A stretch of 53,904 nucleotides of DNA from positions 1 to 53,904 of the IMG/VR virus record IMGVR_UViG_3300032214_001883. One strand, given 5' to 3'. The notes under the pieces are model-generated. The model saw only the letters and a list, made by a program, of their open reading frames with translations, searched no databases and had not been told where the DNA came from. Within the stretch, counting starts at the first letter, position 1. Each line of letters opens with the position of its first letter. The DNA comes from a virus. The position numbers and the translations under genes were made by a program. Below are positions 1-53,904 of this stretch, piece after piece.

Positions 1-79
1 AGTATATGTTCTGATCTAAGCCATTAGACCAGATACTTGCTTCGTCTCTGGTTGTAATTCCTATTTTTAATTTTTTCAT
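1..79 (-). CDS. Glycosyltransferase-like protein, N-terminal fragment (partial)
   Basis: Only the first 26 codons lie in the window, read leftward from an ATG at 79-77; the gene continues past position 1. The start is well supported by a Shine-Dalgarno AGAGGAG on the minus strand (complement of 81-87), a few bases before the ATG. The visible N-terminus begins MKKLKIGITTRDEASIWSNG and continues LDQNIY. A first beta strand followed by 'IW.NG..QN' resembles the N-terminus of DUF2827-type glycosyltransferases as I remember that family. If correct, it would transfer sugar to a virion, DNA or host-surface acceptor, but no catalytic residues are visible. It diverges from the structural block and shares a 45-bp intergenic region with it. 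The call rests on a short stretch; that a gene is present is much surer than its function. Confidence 0.5.
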   Translation of the reverse strand, partial: MKKLKIGITTRDEASIWSNGLDQNIY

Positions 80-124
80 GCTCCTCTCATATATTAATAA
101 TTATTGATAGTAGTAGGTGATTTC
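80..124. promoter_or_regulatory. Divergent intergenic region with TATTAATA palindrome
   Basis: This 45-bp spacer separates two divergent starts (79 minus, 125 plus). It carries the octamer TATTAATA at 92-99, a perfect palindrome that reads the same on both strands. On the + strand it lies 33 nt from the ATG at 125, the same spacing seen at 2946/2979 and 38689/38722. I infer a phage-specific promoter element or dimeric operator serving one or both genes. A TAGGTGA ribosome site at 113-119 serves the + gene. Confidence 0.4.
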
Positions 125-457
125 ATGGGTTTAGGCAGCTACTTACTTGGAGCAGAAGTAAAGATACCGGTACAAGTAACCTTAAATGGAAAGCCACTTG
201 TCGGACAAGTTCCGACAATAGAAAAGATAATAAAACCGAACGGGTCCTTAGTTCCTGGATTACCAGCATTGGCAACGGCAATTGATTCAAGTTCCGCCAC
301 ATATTATTATAGCTTTACTCCTCAAGTTGCTGGAGATTATATCGTTATAATAAAAACAACGTTAAGTGGTGAAGATTATGTTACTATAGACAACTTCACA
401 GTTTCGTCTCAGTCTCAAAAACAAGTTATATCTGCACCAAGAGCGGAGCCCAAATAA
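125..457 (+). CDS. Ig-like fold virion-associated protein
   Basis: A 110-residue protein with no recognised family. It looks all-beta: a strand motif near residues 12-22 (VKIPVQVTLNGKPL), then 'YYYSFTPQVAGDYIVIIKT' near residues 60-80, the G/Y-D-Y pattern of Ig-like or bacterial Ig sandwiches. A TTG-initiated form starting at 104 is possible, but the ATG at 125 has a TAGGTGA ribosome site and matches the octamer-to-ATG distance seen elsewhere, so I prefer 125. The stop overlaps the next start (TAATG). The same sandwich pattern recurs in the N-terminus of the next protein and near the C-terminus of the 2160-residue protein, so it is probably a virion decoration or connector module. It could instead be a chaperone or subunit of the downstream protein. 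Confidence 0.6.
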   Translation: MGLGSYLLGAEVKIPVQVTLNGKPLVGQVPTIEKIIKPNGSLVPGLPALATAIDSSSATYYYSFTPQVAGDYIVIIKTTLSGEDYVTIDNFTVSSQSQKQVISAPRAEPK

Positions 458-1365
458 TGGCAAACACAAGAAGCAAGGCGATTCGAGGACAAGATGTAAT
501 ATTATCCATTCAATATTATGGTATCGATGGACTTCCAACTGATGCTGATTCTACACCCGAAATAACCATAAAAGATTTAAATGGAAATACTATTGTTGGT
601 CCGACATCTACCGGCATAACCAGAGTTGAGCTTGGATTATATCAGTATTTATATTCGGTCCCAAAGCTATCTGACAAGGGCAACTGGACGGATAACTGGT
701 CCGCACAAATAGGCGGAATCTCTGTTCAGAACGTATTTCAGTTTCTTGTTGTCGATGAGTCTTCTGCGATTTCGGGCTCAATTAGGCTTGGCGATGATGT
801 TAATTTTGACTTTACAGATGCTGAAATTCTAGGCATAAACGTTCTTTTGAAATTTCTTAAAGCAAGACTTCGTAATTCGGGAAAGAAGCCAAAGAGAGAT
901 GAATTTGGCGCAATAATGTATGATTCGTATGGTGAAGTCATTACAGAGGAGTGTGATGTTTTCTCTGATGATATTCTAATTTGTTTTCTTTGTCAAGCTC
1001 TCTCTGAATTTAATATGATTCCATTCTTTACAAGTTTTACTTTTGCCGATGAAGTTATCTACAAATTGTTTGCCGCAGCCCTTGTTGAGGGAGCTTACGT
1101 TTTTGCAATATCTTCTCAAGCCCTAATTGAAAAAGGCAGAGATTTCACAATAAGCGATGGAGGCCTGTCTTATCAGCCTCCTGCTCTTGGCGACTTCTTA
1201 CAGACACATTTTGGCACATGGCTTACTAGCTATAGAGAAAGGTTGAAGTTCATAAAGAATAGCATCAGGCCTGGACCGAGAAGCTTTGGTACATACAGCA
1301 ACTTAACAAGTGGTAGTCCGGCCCTGAATCGTCTTCGCCACGTAAGATCTCGCAGAATTATATAG
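457..1365 (+). CDS. Putative neck/connector structural protein with N-terminal Ig-like domain
   Basis: 302 residues, start codon sharing a base with the upstream stop (TAATG), so translation is probably coupled. Residues about 1-100 form an Ig-like sandwich (VILSIQYYG..., then 'GLYQYLYSVP' and 'VFQFLVV'). Residues about 105-150 link to a mostly helical C-terminal half (165-260) ending in a basic tail (RPGPRSFG, then RLRHVRSRRII). Such Ig-plus-helical virion proteins occur in the head-tail region of large phages, and the neck-like gene at 2979 lies just downstream, so I infer a neck or connector role; no diagnostic motif proves it. The basic C-terminus might contact DNA or the capsid. Confidence 0.5.
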   Translation: MANTRSKAIRGQDVILSIQYYGIDGLPTDADSTPEITIKDLNGNTIVGPTSTGITRVELGLYQYLYSVPKLSDKGNWTDNWSAQIGGISVQNVFQFLVVDESSAISGSIRLGDDVNFDFTDAEILGINVLLKFLKARLRNSGKKPKRDEFGAIMYDSYGEVITEECDVFSDDILICFLCQALSEFNMIPFFTSFTFADEVIYKLFAAALVEGAYVFAISSQALIEKGRDFTISDGGLSYQPPALGDFLQTHFGTWLTSYRERLKFIKNSIRPGPRSFGTYSNLTSGSPALNRLRHVRSRRII

Positions 1366-1370
1366 TTAGC

Positions 1371-1387
1371 TCCATAATAATTATGGA
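1371..1387. other. Small hairpin between convergent genes
   Basis: A perfect 7-bp inverted repeat (TCCATAA / TTATGGA, 3-nt loop) overlaps the junction where the + gene ending at 1365 meets the minus gene ending at 1381. The position suits a shared 3' end, but the stem is AT-rich and has no proper U-tract, so termination is only a possibility. Confidence 0.25.
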
Positions 1388-1611
1388 TTTATAGTTATTA
1401 CCATACTTATTGTTCCAACTGAATTATATCCTGCGTTGAATGCAAATCCTTTTCCGATTAAGCTCACCGTTGCATCGTCACACTGAGTAGGTGCTTGGAA
1501 TGCGTAAGTTTTCACAAAAGAACTTCCTTGATTGTAAAGCTCAATAAGCGCAGATAAATCAATTTGGCCTACATCCGCTGTGCTTGCCAAAATAAAAACA
1601 TAATTATTCAT
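1381..1611 (-). CDS. Small minus-strand protein of unknown function
   Basis: A 76-residue protein on the opposite strand to every complete neighbour. It is unlikely to be a shadow because it occupies its own interval between two + genes and has a near-ideal ribosome site, AAGGAGATATT, just before the ATG (complement of about 1612-1622). The sequence is MNNYVFILASTADVGQ..., moderately hydrophobic, probably mixed alpha/beta, with one cysteine (residue 44) and a beta-rich C-terminus (GTISMVITINP). No signal peptide or family is recognised. Its placement suggests an acquired cargo gene or a regulator expressed at another time. Confidence 0.65.
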   Translation of the reverse strand: MNNYVFILASTADVGQIDLSALIELYNQGSSFVKTYAFQAPTQCDDATVSLIGKGFAFNAGYNSVGTISMVITINP

Positions 1612-1697
1612 AATATCTCCTTTGAAAAAATAAGTTTGTCATACAATAATATAAAAGTAATAAACCAAGACTATGCTAATATTATGGGTAGATTATC
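1612..1697. promoter_or_regulatory. Divergent intergenic region, no clear promoter
   Basis: An 86-bp AT-rich spacer between divergent starts at 1611 (minus) and 1698 (plus). Any promoters for both genes must lie here or upstream. A palindrome TAATATTA at 1677-1684 is near the + start, and a weak GGGTAG ribosome site precedes ATG 1698. I see no convincing sigma70-type -35/-10 pair. Confidence 0.25.
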
Positions 1698-2075
1698 ATG
1701 GATCCTTTTGCATTAATAATATCCGGCCTTATAGAGAAAGGTGGAATCTGGGGAATCATTGCTGCAATGATTTTCTTTTGGAATATTCACAAAGAAAACA
1801 AGATGTTTGGAAAAGAAAAGAATATAAACGAAAAAGAGAAGGTTTTAGAAGTCAAGATTACACAAAATCAAGAAAGATGCGAAAAAAAGATAAATTATCT
1901 TGAGCGAGAACTTATACAAGCTCAAAAGGAACTTCAGGAAAAAACTCAAGAAAACTCACATTTAAGATCTGAGAGAATAGAAGACTTGAAAAAAATAATT
2001 GGCGATTATCACAAGTTGGCAAGCGACACTTCTCAGACGTTAGAACAAATTAAATTCTTTTTATCAAAAAAATAG
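1698..2075 (+). CDS. Holin-like membrane protein with coiled coil
   Basis: 125 residues. An N-terminal membrane segment at about residues 6-28 (ALIISGLIEKGGIWGIIAAM, then IFFW) is followed by a long charged helix (about 30-115) with heptad-like spacing, predicted as a cytoplasmic or virion-facing coiled coil. A short hydrophobic start with 'G.IWG/A' followed by 'KEN...' and a charged tail is typical of small BhlA/UviB-type holins, so a role in lysis timing is plausible. The tail is longer than in most of those, and an inner-membrane spanin-like or virion-assembly role is not excluded. Two small genes and a metallopeptidase gene follow closely. Confidence 0.5.
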   Translation: MDPFALIISGLIEKGGIWGIIAAMIFFWNIHKENKMFGKEKNINEKEKVLEVKITQNQERCEKKINYLERELIQAQKELQEKTQENSHLRSERIEDLKKIIGDYHKLASDTSQTLEQIKFFLSKK

Positions 2076-2083
2076 GATGCGCA

Positions 2084-2272
2084 ATGAATATCTTAGATAA
2101 TAATTTAAAGCTATTAATCGAAGAGTGTGCCCTTCTTAAAAATAAAATATCTGAGCAAGTGAAAGACATTTGTATTACAGTATCATCTCCACCAGAGAGC
2201 GTTAAAAGAGTTAGCGCAGAATCTCTAGAGGATGAAGAGACGCATGAAGAAGATAGAGAATTGCAAAATTAA
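2084..2272 (+). CDS. Small acidic helical protein, unknown
   Basis: 62 residues, ATG preceded by AGGA 8 nt upstream and only 8 nt after the previous stop, so probably co-transcribed and translated with the holin-like gene. The N-terminal half is helical (NLKLLIEECALLKNKISEQV), the C-terminal half strongly acidic (SLEDEETHEEDRE). It overlaps the next gene. No family recognised; no signal peptide or membrane segment. Confidence 0.5.
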   Translation: MNILDNNLKLLIEECALLKNKISEQVKDICITVSSPPESVKRVSAESLEDEETHEEDRELQN

Positions 2273-2456
2273 TTATCTTGGCTTTTCAAAACCTGAGACA
2301 CCTAACGAAATTGAGCTAGAAATACTTGGGTTAAAAAATCTAATTTGCAAAGCAAAAGAGAGAATTTCAGAATTGGAGCAAAGTACGAAATTAGCACAAT
2401 ATATTATTGGGATGCAGAACAATGTTTATAGTAACAGCGAAGAAAAAAAAGATTGA
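2244..2456 (+). CDS. Small coiled-coil protein, unknown
   Basis: 70 residues from the ATG at 2244; an in-frame ATG at 2232 is less likely because its only SD-like sequence is too close. It overlaps the preceding gene by about 29 nt and the following peptidase gene by 35 nt. The middle (EIELEILGLKNLICKAKERI...) is a typical amphipathic coiled coil. It ends inside an A8 run (2443-2450) that also lies in the peptidase frame. No family recognised. It may be a partner or regulatory prodomain of the peptidase. Confidence 0.5.
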   Translation: MKKIENCKINYLGFSKPETPNEIELEILGLKNLICKAKERISELEQSTKLAQYIIGMQNNVYSNSEEKKD

Positions 2457-2937
2457 ATCAATCGAAAATCAAGTAAAGATATTATCTAAAGTTAAAAAAT
2501 ATCTAAAAAAAGATCCTGTTGTAAAGGAAATATGCGAAGAATACGGAAAAAAGACCGATGAACTAGATGGCGTTTCCATTACATTTGATTCCAATCTAGA
2601 TGTTACCGCAAAGACTATAGACGGAAAAATGTTTCTAAATACATCACTTCTTGATGAAAAATTTGAAATATTGTGCAGATATGTTGTTCATGAATTAACA
2701 CATGTTTTTCAGCATATGGAAAAGGAATTTAAGAAAAATAAATCAAAAAGAAAAGAAGAATATCTGGAAAGACCAGAGGAGATTGAGGCCTTTCAGAACC
2801 AAATAAAATTTGATGCCAACGAAAGATCCGAAGAAGCGGCAAAGGGCTATGTGAATAGGCTTTTAAAATATCACGATATAAAAGACGAAGAAGAAAAAGA
2901 CTCTAAGAAAAAAGAGCTTCTTAAAAAGTTGAAGTAA
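2422..2937 (+). CDS. Zinc metallopeptidase (HExxH)
   Basis: 171 residues from ATG 2422; an upstream TTG at 2407 would add five residues and seems less likely. The catalytic motif is clear: 'VVHELTHVFQH' at about residues 87-97 gives HExxH with both zinc histidines and the catalytic glutamate. About 25-30 residues later comes 'YLERPEEIEAFQNQ', whose glutamates fit the third zinc ligand of a gluzincin-type site, as in the small putative peptidases common in large phages. The C-terminus is a lysine/glutamate-rich helix. Substrate unknown: possible jobs are virion protein maturation, peptidoglycan-linked lysis (a holin-like gene is nearby), or attack on a host protein. No signal peptide. Confidence 0.8.
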   Translation: MFIVTAKKKKIESIENQVKILSKVKKYLKKDPVVKEICEEYGKKTDELDGVSITFDSNLDVTAKTIDGKMFLNTSLLDEKFEILCRYVVHELTHVFQHMEKEFKKNKSKRKEEYLERPEEIEAFQNQIKFDANERSEEAAKGYVNRLLKYHDIKDEEEKDSKKKELLKKLK

Positions 2938-2941
2938 ACTC

Positions 2942-2981
2942 TAGATATTAATAATATCTAAATAGGTGTGGAGATATTATG
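2942..2981 (+). promoter_or_regulatory. Candidate late promoter overlapping a start-codon hairpin
   Basis: TATTAATA lies at 2946-2953, exactly 33 nt before the ATG at 2979. ATAATATCT (2951-2959) is fully complementary to AGATATTAT (2972-2980), which includes part of the GGAG ribosome site (2970-2973) and the first two bases of the start codon. The same left arm can instead pair with TAGATATT (2942-2949), giving two mutually exclusive hairpins. If RNA starts about six bases after the octamer, as at T4 late promoters, the left arm is missing and the start is free. Confidence 0.4.
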
Positions 2982-4976
2982 TTTTCTTTAACTGGAGTCA
3001 GTCCTCCGGAGGGTTCCAAACGAAATCCTCTAGATACGTTAATTGAATTCACAATAGTCGATGACGGTACTGGCATTAATTCATCAACATTAATTGTTCA
3101 AATTAACGGAGTCACTGCAGTAGAAGGCTCTGATTTTAAACCAGGGTTTGCCGGAATTTATTCTGATATAAATCCGGTTGGAAGTAATTTATCAGTTGTT
3201 ATTAATCCTGAAAATACATTTGAAGAAAACTCAATAATAAATATAAAAATACAAGTTCAAAATTTTTTAGGAAAATACAATAATTTTAACTATTCGTTCA
3301 AAGTTATTGAGAATAAGCCATATTTGTTTTTTTCTTCTCCAGAAAATAATTCAAATGTAATATCTCCACAGAAGGTTTTTCTTCAGTTTAGGGATGATTC
3401 TTTTGATCTGGATTCTTCATCTCTAAATGTAACAATTAATGGTGCATATGCTATAAAAAATGGTGTATTTCAAAATGGGTTTAACGGAATTGGCAGCGAA
3501 ATTACGCTAGTATCGCTTAGAGACCTGGAAGTTACAATTGACCCAGACGAATTTCTTAGAGATGGAACATATACCTTACGTTATGATATAAAGAATTCTG
3601 ATTCAAAAATCCTTTCTTCTTTGTTTAAATTTTTCATAAAATATACTGAAGTTCCGCTCCCAGACATCTTTCCTCAAGGTGGCTTTGTTGGATTCTTTCA
3701 GGGTGTTACGTCGGTACGAGATCTTGGAAATGGAAAAGATGTTTATATAAGCTGGTCAAAGCCTGCTTCAAGATTTTATAATAGCGATATATATGTATTG
3801 CTTTACTACTCGGAAGATCGTTTAAAAATATTTGATTCCGAACCAAAGTATCTTGTCGACAGTTCTATACTGGAAACAACACTATCAGAATTTTCCGTTG
3901 GAATAGGATATTATTTCGCCGCAAGAGTCATGGAGACATACAAGGATTCCTTGAACACGGGCGGAATGGGCGAGCTCTCTCCTGGCATCTTTTATCTACC
4001 TTCTCCGACATCTCTTTCTGAAGAAATTTCTGACGAATCAACCATAATAAAAGTTTCAAGCGTTGTCGGCTTTCCTGCGACGGGGCTCCTCAAGATAGGA
4101 ACTGAGGTTATAAGATATAACTCAATAAATTTTGATGAAAATCAGTTTCTTGTTCCTTCGGGCGGAAGAGGACTCTCTGGCACAACTCCGTCATATCATG
4201 ACGCTGCCGATGCCGTCGAAATGTTTTTATCCTGCCAGGATGATAATAACGTTATTATCTATGGTTCATGCACCTATCAAGATCAAGAGTCGACAGGACG
4301 ACAATATAATGCAGTTGGTTTGATTGTACCTGACTTTTCTGATTTCGAGAAAATGGCGCATGATGGCTTAGACCACTGCGGATACCACCAACCATTACCA
4401 TGGGAAGTTCTAAACAATAAAAACGATTGCGGAACGTACCTTGGTGGTGAATACAATGGATTTAGAGGTGTAAATATATATCAGAGAGCCTTGGATAGAG
4501 AAGAGGAACTCATGGAGAACGTTGGTGAAAAATGCGTTCTTCTCAAAAGGCTGTGGTCTGGAGAAACATGTAGCTGCGTCACTCTAAGAAGACAGCATCC
4601 TAAAATTAGAAGTTGCAAGTTCTGCTTTGGCACCGGTATCGTTGGAGGGTACGAGCAATATGTGAACCAAAGAAGGGCGGATAAGAGGGTTTTAATCAGA
4701 TTCTATGAGACTCCCGAAAATCTGGCGCTTGGAGATCATCAACATTTAAATCAAGACTTTAAGCCAACGGCCCTAGCCTTATATAAGCCGATCATAAAAG
4801 ATCGCGATGTAATAATAAGATTTGATTATACTGATGACATTGAATTCATATATGAGGTTCTTGATTCATCAAGAGAGAGGTTTGTATTTAACAAGTATGG
4901 AAGGCAGAAACTAAACCTAATGAGAATGGATAAGACGGACATTCTATATCAGTATCCATTTGTAAAAAATATATAG
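2979..4976 (+). CDS. Neck-like virion protein with Ig/FN3 modules and a zinc-ribbon C-terminal domain
   Basis: 665 residues. Two Ig-like repeats open the protein (about 1-110 and 111-225; 'SPPEGS...' and 'SPENNS...'), followed by an FN3-like module (about 230-345) and a region with 'TIIKVSSVVGFPATGLLKIG' (about 350-420). The C-terminal third differs: 'HDGLDHCGYHQPLPW' and then, at about 531-558, C.C, H and C..CFGTG..GGY, a DnaJ-type zinc-ribbon pattern. After that comes an RxxDxRVLIRFYETPEN...IIKDRDVII segment like neck/head-closure proteins of large phages. I infer a head-tail connector with surface-exposed Ig/FN3 extensions. GGAG SD 6 nt before ATG. Confidence 0.6.
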   Translation: MFSLTGVSPPEGSKRNPLDTLIEFTIVDDGTGINSSTLIVQINGVTAVEGSDFKPGFAGIYSDINPVGSNLSVVINPENTFEENSIINIKIQVQNFLGKYNNFNYSFKVIENKPYLFFSSPENNSNVISPQKVFLQFRDDSFDLDSSSLNVTINGAYAIKNGVFQNGFNGIGSEITLVSLRDLEVTIDPDEFLRDGTYTLRYDIKNSDSKILSSLFKFFIKYTEVPLPDIFPQGGFVGFFQGVTSVRDLGNGKDVYISWSKPASRFYNSDIYVLLYYSEDRLKIFDSEPKYLVDSSILETTLSEFSVGIGYYFAARVMETYKDSLNTGGMGELSPGIFYLPSPTSLSEEISDESTIIKVSSVVGFPATGLLKIGTEVIRYNSINFDENQFLVPSGGRGLSGTTPSYHDAADAVEMFLSCQDDNNVIIYGSCTYQDQESTGRQYNAVGLIVPDFSDFEKMAHDGLDHCGYHQPLPWEVLNNKNDCGTYLGGEYNGFRGVNIYQRALDREEELMENVGEKCVLLKRLWSGETCSCVTLRRQHPKIRSCKFCFGTGIVGGYEQYVNQRRADKRVLIRFYETPENLALGDHQHLNQDFKPTALALYKPIIKDRDVIIRFDYTDDIEFIYEVLDSSRERFVFNKYGRQKLNLMRMDKTDILYQYPFVKNI

Positions 4977-4984
4977 AGGATTTT

Positions 4985-5230
4985 ATGTGGATAAAGAACA
5001 GTAGAGGCAGAAAAGATGCCATGTTAACGTTTGCAACGATTTCTTTTCTTGTTGTAACTATGAACATCGTTCTTGTTTCATTTTCTCCAATATTTGAAAA
5101 ATACTTATCTTTTTCTTTTATTCCAGTTGATATAGCAATATTGACAATGTATATGTCATCAACATTTACCGCTTATGTCGCCAGGAAATGGACTGATGTA
5201 GGAAAGAAGGAAGACCAACAAAATGAATAA
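4985..5230 (+). CDS. Small two-TM membrane protein, possible holin
   Basis: 81 residues with strong SD (GAGGATTTT before ATG), 8 nt after the previous stop. Two hydrophobic helices at about residues 14-35 (LTFATISFLVVTMNIVLVSF) and 46-65 (PVDIAILTMYMSSTFTAYVA) are linked by a short loop, with a basic N-terminus and a charged C-terminal tail. This hairpin topology suits a class II holin or a phage membrane protein of unknown role. It overlaps the next small gene. Whether this or the 1698 protein is the true holin cannot be told from sequence. Confidence 0.45.
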   Translation: MWIKNSRGRKDAMLTFATISFLVVTMNIVLVSFSPIFEKYLSFSFIPVDIAILTMYMSSTFTAYVARKWTDVGKKEDQQNE

Positions 5231-5453
5231 GGCCTATCTGATTAAAAAACTTGCAGAACTAAATGCAAAAACTGAGTTAGTAATTCATAAAAAGCTATCA
5301 AAAATAATTACTAATAGTTCTGATGATAATAACCATCTTAATTCAGATGATGGAGATAAGATATACTTTGATATCAATATTGTCCCAATAAAAGAGCTTA
5401 TGAATCAAACTGATATCGAAAAAATAACAATAAAACCGGTTTCACTAGGTTAA
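5223..5453 (+). CDS. Small protein, unknown
   Basis: 76 residues; start lies inside the last codons of the upstream membrane-protein gene, with AAGGAAG about 10 nt upstream. It has a basic helical N-terminus (NKAYLIKKLAELNAKTELVI), an asparagine/aspartate-rich linker (about 33-46) and a short beta-rich end (KIYFDINIVPI). No membrane segment. No family recognised. Confidence 0.5.
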   Translation: MNKAYLIKKLAELNAKTELVIHKKLSKIITNSSDDNNHLNSDDGDKIYFDINIVPIKELMNQTDIEKITIKPVSLG

Positions 5454-5464
5454 TTAGGTAAATT

Positions 5465-5725
5465 ATGTTAAAGCATACTTCGTTAATTATTTTCATACTT
5501 TTTAACATTTCTTATTTCTTTAAGAATTATGATGAAATTTCAAGTATGATTACAAGTTTTTCAAAAGCAGATCTTAGATACTTTGATGTCATACCATATC
5601 ATACATTTGAACCATCAATTATATTGCCAATAAGCAACTCATCATCGGATGTTGAACCAACCTCAAATATAGACGGCGGGTACTACGAATCAACCGATTT
5701 TGAAGAAAAATATTTAGTATATTAA
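5465..5725 (+). CDS. Small protein with N-terminal membrane anchor
   Basis: 86 residues, SD TAGGTAA before the ATG. One hydrophobic segment at residues 5-19 (TSLIIFILFNISYFF) behaves as a signal anchor; no lipobox cysteine or obvious cleavage site follows. The rest is polar and acidic (EKYLVY end), predicted outside the cytoplasmic membrane. Its place after two other small genes, one membranous, suggests a lysis or envelope function such as spanin-like, but no motif supports a specific call. Confidence 0.45.
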   Translation: MLKHTSLIIFILFNISYFFKNYDEISSMITSFSKADLRYFDVIPYHTFEPSIILPISNSSSDVEPTSNIDGGYYESTDFEEKYLVY

Positions 5726-5758
5726 AAAGAACAATATATTAAATTATAAGTATAGAGT

Positions 5759-8700
5759 ATGTCAAATTCAAAATATCCAAATCAAATAGATACATCTGCA
5801 GAGCTACCTATAGTAAGAAATAACTTAAATGAGATAGGTGCAGATTCTATAAATTCTATTCGATCCGCCATAATTCAAATAGAGAAGACCTTGGGATTAA
5901 ATCCCCAGGGTGCCATAGGAAATACCGTTTCATCCAGGTTGTCCAAAAGTCTTGACGCATCTGGCTCAATACTGAAGGAAGCTCTGGATAAGGCGAATGT
6001 CATTTATGGACCGATTTCAAATGACAATATAGCGAAGACGGCAGCGATAGAAGAAGAAAAGCTAAAGCTAAATTTTCCAACCACTGTTTTACAATCTCAA
6101 ATCTCTTATGTCAACTCAATTATAGATTCATTAGAGCTGCAAATAAAAGAAATTAGCGCAAATCTATCTTCACATTTAAACAAGAGTGCTTCCGCAAGAC
6201 ATCCCGCGACTGCAATTTCAACCACATCATTCTCCGGATCTTCTTCAGAATCTTTGAAATCGATAGCAGACTCTAACGTACAGGCCGTCATCGAAAGCAT
6301 TGTATCATCTCATATAAATTATGATGGGTTAAATATATCGCAGGATAATAACTCACACAACTCAAATCAGATATATTTTGACAACGCGAGCACAAGCTCC
6401 GTTATCTCTTCCTCCACCGTTCAAGGGGCAATTGAAGATCTGGTTGCGGCACCAATTGTCGCAATAGAAAATTACAAGAATTATAATAATTCAAACGGTG
6501 TTGTAAGAAAAGCAAATATATCTGACATCAACAACTCATCATATGGCATTCTTATTGCTTCCGGAATATCTATCACGATATTAAAGAATCTTTCTTACTC
6601 TAAGATAATAAACATATCACTTGCCTCGGATATTTCCAGGCCAGACTTTGATTTAAAAAAATCAGATCAAATATCTGTAATCTCAAACGGAATAGAAAGA
6701 ACTTTTCAAATTTATAAAGTAAATTATAATCCCTCAGATTTAACAAAGATATCCTCTTTTGATGTCTTTGGCACTGCAAACGAGGATATAACATCAAGTA
6801 ATTCTTTTATATATTACAAGCACAAAACAGACTATATAAAAACTTCTCTTTTGATGAGTGCAGTGCAAAATCAATCACTAACTTCATCATCAACTGTAAT
6901 GGTCTGTAATCCCGGTTCTGCATCAGTTATATCTTCTTCAATAAAGATCGGAGAGATAACGGCCACAAACAGATATTTTGATATATCTATAAATGATGGT
7001 GCGGCATACAGCATAGATTGTTATGTTCTGTCTGGCGTAACGCTTGACGCAATTGTAGGTTATATAAACGAACAATTTGATGGCTACCTACTTCCTGTAT
7101 TGGCTTATCGCGTCGATCTTGAGGATGGCGGCTCTGAGATTGCAATTTGTTCGAATGTTGCAACTGGCGATTCTGAAGATATCTATTTTAAAATAACAAG
7201 ATCTTCAGATGACGGAATTGATTCAATTGGTTTTTCATTCTGTGAAGATAAAAATATTTATGGAAAATATTCAACATCATTTGTTATCAATGGAAAGGAG
7301 AAGAACTCTCTCGCCACTAAGTTAAAAACTCAAAGCATGAGTTTTTCAGCTGGTCTAAATGTAATAGAGACTTCAGATTCCGCATTAAATTTAGTTACAA
7401 GTGGAATTAAGAAAGGCGATATAATCACAATTCTTGGCTCTGGCCAAAATATATCACTCAAAATAGCGGCAGTTACAGAGTCAACATTAACAATATCCTC
7501 AAATCAGTTACCATCCGGTTTTTTAACATCCAGCACTGATGGGATAACATATATAGTCTATAATAACACATTAGACTTTTCGGATTATGAATTCCTAAAG
7601 GTGGCAGGATCCTTCGGGAGCACACTTTTCGAAATTTTTGCAGATCAGGATGCAAATCTATTTTACAATCCAATTGCCGAATTGGAAACGCCAGTACTAA
7701 TTGATTCTGCGCTTATTACGGTCGTTGATATTGAAAATAAATTTGCTGTAGAGCAAGCAACAATTAATTATACGCAAACGGCAGATGGCTATGTATCTCT
7801 AAGTCTTGATCAGGGACAGCAAATAAAGATTGTTGGAGATCATAATTACGTAAAATTAATTTCCAACAACGAAGCTCTAAAAATAACTGTTTATGTTCCA
7901 AGTAAGGATGATTTATATAGTTACATAGGCTCTAGCTCAGAAACAAGCTCTTTTATTTATCTGTTCGACTCAGTAGACGAAAATAATAATTTAGTCATAT
8001 CACAGATAGCTTATAATAACTTCTCTTCCTCACTTGTTGGAGGCATGGGCTCTGCAAGAGCTTTCTCTAGATTAAGCTATGGTATAATTTCTAACAAAGA
8101 CATTTCAAATCTATTTATTGAGACGGCTGTAAGTAGCTCTACTGCGGAACTAAGAAGCAATGGAGTGGTTTTTGGACTAGAAGTCTTGTCAGGATCTGTA
8201 GGAATAGATGGAGTATATATAGTTAGTATAGGCTCTGGATCTTGTTACGTTGGTGGAAGAAAATTTATATTTAAAAATTTTGAAAATATTTCGACCGGCA
8301 TAAATTCCTCAGACACCGACAAGGTATATATAGGGGTAGATCAGGACGGAAATCTTATTTTCGAATCTTGCGACCCAGTTTGCAACTATCCTTGGCAGGA
8401 TTTGAACGTTGCTCTGCTGGGCAGCATAGAGCTATCCGCTGGAATTATCTATCCGTATGACCAAAGATTATTTATAAGTGAAATTGATCTAAAGATATTA
8501 AACTCAATTACAGTAAGTTCTCAGCCTGGAATGGCGCATTTCACAGATCTGGTGAAAGCAATAAAATATGCGAAGAGATTTTCGCAAATATTCCCATCCG
8601 CCGGCACCCCAGAAATTCACATGAAATCTGGAGTACATACTGTAAATGTAGATATAACAACAGAGCTATCCATTCTTGATTGGTATTCTGCGGTAATTAC

Positions 8701-9988
8701 TATTGCAGAAGATGACACAAGGAAAGATTATTATGATTCTCTAATAAAGAGTGGATTTTGGATTGACTTTCCAGTCACAATATCTGGTGAGGGAACCTCA
8801 ACAAAAGTAAAAATATTTTATAACGTCTCTGCCGCCGATGGGGATTTTGTTCTTGCGGGAGCTATAACAATACCCGGATATGGATTTAATCAAACTGGAA
8901 TACATGCCACGTTAGCACACGATAGATTTTATAGTGGGTTTTTAACTCTAAGAAATTTTGAGCTAACAACTGGCGGAATACACATAATAGACCTGAATAA
9001 TTATGATTCACTTGGAAATAAATACGACTTTAAATTGGATATAGTTGGAATTTCAAAACTTAATGAGACAACCGGCCTATCAACTTCCTTTGCTTACTAT
9101 TATTCGTTCTCATCTATCGAGATAAGTGAGCAAGATGATTCTGTAACAAATAAGGGAAATATCTCTATAAGAGATTGTTATATTAAGTCTTCGAACGATC
9201 TTCTGTCTCCTATAGATTTTACACCACCTTCTGCGTCAACAAGATATAAAAATATAAATCTCTTAAATAATATAACAACTTCGATAGAGCCAATAACAAG
9301 TCCCTCTATATTTGATACGTCTGATTTTCCACCCGAAAATGACATTACGTCTATAGGAAACTCAACACCATCTGTTTTGATTGCAGATAAGGTTGATCGC
9401 ATATCAAATCATTTAGTTCTTGGTGGACAACTAACGACATCAGATATCTTTTTTGATACCGCAAGAAAAACTTCCAAAACTTATTGGTTTTATCAAAGTC
9501 AAATAATTGTTGGAACGGATGCTCTATACTATTTTGACGCATATGATCCACTTTTTGTTGGAGTTATATCCCCGGAAGATAGAATTTACAGCCCTCCATA
9601 TGGAGCTTATACTCGACCACTTGTTAATGTAAATATATCAGAAAGCGTTTCCTCGCCCATTGAGATCTTGCCTGGCCAGAAGCTAACTTCTGTAAAAATT
9701 ACTGGTAATTTTACGGCATCATCACAGATTGAGGTTTTAATTATAAAAGAAAGTCCTCTTAGCATAGGATCTTACACAACTGTTGTTTCATCTGGAACTT
9801 TATCCTCATTTACTGCATCTGGCGAACGTTTTTTCGAATTTGACTGTTCTTATAAGCCGGCTATGCTGCAACAACACTATTTAATAATAAATCTTCTAGC
9901 GTCATCAGCATCGCAAGATGGGTTCAGCAAAGCTATATTAACTTTTGAATCCACAAATCTATCAGAAATATTGGGAATCTCAGAATGA
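5759..9988 (+). CDS. Tail fibre-like protein A with beta-helical C-terminal region
   Basis: 1409 residues. Residues 1-115 are a conserved anchor ('KYPNQIDTSAELPIVRNNL', 'IRSAIIQIEKTLGLNPQG', 'LKLNFPTTVLQSQIS') shared with the next gene. Helical and beta-rich modules follow (HINYDG...NNSHNSNQIYFD at about 182-215). Residues about 920-1180 ('HFTDLVKAIKYAKRF', then many short beta repeats with 'TISGEG') look like a right-handed beta-helix of pectin-lyase type. Residues about 1300-1400 form an extra beta-sandwich-like tip absent from its paralogue. I infer a trimeric fibre or receptor-binding protein attached through the N-terminal module; host polysaccharide is a plausible target. No catalytic residues could be assigned. 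The stop overlaps the next start (ATGA). Confidence 0.65.
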   Translation: MSNSKYPNQIDTSAELPIVRNNLNEIGADSINSIRSAIIQIEKTLGLNPQGAIGNTVSSRLSKSLDASGSILKEALDKANVIYGPISNDNIAKTAAIEEEKLKLNFPTTVLQSQISYVNSIIDSLELQIKEISANLSSHLNKSASARHPATAISTTSFSGSSSESLKSIADSNVQAVIESIVSSHINYDGLNISQDNNSHNSNQIYFDNASTSSVISSSTVQGAIEDLVAAPIVAIENYKNYNNSNGVVRKANISDINNSSYGILIASGISITILKNLSYSKIINISLASDISRPDFDLKKSDQISVISNGIERTFQIYKVNYNPSDLTKISSFDVFGTANEDITSSNSFIYYKHKTDYIKTSLLMSAVQNQSLTSSSTVMVCNPGSASVISSSIKIGEITATNRYFDISINDGAAYSIDCYVLSGVTLDAIVGYINEQFDGYLLPVLAYRVDLEDGGSEIAICSNVATGDSEDIYFKITRSSDDGIDSIGFSFCEDKNIYGKYSTSFVINGKEKNSLATKLKTQSMSFSAGLNVIETSDSALNLVTSGIKKGDIITILGSGQNISLKIAAVTESTLTISSNQLPSGFLTSSTDGITYIVYNNTLDFSDYEFLKVAGSFGSTLFEIFADQDANLFYNPIAELETPVLIDSALITVVDIENKFAVEQATINYTQTADGYVSLSLDQGQQIKIVGDHNYVKLISNNEALKITVYVPSKDDLYSYIGSSSETSSFIYLFDSVDENNNLVISQIAYNNFSSSLVGGMGSARAFSRLSYGIISNKDISNLFIETAVSSSTAELRSNGVVFGLEVLSGSVGIDGVYIVSIGSGSCYVGGRKFIFKNFENISTGINSSDTDKVYIGVDQDGNLIFESCDPVCNYPWQDLNVALLGSIELSAGIIYPYDQRLFISEIDLKILNSITVSSQPGMAHFTDLVKAIKYAKRFSQIFPSAGTPEIHMKSGVHTVNVDITTELSILDWYSAVITIAEDDTRKDYYDSLIKSGFWIDFPVTISGEGTSTKVKIFYNVSAADGDFVLAGAITIPGYGFNQTGIHATLAHDRFYSGFLTLRNFELTTGGIHIIDLNNYDSLGNKYDFKLDIVGISKLNETTGLSTSFAYYYSFSSIEISEQDDSVTNKGNISIRDCYIKSSNDLLSPIDFTPPSASTRYKNINLLNNITTSIEPITSPSIFDTSDFPPENDITSIGNSTPSVLIADKVDRISNHLVLGGQLTTSDIFFDTARKTSKTYWFYQSQIIVGTDALYYFDAYDPLFVGVISPEDRIYSPPYGAYTRPLVNVNISESVSSPIEILPGQKLTSVKITGNFTASSQIEVLIIKESPLSIGSYTTVVSSGTLSSFTASGERFFEFDCSYKPAMLQQHYLIINLLASSASQDGFSKAILTFESTNLSEILGISE
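5768..5802 (+). repeat. 35-bp direct repeat, copy 1
   Basis: Perfect match to 9991-10025, starting three codons into this fibre gene. It encodes SKYPNQIDTSA plus part of the next codon. The repeat is in frame in both genes, so recombination between copies would delete one fibre gene and leave an intact one. Confidence 0.85.
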
Positions 9989-12900
9989 AGTCAAAATATC
10001 CAAATCAAATAGATACATCTGCAGAAGTTCCAGTAGTTCGTGACGGCATAACGGAAATATCTTCTGATTTTTTCAATTCACTTCGAAGTGCAATTATACA
10101 GATAGAGAAGACTCTCGGTGTAAACCCTCAAGGCGCAGTTGGATTAACGGTTGGCGATCGTATTTCGAATGCTCTTGATGCATCAGGCAACCTGTCAAAG
10201 CAAGCACTTGATAATGCAAATGTTATCTATGGTCCAATCGCAAATGATAATATATCAGAGGCTGCATCAATTACTGAGTCAAAGCTAAAGCTTAATTTTC
10301 CGACAACTGTTCTTCAGTCGCAGATATCGACAATTAGCTCCCTAATTGATAATATTGTATCAAAAATTGACGAACTAAACATTCTTTTTTCTGCTCATAT
10401 AAATCCAAATGCTTTGGCAAGACATTACGCAAAGTCCATCCTTGTCGAATCATATACGCAGTCAAGCTCTGACTTAGCCACATCTGATTTTGAACAATCC
10501 AGCTTACAGACTTTTGCAGAAAACCTATACTCTAAGCACATAAATTATTCTGGCGCATCAATATCACAGACAAATAATTCGCACACCGCATCCCAAATAT
10601 ATTTTGACAGTCAGACAATATCCGATCTTTCATCATCCTCTGACGTTCAGGGTGTTATTGAGGACATCGCAACACTCAATGCAGAAGCAATACGTGATAA
10701 TTTTTCATATTTAAATTCAAACGCACAGATAAGGTTTGGAAGAAAGAAATCACTTTTCGAAGGTAATGATAAAAACCTTGCAATAATTCCATCTGCTGAT
10801 GTTATTTATTCTGTTTCATCGACATCAGTAACAAAATTAACGCTAACGACGCCAATTTTCCCGGAGCAAGAAATATCAAAATTTGATTTGGTTTCTTTGT
10901 CTGGAACAACAAATGCTGTTGATGATGGCGAATATTATATAGAATCATTCGAAATGGATGGATTAAACATATCGTCCATAAGTATATTTTATCAAGCAAA
11001 AACAGAGTCTTCTGGAACCGCAATAATATCTGTTTTCAAAAATTCTTACGAAACCAATAACTTTAACGGTTTAAATACAACTGTAAGGCCCAGATTTAAC
11101 TACACAAATACTCCAGATATTGTCGTTGCACACCCAAATGCTGCATCTATAATAAGTTTTGGGTTCGATAGCTCAAATATAACCTTGGCAAGTAATAAGC
11201 TCAAGGTGATGGTCGATGGAGATCTTGAACAAGATTTCGAGACATTTGATTCTACATTATCTGAGGATTCTCAGAATATCGATTCTGCTGTTTACAAATT
11301 AAATGAGCAATTTGTTGAAAATAAATTTCCAGTTATGGCATACAAGATTAGAAGAGCCTCATGCTATGAGCTGGCCCTAACGCACCTTGTCCCAGATTTG
11401 GCAGGTGATGTCAAGCAAAGATCAATAAAAATATCCTCGGCCTCTGATTCAGATGGAACAACAACATTAGGCTTTTCCTCAAGACTGGGAATAACCTACT
11501 ATGGGTCTAACGGAAACCCAGTTCTTTTGAACGGCAATCTCCTGAGAGATTTTTATAAGATTATTTCTTTTGATGTTACACAGGTTTATTTAAATCAATC
11601 TTCACAAAGAATTTCTCTTAATTCAGGAACCTTTGCATCATATGGGGTAGCAGTCGGCGACACCGTTATAGTCTCCGGCTCCTCCATTCAGAATGATGAT
11701 GGAGCATTTAGAATACTTTCTGTCAGTGGTCCAGATATCGATCTTGATCTTTCTTCTTTTTCATTCTCAGGAGCACTTGATGACGGCTCCATAATATATG
11801 TTATAAAGAATTCCATACCTCTATATACATTGAATTTCGAGGAGGTTTCTGGTACCTCCGGGTTTTCGCTGGTCGATGCCCTCATGGATATTAACGGCTT
11901 CGTCTTTTTTAATAAAAGAGCGGAAATAAATTCGCCAATATCTTCATCATCGATATTTGCGTGCGTTGTGGATATCTCTGCGGGATATCTAACAGATGAT
12001 TATGCAACACTAACAATAGATACAAATGGTGATGCATTTATAACTGGTTCGGATCTTACGGATGGCGAAAAAATAACTGTAACATCTAGCGGAATTTTTA
12101 ATATACCGTCACCAGATAGACTAGGATATATTACAATTAGAGTTATTTATACTTCTCTTCCGGCTTCAAGCTTGTCGTGTATTGTGTATGGTAAGCAGGA
12201 ACATAAGAAGGATGTATATCATCTATCGAGATCTATATTCGGAAATTCGCTAGGAAGAGTTTTTGGAACAGCGACATCAACCGGAGTCCCAAATCTAATA
12301 GATAAAAGAACTTTTGGAAACATAGATATAAATCAGATTTCTCCAAATTTCATCGAAAAATATATAGAAGGCCCAAGAAATGAGTTGAGAGGTTCTGGCA
12401 TTATTAGCGGATGTGCCGTCACCGCCATAACAAGAGAAACCGATGTTGGAGGGGACTATGTTTCCTTTGGAGTATCCGCAGGCATTGTAATCGTTAATGG
12501 AATAAGATATATCTTCTCAGGAATAGAGTCATACAAACACTATACCATTACAAATTTCTATATCGCGATAGATAGATTTGGATGCCTAGATGTAAGAGAT
12601 GAGATATCTGAAGCGTACTCTTCATACAGAAATCAAACAGTAGCTTTCTTGGCTTATATTAAAAACACAACATCACCTTATGTACTATCTGTTAATGGTG
12701 ATGAAATTTACGATCTTAGATATTTTATAAATAATATTGATTCAAAAATATCAAAAGAAATTACAGTTTCAAACAGTCAAACAGACTCTCACTTCCTAGA
12801 TATAGATTCTGCAGTCAAATATGCTGGATTTTATTCTAGGTTATTTCCAAACGTCTCATATTATTCGCCTAAAATAACAATAAGGGAGGGCGAATACGAA

Positions 12901-13572
12901 GTAAATTCTCCAATTTTGATTGATTTTGACCTAACTATATCGGGATCTGGCCCAACCTCTCTAATAAAGAGAGGCGCAGATCTTTCCGTCGGAACTCCAT
13001 ATAGCACCTCTACGAATTTTGATGTTATGAAATCAATTTTCATTATTGGCGGTGGAGAAGCAGAATCCAGCACAAGGATTGTTAGAGGCGTAATGATTAA
13101 AGATCTTTCCTATAAGACTCACGGATCTTTTACGGGAACAGCACCTGTATTCTGTATAACACAAGATCTAGGTTCAGATGGAAGTAATCCATACTTTAGG
13201 TTTGAAAACATATATTTTGAGGGGCCACAAGATTTTAGCGCAAATCCTGCCGGAACACCAGTTTTTGAAAACCCAATAGTAGCAACGCATTCTGTTGCGG
13301 GAAGTTTACCAACGGACGTCATCTTTGGCAATATTATAATGACCGGCTGCTATTTTAACTACATGGGCTCCGAAGATGGTATAATAAAGGTTGTGGTTGA
13401 CCAGGGCAGCTCAAGCAATTCTACCGTCCAAAATATTATAGCCACAAATAATATCGCAGTTAATTCTTCACCTGACGGTTATATATCCTCACCACAAATG
13501 ATATACGATAATTACACATCTTATGTGACCGTATTAAATCTAATAGAAAGTTCAAATGCAATAACAAACTAG
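9985..13572 (+). CDS. Tail fibre-like protein B, paralogue of the preceding gene
   Basis: 1195 residues; ATG overlaps the previous TGA. The first 115 residues closely match protein A (KYPNQIDTSAEVPVVRDGI, SLRSAIIQIEKTLGVNPQG, NANVIYGPIANDNI), and homology continues weakly along the length: 'HINYSGASISQTNNSHTASQ', a middle beta domain near 390-450, and a 'GIVIVNGIRYIFSGIESY' region near 830. Residues about 930-1195 are predicted beta-helix ('SPILIDFDLTISGSGPTS...'). It lacks the C-terminal beta-sandwich of protein A. Probably a second fibre or receptor-binding subunit; the two could form a mixed fibre or recognise different receptors. Confidence 0.65.
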   Translation: MKSKYPNQIDTSAEVPVVRDGITEISSDFFNSLRSAIIQIEKTLGVNPQGAVGLTVGDRISNALDASGNLSKQALDNANVIYGPIANDNISEAASITESKLKLNFPTTVLQSQISTISSLIDNIVSKIDELNILFSAHINPNALARHYAKSILVESYTQSSSDLATSDFEQSSLQTFAENLYSKHINYSGASISQTNNSHTASQIYFDSQTISDLSSSSDVQGVIEDIATLNAEAIRDNFSYLNSNAQIRFGRKKSLFEGNDKNLAIIPSADVIYSVSSTSVTKLTLTTPIFPEQEISKFDLVSLSGTTNAVDDGEYYIESFEMDGLNISSISIFYQAKTESSGTAIISVFKNSYETNNFNGLNTTVRPRFNYTNTPDIVVAHPNAASIISFGFDSSNITLASNKLKVMVDGDLEQDFETFDSTLSEDSQNIDSAVYKLNEQFVENKFPVMAYKIRRASCYELALTHLVPDLAGDVKQRSIKISSASDSDGTTTLGFSSRLGITYYGSNGNPVLLNGNLLRDFYKIISFDVTQVYLNQSSQRISLNSGTFASYGVAVGDTVIVSGSSIQNDDGAFRILSVSGPDIDLDLSSFSFSGALDDGSIIYVIKNSIPLYTLNFEEVSGTSGFSLVDALMDINGFVFFNKRAEINSPISSSSIFACVVDISAGYLTDDYATLTIDTNGDAFITGSDLTDGEKITVTSSGIFNIPSPDRLGYITIRVIYTSLPASSLSCIVYGKQEHKKDVYHLSRSIFGNSLGRVFGTATSTGVPNLIDKRTFGNIDINQISPNFIEKYIEGPRNELRGSGIISGCAVTAITRETDVGGDYVSFGVSAGIVIVNGIRYIFSGIESYKHYTITNFYIAIDRFGCLDVRDEISEAYSSYRNQTVAFLAYIKNTTSPYVLSVNGDEIYDLRYFINNIDSKISKEITVSNSQTDSHFLDIDSAVKYAGFYSRLFPNVSYYSPKITIREGEYEVNSPILIDFDLTISGSGPTSLIKRGADLSVGTPYSTSTNFDVMKSIFIIGGGEAESSTRIVRGVMIKDLSYKTHGSFTGTAPVFCITQDLGSDGSNPYFRFENIYFEGPQDFSANPAGTPVFENPIVATHSVAGSLPTDVIFGNIIMTGCYFNYMGSEDGIIKVVVDQGSSSNSTVQNIIATNNIAVNSSPDGYISSPQMIYDNYTSYVTVLNLIESSNAITN
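9991..10025 (+). repeat. 35-bp direct repeat, copy 2
   Basis: Identical to 5768-5802 (4223 bp apart, start to start), two codons into this fibre gene. Beyond the repeat, DNA identity drops quickly although protein similarity stays high for about 110 residues, so the perfect run suggests local gene conversion or strong selection. Confidence 0.85.
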
Positions 13573-13579
13573 GAATAGT

Positions 13580-14170
13580 ATGACTGAAGATGAAAAATCA
13601 GCTCTCGATATAATATATTCTCTTCCGGCTATATTAAAGAAATTAGAATCAAAGATAGACGTAATTGATAACAATGTAAAAATATTAAATAACAAGGTAC
13701 TGAAGCTATCAAGTAATCAGCAGGCCAATCAAAATGTTGCAGATAAGGGTCAAGAATCCGCAAGAAGTGATTCCAAGGTCGCTCAAGAACAACAGTCCAA
13801 AAGTTTGGAACAAAAATTTCTAATGCCTCGCGCAGAATCACCAGATGAAATGCCAAAAGTCTACAAAAAGGATGGTCAGCCGGATGTTAGAGAGCCGTCT
13901 GATGTTCAGATTAAAAAAATAGTTCTCGGAAACATAAAGCTTTTTGGCTATATAAAAACAACTTCGATGAAACCAGTTACAAACGCAACAATTAGGGTCT
14001 TTGATAAAGATAACGATCTCATTAAAAATATGAGCACCGATAAGGATGGATATTGGGAATGTAGGCTTCCAGCTGGTCAATATAACTCCGAAATATTGAT
14101 ATCAGGCATAAAACCTATAAACAGACAGTTTGCTTTACTAAACGGAATGAAGGAGTTTGAGCTTAAATAA
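13580..14170 (+). CDS. Coiled-coil protein with C-terminal carboxypeptidase-regulatory-like domain
   Basis: 196 residues, AGGA ribosome site, 7 nt after the fibre B stop. Residues about 5-50 form a coiled coil (ILKKLESKIDVIDNNVKILN); 50-110 is a Gln/Ser-rich linker. Residues 115-196 look like a CarboxypepD_reg-type beta sandwich: 'LFGYIKTTSMKPVTNATIRV', then 'DKDGYWECRLPAGQY'. Such domains are common adhesion or assembly modules on virions. A fibre-associated or connector protein is likely. The stop shares a base with the next start. Confidence 0.55.
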   Translation: MTEDEKSALDIIYSLPAILKKLESKIDVIDNNVKILNNKVLKLSSNQQANQNVADKGQESARSDSKVAQEQQSKSLEQKFLMPRAESPDEMPKVYKKDGQPDVREPSDVQIKKIVLGNIKLFGYIKTTSMKPVTNATIRVFDKDNDLIKNMSTDKDGYWECRLPAGQYNSEILISGIKPINRQFALLNGMKEFELK

Positions 14171-14538
14171 TGATTAATATAAGATTCAATCAGAAAAAAG
14201 ACGAAAGAGCCGGAATCTTTTATGAAATAAATAAAAAAATATCAGAATTTATTAGCAATAAAATTGATAAAAAAATAAATCTAATAGAAGATAATAACTC
14301 CATGGAGATCGTTGCTTCAAATCTAAGCATAGATAATCCCGGAGAAATTAAAATAGAATTATCTTATAGAAAAACCATTACTATTAATAATTCGGACTTA
14401 TTTGACAAGTCAAAAGTTGACAAACTTGTTACCGAAATTAAAAATTTCTGCGAGCAAGCCATAAATATTGAAAAGTTCAGTTACGTGCCAATCCATATGA
14501 GAGAAAAGAAAGAAACGATAAAAGATGCCAATAAATGA
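14170..14538 (+). CDS. Small structural-locus protein, unknown
   Basis: 122 residues; TAATG junction with the upstream gene, with AAGGAG about 20 nt upstream. The sequence is rich in Lys, Ile and Asn (YEINKKISEFISNKIDKKIN, then 'GEIKIELSYRKTITINN'), predicted alpha then beta. It overlaps the next gene by 14 nt. No recognised family. Its location directly before the tail completion candidate suggests a neck or tail-end accessory. Confidence 0.5.
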   Translation: MINIRFNQKKDERAGIFYEINKKISEFISNKIDKKINLIEDNNSMEIVASNLSIDNPGEIKIELSYRKTITINNSDLFDKSKVDKLVTEIKNFCEQAINIEKFSYVPIHMREKKETIKDANK

Positions 14539-15334
14539 GCAAGCTTTACCGGGAACCGGAATCAACGGTGACCACAGGGTTTTTTCGGACTTCTTTGCTG
14601 ACAACAATATTGTCCAGCAAGTTGCGATAGTACATCCAAAGAATCTGTTGATACAATCTCTCAGAGATCTGTTTAGAAAGGACTCTGTTTATACATATAG
14701 ATCTGATGAGTATGGCTTTCCCCTAACAGTAGATCTTACCGGGAAAGACCTTGAGACGACAGATACAACAAAAATCTTGATAAGCGATGTTTACAGATAT
14801 GATGTGAAATTTTTTCCAGCAATCATTATAAAGCATACCGGAGGAGCTTATAAACCGCTCTCCTTTAATCAGGAGGGAACTTATAGATATAGGAGAGATT
14901 ATATAGAGGATGCCTTTGGCGGAAGGAGACCAATATCTGTACCGACTCATAAAATATATGCAGGGAAATGGGACCTTGGTTTTGATGTCGCCATCTACTC
15001 CGAAAGCTACTCTGAATTGCAAGAAATTGTAGATATAACATCAATTGCCTTGCAACATGTTCTCTGGAATGACCTTCGTGCATCGGGTTTATTTATAAGT
15101 TCTTTGAACATTGGCTCCGAAAATGCTGAGCCATATGCTAATGATTATGTATACACTCAGAGTATAACGATTAAAACTCTATCTGAGTGGAGAGTTGAAA
15201 TTCCGATAGAAAGTGTCGTAGAAAAAATACTTTTTAATATTGATTCGAACCTTACTTCTTCACCATTTGAAGGAAATACTGCAAATTCTACAATATTAAG
15301 ATATGATGATTTATTGAGTCTAACTAAGATATAA
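14525..15334 (+). CDS. Putative tail completion/terminator protein
   Basis: 269 residues. The N-terminal region is extended (ALPGTGINGDHRVFSDFF), the middle contains 'RYRRDYIEDAFGGRRPISVP', and the C-terminal half has a helix with strands: 'IYSESYSELQEIVDITSIAL', then 'YVYTQSITIKTLSEWRVEIP'. A protein of this size and alpha/beta layout immediately before the sheath gene is where contractile-tail phages often encode the tail terminator or neck adaptor, and the 'YTQSI.IKT.SEWRV.IPIE' end fits that type. The call is from context and general pattern. The start overlaps the upstream gene; its SD is weak, suggesting coupling. Confidence 0.5.
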   Translation: MPINEQALPGTGINGDHRVFSDFFADNNIVQQVAIVHPKNLLIQSLRDLFRKDSVYTYRSDEYGFPLTVDLTGKDLETTDTTKILISDVYRYDVKFFPAIIIKHTGGAYKPLSFNQEGTYRYRRDYIEDAFGGRRPISVPTHKIYAGKWDLGFDVAIYSESYSELQEIVDITSIALQHVLWNDLRASGLFISSLNIGSENAEPYANDYVYTQSITIKTLSEWRVEIPIESVVEKILFNIDSNLTSSPFEGNTANSTILRYDDLLSLTKI

Positions 15335-15386
15335 TACTACTAATAATAAAATAGAAGTGTAATTTATTTTTTTCGGAGGTTTTATA
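15335..15386 (+). promoter_or_regulatory. Sheath gene leader
   Basis: A 52-nt leader holding TACTAATA at 15338-15345 (one change from the TATTAATA octamer), a TATAAT overlapping the end of the upstream gene (15330-15335), a T-rich stretch and a strong TCGGAGG ribosome site before ATG 15387. High expression of the sheath would fit a promoter here, but no well-spaced -35 is visible. Confidence 0.35.
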
Positions 15387-18300
15387 ATGGCAAATATTCC
15401 AGGTATAAGTGGATATACCCAACCGGGCACCTTTGCCAGAGACAGAGTTGTTTCTAGAGCTGTTTCTATTCCAGGTGGCTTAAGACTTCTTTGCATTATG
15501 GGTGAAGGCTTAAAGAGAGAAGTTCTTGTAGACTCTGCAGTAGGTAATGGTCTTGACGGTTCATCTTCCTGCAGCCCAACAGGAAGTGGTGATGGAAAGT
15601 ATTTTTCAATCTCCACATACCCAATAGTTTCTGGAAGAACTGAAGTTTATCTAAATGGAACTGCTCTTTACGGTCTTGAGCAGGCAGTAGATGAAACCTC
15701 GTTTGAAGGAAAATATGACTTTAGACTTGACTTAGATACTGGCTGCCTAGAACTTCAGGGCGCAAGCATTGGAGATCAGAATGGTAGAAATTATTCCGCA
15801 AGCTCTCTAAATGTCGGTAACGGACTTATTGCCGATGGAACTTGTGGAGCATTTGATCTTATTTCAATTCTTGACGTAAACACACCTCCAGAAAGATGGA
15901 CGGTTCGTTGCGTCTCCGTTACAAGGGATTCTTCTGGAAACCCAATACCCGGTCTATCAACATTCACAGTTTCTGGCTCTGTATCTGGACAGCTGAAGGA
16001 CTCTAGCGGTCAGCCATTCCTATTCCACGGAACCTACTTTACAGGAACCGATGGCGCCGTATCTGGAAATTCAACACCATGCTCTGATGGATTAATTGTC
16101 GCAGAAAACGGACCCGTATTTGGACAGGCCTTCCCAGTATCTGTAACTGGCGACACCACCACCGGAACCACAGCACAATATAGCTTCTCCGGAGATCTAA
16201 TTACACAAGGACAGGCGCTTGTTGGAGACCACTTCTGTCTGCAGGATGGCTATTCTGAGTTCTACGCAATCATCACAGATATAACTTACGACTCCGATGC
16301 TGATGAGACGACAATCACCGTTCAGACGGACACACTTCCAACAGATGTGCCTGTCGGTGGAGTTGACTGGCAGATCAGAGCAACAAACGTATTTATTCAG
16401 GATCCATCCTCACCATATGATGATGGAGATGGCTCTTTCACAAGTAAGGATTTAAACAAGGTTCTTCTCATCTGCTCAGGAACATCTGCACAAAAATACA
16501 AGATTATTGCAGTAACCTCCTCAAGAAGAGTTCGCGTACAGCTATTGACCAATTCCGAAGTAGCATTCCCAGAGATGACTGCCGCCGCAGATCCAATCCT
16601 AGGAATAGCTGAGGACGGACTCACTTACGCACTACTAGAGACAAATGGAGTTCTCGTATTTGGAATAAACGAAGGAACCGTTCCATTTGAAGTTGGTGAC
16701 AAATTCTTTATTGATGTAAGATCAAGAGTTCTGAAGGCCAGCGACTCTCTAGAGGTTAGATATGTTGCTGAGCAGGATTTAAATGATCCAGAGTTCTTCA
16801 CAAGTGCTAACGAGCTTTACACAAAACATGGAGATCCAAGCGTAACAAATACACTATCTCTTGGAGCTCAATTGGCATTCCAGAATGGTGCTGCCGGTGT
16901 ATTTACAGTTCAGTGCAAGCCATCAATTCCAAGAAGAAGCAGTGTTACTCTCTTCGGCGAAGTTAAGGGAGGAAAGGGCGGATATCCCGGATGTGGTTCT
17001 GGAACTTGCGAAGTAGATGATGTCTCTTTCGTTATACCTGCACCAATATCAGGCCTAACCGCAGGAAGGCCTGATGGAGATACGAACGTAAACTTCTTCG
17101 TAAAAAGAGGTGGCGTAGAGACTCAGATCTTCCCAAACAAAGTTGGTTTCTACAATTCTCAGCTTGAAAGCCCTGTTGGACAGCAGAATTTCGTTACAAG
17201 TTCTGACTATGCCTTCTCTTATACTGTAGTTAATACAAGTGCAAAGATCACCGCACAGGGAACTGGAGCAACAATAACCGCATCGACTGGATACTTCCAA
17301 TCCTTAGATGTTGATTTCTCAAGCAAGGATATTGGAAAGGTAATAGTTCTCCAGTCTGTTGAGAACTCGACTGGCACAGTATTTACATCAATTTCAGACA
17401 TAAGCAACTTTGTTTTCGGCGGAGTGCCTGCTACAGACATCGCTGAACTTGTAATTACTGAAATTATAAATGACAATACAGTTGCCGTTGTCGCAAATAA
17501 CATAGCTGAAGATGTTGTTGTAGCGGACTGTCAGGATGTAAACTTCTTTATAAAGGATGAATCTGATACCACAAACCTATCTGCAATGATTCTTCTAAAC
17601 AAGGATGTGGTTGAGAGCGGCACCCTCAAGAGGGGTGATGGATTAAGAATTTCTTATATTGATGAGAAGGACGCAACTTATTTTGACACAAACTGGTTTG
17701 AAGCGCTAGAAGCTCTTGAGGCTGTAGATTTCCAAATTCTCGTTCCACTACCAACTCAGACAATATCATCCATCTTTAAAGCTGCAGTTAAGCACTGCGA
17801 AAGCATGAGCACAATTGCAAATAGAAAGGAAAGAATTGCATTTATAGGTGCTCAGGAAGGTCTAACTCCAGCCGCTATAATCGGAACGGAGGAAGTTGCA
17901 ATAGAGGACATTGGTGTCCTAGAGGGTGTACAGGGTGACGATCCAGAGGAAGTTTTGGGCGGTAACGTAGAAGATCTTGCTGATTACAAACTCTCTACAA
18001 ACTATACTTCCAGCAGAGCCGTTTACTTTTATCCAGACAGAGTTGTCACAAGTATAAACGGAAGCAATACATTTGTACATGGTTTCTATATGGCCGCTGC
18101 TGCTGGTGGTTTAACTTCAAGCACTCAAAATGTTGCAATTCCACTGACCTTCAAGGAGCTTTCTGGATTCGCAATAACAAGAGACAGACAGTTCAAGAGA
18201 CTTACCTTAGACCAGCTTGGCGCTGTTGGAGCTACTGTTGTTCAGCCAATCACTGGCGGCGGAAAAGTACTTGCCGGAAGAACTACGAGCCAGTCTGGCT

Positions 18301-18596
18301 TTATAGAAGATGAAGAAATTTCCGTAATGTTCATTAGAGACAGAGTAAAGCAAGTTCTAAGAGACAGTCTGCTTCCATTTATCGGAACCGTAGAAGATCA
18401 GAATACACAGGGTTTGATGAACGCAAGAGTGAAGACAATAATGGCTGCACTCGTAAGTCAGGGCTTGATTACAAACTTTGAAAACGTTAGAGTTGAAAAA
18501 GATAAGGTCGATCCAAGACAATGGAACGTATACCTCAGATTTACACCGGCATATCCGATAAACTATATCTTCATAGATTTGGAAGTCGGAATTTAA
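15387..18596 (+). CDS. Tail sheath protein
   Basis: 1069 residues. The C-terminal ~280 residues are diagnostic: 'VDFQILVPLPTQTISSIFKA' (about 780), 'AAVKHCESMSTIANRKERIA', 'YMAAAAGGLTSSTQNVA' and 'KELSGFAITRDRQFKRLTLD', then 'RVKQVLRDSLLPFIGTVEDQ' and a final beta strand (YIFIDLEVGI) used for sheath inter-subunit strand exchange. The N-terminus (MANIPGISGYTQPGTFARDR) is also sheath-like. Between about 50 and 780 is a large beta-rich insertion, so the protein is far longer than typical sheaths (roughly 350-660 residues). It contracts around the tube to drive injection. Strong SD; the tube gene follows 30 nt later. By eye, more C-ending codons are used than in neighbours, fitting high expression. 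Confidence 0.9.
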   Translation: MANIPGISGYTQPGTFARDRVVSRAVSIPGGLRLLCIMGEGLKREVLVDSAVGNGLDGSSSCSPTGSGDGKYFSISTYPIVSGRTEVYLNGTALYGLEQAVDETSFEGKYDFRLDLDTGCLELQGASIGDQNGRNYSASSLNVGNGLIADGTCGAFDLISILDVNTPPERWTVRCVSVTRDSSGNPIPGLSTFTVSGSVSGQLKDSSGQPFLFHGTYFTGTDGAVSGNSTPCSDGLIVAENGPVFGQAFPVSVTGDTTTGTTAQYSFSGDLITQGQALVGDHFCLQDGYSEFYAIITDITYDSDADETTITVQTDTLPTDVPVGGVDWQIRATNVFIQDPSSPYDDGDGSFTSKDLNKVLLICSGTSAQKYKIIAVTSSRRVRVQLLTNSEVAFPEMTAAADPILGIAEDGLTYALLETNGVLVFGINEGTVPFEVGDKFFIDVRSRVLKASDSLEVRYVAEQDLNDPEFFTSANELYTKHGDPSVTNTLSLGAQLAFQNGAAGVFTVQCKPSIPRRSSVTLFGEVKGGKGGYPGCGSGTCEVDDVSFVIPAPISGLTAGRPDGDTNVNFFVKRGGVETQIFPNKVGFYNSQLESPVGQQNFVTSSDYAFSYTVVNTSAKITAQGTGATITASTGYFQSLDVDFSSKDIGKVIVLQSVENSTGTVFTSISDISNFVFGGVPATDIAELVITEIINDNTVAVVANNIAEDVVVADCQDVNFFIKDESDTTNLSAMILLNKDVVESGTLKRGDGLRISYIDEKDATYFDTNWFEALEALEAVDFQILVPLPTQTISSIFKAAVKHCESMSTIANRKERIAFIGAQEGLTPAAIIGTEEVAIEDIGVLEGVQGDDPEEVLGGNVEDLADYKLSTNYTSSRAVYFYPDRVVTSINGSNTFVHGFYMAAAAGGLTSSTQNVAIPLTFKELSGFAITRDRQFKRLTLDQLGAVGATVVQPITGGGKVLAGRTTSQSGFIEDEEISVMFIRDRVKQVLRDSLLPFIGTVEDQNTQGLMNARVKTIMAALVSQGLITNFENVRVEKDKVDPRQWNVYLRFTPAYPINYIFIDLEVGI

Positions 18597-18626
18597 TAAT
18601 AAATTTTATTTAATTCGGAGACTTAA

Positions 18627-19232
18627 ATGGCAGCTTATCCAAAAACTGGTTCAACTCTAGACTCTACAACCAGGTCTTCATTATCAACCCAGATTATAAT
18701 TATGGTTAATAATGAGCCTGTTGGTGCAATTCAGAGTTTTGCAGAGACGCAAAACAGACCAATAAAAGAAATACCGGAAATTGGAACCGACGGTATAGTT
18801 GAGTTAGTACCTCAGGGTGCTGCCAAGACAAGCCTAAGAATAAACAGAATGTATTTTGACGGCCTATCCCTTCCAGAATCTTTTTCTCGTGGCTTTAGAA
18901 ATCTTCAATCTCAAAGAATTCCTTTTGATATAGTTGTTATCGATCAAACCACTGGGACTGGAAATGATGCTATAATAACCACATATCATAACTGCTGGTT
19001 CGAAAGCTTGAGCACAAACTATCAGACAAATGATTATACAATCGCTCAAGATGCAGGCGTAAAGTGCGAATTTGTCTCAACAATAAGAGGCGGAGAAGCA
19101 ATTGCCCTAAGCCAAGGAACCGGCGGTTCTAGACAGGTTCCCGTTCAGAAGGATTCTGTCGAATTGGCTGCAGATAGCGGTAAAACAAGAGGCTCTCTTG
19201 ATTTCCCAGGATTAATTTCCGCAGCATACTAA
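18627..19232 (+). CDS. Tail tube protein
   Basis: 201 residues with CGGAG ribosome site. It follows the sheath and ends at a strong terminator, the usual sheath-tube pairing. Features fit the T4 gp19-like/Hcp-like tube fold: 'IIIMVNNEPVGAIQSFAETQ', 'RPIKEIPEIGTDGIVELVPQ', 'RIPFDIVVIDQTTG...HNCWFESLSTNY' and a late strand pair 'AQDAGVKCEFVSTIRGGEAI'. It polymerises into the inner tube through which DNA passes. The C-terminal ~50 residues (SRQVPVQKDSVELAADSGKT...) are low-complexity and may be exposed. Family assignment is from pattern and position. Confidence 0.85.
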   Translation: MAAYPKTGSTLDSTTRSSLSTQIIIMVNNEPVGAIQSFAETQNRPIKEIPEIGTDGIVELVPQGAAKTSLRINRMYFDGLSLPESFSRGFRNLQSQRIPFDIVVIDQTTGTGNDAIITTYHNCWFESLSTNYQTNDYTIAQDAGVKCEFVSTIRGGEAIALSQGTGGSRQVPVQKDSVELAADSGKTRGSLDFPGLISAAY

Positions 19233-19247
19233 AAAAATTATTTTTTT

Positions 19248-19290
19248 AAAGCCGCTCTTCAAAATTATGAAGGGTGGCTTTATTTTTTTT
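19248..19290 (+). terminator. Intrinsic terminator after the sheath-tube unit
   Basis: AAAGCCGCTCTTC (19248-19260) pairs with GAAGGGTGGCTTT (19269-19281), a 13-bp stem with two G-U pairs and an 8-nt loop, followed by TTTATTTTTTTT. The A- and T-rich sequence upstream (19232-19250) could also support termination from the other side. It insulates the abundant sheath/tube message from the chaperone and tape measure genes. Confidence 0.85.
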
Positions 19291-19324
19291 ATTCATGTAG
19301 TATAAATTACGTTGAGGTATATTC
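19291..19324 (+). promoter_or_regulatory. Possible promoter for the chaperone-tape measure unit
   Basis: Immediately after the terminator, TATAAATT at 19301-19308 resembles a T4-type late element (TATAAATA), 24 nt before ATG 19325. ATTCATG (19291-19297) is complementary to CATGAAT (19324-19330) over the start codon, with the TATAAATT between the arms. GAGG at 19313-19316 is the ribosome site. A new promoter is expected here because transcription should stop just upstream. Confidence 0.35.
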
Positions 19325-19852
19325 ATGAATCAGGTAAAGCCACCTTCAGTTCCAGTTAGAACCGCAAGTGATGTAATGGGTGCGAGAGCAAAGCTTGGTG
19401 ATAAATTTTCTCCGGAGGCCTTAAAGAAACAAGACGAAGAAATTTCCAAGGAATCATCTGCAAGTTACCAGCAAATGACACCACAGCAGAATGATTTAGA
19501 AAAGTTGATATTTCTTGGCAGGGTGGATAAAACGGTTTCTATTGCAGGCTTTGCATTCAAGCTATCAACATTAACAACTAGCCAGCAAAAATTTATGATA
19601 ACTGAGATCTCAAGAGTAAAGGAGGAAGAAAGAATTTTTTATCTTAAAAATTCAACCATAGCGCTTTCTCTTTGTGATATCAATGGCGTTGATTTTGATG
19701 CGTTTATAAATAACGAAGCGAGAGATTTTTCTAAGAGACTTGAATTCATAAATAACCTTCAGTCAAATCTTGTTGATTCTCTTTTTAAGTCTTATACGGC
19801 AATGTTTCAAGAGTCAATTGATCTCTTAAACATGGAGGAAGTAAAAAAATAA
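19325..19852 (+). CDS. Tail assembly chaperone, short (G-like) form
   Basis: 175 residues. The N-terminus is Pro/Ser/Gln-rich and probably disordered; residues about 55-175 are alpha/beta then helical ('EKLIFLGRVDKTVSIAGFAF', 'LTTSQQKFMITEISRVKEEE', 'LNNLQSNLVDSLFKSYTAMF'-like end at 140-165). It lies between the tube and tape measure genes, the invariant place of lambda G/GT-type chaperones, and its last codons GTA AAA AAA TAA contain a canonical slippery heptamer. It should bind the tape measure and recruit tube subunits, and is normally absent from mature virions. By analogy most ribosomes stop here and a minority shift into the extension. Confidence 0.8.
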   Translation: MNQVKPPSVPVRTASDVMGARAKLGDKFSPEALKKQDEEISKESSASYQQMTPQQNDLEKLIFLGRVDKTVSIAGFAFKLSTLTTSQQKFMITEISRVKEEERIFYLKNSTIALSLCDINGVDFDAFINNEARDFSKRLEFINNLQSNLVDSLFKSYTAMFQESIDLLNMEEVKK

Positions 19853-19910
19853 TAGAGCTCCCGCACCATAGAATACGCTGGGAGCTCTGCAAGATATGGA
19901 AATGTAGCGT
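19843..19910 (+). promoter_or_regulatory. Programmed -1 frameshift signal
   Basis: The slippery heptamer A AAA AAA is at 19843-19849 in the correct zero-frame phase and directly precedes the TAA stop. After a 4-nt spacer, AGAGCTCCC (19854-19862) pairs perfectly with GGGAGCTCT (19880-19888). The loop end ACGCT (19875-19879) is complementary to AGCGT (19906-19910), allowing an H-type pseudoknot with stem 2 abutting stem 1. Slip site plus strong stem is the classic layout; the pseudoknot is a prediction. Confidence 0.8.
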
Positions 19911-20262
19911 TGATGATCCCATTTTTAATGAAATATCTTCAACCCAATGGGCTTGGCTTTGCGCAAATGTCGCAAAAGACAAGAGAGACGATTTTGAAGA
20001 AAAAATAACAATAGCTGATTATTTAGCTTCCTTCTGGAATCCAGAGTCTGTCAAGAAAATACAAGAAATTAGAAAGCAAAGAGAGCTAGACTCAGAAGTT
20101 TCGGATAAAGAATTCATAGAGATGATGTCACAGCAAGATTATAAGAGCAATCCGCTTGTTGATGCAATAAAGAAAATAAAAGAATCATCCTCCAATTCAG
20201 AACAAACTTCCTCCGCATTACACTCTATTAATTTAAATAAGTTAATCAAGGAAGGAATTTAA
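19849..20262 (+). CDS. Frameshift extension (T-like part) of the tail assembly chaperone
   Basis: An open -1 frame of 137 codons with no start near its beginning (first ATGs at 20122/20125), running from the slip site to a TAA that shares a base with the tape measure ATG. It starts IIELPHHRIRWELCKIWKCS, continues '...STQWAWLCANVAKDKRDDFE' and 'ITIADYLASFWNPES', and ends in a helical, Ser-rich tail (NLNKLIKEGI). Joined to the upstream frame it would give a 312-residue fusion. The 'W.W..A' and '..DY....W' patterns are like T domains of G-T chaperones that bind the tape measure. A standard ORF search misses this gene because it has no start codon. Confidence 0.8.
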   Translation: MIELPHHRIRWELCKIWKCSVDDPIFNEISSTQWAWLCANVAKDKRDDFEEKITIADYLASFWNPESVKKIQEIRKQRELDSEVSDKEFIEMMSQQDYKSNPLVDAIKKIKESSSNSEQTSSALHSINLNKLIKEGI

Positions 20263-22070
20263 TGCCGTCAGTTGCAAAAGAAGTTCAAGAGAATTTCTTA
20301 AATATTATAAAAAGTATTGGTAATTTTGATTCGGCAATGACAAAGATGCTTGTTGATTCTGAGAAATCATTCAGCAACATGAAAACAATGCTTACATCCG
20401 TAGATGGTGCACTATCCGGTGTTATAAACTTGAGTAAGATATTAGGAGACCAGATACCATTTAGTTCCACATTCATACAGTCAGCAAATGAAGTTAAAGA
20501 CTTGTTTGTTGGAATAGGTCAAACGATTATTACTGTTGCTGAAGAGGTAGATAAGAGGGGCGAATCTTATAGGGGGCTTATAAAGCAAAATTATGAATAT
20601 GCTTCAAGCTTTGGATATGGCATAGAAAAGGCGGTAGAGCTTACAGATAGAATTAGTGATATTTCAAAGGTAAACAGCCAACTTGCAGATTCCGGACTGT
20701 TTATTAGCACGGAGGATACACAGAGTGCTTTTCGTGAGTTATCCAAAAATCTGAAAACATCATCAAATGAATTTTTGGAATATTCTTATTCTATGGATGG
20801 AGTTTCGTTAAAAGCAGAACAAATGACTGCAGTACTTCAAGAAGTATCTGGAATTGATCAATGGAATTATTACAGCGCCTTGGGTAATGCTGTTGCAAAG
20901 AGCGGAATGTCCTTCGAAGAAGCAATCATGTCAGTTGCTGATTATAAAGAAATATCAAAAGAAACGGGTATTGGTGTAAATGAGGTTTCTTCTGCTTTAA
21001 GTGGTGCTGTAAATCAATTTGCAAAACTAGGTCTTACTGTTGATTTTGCAAAACCGGCACTAGTAGGTTTTGCAAGCGTACTAAAAGAAGCTGGATTAGG
21101 AATAGAAAACGCTTCGTCATTAACCCAAACGTTATCAACAAGCCTTATGGACGCCGCAAGCAGTTATGGAAAGGCTTACGTTCTGTTTCAGCAAGGAGGG
21201 CTCGATTTTGGCGGCGGTGGCGGTGTTCTTGGGGCGTCAATAGGTTTTAGGGCCTCCATGATGAACCAAACCCCAGAGCAGCAGGAAGCGACTGGAATGG
21301 ACCTAATGAAGGCCATGAAGGATACGATCTCAAATTTTACGGGAGGCTCGATTATAACACTTCAGGAGGCAGCAAAAAATCCGGCACTGCAGCAACAATA
21401 TTATGCTCAGGAGCAAATGCTATCTGGAATGTTTGGTATTTCTGGTCAAGCAGATCAGCAACAAACTCTGAGCTTATTACAGTCATTGGATGAAGCCACA
21501 AAGTCAGGAGATCGAGATCGTGCGGCACAATTGGCAGATCAGCTAAATGAAGGAAAAGAGCTTAGAGAAAAAACAAGCTCGCTTCAGGAGAAGCTCGGAG
21601 CGATAGCTGCAGGTAGTTTCTCTGAGCATGTCAAACAAAGCTATTTACAGCAGCAAACGGTCGAATCTCTATTGAGACAAGAGGGTGGGGTCCAATATGT
21701 CGGAGGAGAAGAGGGTGACAAGAGAAGTATGTTTGATGTATACAAAGAAGGTATGGAGAAACTATCTGGTGTAGTAAGTGAGGCAAGAAATATTGCAACG
21801 GAAGCAATTGGTGGAAAATTCAAAGAGATAGATACAAGCAATATATTTGATATATTAAAATCTACTGATTTTTCACCAGAGGAGGAGACTGGTACGCCGA
21901 CAGGAACCAGAACAACAACACAGGGCGGCTCTGTTTATAACCTAAACTTATATGGAAGTGCGGTTCCAGAAGGAAAGGCGGTTGTTATATTACCAGGTCA
22001 ACAACCCATGTTGACTGATATAAATGCAGGACTAACGAATGCGGCAAGAGCAGGAAAACCCATTAAATAA
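20262..22070 (+). CDS. Tail tape measure protein
   Basis: 602 residues; TAATG junction with the frameshift frame and an AAGGA ribosome site. Long helical stretches alternate with small-residue hydrophobic regions: 'LSGVINLSKILGDQIPFSST' near 50 and 'ISKETGIGVNEVSSALSGAV' with 'LSTSLMDAASSYGKAYVLF' near 230-310. A Gly-rich turn (FGGGGGVLGASIGF, about 315-328) and a Gln-rich helical region (360-480) follow. The C-terminus ends in a short beta region 'SVYNLNLYGSAVPEGKAVVI'. Position after the chaperone pair is diagnostic. At about 1.5 A per residue the tail would be near 90 nm, similar to T4, whose gp29 has 590 residues. No lysozyme or peptidase domain is seen. Confidence 0.8.
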   Translation: MPSVAKEVQENFLNIIKSIGNFDSAMTKMLVDSEKSFSNMKTMLTSVDGALSGVINLSKILGDQIPFSSTFIQSANEVKDLFVGIGQTIITVAEEVDKRGESYRGLIKQNYEYASSFGYGIEKAVELTDRISDISKVNSQLADSGLFISTEDTQSAFRELSKNLKTSSNEFLEYSYSMDGVSLKAEQMTAVLQEVSGIDQWNYYSALGNAVAKSGMSFEEAIMSVADYKEISKETGIGVNEVSSALSGAVNQFAKLGLTVDFAKPALVGFASVLKEAGLGIENASSLTQTLSTSLMDAASSYGKAYVLFQQGGLDFGGGGGVLGASIGFRASMMNQTPEQQEATGMDLMKAMKDTISNFTGGSIITLQEAAKNPALQQQYYAQEQMLSGMFGISGQADQQQTLSLLQSLDEATKSGDRDRAAQLADQLNEGKELREKTSSLQEKLGAIAAGSFSEHVKQSYLQQQTVESLLRQEGGVQYVGGEEGDKRSMFDVYKEGMEKLSGVVSEARNIATEAIGGKFKEIDTSNIFDILKSTDFSPEEETGTPTGTRTTTQGGSVYNLNLYGSAVPEGKAVVILPGQQPMLTDINAGLTNAARAGKPIK

Positions 22071-22076
22071 CGTTGG

Positions 22077-22129
22077 TCCCATAAAATATATTTAAAAACA
22101 TATTAATAAAAAAGACATATTTTATGGGA
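22077..22129 (+). promoter_or_regulatory. 13-bp inverted repeat hiding a start codon, with TATTAATA in the loop
   Basis: TCCCATAAAATAT (22077-22089) is perfectly complementary to ATATTTTATGGGA (22117-22129), which contains the ATG at 22124. The 27-nt loop holds TATTAATA at 22101-22108. RNA reading through from the tape measure gene would bury the start codon; RNA begun about six bases after the octamer would lack the left arm. Together this looks like a promoter-in-hairpin switch. There is no U-tract, so it is not a terminator. Confidence 0.55.
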
Positions 22130-23032
22130 AAAATAAAAAGAGAAACAATAAAATTTTTACTACCTGTAAATTATTCTACAGTTACATCCAATAATTCTGG
22201 TGGCAGACTGGTAATTCCTCTTTACATAAATCCACAAGAGGTCACGAGAACTGACAGCAAGGTAGTTCAGGAATCTCAAACTTTAGGCGGATTCATAGTT
22301 CAATATTGGGGAGAAAAATTAAGCAATTTTACAATCAGAGGAATTACTGGCTCAGGTGGCATTGAAGTTATAAATATACTAAGAAGTGTTTATAGAAATG
22401 AGCAGATTCAATTTAAAAAAATTCTGTTAGAAAGGCAGAGACAACTTGCCGAAGAAAGTGGAGCCATACTCAGCGATCTTGCCTCTCAAGCAAATTTTAA
22501 CGAAGGGCTTGTTGCCGCCGGCGACATACTTTTTGATGGTGTAGTTTCTGATGTAATAAATTCTGTTAGTGAAACGATAGAATTCTTAAAAGATCCAACA
22601 TCAATCACTACTAGCGATTCTTCCCAGCTAAGAAACCAAACTCCAACTCTTGCCTCGTTTGCAGTATCCGTAGACATGTCTTTTCAAGGCGAAATACATA
22701 GAGGTTTTTTTACTGATTTTTCTGTCACAGAATCCGCTCAAGAGCCAGGACACTTTAGCTATAATTTTTCGTTTAAGGCCCTTAGAAGTATTGGGGAAAG
22801 AAACAATTTTATGCCATGGCATAAATCACCGACAAATGAGTCCGGACAGCCAGTTCAATCAGACTCTATATACGCTCCATATGGTTCATCGCTTTCTTTC
22901 CCATATACAACACCAGTGAATGATTCAAATATACTTAAAACATCAACAACTATAGTGGAAGGGCAGTCCGGACAAAAGGATTCAAGCCAAAGATCATTAT
23001 CAAGATTTGGCGACCTTTCATCAAAAAAATAA
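22124..23032 (+). CDS. Baseplate/tail tip protein, XkdP- or gp53-like
   Basis: 302 residues. It begins with 'IKFLLPVNYSTV', then 'LVIPLYINPQEVTRTDSKVV', 'GGFIVQYWGEKLSNFTIRGI' and 'TGSGGIEVINILRSVYRNEQ', the pattern of the N-terminal domain of PBSX XkdP-type baseplate proteins (a beta sandwich with 'NP..v' and 'G..SG'). A helical insertion (about 105-190) follows, and the second beta half ends 'QEPGHFSYNFSFKALRSIGE'. The tail is Ser/Asn-rich. No LysM motif is visible. It should link tube/tape measure initiation to the hub encoded next. The ribosome site is weak (AAAGA) and the start lies in the inverted repeat above. Confidence 0.65.
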   Translation: MGKIKRETIKFLLPVNYSTVTSNNSGGRLVIPLYINPQEVTRTDSKVVQESQTLGGFIVQYWGEKLSNFTIRGITGSGGIEVINILRSVYRNEQIQFKKILLERQRQLAEESGAILSDLASQANFNEGLVAAGDILFDGVVSDVINSVSETIEFLKDPTSITTSDSSQLRNQTPTLASFAVSVDMSFQGEIHRGFFTDFSVTESAQEPGHFSYNFSFKALRSIGERNNFMPWHKSPTNESGQPVQSDSIYAPYGSSLSFPYTTPVNDSNILKTSTTIVEGQSGQKDSSQRSLSRFGDLSSKK

Positions 23033-23054
23033 TTTAAAATAGTAAAATAATAAG

Positions 23055-26000
23055 ATGAGTTATAATACATCATATCTTGATTTAAAGAGAAAGATTGATG
23101 GTGCAATAAACAGCACTATTGATAAACTTTTAAGTGGGGATTCTCCATTATACTTGGTTGAATCTGGCTCCTCAGTCTTTCTAGATCAGAGTAGGGCAAA
23201 ATCTGTAAAGCCAAAAAACAGATCTTTTGTTGCCCAATCACCAAATTCCACAATACTTATAAAGAAAAAGGCATTTTCTACCTTTAGTGCAAATAATGAC
23301 TTGAAGTGGATGGATAGAACTGAAAAAATGTTGCTAAGGGCAACAAAGGCTCTTTTTGCATACAAGGTAAATCAAATTAGAGCCTACGAGTCTCTAACGA
23401 AGCTAAACTCATTCATGAATGAATATGGAGAAGTAAATCTAAATATATTTATTGACACTTTAAATTCAGCCAAATATCTTGATATTGCAAATGCAGGAAG
23501 AAAACAGCAAATCTCTGGTTTCGTAGATTTAATTTCTGCGACATTTTCAGATTTAAATTATGACGCCCTCAAAGAAGATGTAATAAAGGTCCTGAGAAGA
23601 AATACATTTTCAACGCAAAATTACCTGACATCCTGGATTGTAGATCCAGATAATGTTGATAACTATCAAACTGGTCCAGGCACCGGAGTTATTGAGTTAT
23701 GTAACTTTACAAACTTTCAGTGCGACTCTGTTATTACTCCAACCGGTGGTAGCGGAAGTTTCTCAATTCAAGATCCATATAGAATTTTGAATATAATAGA
23801 GGAAGATGTTGAAATTGCAATAAGAGAAGCCCTACTTGGAACTTTGGGACTGCTAAATGATTTGGCTTATGGAGCAATGACAACACCGCCGCTTGATACT
23901 ACACTTATAGTTTCCTCTGCTTTTGAGCTGGCAGGTCTTGGAAGCCTAGACCCTACAATAGATGTTGATTACATACGTGAAAGGCTGAGAGTATTTTACC
24001 TTGGAAAAACTATAATAAACGTAGGGGATGCAGTACATTTTTACATAAAAGGAAATAAATACGTTGAAAATTCGCAGAATAATGATTCTTCATTTTCAAT
24101 ATCTCCAGATGATTCTTATTTTAATATAGATGATTCGATATTAGAGGCTGAAAAGAGATTATTTACAAACAACTATATTGATCTAGATACATACAAAAGA
24201 ATGAGAAGACTCTCAGATTCTTTTGACATGATTCATGTATTCGGAGGATTCGTAAAGGGCATCTCTGAGAATTTTTCTCCCACCAGTGGAAACTCAATAA
24301 GAGTTTCCTGTTCGAATAACATGGAATGGCTAACCTGGTCGAGATACATGGAGGAGCCAACACTAAATGATCCGAGGGGAGTTCTTGAGGATCCTCTCAC
24401 TCCATACGACTTAAAGAAAGATGAGACTGGCGAAATATTGCTCACTGGCGCACCAGAACTTCTACAAGAAAATAAAGACTTGTTAAGAAGTGGCTTGCTA
24501 AGCTTTGATTCTGGAATTTTAGCCGGAAGTAATGCAACAGAATCAAATATAAACCAGGGGCAGTATAATGACTCTGGTTCTCTATTTGGCAGCAGAATTA
24601 TTCAGCATCCACAAGGACTAATATACAGGTGGAAGACCGGCGTAATTACTGCAACTGCAGATGTCAAAAGCGGAAGTGACTCTGCAAGCCTCGCAGGTCA
24701 AAGAAACCTGCAGCAAGTATATGGTATGTTAGTTTCTGATTCCGCCGTTTCAAACTTAGACGTTGCAAATGCTATCAGCACATTGGTAACCGGTCAGCCT
24801 TATAATGTTGAAACGTTTACAAAACTTGCCTTTGAAGCCATGAATTTGGTAAGAAAGCAGGACGGATCATTCAATCCCACAACAGCCCTTTCGACTATAT
24901 TAAATTCAATAAGAAATCAGAATAAATTTTATGGAAACTTTAAACCATACAGGTTGATTACGCTTTCTCAAAAGACACTAAATCAATTTACTGGAGATTT
25001 TTTCTCAACTGAGAGCTCAAAAAATCAGATCTCAATATTGAGGCAGAAAAAAAATAAAATTAAATCGAAGATAGAAAAGCTTAAAGGCGGCTCATCATAC
25101 CTATCGCAACAGAAGGGTATGATTATAGCGACGTTACAAGCTGAATTAAACCTCATAAATGCCCAGATTGATGCTGAAGTTAAAATAGCAAGAAGCTCGA
25201 CTGGACAGGACGTTTCTCAAGTTTTTAATCAAGGATTTTTTAATGATTATAGCATTAATGGTCCTGGAAATACTGCCGATTATGATGTAAATAGAGCCAT
25301 GTCTATCGTATCTTCTCAAAGAAGAATGGAGGATGTGAAGCTAAATAGAGATAGTAATTACCTTATTATTTCAGACTTATATGATGCTAACACAGAAATT
25401 AAATTAGCCGCATTAAACCTAAAGAGACAAAATTTCAGCCTTTTTAAGGCAAGCTATATGCCAGTCTTAGATAGGATTGCAAATCTCGTTGAGGTTACGG
25501 GCTTTGAATTCTTCTGTAATTCTCAAGGGCACCTAGAGTTAAGGCCTCCGCTATGGAATAGAACTCCGTTAAGTGTTCTTAATGCAATGTACAAGTATCA
25601 GAGTACGACAAACAACAAGATTGTTCCAGACTTTCTTTTTAAATTGTTTGAAACTAGAATTGGCTCTTTGAAAGCAGAAATAAGTGCTTATAATATAAAG
25701 ATTGTAATATTAGCGCTCCTAATAGGAAGATATCCAGATGCATCTCTAATACCAATTCCAACAACAAATGAGGCGCTAAATATATTCGGTTCATATGGAG
25801 AGGATTCTCTAAAATTTTTCGGCGTCAGATTGGGGCAAGAGCAGAAAAAGACTTTTGGAAATGATACAAACTTTAGTACTGGTGGAATTTCAAGTCAGGT
25901 CGATGAAACAAGAACATTTGATTTATTTGTAGATATTGATATTTTTGATACAAGAAAAGATTCTACATCCGGAAATATCACCGATCTTATTGGTGATTTT

Positions 26001-27953
26001 AGCACTTTCTTTCTTGAGTCAAAACCATCGGGAGGGCTTGGTGGGGAACCGGGTAGCACCAATTACGATCTTGCGATAGATCTTATTCGCGATATATCTA
26101 CAGATGATATTGCGTCCACAAACTTGAGTCAAAACTCATCATATTTGAAGGTAGATGCTGAAAAAATAGAGAGCTTAAGACAGCAGTTTTTAAAGACAAC
26201 AGGCATAGATCCTATGATGGGCTTTTCACTGGAGGATGGAAAGTCAATAACATCAAAAGATTTGATTTATAAACTTCCTACCGGAAGTGCAGATCAGGCC
26301 GTAGATCTTGATACTATAACTAGAAAAGTTGAGAAAATATTCGGAGAGCTTGAAAAGGCAATATCGGGAAGAAATGCACTTGTTACGATTTTAAAAACAA
26401 ATCTTGAAAAACAAAGCGAGTTGGAACAAATAAATGACAATTTGGTCGGCGGCTTCTCAGAGGCATCAGATCAGGATCTATTTGATCAGGTTTTTGCGGA
26501 AAATATAGGTGGAGCGCTACCAAATGCAAGAAAAGCAATATCATCGCTGAATGATTTAATGTCAGGAGATGCGTTTACAAGCACTTTGTTTGATCATCTG
26601 ATAGAAGATGACTCGAAGAATCTGCTTGGACCAGGATCGGGAAGAAGATATATAATTCAGGATGAAGAAATAGAAGAAATGAGTATGGAGGAAAGGCCTC
26701 CGGATTATACAAGAATAGATGTTTATGGACAATCATCTCTTATTGATGAGCAGTTAAAAAGCATTTATGGCGGTGAAAATCTCATGTTTTGGGCTGGCGC
26801 AACAGACTTCGATCTGTGGAGGCAGTATGGATATAGACCAAAAACCTTAAACGTGCCATTCTCAAATAGCGCAGAATACGCATCTAAACCATTGGCACTT
26901 TTGCATATGATGATGCAAAGAGTTAAAATATTTTCAGGATCAGTTACTTTGGCTGGAAATGAATATTATCAGCCAGGTGATACCGTTTATATTCCATCCA
27001 AAGGACTTCTTTTTTATGTTACAAGAGTATCTCACTCTTTTGCAATTGGCTCTAAGTTTTCAACAACTTTGGCATTAGAATATGGTCATCCTCCGGGTAT
27101 TTATCTTCCGACGCCAATAGATATTATTGGCGAGCAATACAACAAGCAATTCTTAAAAAATGGAGATTTCGTAAATATTAGAAATACTTCTGGTGACGAT
27201 AAGTATAAAGTTTTGGAGCCAGATAGCTGCATAATATTTCCATTTGGAACTCAAATATCAGAAAATAACATAGATGCCCTTCTTTCTTATAAGGGGAATC
27301 AGGTTGCTTTCTATAACATGATTACAGATCTTTCAACTGGAATTCTGGCGGGAAGCAGAAAGTTACTTATAAGGGGATTTGTTAAAGATGGAAAAGACTC
27401 CTCTGTAATAAATGACGTTCAGAAAAGAATTGATCTTGTAAAGTCATTGTTTTTGAATCCAGTTATGTTAACACAAACAAATTCTACCGCACTGGGAGAT
27501 GATCTTTACGACTCAGTAAGCTCTATAATTCGTACCGCATCACCAATCGGTAATTCAAAAGACTTGGCACCAATGGTTTTGCCAAATGGAATAACTGCTC
27601 CAAAAATACAAGATTATCAGATAATTGAGCAGATTGTCTATGTAAATAGAGATGCATCATCAATCGATAACCCACAGTTGAGCAGGGTTGATTGCGTTTC
27701 AAATAAAGATATCGGAAGATTTAGAATGACTGGAAAAACAGTGGATATTTCACAGATAATAGATCAATTTCCAAAAGGCGGGCCAAAGCAATCTTCCATA
27801 TTTAAAGCAAGAGATGAATCTGAAAATTCCGTAGGACTATCTATAAACTCACTGGAGAGAACAATAGAGATAGGTCTATTAGATTTGGATAAGGCATCAT
27901 CAGATCTGTTAGCTTCTTTAGGAAACTCAGTAACATTATCTACGGGAATATAA
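23055..27953 (+). CDS. Baseplate hub protein (gp27/gp44/XkdQ-like core, very large)
   Basis: 1632 residues. Recognisable hub pieces: 'VEVTGFEFFCNSQGHLELRP' at about 811-832, and 'ARADF'-like core at about 1240-1365 with 'KPLALLHMMMQRVKIFSGSV', 'YYQPGDTVYIPSKGLLFYVT' and 'RVSHSFAIGSKFSTTLALEY', the typical end of hub domains (orifice beta barrel plus 'v.h....g...t.l.l.yG'). The first ~800 residues are mostly helical with coiled coils (KKNKIKSKIEKLKGG near 675) and are unusual for a hub; residues 1370-1632 form an extra C-terminal domain. The hub closes the tube and carries the spike encoded 2 nt downstream. No lysozyme or peptidase motif seen. Confidence 0.7.
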   Translation: MSYNTSYLDLKRKIDGAINSTIDKLLSGDSPLYLVESGSSVFLDQSRAKSVKPKNRSFVAQSPNSTILIKKKAFSTFSANNDLKWMDRTEKMLLRATKALFAYKVNQIRAYESLTKLNSFMNEYGEVNLNIFIDTLNSAKYLDIANAGRKQQISGFVDLISATFSDLNYDALKEDVIKVLRRNTFSTQNYLTSWIVDPDNVDNYQTGPGTGVIELCNFTNFQCDSVITPTGGSGSFSIQDPYRILNIIEEDVEIAIREALLGTLGLLNDLAYGAMTTPPLDTTLIVSSAFELAGLGSLDPTIDVDYIRERLRVFYLGKTIINVGDAVHFYIKGNKYVENSQNNDSSFSISPDDSYFNIDDSILEAEKRLFTNNYIDLDTYKRMRRLSDSFDMIHVFGGFVKGISENFSPTSGNSIRVSCSNNMEWLTWSRYMEEPTLNDPRGVLEDPLTPYDLKKDETGEILLTGAPELLQENKDLLRSGLLSFDSGILAGSNATESNINQGQYNDSGSLFGSRIIQHPQGLIYRWKTGVITATADVKSGSDSASLAGQRNLQQVYGMLVSDSAVSNLDVANAISTLVTGQPYNVETFTKLAFEAMNLVRKQDGSFNPTTALSTILNSIRNQNKFYGNFKPYRLITLSQKTLNQFTGDFFSTESSKNQISILRQKKNKIKSKIEKLKGGSSYLSQQKGMIIATLQAELNLINAQIDAEVKIARSSTGQDVSQVFNQGFFNDYSINGPGNTADYDVNRAMSIVSSQRRMEDVKLNRDSNYLIISDLYDANTEIKLAALNLKRQNFSLFKASYMPVLDRIANLVEVTGFEFFCNSQGHLELRPPLWNRTPLSVLNAMYKYQSTTNNKIVPDFLFKLFETRIGSLKAEISAYNIKIVILALLIGRYPDASLIPIPTTNEALNIFGSYGEDSLKFFGVRLGQEQKKTFGNDTNFSTGGISSQVDETRTFDLFVDIDIFDTRKDSTSGNITDLIGDFSTFFLESKPSGGLGGEPGSTNYDLAIDLIRDISTDDIASTNLSQNSSYLKVDAEKIESLRQQFLKTTGIDPMMGFSLEDGKSITSKDLIYKLPTGSADQAVDLDTITRKVEKIFGELEKAISGRNALVTILKTNLEKQSELEQINDNLVGGFSEASDQDLFDQVFAENIGGALPNARKAISSLNDLMSGDAFTSTLFDHLIEDDSKNLLGPGSGRRYIIQDEEIEEMSMEERPPDYTRIDVYGQSSLIDEQLKSIYGGENLMFWAGATDFDLWRQYGYRPKTLNVPFSNSAEYASKPLALLHMMMQRVKIFSGSVTLAGNEYYQPGDTVYIPSKGLLFYVTRVSHSFAIGSKFSTTLALEYGHPPGIYLPTPIDIIGEQYNKQFLKNGDFVNIRNTSGDDKYKVLEPDSCIIFPFGTQISENNIDALLSYKGNQVAFYNMITDLSTGILAGSRKLLIRGFVKDGKDSSVINDVQKRIDLVKSLFLNPVMLTQTNSTALGDDLYDSVSSIIRTASPIGNSKDLAPMVLPNGITAPKIQDYQIIEQIVYVNRDASSIDNPQLSRVDCVSNKDIGRFRMTGKTVDISQIIDQFPKGGPKQSSIFKARDESENSVGLSINSLERTIEIGLLDLDKASSDLLASLGNSVTLSTGI

Positions 27954-27954
27954 T

Positions 27955-30231
27955 ATGTCAAAAATACAACAGCTGATTAGAGAAGCAAAGATTGTAGATA
28001 TCGATCCTGAGAATTTAACATGCCAATTAGAGTATGGTGATTTTCGTGCATCAGAAAAATCGGTCGAGGTTCCGCTTCCAAATATAATTGGCGCTGGAAA
28101 TGGCGGAATAATAAACATATTAAAGCCTGGAACGAGAGTTTTAGTTGCTTTTCTTGGAGAGCACTCAAGAGAGACAGTATCTATAATAGGTGTTCTTCCA
28201 TCTTTATCTCAAAAAAATTCAATAGATCCAAATCTAGGTATAAGCTCAGATCTTCCCGTTGGCTCAAGAAAGTATAAAAAAGGAAAAGAAGGAGAGATGA
28301 TAATAAGCTCTCACTCTGGACCTGCCCTTCACCTAAAAGAAGATAGAGAAATGGCCCTAGCAGACATCTTCGGAATGGGCCTATTCTTCAATTTTAATGA
28401 TGGCTCTCATTCTGCAGAGATTATTTCAAATAACAATATTTTTGTAAATTCTGGTGGCAGAGGATTTTGGGGTGAAGTCAGAAGAACTCCAAAGTTTATG
28501 ATTATACCGGATGATCAGGATCTTTTGAATTACAATAGAAAACTGCTATCATTGACGTCAAAAAAAGGTTTTTTTAGTTTTTATCCTGCGATAAACTCAT
28601 CTAACGGAAAATTATTTAGAAATCCAGCCATATCAGAATACAGAATGATTATTAACGAATTTTCTTCTGACTCTCAATTTTCTGGATTTGAGGATGAATT
28701 AAGAAGATATAAGAAAGAGTTTGAGCAAATCTCAAGAAATGAAAAATATTCTAAAAATCTAGATCCAACTAACTTAATTGGCCTTTCAGAAAAAGAGTTA
28801 ATTGAAATTGTTGCTGGCAACTTAGTTGATATCAATGGACTGCAATTAGATTTAAATTATAGGTATCTGCTACTCGCTGATGAGAACAGATCTTTACCAA
28901 AGACTGATGAGTCATTTAATGATATAGTTAGAAAATCTAGGCGTGGAATTGGATATCATTTTCAACTTAATTCAAAATCATTTAAGTCGGAAGATAGTGG
29001 AAATAAAAATAATTTTGTTTTAGATTTGGATAAAGAAGGTGTGATGAAATTGCACGTTCCAAAGTCATCTAAAACTGGAAATGTGCCGTTCCCCACCCTA
29101 ATAAACTATTCATCCGGATCCGATTCTACCGTCATCTCCTCTAGGCCTGCAGCGCCATCGATAAAAAAATATATACCGGTAACACTAAGGGACGAGTCAA
29201 ATAATCCGGTTCCAAATAATTTAGAAACAGACGCTAGAAATACAGGTATAAGATTTGCAAATAATGATGTAAATCCATATTTTTATTCTGATCAAGATTC
29301 AGAATATGTGAGAATTAATAAGACAAAGCATCATAATATTTATGAGGTCGCAGAAAGACTAATTGCAAATAAAATAAGAGCTATAAATATACCAACCACA
29401 TTCGTTCCAGTAGACTCGGAAGGTAATAAGAAAATCTTAAGTCCAGAATTCTTAGGTATCGGCGGAAGACCATTCGAAGTTGTAGCGAAAGAAGATGTTG
29501 ATGAGAAATTTGATTTTGCTTATTCTACAGTCGTTGTCAGTCCAGACCCACCAGGCGTAAAAACAGGCGGCGATACATACGTTGCGGGAAAAATAATTGG
29601 AGCCTCAGATTCAGCCGATAAACCACAAAGTAATTATTATAAAACAAAGATAACAGATAATAAAGCATCTCTTCAGGACACCTCTACATCAGGACAGAAT
29701 TCTGCCGGCGGTGTATCAGCCAACATAGACTTTGAAGGAAGTCTTGAAGCATCGATTGGTTCTGATGATGCCGATGGAAAGAGCCTCGTCTTGGATACTG
29801 CAGGCTCATTGGTTATGTGGCTTGGAAAAGATCAAAATAATAGAAGTTTAGTTTTCCAGTCTGATGGCGAAGTAATGTTTAACGTAGGTGGAACATATAA
29901 TGGGGAGAATACTACATCTCCAACATTAAACAAGGGAAACTTCACACTAAGAGTTAACGTTACAGATAAGGGATTTTACTCTTCAGAAATAAAAGAAGTG
30001 GATAGGCTGGAGGCTTCTGCAAGCACAGACTATATTATATCAATAGGGGAGCACGGCATAGTTATATCTGGAGGTACAAAACAGCCAATGCTTTTGAGAA
30101 ATAGGGGTTCCATTATGATGGAGTCTACTGAAGGTGAGATTATATTAAAGTCTGGTGCTGACATCAGGGCCGTTCCATTTGGAAGAGAAGATATGTCTGT
30201 TTTGAAAACTTTAGAGAGCAGACAGAGGTAA
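27955..30231 (+). CDS. Baseplate central spike protein (gpV/gp45/gp5-like)
   Basis: 758 residues; starts one base after the hub stop. Residues about 1-85 form an OB-fold: 'VDIDPENLTCQLEYG', 'PLPNIIGAGNGGIINILKPG' and 'TRVLVAFLGEHSRETVSIIG', the usual gpV/VgrG signature. Residues 100-170 have 'GSRKYKKGKEGEMIISSHSG'. A long insertion (170-590) follows. The C-terminal part is a beta-prism or triple-stranded helix: 'SLVMWLGKDQNNRSLVFQSD', 'GEVMFNVGG' and repeats 'GSIMMESTEGEIILKSGADI'. It would puncture the outer layer of the host. No apical HxH iron-binding motif is visible at the end, unlike P2 gpV or phi92 spikes, so the tip may come from another protein. Confidence 0.8.
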   Translation: MSKIQQLIREAKIVDIDPENLTCQLEYGDFRASEKSVEVPLPNIIGAGNGGIINILKPGTRVLVAFLGEHSRETVSIIGVLPSLSQKNSIDPNLGISSDLPVGSRKYKKGKEGEMIISSHSGPALHLKEDREMALADIFGMGLFFNFNDGSHSAEIISNNNIFVNSGGRGFWGEVRRTPKFMIIPDDQDLLNYNRKLLSLTSKKGFFSFYPAINSSNGKLFRNPAISEYRMIINEFSSDSQFSGFEDELRRYKKEFEQISRNEKYSKNLDPTNLIGLSEKELIEIVAGNLVDINGLQLDLNYRYLLLADENRSLPKTDESFNDIVRKSRRGIGYHFQLNSKSFKSEDSGNKNNFVLDLDKEGVMKLHVPKSSKTGNVPFPTLINYSSGSDSTVISSRPAAPSIKKYIPVTLRDESNNPVPNNLETDARNTGIRFANNDVNPYFYSDQDSEYVRINKTKHHNIYEVAERLIANKIRAINIPTTFVPVDSEGNKKILSPEFLGIGGRPFEVVAKEDVDEKFDFAYSTVVVSPDPPGVKTGGDTYVAGKIIGASDSADKPQSNYYKTKITDNKASLQDTSTSGQNSAGGVSANIDFEGSLEASIGSDDADGKSLVLDTAGSLVMWLGKDQNNRSLVFQSDGEVMFNVGGTYNGENTTSPTLNKGNFTLRVNVTDKGFYSSEIKEVDRLEASASTDYIISIGEHGIVISGGTKQPMLLRNRGSIMMESTEGEIILKSGADIRAVPFGREDMSVLKTLESRQR

Positions 30232-30270
30232 TATTATTTGTTATATTGGGATAACTCTTAAGGTAAAAAT

Positions 30271-33200
30271 ATGGCAGAAGATTCAAAAATAGTTGTTGCT
30301 ACAGTTACAGGGCTGGTATCGGCAGATCCAGCGCTTACTGTTCCAACTAGTAAGGTTTCAAAATTTGATATTAACTGTGAGACAGACCAAACTCTGGATG
30401 CCTCAAATGGAAAACAAACTATTGTTTTTCCTAGCGGTGCTACAAAAGCAATACCTTCTGGTGGATGTATAATAAAACTTTCAGGATTCCCTAACCCCGA
30501 TCTCGCTTCAGATAACATAAGTGAGAAGGTAAGAATATTTGAATTGGCAGTCTCCAATCTTGAGACAAACACATCCGTTATGAATCTTTTCGATTTAAAA
30601 AGAGAGGTTTCAAAATCTTTATATGATATTTTTTTCAAATCACCAATAACAAATCAAAACTCATTAGCTCCAAATACATATTTCTCTATTTATAAGACGG
30701 ATTTTGCTTCCGACCTCCCACCTGCATCTGAAAATTCATCAAAAATAAAAAAGATAGCTAAGCTAACTTATATTCCGTATAATGTATTAACCAAGCTTGT
30801 TCAAAATTTATTTCAAAAAGAGAAGTTGAAGAATATCCTTTCTGGTGCGGGCGGGATATCTATAAATTTTGATGATTATAAAACTGAGCAAAGTTCTGCC
30901 GAAGCATTAGCAAAATTAATGCTAGAATTTGTACCATATTTTAATATATCAGATCGAGAATTAGAAGGTGAAAATGCACTCCGGAACTACAAAGATCATG
31001 GCGGTTATTTCACAATATTCAATGGAGATATGTATGTCAAACTACCCGATATCTCTTCCAGAGATTATAGGGCTAAGTTTGGCAATTTTTATGAAGATTT
31101 ATTAGAATCAAAATTTATTTTACAGACTTATTTTGCACCAGGCTCTACAAATTCTAACCAAAAAGATAATAAGTCTTCTGCAAATATAACAAACTTTGTT
31201 GTTGATTTTGAAAGTGTTTTTGGCGCAGAAATAGCAGATTACGATGAATCATATTTGTTTGGAGAGAGTGTCGAACAATATAATGTTGAAATTAGCGGTT
31301 TTAATTTAAGCCAGGATTTAACACCATATTTATCATTGATCCATCCAAGCAAAAAACCTTTCAATGTCAAAATAGAAGGTTACAATGATGTGGATTATCA
31401 GTTCCCAGATCTTTATCCGTGTCCAAATTCTGAATTTTTTTGTGACTCAAATTCCATATCAAACTCTGCAATTCAAAAAACCTTAGATTCAAAGTCCAGC
31501 AAGAAAACCATACTAGATAATCATTATAATTTAATTAAAAATTATCTCAACGCATCCAAGAGATCTTCGCTATTATCATCGTTTTCTCTTTCTGGAACGG
31601 AGGGCTCTTTTTCTTTTGATGGATCATCTGGCACTCCGACATCAATCTTTAGCTATGGCGATATAAATAGAGGATCTAATGCACAGTCTCTCTTTGGTGA
31701 TCTCTCTAGGCAGGATGAGCTACTTGCGGCTTCCAAGGATGGAATATTAAACCTAAAAAAACAATCTGTAACTAAAAATTATTTTAGTTCAAAGTCAATG
31801 AATTCATCTAACTTTGGACTTCAAATTAGACCAAGAATTTACCAAGATTATCATATACCAAAATCATGGATAAAGGGCACTCTTTCTGAGTCTTCAGATA
31901 ATCCAGATAATTTCGTTGCAACGTTTAACTCTCAAGATTTAAATAATTTTTCTGCATATAACGGTGTTATATCTTTTGCGCTTTATCTTTCGGACGGAAA
32001 GGGTCAAATTTACAGGGTTTCAGATCAAGTCATAGAGATATCCGCATCACCACCAGATGTTGATGAGGTAAACCCGAGTGGATTTAAAGAATCCGGAATT
32101 GTAGTTAGAGTATCATCAGTTATAACTATTATAGGTGACAACTTTTCAAAGGATACGAAAGTAAAGGTCGGCGGAGTTGATGCAGAAATAATTACACTTA
32201 CAACTAAGAAAATAAAGGTAAAAATACCTCCTGGTGTATCGGGAACACAGGATGTCATAGTAACAAGCGGAACAAGCGAAGATTCATCCAGAAAAGTTTT
32301 CGTAGGAGAGGTGGATACAAAAGTCGCAGATCTTCCAAGCGAAGGAACATATGGAGTTAAAACATTATTTAATGAGATTTCTGCAAAAACACTTGGAGAA
32401 ATACCTATATCTTATGATCTTCCAGCTTCAAAAATTACATTAAAGTCGCAGAAGAAAACATTTAAAGAATCAGAATCTGGAAAGTTAAACGCCCTATTCT
32501 ATATAAAAACTAAGAACCCAGATGATATAAAGTTGATAAATTTTATATCTAATGATTTCCAAACTCTTGCAGAAGATCCCGAAACTTACGTATTCAATAA
32601 TATAAGGTGGAATCTCTCCGCCAACAAGTTTCTTGATTTTGTAAGAATTTCTGATAAAAAGGCAACTCTTAATTTTCCAGGAATGATCGGAAATTCAAAT
32701 AAGCCACTCCAGTATCTTTCTGATTTGAGTCCGGAGGCTATAGCTGGAGTTTATATAACATCTGAAGTTAATATCTCCTCTATAACATCCAGTAATTCTA
32801 AGGCATGTTCATTTAAAATTGCTGGTGATACAAAGACTCCAATTTTCTCTGGACAGCCATTTATAGTTGGCATGGCAGGTTCATCAAGTGATTTTGATGA
32901 TGAGCAATCTTATTTTGTTAACTTCAAAATAAATCAATTCAACGGCTCTGATATAGGTACTAGCCTAGAAGAAATTATAAAACAAGAACTTTTCGGCGGA
33001 ACATCATCAAAAGATTTGAATGATTTCTTTGGACCAATAAAATCTATAGAAAATCTTTCAAAACTAATTATATTTTTCAATTCTGTATCAAAAATAAGGG
33101 AGTCGACCCAAAAGCATTCTTTTTATATTGGTGGCTCCAAAGTATCTGAGCTTAAAGTCTTTGATGTCGAAAGAATAAAAAATACAAATATATGGAAGGC

Positions 33201-36200
33201 TGTAATAAAAAATTTAGATACAAAGCCATATGCGAATGGTTTCGCCAGCGTTGTTGTGAAAAGAAAAGATAAGAAAAGAAACATAGAAATAGATTCCGAG
33301 AATCTTTATTATGAACTCACCAGCAAGAATGATGATTCTGAACTATTCTCTGTGGTAGAAGGGCCCTACAGAAAAGTTCTAAAGTCGAATAAGGATATTA
33401 TCCTGCCAGATGATATAATTGGATTGTCGTCTGATAGCTCCGTTTCCTTGGGACTATCCGGAATTAATGATTCAGGTTTAAAAAATATTTTTAATTTTTA
33501 CTCTCCAAAAAGCTATATCTTTGGAAACCAGGAAAGATTAACTCTTCGACTAGGAAATAAAGACTACGAAGCGGATCAACTTGTTGATTTTACAGAAGGC
33601 ATTCTGTATCAAGAAGCAATTAGAAGGGGGACCCCAGAGTCTAGCGCAAGAGCTGCTTCAAACCCATTCTATCCAATAACGATGTCGTCAGAATATTCTG
33701 ATGCAACTCTTTATACCGATCTGATTTATGCCAAGACGCTTTCCGAAAAAGGTATTTCCGCACCAGATATTTCTCTCACTTCTTTCCCAAGAGAGCTTTC
33801 TTACCTCCCGCTATATGTAAAAATACCGTCGGGTAGCACTATCTTTAATTATAGCCCTACATCGATAGGCGCTTATGCTGGTAACTATAAGAGTTATCAT
33901 AGATTTAAGGTAAATAATCATGCAAATATACTTATTAACTATGCAACGATAATAAACGTCGAGCCAAAGTCATTCGTTGGTGGGCAAGATGTTGAGATTA
34001 CCGTCAGCGGAATTAACATTAAGAAGGCAAAAGTATATATTGATGGGACAAGGGCAAGAATTAAAAATAATGACGGTAAAAATAAAATTATAGTTATTGC
34101 ACCAAAGTCAATTGATGGCATAAAAATTATAGATGGAAAATGCCAAGAAATAACAGTTAAGCCAACATCCGCCTCTCTTTTGGCTGCAGAAGCCGATCTT
34201 GGATTCAGCTTTGTTAATGATAGCATTAATGCGCTTACTGCAAAAATAAATGGAATAACTGCAGATGCGATGGGCAAAGTAGAAGATCTTGTTAATAAGG
34301 TAAAAGACTTCTTTTTGAAGTTTATAAATTTAGCTCTAGACAAGGCAAATATTGCAAAAGAATTTATAAATTCATTTTGCGATATGTCATTCCATCTAAC
34401 ATTAGAGCTCAATATTTACCTTAAAAACTTTAGCATACTCTTAATTCCAATCAAGGTAATTTTCTGTATAATTGATGTAATCTGCTCCCTTCTAAATCCT
34501 GTCAAGTTGGCAAAGGCAATCATAAGACTCTTCGAGTGTCTTTACGATCTCCTCTTACTTTTACCGCAGATTTCTATACCAGTTATGTTTTTGCAGCTTT
34601 GCCTGCATCTTCTTGAACTTCTAGAGTGTATAATTACAAAGGTAATAAATACAGTCGCAATCATAGTTATAATTATTGGCGCAATGATAGAGTTAGGAGC
34701 TCAGATTGCGCAGGATAAGCCTGTAGATTTCAGATACCTTGCGATGCTAGAATCGCTTATTCTTGAGAACTTTATCGTTATAGAGGCAGATCTTCAGGTT
34801 TTGGGGCCGATAGCACAAATTTTAGGCCTATTTCTACAGTTGTTACAAATAACTTTTAGATTCCCATGCCAAATTGGACCACAGCCAGATGGAATAGAGT
34901 GTCCAATCGAAGGCTCTATGTTGGCTGGTATGATTCTGGGGACAATCACAAATGACGATGGGACACTAAAAGAAGAGTATCTTCTACCCGTTGCGCAGAC
35001 TATACCAATTTCTACTTCATCATTTTCTGATGATAATTTAACTATATCAGAGATAAGAGGAACTATAGATGGTGGAGCATCCGATGTTCAAGAGCCAATT
35101 GCTGGATCTATAGCAATATCAAAATCATCAGATCAGACATTTCTTGACAATTTGGACGCTAACTCTGAAAATTATAGATTTTCAACAAATCAAAATGTTT
35201 GTTTTGTTGCTTCGATTACAAAAACTACAAAATCTTTTGCAAAGCCATCTGATATTAAGTTTTTGTTCAAATCTGCTGGAGAACCATTATTTTTTAAGAA
35301 GCTTGTCGATACAAATTCACCAATAGATTCTCCAATATCTTTACTAAATAAGGATATAACTGGAAACTCATTGTTAATAAGCGGCGTAGAATCTCCAATA
35401 AATAGAAATATTTTCAGCCTTTCTGATGGAGAAGAGTTTTTAAACATTCGTTCCGATGGAAGCAAAGCGTCTGTAAAGCCGTTAAGTTTGCAAATTGAGG
35501 TTGACGGCGTTCCTACTCAGATGGTATTTAACAATGTACCAAAGATGGTTTTAATGGACGAAATGAGCAACTTCTATTATATTGACGAGGAAGGTATTGA
35601 TTTTGATTCTAACTTTAAAATTAAATCAATTTCTGCGAAAATTATAAATACAAGTTACGCTCCGCAAAATGATTATAACGTTGCAAATGAAACTATTGAT
35701 AATACGCCTGAGGTTGAAGATGATGAAGAATTTGAGAATATAAATATTTATAGATTTCCAAAACTTTATTTTATTGATGTTCGTGCAGCAGCAGAGTTAA
35801 TACAGACACAATGCTCTACTGGATATATTAACAATATTCCATTAGAACAATCAGATCCGGACATAACATCGGGCATAGTTCAGAATGTAAATGATTGTTT
35901 AACAAAATTTACAGGAACAATCTTGGCAAAAATTTCAAGTATGCGAACTGAGATGGCGGCTGGAAAAATACCAACTTCATTCACAGAAAATTTTGTTCAA
36001 GATCTTGGTGATGAATTAAAGGGTTGTGTTAATAAGGCTTTAGACGATATATGTCCACAGGTTGTTAATCCATTAAATACCTCGTTGAAGGTTCTTGAGG
36101 ACACCGACTTTACTCCAATCACGGCTTTACCAGATTTGATCGTTCCGCCAAATGTCATGGAGGGTTTTGAAACATCTGGACCTCCATTAACTGGAGCGAG

Positions 36201-36753
36201 AGAGTACGCTGCTGGAATTGGAAATTATGCAACAATAGAGGTTGATAAAGAAGCCACCATTGAAGTTATTCCAAGAGATAGTTATGATGATGTAATAACG
36301 AGCCAATATGATATGACTGACAAAATCATCGTTCAAATAATTTCTGATACAACTGGGGACGCAAGAGTAGTTAATAAGGTTACCAACAGCTCTTTAAAAC
36401 CAGTAACTAAAGCTGATTTTGGATATTATTATTCTTACGTCACTTCTTCAAAACCTGGCATTGTAAAGATTAAAGTTAAGATTTGCAATAAAACTGTTCA
36501 AGCTCTAACATATTCAGGTATTGAAAGTATAATTAATTCTGAAACTAACGCAAGCGTTGATTGCGTTCCAGATTCTCCAGTCGAAAATCTTTTGGATGTG
36601 ACGCCGCTTGGCGCACTGTCAAGAATAGATCGCATTATTACAATTGAATTTACAGAAAAGACTAATGTTATAACGGTTATGAATGGTGAGGCAGGATTGG
36701 ATGATATCATTAAGACTGAGCCACAAATTTTTGGAAATATATCGGATAACTAA
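30271..36753 (+). CDS. Giant baseplate-locus structural protein with TIG domains and hydrophobic helical region
   Basis: 2160 residues, AAGG ribosome site. Two IPT/TIG-type Ig domains are visible: about 590-680 ('SSVITIIGDNFSKDTKVKVG', 'IKVKIPPGVSGTQDVIV') and about 1224-1310 ('NVEPKSFVGGQDVEITVSGI'). Residues about 1345-1556 are strikingly hydrophobic and helical ('FSILLIPIKVIFCIIDVICS', 'LYDLLLLLPQISIPVMFLQL', 'NTVAIIVIIIGAMIELGAQI') with around ten cysteines. The C-terminus (about 1980-2105) has another Ig-like module ('FGYYYSYVTSSKPGIVKIKV'). Located between spike and wedge genes, so probably part of the baseplate or tip. I infer possible membrane insertion during DNA delivery. No enzyme motif is recognised. 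Confidence 0.6.
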   Translation: MAEDSKIVVATVTGLVSADPALTVPTSKVSKFDINCETDQTLDASNGKQTIVFPSGATKAIPSGGCIIKLSGFPNPDLASDNISEKVRIFELAVSNLETNTSVMNLFDLKREVSKSLYDIFFKSPITNQNSLAPNTYFSIYKTDFASDLPPASENSSKIKKIAKLTYIPYNVLTKLVQNLFQKEKLKNILSGAGGISINFDDYKTEQSSAEALAKLMLEFVPYFNISDRELEGENALRNYKDHGGYFTIFNGDMYVKLPDISSRDYRAKFGNFYEDLLESKFILQTYFAPGSTNSNQKDNKSSANITNFVVDFESVFGAEIADYDESYLFGESVEQYNVEISGFNLSQDLTPYLSLIHPSKKPFNVKIEGYNDVDYQFPDLYPCPNSEFFCDSNSISNSAIQKTLDSKSSKKTILDNHYNLIKNYLNASKRSSLLSSFSLSGTEGSFSFDGSSGTPTSIFSYGDINRGSNAQSLFGDLSRQDELLAASKDGILNLKKQSVTKNYFSSKSMNSSNFGLQIRPRIYQDYHIPKSWIKGTLSESSDNPDNFVATFNSQDLNNFSAYNGVISFALYLSDGKGQIYRVSDQVIEISASPPDVDEVNPSGFKESGIVVRVSSVITIIGDNFSKDTKVKVGGVDAEIITLTTKKIKVKIPPGVSGTQDVIVTSGTSEDSSRKVFVGEVDTKVADLPSEGTYGVKTLFNEISAKTLGEIPISYDLPASKITLKSQKKTFKESESGKLNALFYIKTKNPDDIKLINFISNDFQTLAEDPETYVFNNIRWNLSANKFLDFVRISDKKATLNFPGMIGNSNKPLQYLSDLSPEAIAGVYITSEVNISSITSSNSKACSFKIAGDTKTPIFSGQPFIVGMAGSSSDFDDEQSYFVNFKINQFNGSDIGTSLEEIIKQELFGGTSSKDLNDFFGPIKSIENLSKLIIFFNSVSKIRESTQKHSFYIGGSKVSELKVFDVERIKNTNIWKAVIKNLDTKPYANGFASVVVKRKDKKRNIEIDSENLYYELTSKNDDSELFSVVEGPYRKVLKSNKDIILPDDIIGLSSDSSVSLGLSGINDSGLKNIFNFYSPKSYIFGNQERLTLRLGNKDYEADQLVDFTEGILYQEAIRRGTPESSARAASNPFYPITMSSEYSDATLYTDLIYAKTLSEKGISAPDISLTSFPRELSYLPLYVKIPSGSTIFNYSPTSIGAYAGNYKSYHRFKVNNHANILINYATIINVEPKSFVGGQDVEITVSGINIKKAKVYIDGTRARIKNNDGKNKIIVIAPKSIDGIKIIDGKCQEITVKPTSASLLAAEADLGFSFVNDSINALTAKINGITADAMGKVEDLVNKVKDFFLKFINLALDKANIAKEFINSFCDMSFHLTLELNIYLKNFSILLIPIKVIFCIIDVICSLLNPVKLAKAIIRLFECLYDLLLLLPQISIPVMFLQLCLHLLELLECIITKVINTVAIIVIIIGAMIELGAQIAQDKPVDFRYLAMLESLILENFIVIEADLQVLGPIAQILGLFLQLLQITFRFPCQIGPQPDGIECPIEGSMLAGMILGTITNDDGTLKEEYLLPVAQTIPISTSSFSDDNLTISEIRGTIDGGASDVQEPIAGSIAISKSSDQTFLDNLDANSENYRFSTNQNVCFVASITKTTKSFAKPSDIKFLFKSAGEPLFFKKLVDTNSPIDSPISLLNKDITGNSLLISGVESPINRNIFSLSDGEEFLNIRSDGSKASVKPLSLQIEVDGVPTQMVFNNVPKMVLMDEMSNFYYIDEEGIDFDSNFKIKSISAKIINTSYAPQNDYNVANETIDNTPEVEDDEEFENINIYRFPKLYFIDVRAAAELIQTQCSTGYINNIPLEQSDPDITSGIVQNVNDCLTKFTGTILAKISSMRTEMAAGKIPTSFTENFVQDLGDELKGCVNKALDDICPQVVNPLNTSLKVLEDTDFTPITALPDLIVPPNVMEGFETSGPPLTGAREYAAGIGNYATIEVDKEATIEVIPRDSYDDVITSQYDMTDKIIVQIISDTTGDARVVNKVTNSSLKPVTKADFGYYYSYVTSSKPGIVKIKVKICNKTVQALTYSGIESIINSETNASVDCVPDSPVENLLDVTPLGALSRIDRIITIEFTEKTNVITVMNGEAGLDDIIKTEPQIFGNISDN

Positions 36754-36755
36754 TC

Positions 36756-38657
36756 ATGTCAAATAATTTTACATCTACTCTTACGGCCATTATAGACCAG
36801 CTTGGCGCAAATTCTGGTGATGAGGATATTAAGCAGGAATATCAGAGAATAAAGGATAATATAAAAAGTTCTCTAAAATCAGATATGTCGATAAGTTTTG
36901 AGGACAGCGACAAGGAGAGTTTTTCTTTCCTATCTGATATGAAAGATTCTGAACTTTCAAAAAATATTGGTGGATTTTTAAGTAAATTTGAAAAGATACC
37001 AAAGCAAGTTTCTGACTTAAGATCAAGTTACTTGCCCGTAGAATCTTTATCTTCATATTATCAAAATTTTACACTTGGCGAGGGGAACTTTACCGGAGAA
37101 TCAGTAGAGGTATCGGATCAGCTTGCGCTAAAAGAATCCTATGAAAATACGTTTATGAGAATTCTTGGCATGCCAGAGTCTATAGACATACCTCCCGATG
37201 CAGATATATTTATTATGAACCCCTTTGTAAGCGGTGGTTCTAGCGCCTTTTTTAGTATAAAAAAAGTTAAATTTTCAGATTTATATTCAGAGGTTCCGCT
37301 GACTTCTGGCGACGGCCTTGATATTCTTGATGAGAGACAAAGAGATATTGCGACAAGAAAATTTCAATTCTCGGGCCATTCATTAGAGCAGGTTATTAGT
37401 GATTTGGCGAAGGCGAACGAGCCTCAGACATCTGTAGAGCAACCCGTAGGAACAAACGTTGATAGCGATAGTGGCGCAAAATCATCAATACCTTTAGATG
37501 ATATCAATCAAAATTTTGATAAATTATCATCAATATTTTATCTAAAATTACCACCAATTCAAGATTCTCGTTTTGCAAAATGCATAAACGAACCAGGAAA
37601 GATAGTATCCAAGCCATTCGATGATAAGTTCATGACTTCAATTAATTCTGAGCAGATAAAAACAAGTTTTCTTGAGAATCTGATAAGAATCAGGCTTGAC
37701 AAAATAAGTGGCAGAATTTATGATACAGGAGGAAATCTAGTTGATGGGACATCTGAGTCGAGAATAGGCGAGTACTCTATTTTTGAGCAGTATCTATTTG
37801 AGAAGCTGCTATCAATATTAAGGCTGCTGTCAAAGCAGTATAATAAAACCGTAAAAGAGATCGTTTCTAAGGCAAAAAACGAAAAGAAGAAAAAAGATGA
37901 TTATGAAAAAACTTTTACCGCCGCCGCTGCAGCCGAAGCAAAGGCCTCTGGAGAAACCGAAAATACTCCGAGCACATCCGAGTCGAGTGGGAACAATAAA
38001 AATTTAGAAGGACTCAGAGATATTATTGAAATACAGGAAGCTGTTCTTTTCATACTGAAAGATACGAGTTCTGCCTCTTCGATCTCGACATTGATAAATG
38101 ATTCGTCAAAGTCACAGTCATTATATGCCGGATACATTAGAAACATGTCCGGATATGATGATGGGATAATATCATCTTTGATATCTGTTATAGAATCTGA
38201 AACATCAGTATATAGAACTGAATTGGAGAGGATGTCGAAAGTTCCAAGCTCTGGAGATACTGATGACGATAATGCGGGGGCTTTGAAGTCTAAAGCCGAT
38301 ACAATAATTGGAACAGAAACGATACCTGTTGGCATTGCAGATATTATTATTTTCGCTCTTTCTCTCTTCAGTCTTCCGGAGTCAGATCTTATAAACCTTC
38401 TTAACAGTAAGCAAAAGGAAAATTTGCGCAAAATTTTAGCGCCAAATAGCACAGTTGATCAATTGTTTGGATCCGTAGGTCTAAATGAGACAAGTCCGGT
38501 TGGTGCTGTGAATGCTCTGACATTAACAATATCGGCCTTCTACTCCTTGTTTATGAGGGAGGCGAATGAGTTTTTTACAGAGGTCGATGAAATGATAACG
38601 ATTGAGAAGAGTGTTGTAGATGAATCTGAGGGTACGCTAGAGGATGAAAAGATCTGA
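36756..38657 (+). CDS. Baseplate-locus structural protein, unknown
   Basis: 633 residues, starting 2 nt after the upstream stop with a weak ribosome site, so probably translated by coupling. Mostly helical: N-terminal helices (SDEDIKQEYQRIKDN-like region, residues 20-110), a beta-containing middle ('DIPPDADIFIMNPFVSGGSS', about 145-165), then helical segments with a charged region and an alanine run (KKKKDDYEKTFTAAAAAEAK, about 375-395) and a low-complexity Ser/Thr/Glu linker. The C-terminal 120 residues are helical and acidic. No domain recognised. Its constant-looking place before the gp25 gene suggests a wedge or hub accessory protein. Confidence 0.5.
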   Translation: MSNNFTSTLTAIIDQLGANSGDEDIKQEYQRIKDNIKSSLKSDMSISFEDSDKESFSFLSDMKDSELSKNIGGFLSKFEKIPKQVSDLRSSYLPVESLSSYYQNFTLGEGNFTGESVEVSDQLALKESYENTFMRILGMPESIDIPPDADIFIMNPFVSGGSSAFFSIKKVKFSDLYSEVPLTSGDGLDILDERQRDIATRKFQFSGHSLEQVISDLAKANEPQTSVEQPVGTNVDSDSGAKSSIPLDDINQNFDKLSSIFYLKLPPIQDSRFAKCINEPGKIVSKPFDDKFMTSINSEQIKTSFLENLIRIRLDKISGRIYDTGGNLVDGTSESRIGEYSIFEQYLFEKLLSILRLLSKQYNKTVKEIVSKAKNEKKKKDDYEKTFTAAAAAEAKASGETENTPSTSESSGNNKNLEGLRDIIEIQEAVLFILKDTSSASSISTLINDSSKSQSLYAGYIRNMSGYDDGIISSLISVIESETSVYRTELERMSKVPSSGDTDDDNAGALKSKADTIIGTETIPVGIADIIIFALSLFSLPESDLINLLNSKQKENLRKILAPNSTVDQLFGSVGLNETSPVGAVNALTLTISAFYSLFMREANEFFTEVDEMITIEKSVVDESEGTLEDEKI

Positions 38658-38688
38658 TATTTTGCAAATACAAGATTCATTATCAGGC

Positions 38689-38716
38689 TATTAATATTCC
38701 TAATTCAATTAGGAAT
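38689..38716 (+). promoter_or_regulatory. TATTAATA with ribosome-site hairpin upstream of the gp25-like gene
   Basis: TATTAATA at 38689-38696 is exactly 33 nt before ATG 38722. Overlapping its last base, ATTCCTAAT (38696-38704) pairs perfectly with ATTAGGAAT (38708-38716), a 9-bp stem with a 3-nt loop that hides the AGGA ribosome site (38711-38714). RNA begun about six bases after the octamer would keep only the last one or two bases of the left arm. Read-through RNA would keep the site closed. Confidence 0.5.
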
Positions 38717-38721
38717 AAAAA

Positions 38722-39153
38722 ATGTCATTTGATTTGAAAATAAAGTCCGGAGATATTTCCTTAGAATCTAGCGGAGAAATATCTGTTGTTTCTGGAAATC
38801 AAAAGATTAGGCAGGATGTCGTTAAGATTATCCTAACTAAGATCGGAGAAAACCGATTTCATCCGCAATATGGCTCAAATACTGGCCAGCTTCAAATTGG
38901 AACGATACTAGACCAAGCCCTGGTCGAAGAAGACTTGAGACAATCAGCTCAATCCGCAATTAGGTATCTAATGCAATTGCAAAGAGAGCAGTCAAGAAAG
39001 CAGCTTTTATCTTCATCTGAAATTATTCTTGATATAAAAAATCTGCAAATAGAGCGTGATGAAGCGGACCCAAGACTTTATAACATCTTTATTTCTGTTT
39101 TAACTCAAAAACTAGAATCTATTGATGAAGTAATTACTATTAGAATAGTATAG
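38722..39153 (+). CDS. Baseplate wedge protein, gp25-like (GPW/gp25 family)
   Basis: 143 residues, near the usual family length (about 100-145). The core 'NQKIRQDVVKIILTKIGENRFHPQYG' region (residues about 27-55) matches the GPW/gp25 signature, in which a helix is followed by a G-E-x-x-x-x-P-x-x-G loop. A helix pair and a two-strand end follow ('DPRLYNIFISVLTQKLESID', 'EVITIRIV'). It sits at the tube-baseplate junction with a sheath-like handshake fold and helps start sheath assembly. The next gene, 7 nt downstream, is the gpJ-like partner, the conserved gp25-gpJ order of contractile systems. Confidence 0.85.
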   Translation: MSFDLKIKSGDISLESSGEISVVSGNQKIRQDVVKIILTKIGENRFHPQYGSNTGQLQIGTILDQALVEEDLRQSAQSAIRYLMQLQREQSRKQLLSSSEIILDIKNLQIERDEADPRLYNIFISVLTQKLESIDEVITIRIV

Positions 39154-39160
39154 GTATATT

Positions 39161-42100
39161 ATGTCAACTTTCAAATCATTTAACCAGTTAGTTACATCGA
39201 TGCTAGAGAGGCTCTCCTTCACGCAGCCAAACCTGGATACAAAGCCAGGGACTGTTGCGAGGGATCTTTTCGTAGATCTTCCTGCCGATCAGCTTGAAAA
39301 ACTATATCGAATTATATCCATAGTTGCAGAAAAGCAGTCACCAGAAACGGCGTCAGGAACCGATTTGGACAAATATGCGTCTAATTTTGGAATATCAAGA
39401 ACGAGGGGTGTTGGTGCGAGTGGAATTGTAGTATTTACAACAAACTCTATTTTTGAAGATATTCCAATACCATCCGGCTCTCAGGTTACTGCAAAAAATG
39501 GTGTTACATACAACACCGTTGGAAATTATATTTTTCAATCATCTGCAAAAGCAAAATACTCTGCGACCGCAAATAGATTAAAGAGAAGTCTTCAGATCGC
39601 TGGAAATAATGATATTTACGCCATGGAAGTTCCGGTTCAGGCTAGTAGACCCGGCACTGTCGGAAATGTAAGCTCACTTCAAATACTAAGCAATAATCTT
39701 CAGTCTGAAGTTAAAGTTGTAAATCTTTCCTCTATGAGCGGCGGAACAAATCAAGAATCAGATAATGTTTTTAGAACAAGAATTGCCTCTGTGTTTAGTG
39801 GTTCTAATACGGGTACGTCGTTAGGTTATAGGAACGCGGCCTTAACTGTGAGTGGCGTTTTAGATGCACTTGTTGTCGAGCCAGGTAACTCATTAATGCT
39901 TAGAGATGGCACGGAGACCATCAAGGTTAATGATGGTACATATAGAATTCTGAATTCTGGCACAGGGGGAAAGGTCGATATATATATCCTAGGAAAGATA
40001 CTTAGAGAAGTTAGCGAATCATTTATATTTAGAGACCAGTCGGGCACAGGAAATGTGACTGATGAAAGAAATGACTTCGTTATAGGCTCCACGACAACTG
40101 ATCTCACGAGGACCTCACAGGAAAGAAGGGTTAATGCTTTTAAAACTGGTACTTTGCCAGCACAGCCGGTTTACTCGTTAGTTTCTGTCTATGGTAGTCA
40201 ATCAGGTTTGCTTGTCGAAAAATCCGTAAGTGATCTTGGTATAACATCCGGAAATTATGAGTTAATAAAGGATGAAAATCCAGATACCGGAGGAAGTCCA
40301 TTTTCTTTCGATAAGCTACATTTTATTGACTATAGAAAAAATGTTGTAGGTGAAAATATAGCGAAGCAATCGCTGAATTCAACCGATCAGGCTTCTTCAT
40401 CTGTCATATCTGAAATAAAAGATATCTATAGAGATGTAAATATATCTCAGGAAAATTCTTTTGTCCTGTTGTCAGACAAAAGCTATATTTCATTCCTTCA
40501 TAAGCCAGTCGTTAATATAGCCAGAATACAGAATAAAACTACGGGAGAAGTTTATTCTGTAGAATCTCAAGAAATTGATCCTGAGACAGGGCTCAATATG
40601 ACTGGTCTTGTAAAAATATCAGGAAAGAATCTTCCAAATCAGTCTGATATACTTGCTTCAGATTATACCTGGAGACAATTTTTTGATAAATATGTTGATT
40701 ATAACGGATTTGATTCAAACTCTCTATTTAAAGATCCGAATGTTTCCAACGTAATAGATTGGGGAGTCTCTAACGGAATCGGCGGGGAAGCATCGGAGAT
40801 ATCATCCGAAGACGATAATACCACTTTTAAAATAACAGTTGCAAATAGCATATCTAGAGTTGTATCTGTAAAACTCCAAGATGTTATTTCCGGAACCGTA
40901 TCTCTAATATCCAATGTTGATACGGGGTCTTCATTCGGTATAGTTTTGCCATCAGGAAGCAGTGAGATATCGAACATAAATTATGTAAAAACATCAAATG
41001 GTTTGGAGCTATATAATACCAGAGAATCAAATGGAACTTTTTCCGGCTTAACAATATACCTTCCAACAGATACACCTGCAATTGTGGGTGAGACGGTATC
41101 GGTTGTTTATAATTTCAATGAGATATATAATGTTGAAAATACAGACGCTTCATTCTCAGGAAATATTATAACACTTCCATCTTCAGATGTACTTTCAAGC
41201 GCTGGACTTATTGGTGCGGTAATTAATGCGTCAAATTTATTAACACCTGTCTATATTGATTACGTTGAGGCCAGAGCACTTGTATCTCCATCATTCGGAA
41301 TGACCCTACTGCCAATAACCGGTAACGACCAGAGCAACTTACTTTTTTATGTAAACTCATCCTCTATAGACTTATCTATACAGCCTATAGCATTTAATTA
41401 TGATCAAGATACTCTCCTGCCGATCTCAATTTTAAAGAATTCTCCGGCGCCACTCGCAATATCAATTACGAATTCATCTAGTTCTGGGAAAATAAAGATC
41501 TCCGGAACTTCTTTCGGCAGAACTACTTTGTCTGGAAATTATGGAAATATTTTTAATGGAACATCTGGAAATTTAAAAAGCCAGATACTTGAATATTTAG
41601 AATTGACCTCATATAATACGGATTATTATATATCTAGAATCGATTCAGTCTATACTTTAGACTCTAAAGGAAATAAAGATTTCTCCTTTGATATGCTAGG
41701 ATATACAATAAAAAATAATGCATTTGATTCATACTCATCGAGAGTTGATAGCACAATCGAAGAATATGAATTTATATTGCCATCAACACCATTAAATACA
41801 TCTTCCAGCTTGTCCTCCGGAACAAAAGTATATATCGATCTTGTTCTCTCTAAAATCAATGATTTCGAAGAGATATATTTCTCCGGAAACAAAACGATGT
41901 ATACTTCGAAATCATATGCCAGAATATCCAGAGTTAGTGCTTCTTCTGGATTTAGAAATTCTACTGGAACTATCTCTGGGAATATGCAGATTTCATTTGC
42001 AAATCAGCCACCATCAAACACCATATACTTCTCTGATTATTCTTTTAATGCTCCAATAGAAGGCGAAAGAATTACGGTAAGATATAACATAAATCAGCTT

Positions 42101-42490
42101 TTACTTGATGTAACAAACTCAGTTGAAAACTACAGGCCGGTTACTGCGGACGTACTTGTTAAACAAGCCGAAGAACTAAAGGTTGATGTAAAGGGAACAA
42201 TTCTAATTAACGATAATAGACTTGGGAGTACCGACACAATACTTGAGAATGCTTCAAATGCAATTGCATCTGCACTTAGTACAAATATTTTGGGACCAAC
42301 CGTAGATTATGCAGATATAATATCAACTGTCATGGGTGTTGATGGTGTGGACTCTGTAAACATATCTCTTTTTAATATCTCTGGAAATAACGGAAGAAAA
42401 TCTTACATAAAAGCTCTGGATAATCAGACAATAAATCCTGGTAATATAACATTAGAAGCAGTATCTAGAAAAAACTTTAGGCTAACATAA
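39161..42490 (+). CDS. Baseplate wedge protein, gpJ/gp6-like
   Basis: 1109 residues, SD TAGG. Baseplate_J features: N-terminal 'KPGTVARDLFVDLPADQLEK', 'ASGTDLDKYASNFGISRTRG', 'DIPIPSGSQVTAKNGVTYNT' (about 1-130) and 'NTGTSLGYRNAALTVSGVLD' (about 210-230). The family C-terminus is also clear: 'KVDVKGTILINDNRLGSTDT...' to 'DYADIISTVMGVDGVDSVNI' (about 1005-1075). Between about 310 and 930 is a large beta-rich insertion containing 'TTGEVYSV' (about 455-470), also found in the next protein. J-type proteins dimerise to form the ring of the wedge. The stop shares a base with the next ATG. Confidence 0.85.
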   Translation: MSTFKSFNQLVTSMLERLSFTQPNLDTKPGTVARDLFVDLPADQLEKLYRIISIVAEKQSPETASGTDLDKYASNFGISRTRGVGASGIVVFTTNSIFEDIPIPSGSQVTAKNGVTYNTVGNYIFQSSAKAKYSATANRLKRSLQIAGNNDIYAMEVPVQASRPGTVGNVSSLQILSNNLQSEVKVVNLSSMSGGTNQESDNVFRTRIASVFSGSNTGTSLGYRNAALTVSGVLDALVVEPGNSLMLRDGTETIKVNDGTYRILNSGTGGKVDIYILGKILREVSESFIFRDQSGTGNVTDERNDFVIGSTTTDLTRTSQERRVNAFKTGTLPAQPVYSLVSVYGSQSGLLVEKSVSDLGITSGNYELIKDENPDTGGSPFSFDKLHFIDYRKNVVGENIAKQSLNSTDQASSSVISEIKDIYRDVNISQENSFVLLSDKSYISFLHKPVVNIARIQNKTTGEVYSVESQEIDPETGLNMTGLVKISGKNLPNQSDILASDYTWRQFFDKYVDYNGFDSNSLFKDPNVSNVIDWGVSNGIGGEASEISSEDDNTTFKITVANSISRVVSVKLQDVISGTVSLISNVDTGSSFGIVLPSGSSEISNINYVKTSNGLELYNTRESNGTFSGLTIYLPTDTPAIVGETVSVVYNFNEIYNVENTDASFSGNIITLPSSDVLSSAGLIGAVINASNLLTPVYIDYVEARALVSPSFGMTLLPITGNDQSNLLFYVNSSSIDLSIQPIAFNYDQDTLLPISILKNSPAPLAISITNSSSSGKIKISGTSFGRTTLSGNYGNIFNGTSGNLKSQILEYLELTSYNTDYYISRIDSVYTLDSKGNKDFSFDMLGYTIKNNAFDSYSSRVDSTIEEYEFILPSTPLNTSSSLSSGTKVYIDLVLSKINDFEEIYFSGNKTMYTSKSYARISRVSASSGFRNSTGTISGNMQISFANQPPSNTIYFSDYSFNAPIEGERITVRYNINQLLLDVTNSVENYRPVTADVLVKQAEELKVDVKGTILINDNRLGSTDTILENASNAIASALSTNILGPTVDYADIISTVMGVDGVDSVNISLFNISGNNGRKSYIKALDNQTINPGNITLEAVSRKNFRLT

Positions 42491-45400
42491 TGATTTTGAG
42501 ACCAACTTCATTCTTCATTCCATCTAGTACCGAGTTAAAAATATTCTTTTCACTAGAGCTTTCATTAGCACTAACGAAAGATAATTTTTATATTGAGTCT
42601 ATAAGTGGTAGTGGATCTGATCTTGAAATTGTTTCGGTCGAAATAAAATCCAATTCCGCCGTACTAAAGACAAGGCCTCAGGTTCCAGGAAATTATTATC
42701 TTTTAAGATTGCAGGATACAGATTATCAGCCATTTACTGCGTCAGATGGCTCTCAATTAATTAACGATTCTGTTTCTCGCGATATTTTCTTTCTCGGTAT
42801 AGATAACGTAAATAAGATTAGAGATGATATGCTCTCTAAGGTTCCGCAAATCTATAATATAGATGGAACCAAAATATATAACGTCATTTCCGGTGTTGCC
42901 GAAGAAATTTTAGATGCACAGCATGATATAGGGAGTGTTTTAAATAGCAATTATTTAAAATTATCTTCATTTGAAGAGATTAGGACTAGGGGTTCCGGTG
43001 CTTATGATAGACTTGCAAATGAAAATGCATATGACGTAACTTCTGTTTCAAAGTTTAGGGCTGCAGATAACAACTTCGCCAATCAATTAGTTGTAAACTC
43101 TGCCTCCACTAGCCCAATAAATCTTAGACAAACCTTGGTCGAATCTGAAGAGATAAGCTCCTCAACAAAACAGAACTCGTTTGTTGGATTTTTATTAAAT
43201 CTTTCAAAGAACAACATACTAAAAGTACTCTCCATAAAAGTGGTAAGGGATGACGATCTAGAAGATTGTAATGGAAACATTGGAACATATTATGATATCG
43301 AAAAGTATAAATACTCGATACTCAATAATCGTTATGACCAAGACAATGCGTTTTCTTTTTATCAGTTGTCCCCAAATCAAGTATTAATTTCTGACTTCGG
43401 AAATATAGCAAGGCTTGAGCCAACCGACACGGTTATTGTGTCATATTACTATGATGATGTATCAAAAAACATAGATCTAGATACGCTACAGGTGTATTCA
43501 AAAGAAAGTGTTATTAATGAGTCTGTTCCATCAAACTCCACAAATTTCTTCCTAAAGAACGCACCAATCATAAATGATTCTGGCGCCGTAGCAACTATAG
43601 ACGCAGTGGCGTTCAAAACATCTGAAAATTCAAATAATGTACCGGCAGAATTTTCCATAGAATTGGAATTTAGTTTCTCTAGGCTTCCAAGAAGTTTAGG
43701 GGAATATTCTGTAAATTATGAGACTGGCGAGGTCGTACTTGTTGGTTCGTCCAGGGCTGGCGAGGGAACAGGTTTTAATTATCACTATTGCGATTATATA
43801 TACAAAAATATTTTCTCAAAAGATGTTGATTATTTTGTTGATGGTGGAGAGATTGACTTCAAATCGAATAGGCCAATTATAGGAAAAACCGTATATATAG
43901 ATTATAACTATACCTCTGTTTTTAGACCGGGAATAGATTACGCTACAAAAACACATAGCGAATCGCTCGGAGAGTTAGTTCAGAATAAATATACATCTTC
44001 TTTCTCGATTAAAACAGAGAATTCTCCAATTACGGACGTTTTTAGAGTTTCCAATCAAACTACCGGAGAGGTTTACTCTGTACTTTATTTTAATGATAAC
44101 GAGATATTCATATCCGGAAGAGTTTTGCCAAGAGTTTTGTCAAAACTTGATGAGTCACCAAACTTCAAGACTGAGTTTAATGAACCTCTGGTTGCGAACG
44201 CAGAGGTTGTATCGCCAATGTACAAAGGGATTATTACATCAAATCCCTCGACAAATGCGATAACAATAAGCCCTCCAATACCTGCAGAATTTTTAGATCC
44301 TTCATCAAGCTATATTATGAGGATCGATGAAAATATCGATGGAGTCATCTCGGTTACTGATAAGTACATCTCTTATTTTCATTCTGCAGATGGAAATAAT
44401 AATATAGCCACTCTCGCAATATCTCCAACGGACGTGGTTCCATCCGTTGGTCAAAAAATTATCATCGGCGTTAAGACATTTGTTTTTAATCTAAAAAATA
44501 ATTTAATTCTAAATAAAAACAAGGACAGTATCGGAAGCCTTGTATCCTCATCGATAGAATTTAATAATGAAGACTTTAAAAGTGAAAAATACTTTAAAAA
44601 AATAAGCAAAAATAATGCAATTTTGCCGACATCTGCAGGTTCTATATTTTACACCGTTTCAACTGACTCAACGAACATACTCTATGGAAACTTATCAAAA
44701 ATAAGGGCGTCCGGAGATTATTCGGTTGATTATCAAAATGGCGTAATTTATCTCGGAGTGAATCCAACCCAGTCCTATTTTGTTGGCGAGGTTTCGTATA
44801 CTCACGGTGAACATTCTGCGCAAAACTACAACATCATATCTGCCGACTTTATCTCAAAGAGAAATAAAATATCTGAAGATAAGAACCAGTCACAGGTTAT
44901 TTATGACTCTCTTTATTCAAAACAAGATTCTATAAAGATTTTAGATTTAGAGGCGACATACCAGTTTTACTCTGGAGATTTAGTTGCCGATTCTAACGGA
45001 GAATATCAGGAATCATTTATTGTAAGGCCAGATTATACAGCCTATACAACTTATGACATAAGCTCTATATATGCGGTAAATACGCTGCAGGATCTTTTCG
45101 GAAACAATTTAAGCTCAATATATCCTTACAATAGAGAGATTGAAAAAACATCAGAGCAATTAACGACACCTATTCTGGATGGTGGATTTAATTATTTTGA
45201 TTCAAAGTATGTATCTTTCTCAAAAAACTTAATTGATTTCAAGGGAAGCTTTACATCAAGATTGATTCTTGGTTCTGGCGGAATATATGAAATTCAAATA
45301 AAAGATGAGCAAGTATCAAGTTTTTATAACGCAATAGACCCAAATTCTGGCGATGAGATTATCGATGTTAGCTACAATATTTATCTTCAGAGAGGTATAT

Positions 45401-48400
45401 CGGTAACCTCAACAGTTGTGGGTCCAACTACAATCGAGGTTTATTTCGATCAAATTGACTCAAACTACTTTTTTAATGATGGATATGATTACATCATAGA
45501 TTCAAGCTCTAATGAGTTTTTGGTGACAGAATACAATCAATTTGATGGATATTTTGTAATTGAAAAATTTGCTTCAAATAATCCATCAAATGAATTTTCT
45601 TCAGATTCATTTAGTTTAATTTTAAAGCCATCAATATCCATTTCAAGTGGAATGCTAACCATTTTAATTCCGGAGAACTTCGTATTTGATGATTATTCGA
45701 AGATAAAAGTAAGCTTTCTTACAACAATAACTCCTGCCGTAGGTACAGCATTGGCAGTAGATTATCACTACGGCTCTATTTACATCGATTACACTTATGT
45801 ATATGATAATCTATCAGTATGGTATGAGCATGGTGATAATCAGATTGATTGGAGCATTAATAATTCAATCTCAGAAGGAGAGACTTACTACGTAAGCTAC
45901 AACTACGGAGCGCTAAGAAATTCATTAAAGAAAAATTTTGCAGCACTAACAAACATACCAAAGCTTAAAAATTTCCCATTAAATATGGACCGAGAAGCTT
46001 ATCGAGACTTTTTAATTGGAGTATTGCAGTCATTTCCAAAGGGGCCGACTATACCATCAATTTCTGGCCTGATCAGCTCTGTCACAAAAACAAAGCCTGA
46101 TATTACCGAATCTGTTTTCGGCAATTGGATTTTAGGAAGAGATTACCTCAGCCATCAGACAGTTAACTACGATGGAAACTTGGTTTTTGAGCCAGCAAAA
46201 TTTAACGATGGACTATCAATAAATAATGATAACATCATAACGATTCCTGCGGTATCAAACCTATCTCTTAACGAGGGTACTCTAGAGGCTTGGGTTAGAC
46301 CAAACTGGAATGGCATTGATAATGACGCAACTCTTACATTTGATTTTGAAAACGTCGGAACAAGTGTATACTCATACGTTGGCGGTGGAGATCCATTTGA
46401 TTTTAAAAATGGATTTAAAACATCGACAAACATAGAGATTGGAAACTACGGAACAGATCCTACCGGTTCGCAGCTAACAATATTCAAGGCAAGTGTAGAT
46501 GGTGATGGATATGATCCATCGCTTGTCGACCTTAACTTCTCAATAACTCATGACAAGTCTGAAGTTACAAGAATAAATAAAACAAATTTTGTAATAAATA
46601 TAAAGCAAAATTATTTAAATGTTGGAGGGCTATCTCCATATCTTTCTTTAAATTCGCAGAAGATGCTCTCCGGCGGGTTTGTAGCCATTGATGATGACTT
46701 CAGAACTATACTCCTGGAGCTAGGATATTTATCCTATTCTAGTTCCCCTACAGTCTATGTGTCATCGAGCATATCTGGAGATACTCTGCTAGATTTTGCC
46801 CCTCCATATCAAACGAGGGGATGTAAGTGTGAGGTTGTAGATCAAAATTCAGTTCTACAAAATTTCAACAACCTGACGTTTCATATTTCTTTTGACGAAA
46901 ATATAAACTCCTCTGACATTATTTATTCTGATGCAGTCATAACATCTAGTCCAAAATCATTCTGCTTGGTCGATCAAGACGGATATTTATATGATGTAGT
47001 ATCTATGTTTGACTCGTTCGGGATTGAGCACAAATCTGATATGCCGACGATCATATCAAAGATTGTTGTGAAAAGATATCCAGAAAATTATCAGTCTCTT
47101 AGCTCAAAACAAGCAGCTGATATTAACTCAATTCAAATAACAAGCTTTATGATTTTAAATAAGGTTATAAAGCTAAAACCAGGGCTAGATGATTCGTCCG
47201 GCTCTAACAAGTCAAATATATTCTTTGGCTCTCCAAATAACGCTTTGTTAAACTGGTCAGAGTTCAGCAGAATATCAATATCTAGAGACCCCATACAGAA
47301 TCTATCAACGATATCGATTTCCGGAAACTCTTTTCAGTATTTCTATACGGACTTTTATTCTTCTGACTCCGTTATTCCTGAGCGCCTCCAAAATTTAGAT
47401 AAGAACAAAATTTCAATAGGAGTTTTGTCCATAGCATCAATAAGCATTAAGGGTTTTAGGCTTGAGGTGGAGAATAAATTTGGATTATCCGATATTTATA
47501 TTGGCTCTTCTGGATATCATCCCGCAAGAAGTTTGTTCCGTGTAAATAGAGCGGACGGAAGTAATAGCGTTGGAATCAGTCCAAAAGTTGAAAATACAGA
47601 GGGAATATTTATTGGTTTCGATCCCAACTGTGCATCGCCAGTAGATAGCAGTGTTGGTCAATGGGTAATTAAAGTTAGAAATAATAAGTTTTCTAGCTTA
47701 CCATATGATGTAAATGTAGATGGGGCTGAGTATGAAAATCTATATTCATCGGAAATGGTTCCATCTCCCCTGATCGGAAAAATAGAGACGGACGGTGAGT
47801 TTTCATCTGCTGCGAGAGGCAGAAGATTGGTCGGAGGTTCATGTGGAAACGACTCTCTGGATTGCTCTGGATTCTTAAGATACTGCGGAGAGCAGCCACT
47901 TGAAGATGGCTGGATAAAGTACTCGGATACGAGTTCTGACCTAATCAATGTTTTTGGCGGAAGGCAACAGGAAATAATTCCTTGGCTGAAGATAGGTGAC
48001 TTCTCAACATCATTAAGTAATTCATCCTACAGAATGGAGTCGTTGCAGCAGTCTTTTGAAGACCAAGTAGCTTCTTTTGGTTACGGGTTATTGACACCGC
48101 ACGAGTGCAATCTTGGCGATACTTCGATATCAAATTCAATAAAAATAAATTTTGTTGACTCTTCATTGATAAGTCTGGGTTTAAATGCCATAGAATCAAG
48201 CTTCTTTTATACTGGTATTTGCCCAATAATATACTCTACATCCGAATATGAAATATCTGTCGCATATGCTTTTGACCAGTTTGGTCAAGAAATAATCAGT
48301 TTAATCGATCAGGTCTCCGGACAAGAGGTGGCGACAGTTGTTTTCAGCTGGAATGACTTCAATTACCACTCTGTAAATCTAGAAGTTCTAAATAAAGATG

Positions 48401-51400
48401 ATATTGTAAGAGTATTTTTTGATAATTCATTGATATTAATCTCAAGTTTATCAAGCTTTTCAAAGAAAGAGATTGTTAACTGTCAACTAACCCCCTCAAA
48501 TTATATTGCGACATCAATTTTAAATGCGAAGCTTGTTAATGCATCTGAGTTTATAGCGTCTGTTGCCAGCACCAGCTTGGACACCAATTTAATCATGATG
48601 TCTTATAGCTACGTTGATGGAGAAATGAAACTTGAGGACGGAGATCTCTTCATACAGGAAAACGACTCCAAGATATCTTTTAGCTTGATTGGAAACTCTG
48701 ACGATGATCTCTTTGAGGTTGACGGATACATAACGCTTTCGGATTTGGATGAAATTTTTATAACATCTGATCGTCCAAAGTATTTGGTTGATTCTGGAAT
48801 ATCGGAATCAAACTCGAGATTTTCGATATTTAAAGACGGAAAGGGATTTTTAAACTTTAGAATATATGATAGAAAGATTGGAGATGAAAATACCCTATTT
48901 AACATCTCAACAGACGTCAGAAGCTTTAAGATGGGAGAGCTGCATCATATTGCCGCAAGTTGGAAATTAAACTCTCATAATGAGTCTGATGAGATGCATC
49001 TTTTTGTTGATGGTCTTGAGGCAGCAAATATCTATAAGTTCGGTGGAAAGATACCATTAAAGCTGAATGCAAAATTTTCAGATGTGAGCCAAGAGGTTCT
49101 TCAGGATCATATTTATAAAAATATAGTTTATTACGACGTCATTTCTTCTGCAGCAATTCTTGCTGGCGATACAAAGCTATACTCCGAATACTTTACGGGC
49201 TCTGAAGACATAGTTTCTAGGGGAATAATTATAAAAAGTTCTGCTTTGGCAGACTCGATTGTTGGTAATTATTATACAATAATTGCCGTTGGAGATGGAT
49301 TCATTCAACTTGGAGATCCGGAGACGTTTAATCCCGTAGTTTTCCAGGTTTCAGCATCAGATATATCCTTTCAATTTCCACCAAGCTGCGGAGAAATTTA
49401 TGGCATAAAGACAGATATTTATAATGACAGATTCTCCATAATAAAGTCAGACTGCGAAGGCAATAGGTTTGAAATGGGTGGGGTTGAAGTCGGCATAATA
49501 GATGGAGAGCCATTCATTTCCACAAACAACGTTTATGAACAATCATTTAGATATAACTCTAAACTTAGAATTATAGAATTTATAAAATATGACGATTATA
49601 CATGCTCATGGATAGAGTCTGCGGAAAAAACGGACATATCAATAAGCATCGTCACATATGGTTTGAAGACAAGGCTTTTGAATCAGATAATTCAGCTATC
49701 TGGTTCATCATTATATACTAGCGCTAGTAACGATCTTTCATTCTATCTTAACGTAGATGAATCAATAAGCTTAGTGCAAACAAGCGGTCCAAAACCAAGG
49801 GACATACTGGATGTCGAGATTAAAAAAATCCTAATCAAAGATTATATAGTTGATGAGTCAACCATAACCATTGAGGATGGGCCAGTCAGTGATTTCCAAT
49901 TTATCGTAAATAAAGAAACAAGTCTTTTAACAAGTGAATATATATCAAAATCAAAAATTAATGATGGAAGATATCTATCTTTAATTATAGACACTGATAA
50001 TATAGAATTTTGTGGTACAGATGGATATTCTGAAGAGATAAATTATGTAGATATATATGGAGCTAATTCTTCTGGAAGTCCATTCGAAAGAGTTTTCTTC
50101 AATCAGAACGGCGCATTTAAAACATCAGAAAGATTCTATTCTCTTGACAGTATATCTGGAAAAGTAAAGCCGATTGATACAGATTATGAAGTCTGCAAGA
50201 TATCTGTAGAAGAAAGTGATAATATCAATGTTCAAAATGGACTTGGTGATTTTGCCAAGATTGAAAGATTTGTGGATGGAAAGATTATAATTGCAACGGC
50301 TGGCTCTGAAATTTACGACCCATTTGAATTACCACCAGGATATTATAGACTTCAATATCCAAGCACGCTCTTTGTTGATATCCCAATTGTTGGAAACAAG
50401 CTATATATTGGTTCATCCATTTTTGGGAAAAACCAGCTAAATGCAATTATTGATGACTTTGTAATAAAGAGCGAGATGCTTCTGGATTTAAGGCCATATC
50501 AGCTAAGTGCGGATGGGATGAAGACAATTACGCATGATTTTAATAAACCAAAAAATCACTGTTTATCGAGCAATGTTCTCTCCTTGATTACATTTAATAA
50601 TCCAGTTGACTATCAGTCAAGGATGCTCAGAACTTACACCTTTTTAGACCAAGAAAACAATATTTCTTATACACTAGACTTGGATGAGCGTGAGAAACTT
50701 ATAAAGTTAATCAACAATAAAGAAGAATTCATATCAACAATGATCAATATGGGCTATTCCATCGAAGATGCGACAAAAGTATTCGTTGTTTGTCACGGTG
50801 CTAATGGTGGCCCAATTAAAAATATAGCAGAGTCATATCCAATATTTTCAGATGTTTCTACAAGCTCTTCAAGCGTAAATAGTTCTTTTGGCAACTCTGC
50901 AAAATTCAATAACAACAAGTATTCTTTCTTTAATAACAACTCTATACTTAGAAATGACTCTGGGCAAATTGAATTTTGGGTCAGCCCGATGATTGACACA
51001 AAATATGATTTTAAGACAAGATACTACTTTGATGCATATTCCGCAGTAAGAATATCTACAAAGACTACTGCTAGCAATCTGATTAAGCTGTCAAATCCCG
51101 CATCAAAAATACTCAGCGTTAAATTGCTAAAAAATAACCAAGAATTTTCTCAATATCTTGTTGATAAAAATTTGCAAGAAATTCTTTTCGATGAAATTTC
51201 TAGAAGCGAAATAACCGGTATGTTGCAGGGTGGTACTGGAGTTGAGAAAGATTTCTCAGGAGGGGCGACACTCTCTCCGGATGGAAGGACTATATTGTTG
51301 ACCGAAACTATGCCCGGTGCAAATATCGATGTTGTCGTAACTTACATTCCAAAAGAGTTTTCCGGACAGAGGATCTCTATACTTAAGGATCGTTTTTCTA

Positions 51401-52071
51401 GAATAATATTCAGAATAATAAACGGAAATGATGAATACTTTACTATAAAAGCAATTGATTGGGATGCTGGAGAATGGCATAGAATATGTTGCTCTTATTC
51501 TGCAAATACAAAATCTGATTTCATGAGAATGATTGTTGATGGTATTGGCGAAGAAAATATCTACTTTAGAAATTCCGGAATAAATCAATCTGATGATTAT
51601 GACATTAATTCTTCAACACTTATATCAAAATTAAAGCTAAAACTTGATGATCAGTTTTCTCAAGTTACAATAGGAAACGATCTATTTGACGACTACTCTG
51701 CAAAGTCAAGAATTGACAACTTTAGAATATCAAAACAAGCAAGATCTGTCGTGAGAGATTCATCTGGAACAATAATAGATCCTGCTTATTCGAGCAATAC
51801 ATCTACTATATTTCCTGTGAAAAATGATGATTTAACTACCGCCATATTTGATTTTGACTTGGCATCCGAGCAAGTTGATTCTTTTGCGACAATTATAGAT
51901 GATGTAAGCGGAATATTTAGCTTTGATATAGATATATATGATGTCTTTAATAAGGTTGCTGGAATTGGGGATGGCAGTTTGGAAGACCTTCTTGTTGAGT
52001 TAATCAACAGGATAAAGCCAGCTCATTCTAATGCTGTAATTAAATTTGATGAAAGATATTGTAAGGAATAA
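42490..52071 (+). CDS. Giant baseplate wedge protein, gpI/gp7-like with LamG-type insertions
   Basis: 3193 residues, the largest gene here. After a beta-rich start, residues about 98-180 are helical ('NKIRDDMLSKVPQIYNIDGT', 'VAEEILDAQHDIGSVLNSNY'), like tail protein I/gp7 wedges. The extreme C-terminus, 'LVELINRIKPAHSNAVIKF', also resembles the tail-protein-I end, so the family appears split by insertions. These include repeated 'G.YSV.Y..G.V.L' beta modules (near 400, 735 and 1080), a helical 'FPKGPTIPSISGLISSV' segment (near 1180), and at least three concanavalin/LamG-like domains (near 1257, 2070-2185 and 2820-3085; 'GTLEAWVRPNW', 'GELHHIAASWKL', 'GEWHRICCSYSA'). It likely forms the wedge arms and may bind host glycans. 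Confidence 0.65.
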   Translation: MILRPTSFFIPSSTELKIFFSLELSLALTKDNFYIESISGSGSDLEIVSVEIKSNSAVLKTRPQVPGNYYLLRLQDTDYQPFTASDGSQLINDSVSRDIFFLGIDNVNKIRDDMLSKVPQIYNIDGTKIYNVISGVAEEILDAQHDIGSVLNSNYLKLSSFEEIRTRGSGAYDRLANENAYDVTSVSKFRAADNNFANQLVVNSASTSPINLRQTLVESEEISSSTKQNSFVGFLLNLSKNNILKVLSIKVVRDDDLEDCNGNIGTYYDIEKYKYSILNNRYDQDNAFSFYQLSPNQVLISDFGNIARLEPTDTVIVSYYYDDVSKNIDLDTLQVYSKESVINESVPSNSTNFFLKNAPIINDSGAVATIDAVAFKTSENSNNVPAEFSIELEFSFSRLPRSLGEYSVNYETGEVVLVGSSRAGEGTGFNYHYCDYIYKNIFSKDVDYFVDGGEIDFKSNRPIIGKTVYIDYNYTSVFRPGIDYATKTHSESLGELVQNKYTSSFSIKTENSPITDVFRVSNQTTGEVYSVLYFNDNEIFISGRVLPRVLSKLDESPNFKTEFNEPLVANAEVVSPMYKGIITSNPSTNAITISPPIPAEFLDPSSSYIMRIDENIDGVISVTDKYISYFHSADGNNNIATLAISPTDVVPSVGQKIIIGVKTFVFNLKNNLILNKNKDSIGSLVSSSIEFNNEDFKSEKYFKKISKNNAILPTSAGSIFYTVSTDSTNILYGNLSKIRASGDYSVDYQNGVIYLGVNPTQSYFVGEVSYTHGEHSAQNYNIISADFISKRNKISEDKNQSQVIYDSLYSKQDSIKILDLEATYQFYSGDLVADSNGEYQESFIVRPDYTAYTTYDISSIYAVNTLQDLFGNNLSSIYPYNREIEKTSEQLTTPILDGGFNYFDSKYVSFSKNLIDFKGSFTSRLILGSGGIYEIQIKDEQVSSFYNAIDPNSGDEIIDVSYNIYLQRGISVTSTVVGPTTIEVYFDQIDSNYFFNDGYDYIIDSSSNEFLVTEYNQFDGYFVIEKFASNNPSNEFSSDSFSLILKPSISISSGMLTILIPENFVFDDYSKIKVSFLTTITPAVGTALAVDYHYGSIYIDYTYVYDNLSVWYEHGDNQIDWSINNSISEGETYYVSYNYGALRNSLKKNFAALTNIPKLKNFPLNMDREAYRDFLIGVLQSFPKGPTIPSISGLISSVTKTKPDITESVFGNWILGRDYLSHQTVNYDGNLVFEPAKFNDGLSINNDNIITIPAVSNLSLNEGTLEAWVRPNWNGIDNDATLTFDFENVGTSVYSYVGGGDPFDFKNGFKTSTNIEIGNYGTDPTGSQLTIFKASVDGDGYDPSLVDLNFSITHDKSEVTRINKTNFVINIKQNYLNVGGLSPYLSLNSQKMLSGGFVAIDDDFRTILLELGYLSYSSSPTVYVSSSISGDTLLDFAPPYQTRGCKCEVVDQNSVLQNFNNLTFHISFDENINSSDIIYSDAVITSSPKSFCLVDQDGYLYDVVSMFDSFGIEHKSDMPTIISKIVVKRYPENYQSLSSKQAADINSIQITSFMILNKVIKLKPGLDDSSGSNKSNIFFGSPNNALLNWSEFSRISISRDPIQNLSTISISGNSFQYFYTDFYSSDSVIPERLQNLDKNKISIGVLSIASISIKGFRLEVENKFGLSDIYIGSSGYHPARSLFRVNRADGSNSVGISPKVENTEGIFIGFDPNCASPVDSSVGQWVIKVRNNKFSSLPYDVNVDGAEYENLYSSEMVPSPLIGKIETDGEFSSAARGRRLVGGSCGNDSLDCSGFLRYCGEQPLEDGWIKYSDTSSDLINVFGGRQQEIIPWLKIGDFSTSLSNSSYRMESLQQSFEDQVASFGYGLLTPHECNLGDTSISNSIKINFVDSSLISLGLNAIESSFFYTGICPIIYSTSEYEISVAYAFDQFGQEIISLIDQVSGQEVATVVFSWNDFNYHSVNLEVLNKDDIVRVFFDNSLILISSLSSFSKKEIVNCQLTPSNYIATSILNAKLVNASEFIASVASTSLDTNLIMMSYSYVDGEMKLEDGDLFIQENDSKISFSLIGNSDDDLFEVDGYITLSDLDEIFITSDRPKYLVDSGISESNSRFSIFKDGKGFLNFRIYDRKIGDENTLFNISTDVRSFKMGELHHIAASWKLNSHNESDEMHLFVDGLEAANIYKFGGKIPLKLNAKFSDVSQEVLQDHIYKNIVYYDVISSAAILAGDTKLYSEYFTGSEDIVSRGIIIKSSALADSIVGNYYTIIAVGDGFIQLGDPETFNPVVFQVSASDISFQFPPSCGEIYGIKTDIYNDRFSIIKSDCEGNRFEMGGVEVGIIDGEPFISTNNVYEQSFRYNSKLRIIEFIKYDDYTCSWIESAEKTDISISIVTYGLKTRLLNQIIQLSGSSLYTSASNDLSFYLNVDESISLVQTSGPKPRDILDVEIKKILIKDYIVDESTITIEDGPVSDFQFIVNKETSLLTSEYISKSKINDGRYLSLIIDTDNIEFCGTDGYSEEINYVDIYGANSSGSPFERVFFNQNGAFKTSERFYSLDSISGKVKPIDTDYEVCKISVEESDNINVQNGLGDFAKIERFVDGKIIIATAGSEIYDPFELPPGYYRLQYPSTLFVDIPIVGNKLYIGSSIFGKNQLNAIIDDFVIKSEMLLDLRPYQLSADGMKTITHDFNKPKNHCLSSNVLSLITFNNPVDYQSRMLRTYTFLDQENNISYTLDLDEREKLIKLINNKEEFISTMINMGYSIEDATKVFVVCHGANGGPIKNIAESYPIFSDVSTSSSSVNSSFGNSAKFNNNKYSFFNNNSILRNDSGQIEFWVSPMIDTKYDFKTRYYFDAYSAVRISTKTTASNLIKLSNPASKILSVKLLKNNQEFSQYLVDKNLQEILFDEISRSEITGMLQGGTGVEKDFSGGATLSPDGRTILLTETMPGANIDVVVTYIPKEFSGQRISILKDRFSRIIFRIINGNDEYFTIKAIDWDAGEWHRICCSYSANTKSDFMRMIVDGIGEENIYFRNSGINQSDDYDINSSTLISKLKLKLDDQFSQVTIGNDLFDDYSAKSRIDNFRISKQARSVVRDSSGTIIDPAYSSNTSTIFPVKNDDLTTAIFDFDLASEQVDSFATIIDDVSGIFSFDIDIYDVFNKVAGIGDGSLEDLLVELINRIKPAHSNAVIKFDERYCKE

Positions 52072-52150
52072 CTCTCTTTGCTTATTATAATGTTTCTTTT
52101 GCTATATATTAATTATTAATGTAATATTGTTATGATAATGTGGAGAGTTT
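52070..52150 (+). promoter_or_regulatory. Leader with octamer-like sites and long-range ribosome-site pairing
   Basis: This 79-nt gap is long for the window. TATTAATT (52107-52114) and TATTAATG (52114-52121) lie 44 and 37 nt before ATG 52151. AACTCTCT (52070-52077) can pair with GGAGAGTT (52142-52149, one G-U), covering the ribosome site, with both octamer-like sites in the loop. This is a weaker version of the arrangement at 22077 and 38689. No terminator is apparent. Confidence 0.35.
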
Positions 52151-53904
52151 ATGAAAAATAAAGCAAGCTCCGTTTTGCCAAAAGTTAATTTTTTCGATGG
52201 ACAGAAAATAACGGAATCGGACTTAGATACTGAGCAGCTTCATATTCAATCCGTTGCCGGCGGAATTATAAATGACTTTCATGGTAGCGGTGTAATTAAG
52301 GAAAATATTTTTAAGTCGAATGTTCTTTTTGATAGTTCGAAGCCGGGCTTTTATTCTCCAGCAGGCTCAACCAACTCTAAAGAAGTTATCGAAGCAGGCA
52401 CTTTTGACGGAAAGCCATTATATCTCGATCTGCAGCCATCTGATGTTGATGCTGGAAATAGATTAGAAATATCGGTATCTGAGACCGAAGCAAAAGGCAG
52501 AGATTCTGTAAAAATTTTAATTGTTGGCTATGCCTTCGACAGCATTAATCCTGGCGGACAACTTGTTTATGAGCTCTTAACTTTTGATAAAAATCAAAGC
52601 CTAATAACAAAGTACTACTACACAAGCGTTGTCTCATTCTTTTTAAATAATTTCTCTGGTGGAACCGGAAGAAACGAGTTTGGGCTTGATATGGTCAGCT
52701 CAAATCTTGCATTGACAACCGGAAAAATACAAATTATGGAAGCTGAACAGCTGAAGGTTTATCCAGCATCAGTTGTTCAAAGTCAGGTTTACTCCCCATC
52801 TCAAGATCTATCTTCATTCATTACTTACGACAACGATGTAACTATAGAAGACTTGATAAAAGAGGCCATCGGCTCTGATGCTAACTTTAGCGATCTTTAT
52901 TTTGAACTTTTGGATGCAAAAGTATCATCATTTCAAAAAAATGGCTCTGTAACTGTTTCTTACGGACAAAAGTTTTTAGCAAAAACATCAAATATGCAAA
53001 GAATTGATCTTTTGATGTCCGTAACTCAAGATACCTCTTTGCCAATAGCCCAACAGTATGATTTTTCTGGCGACCTCGTATTATCGGTTCATAAGCTATC
53101 AACAGAGACAAAATGTGCGACCGACGTTGTTCCAGATAATTTAATTGACTTCGATCCTGAGATTGAGCCAGTCATGGAAATCTCTGTAAATCAGGATGAT
53201 TTTGCTTCCATTGGCATAGTTCTAACATCTCAGCCTCAGGTAGTTAGTTTTAATTTTTCTAACACATTGCTGGCCGATCCATCAATATCCCCAAATCTTG
53301 AGCCAAATAACTTTTATTGCTTTATACTAAGCAGAAGAGGAAGCACATCAACTGGAACAATCAATATTCACGTTGGTTGGGACGAGCCAGAAAGAAGAAC
53401 CTCTAATGGTCAGCCTAAAAATGCCATACAGGAATTTGGAAATCAAACAACAAGATATTTTGAGTATGACACGACGACTAAAAAGTACGTTGATTATTCA
53501 AATCTTTCTTTGTGGCACAAAATATATTCAGATACAATAGAGGTAACCCCCGGTACCGCTTATTCTACTGATAGCTTCTTGATAACGATACCAAAAACAC
53601 AAGAGTATGTTGGAGATACAAAGATATCAAATTATATCGATTGTATATCTCTCGTGGATATCTCTTCATCCGGAATAAATTATGTTCTTTTGCAGCATAT
53701 TGAAAAGTTCATAACACCAATAACACATCCAAGAACTGGAAACTTTGTATTCTCAAGAATATTTGATACCGGCGGTATTGCCGTTGTAAATTCTCAAGAT
53801 CTTGAGGATGTATCAAAGGACGAATATCCACTAATACTATCAAGTGTTTCAGATAAAAATACGAGATATGCATCTGAAATCAATGGAACTCTTGATAAGC
53901 CAGG
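52151..53904 (+). CDS. Baseplate-locus structural protein (partial, runs off the window)
   Basis: 584 complete codons are present and the frame is still open at the window end. Start: ATG 52151 with GGAGAG ribosome site. The N-terminus 'VLPKVNFFDGQKITESDLDT' then 'EQLHIQSVAGGIINDFHGSG' matches the 'F..GQ.lt..Dl...q' opening typical of large phage baseplate or fibre-anchor proteins of the DUF4815-like kind as I recall them. The rest is beta-rich with no obvious catalytic site: jelly-roll-like strands around 100-180 and 'FYCFILSRRGSTSTGTINIH' near 390. Probably a peripheral baseplate protein or fibre adaptor next to the giant wedge. Identity is tentative because the C-terminus is not visible. 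Confidence 0.6.
   Translation, partial: MKNKASSVLPKVNFFDGQKITESDLDTEQLHIQSVAGGIINDFHGSGVIKENIFKSNVLFDSSKPGFYSPAGSTNSKEVIEAGTFDGKPLYLDLQPSDVDAGNRLEISVSETEAKGRDSVKILIVGYAFDSINPGGQLVYELLTFDKNQSLITKYYYTSVVSFFLNNFSGGTGRNEFGLDMVSSNLALTTGKIQIMEAEQLKVYPASVVQSQVYSPSQDLSSFITYDNDVTIEDLIKEAIGSDANFSDLYFELLDAKVSSFQKNGSVTVSYGQKFLAKTSNMQRIDLLMSVTQDTSLPIAQQYDFSGDLVLSVHKLSTETKCATDVVPDNLIDFDPEIEPVMEISVNQDDFASIGIVLTSQPQVVSFNFSNTLLADPSISPNLEPNNFYCFILSRRGSTSTGTINIHVGWDEPERRTSNGQPKNAIQEFGNQTTRYFEYDTTTKKYVDYSNLSLWHKIYSDTIEVTPGTAYSTDSFLITIPKTQEYVGDTKISNYIDCISLVDISSSGINYVLLQHIEKFITPITHPRTGNFVFSRIFDTGGIAVVNSQDLEDVSKDEYPLILSSVSDKNTRYASEINGTLDKP

Follow-up and report, generated by a model that had tools for sequence, protein, structure and literature searches.

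Is the start codon of a putative tail tube initiator gene held in a hairpin on RNA read through from the gene upstream, and set free on RNA begun at the gene's own promoter? The question was raised by an inverted repeat at positions 22077-22129 of the window (the whole stretch analysed, 53,904 nt; IMG/VR record IMGVR_UViG_3300032214_001883), for which an earlier note had proposed such a lock, with a promoter-like octamer between the two arms and with the logic known for T4 genes such as e and soc. The coordinates of the features are listed in Table 1.

Table 1. Features at the start of the putative tail tube initiator gene (positions in the window)
Feature	Position	Strand	Basis and remarks
Stop codon of the upstream ORF	22068-22070	+	Ends the 602-aa ORF at 20262-22070; 7 nt before the left arm; from the sequence and the ORF list
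Hairpin left arm, TCCCATAAAATAT	22077-22089	+	Inverted repeat of 13 bp, 100%; part of the RNA only when transcription starts ahead of the promoter
Promoter-like octamer, TATTAATA	22101-22108	+	TRYTAATA motif of the group; conserved position, enriched upstream of genes, strand-biased in relatives
Predicted transcription start	22114	+	Placed as in T4 late promoters, 6 nt past the octamer; the ~10-nt leader would have no Shine-Dalgarno
Hairpin right arm, ATATTTTATGGGA	22117-22129	+	Includes the start codon; probably a derived state of this lineage
302-aa ORF, putative tail tube initiator (XkdP-like or CIS tube-initiator-like)	22124-23032	+	PF23980 in homologues; Foldseek

The layout was found as the earlier note had described it: all 13 positions of the two arms are complementary (100%), a loop of 27 nt separates the arms, the ATG at 22124 lies inside the right arm, and the octamer lies in the loop, 23 nt before the ATG. 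No perfect spaced inverted repeat in the window is longer than this arm pair. The predicted fold of RNA from 22071 to 22135 has a free energy of -14.4 kcal/mol (z -3.8), and the left and right arms pair with each other in the minimum-energy fold. In block-shuffled windows, perfect stems of at least 13 bp were expected anywhere at 0.17 per window. When only the DNA upstream of the 26 starts in the window was shuffled, a stem of this type over a start codon was expected at 0.0025 per window, and at 0.0002 for the site at 22124. A chance origin of the hairpin is thus unlikely under this simple null, although the hairpin was picked out by a reader who could have remarked on any other feature. A search of Rfam over positions 19000-23000 gave no match above chance.

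The cost of opening the start region was predicted for RNAs with different 5' ends, and the null distributions were obtained with 200-500 shuffles of the upstream sequence. The predicted cost was 11.61 kcal/mol on read-through RNA vs 2.65 kcal/mol on RNA begun at 22114, about 6 nt past the octamer and devoid of the left arm as the earlier note had supposed; the mean for upstream-shuffled sequences was 3.87 kcal/mol (p 0.002, 500 shuffles). In an in silico 5' deletion series, RNAs beginning at 22081 or later, a point well before the octamer, no longer showed the lock. Covering the RNA to 22080 lowered the cost from 11.6 to 3.7 kcal/mol, and covering it to 22078 lowered the cost only to 9.4 kcal/mol. 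On the longer RNA, the start codon is predicted to be buried in a stable helix, as in locks of the T4 type.

The octamer was also examined in 130 upstream regions, which were taken from the window and three related contigs. Over the whole window, TATTAATA is not in excess (5 copies vs 3.84 expected). Upstream of genes, it occurs in 19 of the 130 regions vs 3.3 expected (shuffle maximum, 6) and is among the most enriched upstream 8-mers of the phage group, in agreement with the promoter-like character ascribed to it; for the same regions, the numbers were 25 vs 3.6 expected for TAYTAATA, 13 vs 0.5 expected for CTAYTAATA, and 7 vs 0.23 expected for TGCTAATA. Enrichment was not found for the T4 late box, TATAAATA (1 copy vs 2.7 expected in the 130 regions), and identification of the octamer with the T4 late box was rejected, the box being TATTAATA. 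CTAYTAATA follows the direction of the genes in three nearer relatives (forward/reverse, 0/6, 10/0, and 11/2), and an octamer (TATTAATA, TATCAATA, or TGCTAATA) is fixed 22-25 nt before the gene in 10 of the 65 orthologues. Given the enrichment and the conserved position, TATTAATA is very probably a promoter. Ahead of the tail sheath gene, TACTAATA or TATTAATA was found at 49-55 nt (in the window and the relatives shown), which suggests late expression. A search of the literature gave no phage paper with TATTAATA as a late promoter. Note that another copy of TATTAATA lies inside AGATATTAATAATATCT (window, 2946-2978), ahead of the gene at 2979; there, AATATCT could pair with AGATATT beside the start codon to form a 9-bp start-covering stem.

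Matches to sigma-70 region 2 were present in seven of eight related contigs (six above the cut-off), and none of the eight encodes a recognisable RNA polymerase beta subunit. The simplest reading is that TRYTAATA is probably read by the host RNA polymerase with a phage-encoded sigma factor. The contig of the nearest relative (L046, 87.6 kb) encodes, at 1015-1791 on the minus strand, a 258-aa sigma factor with sigma-family matches in Pfam and PHROGs, in which region 2 is followed by a Cys-rich stretch and a region-4-like end; this protein is a candidate reader of the TRYTAATA promoters.

In T4 late promoters, transcription starts 6 nt past the octamer box. When the start was placed in the same way, the gene at 22124 had a predicted leader of ~10 nt. 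Among 31 promoter-bearing genes, some of which are homologous pairs, nine of the ten with a predicted leader of 15 nt or less have no Shine-Dalgarno sequence vs 20 of the 21 with a longer leader that have one (p 5e-6). Similarly, all ten orthologues with the octamer at -22 to -25 are without a Shine-Dalgarno sequence, and 38 of the 54 octamer-less orthologues have one (Fisher p 0.0002, a guide only, because the sequences are related). Since the ten octamer-bearing orthologues are without a Shine-Dalgarno sequence, the mRNA of the 302-aa gene probably begins just before the gene, with a leader of ~10 nt.

As for the product, the name XkdP-like given in the earlier note is reasonable if taken to mean a tail tube initiator. 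The Pfam family PF23980 (tail tube initiator) was matched by 27 of 56 homologues (best E 3.6e-6) and not by the window protein itself; the AlphaFold2 model of the 302-aa protein built from 56 sequences had a pLDDT of 68 (53 for a 10-sequence model), and the Foldseek matches were baseplate chains of phi812 (chain M, E 7.9e-6), phiCD508 (3.5e-4), and contractile injection systems. The gene comes behind those for the tail tube and the putative tape measure. Tube initiators are low-copy components of such tails. No relative of the 302-aa protein was found in annotated phages, and a search of genome contigs for the host, performed with an alignment of the tube protein, found no relative. Two further structures were observed in the same tail gene region. 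At 19841-19895, GTA AAA AAA TAA is followed by a strong hairpin, AGAGCTCCC...GGGAGCTCT (-19 kcal/mol, z -5.7), which is kept in the relatives L001 and L002 with loop changes, and the -1 frame is open to about 20262; this is likely a programmed -1 frameshift in a tail assembly chaperone. An intrinsic terminator, whose sequence L001 and L002 share, follows the tail tube gene at 19247-19344. The 3' arm of this terminator, GGTGGCTTTA, is complementary as well to TAAAGCCACC, which lies immediately within the following gene at 19335-19344. The start region of that gene could therefore be paired on read-through RNA; the opening costs were non-significant (p 0.12-0.56).

The earlier note had named homologous phages with the same gene order and without complementary arms as evidence against the lock, and such phages exist. 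In L001 and L002 (91% protein identity, same gene order and octamer), CATATTAATAAA is intact and the arms are not complementary; an exact search with a degenerate DNA pattern for more close orthologues found only L001 and L002 again. A start-covering perfect stem of more than 8 bp was found in none of the other orthologues (65 distinct orthologues). L001 and L002 retain an ATG two codons upstream (ATGTTCATGGGA), and the outgroups begin at ATGTTC or ATGTTT. In the window the upstream ATG is gone and the sequence reads ATATTTTATGGGA, where L001 and L002 read ATATGTTCATGGGA. From these alignments, the right arm was probably derived in this lineage by the change that removed the upstream ATG. The p values for sequestration of the start in octamer-bearing orthologues were 0.11 (L001), 0.42 (L002), 0.88 (L008), 0.98 (L011), and 0.02 (L010), and over the 31 promoter-bearing genes the starts were sequestered no more than by chance (mean p 0.44; four genes with p<0.1). 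A general locking of starts by promoter-proximal hairpins across the group was rejected on this mean. By comparison of the sequences, the structure at 22077-22129 is not kept in the related phages.

The reading that we consider foremost is that the gene of this uncultivated giant-type phage has its own TRYTAATA promoter and a start-codon lock on read-through RNA; it is put forward tentatively, as falling a little short of probable. TATTAATA would be the gene's own promoter, read by the host RNA polymerase with a phage sigma factor. RNA from ~22114 would have a leader of ~10 nt without a Shine-Dalgarno sequence, and its AUG would be open because RNA begun ~6 nt past the octamer is without the left arm. 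Read-through is possible because there is no terminator between the genes (no intrinsic terminator, that is, a G+C-rich stem followed by a U run, in 500 nt around the site on both strands). Read-through RNA from the upstream tail genes would keep the left arm, so that the AUG would be held in the 13-bp stem and initiation reduced, and RNA from the gene's own promoter would be the main source of the tube initiator. Since the upstream stop is 7 nt from the left arm and cover to 22080 brings the predicted cost to 3.7 kcal/mol, the lock would be effective chiefly while the upstream gene on the read-through RNA is momentarily untranslated, and full silence on read-through RNA is unlikely. Selection, if it maintains the hairpin, would do so in this lineage only.

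The alternative that the promoter is real and the hairpin is a lineage-specific accident without function is possible, and we view it with somewhat more doubt. By this route, loss of the ancestral ATGTTC start gave ATATTTTATGGGA in an A+T-rich leader, which happened to match the pre-existing TAAAATAT plus a TCCCA tract. The change in the right arm is indeed visible against both L001/L002 and the outgroups, and TAAAATAT is present in hairpin-less relatives; the absence of comparable stems from the other orthologues and of a group-wide sequestering tendency points the same way. What tells against an accident is the small number of such stems expected over a start, a number to be read with the reservation that free scanning makes the effective trials more than the 26 starts, and the fact that, in each arm, the differences from the relatives increase the complementarity. 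It is very improbable that the inverted repeat acts as DNA, as an operator of two half-sites. Its arms do flank the octamer, and near matches to ATATTTTATGGGA (up to two mismatches) number 9 in the window vs 4.0 in shuffles, a slight excess, but the other near matches are intragenic, the arms do not recur at a second promoter, and they are not conserved in relatives.

Because a terminating ribosome that reaches to 22080 would open the stem, coupling is a real rival: the hairpin would be closed on untranslated read-through RNA and opened by the ribosome finishing the upstream 602-aa gene, so that synthesis of the initiator follows that of the upstream tail protein. The short distance from the stop to the left arm, the G-C pairs at the outer end of the arm, and the large drop in opening cost between occlusion to 22078 and to 22080 fit this possibility, but the upstream gene ends differently in L001 and L002, where there is no stem, the start is 54 nt from the stop and thus too far for simple re-initiation, and the gene has its own promoter; we consider it quite unlikely. 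A joint reading is also conceivable, in which a large unstudied phage group has two classes of TRYTAATA promoters (one with Shine-Dalgarno leaders and one with leaders of ~3-15 nt without any) and the short-leader gene studied here gained a start-codon lock that controls how much of the low-copy tail initiator is made and that can be opened by the gene's own promoter or by the ribosome terminating on the upstream gene. As a whole, this reading appears unlikely.

Returning to the lock on read-through RNA, the structure in the window is real, the promoter very probably so, and an on/off switch can be considered plausible in this phage alone. Should the lock function, the concealment of a start on read-through RNA, as practised by T4, has arisen separately with a different promoter box, and the AUG is hidden on a message without a Shine-Dalgarno sequence. 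Orthologues with and without the hairpin share one promoter, and their comparison is a clean natural experiment. Of wider use is the promoter motif, which applies to a large group of uncultivated contractile-tailed phages and makes it possible to map their transcription units.

In T4, the Shine-Dalgarno sequence and/or the AUG of e, soc, 49, and I-TevI lie in a helix on the long RNA, and late promoters cut off the 5' part (PMC3014915, PMC2988022). The analogy drawn in the earlier note to e and soc is accurate with respect to this description (PMC3014915), and its layout is repeated here on paper: the promoter-like octamer is placed so that RNA begun at the predicted start would be without the 5' arm, and the long RNA is predicted to hide the start and the short one is not. 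The reason that operates in T4, silence of a late gene on early read-through RNA, is weak here because the genes just upstream also look like late tail genes, so that there would be little early read-through to silence. There are further differences. The window gene is without a Shine-Dalgarno sequence, so its stem hides the AUG itself, and its predicted leader is ~10 nt; the T4 late promoter has TATAAATA and the gp55 sigma factor, whereas the box in the window is TRYTAATA and the phage sigma factor of the relatives is not equated with gp55; and similar leader structures are reported for gene e in several T4 relatives, whereas the window hairpin was not found in relatives. With conservation lacking and repression only predicted, a T4 e/soc-like lock is plausible by analogy as a lineage-specific device. 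The likeness to the XkdP and CIS tube initiator genes of contractile tails lies in the predicted fold and in the place behind the genes for the tail tube and the putative tape measure, and is limited to the protein.

Two other loci of the group have a hairpin together with the promoter. In the window, an 11-bp hairpin (38689-38717) covers the Shine-Dalgarno sequence of the sheath-initiator gene at 38722 (opening cost p 0.03), and its left arm and the octamer overlap; this hairpin is kept in L026 with one G-C to G-U change (p 0.08) and is absent from L027 and L028. In the related contig G008, the locus at L058:12780-14171 (G008:C1:112780-114171) contains a 445-aa putative homing endonuclease gene without a Pfam hit (L058:12834). 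A ribonucleotide reductase gene is split in two around it, with intein-like sequence where the pieces end and begin, the downstream piece carrying an intein-like stretch. The promoter of the endonuclease gene, GGCTCCTACTAATA (TACTAATA box), overlaps an arm that pairs with GTAGGAGCC over the Shine-Dalgarno sequence (-22.5 kcal/mol, z -4.8; opening cost 12.5 vs 5.2 for shuffled sequences, p 0.004), and RNA from its own TACTAATA promoter would be without the hairpin. A close counterpart is mobE of Aeh1, an endonuclease gene inside a ribonucleotide reductase gene with a hairpin at the ribosome-binding site and a late promoter (PMC2988022), and I-TevI is also parallel; the G008 gene differs in lying between the halves of an apparent split intein and in its TACTAATA box. 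This locus is a stronger example than that in the window; with it, the layout is seen at another place in the group, in a setting that is biologically more sensible.
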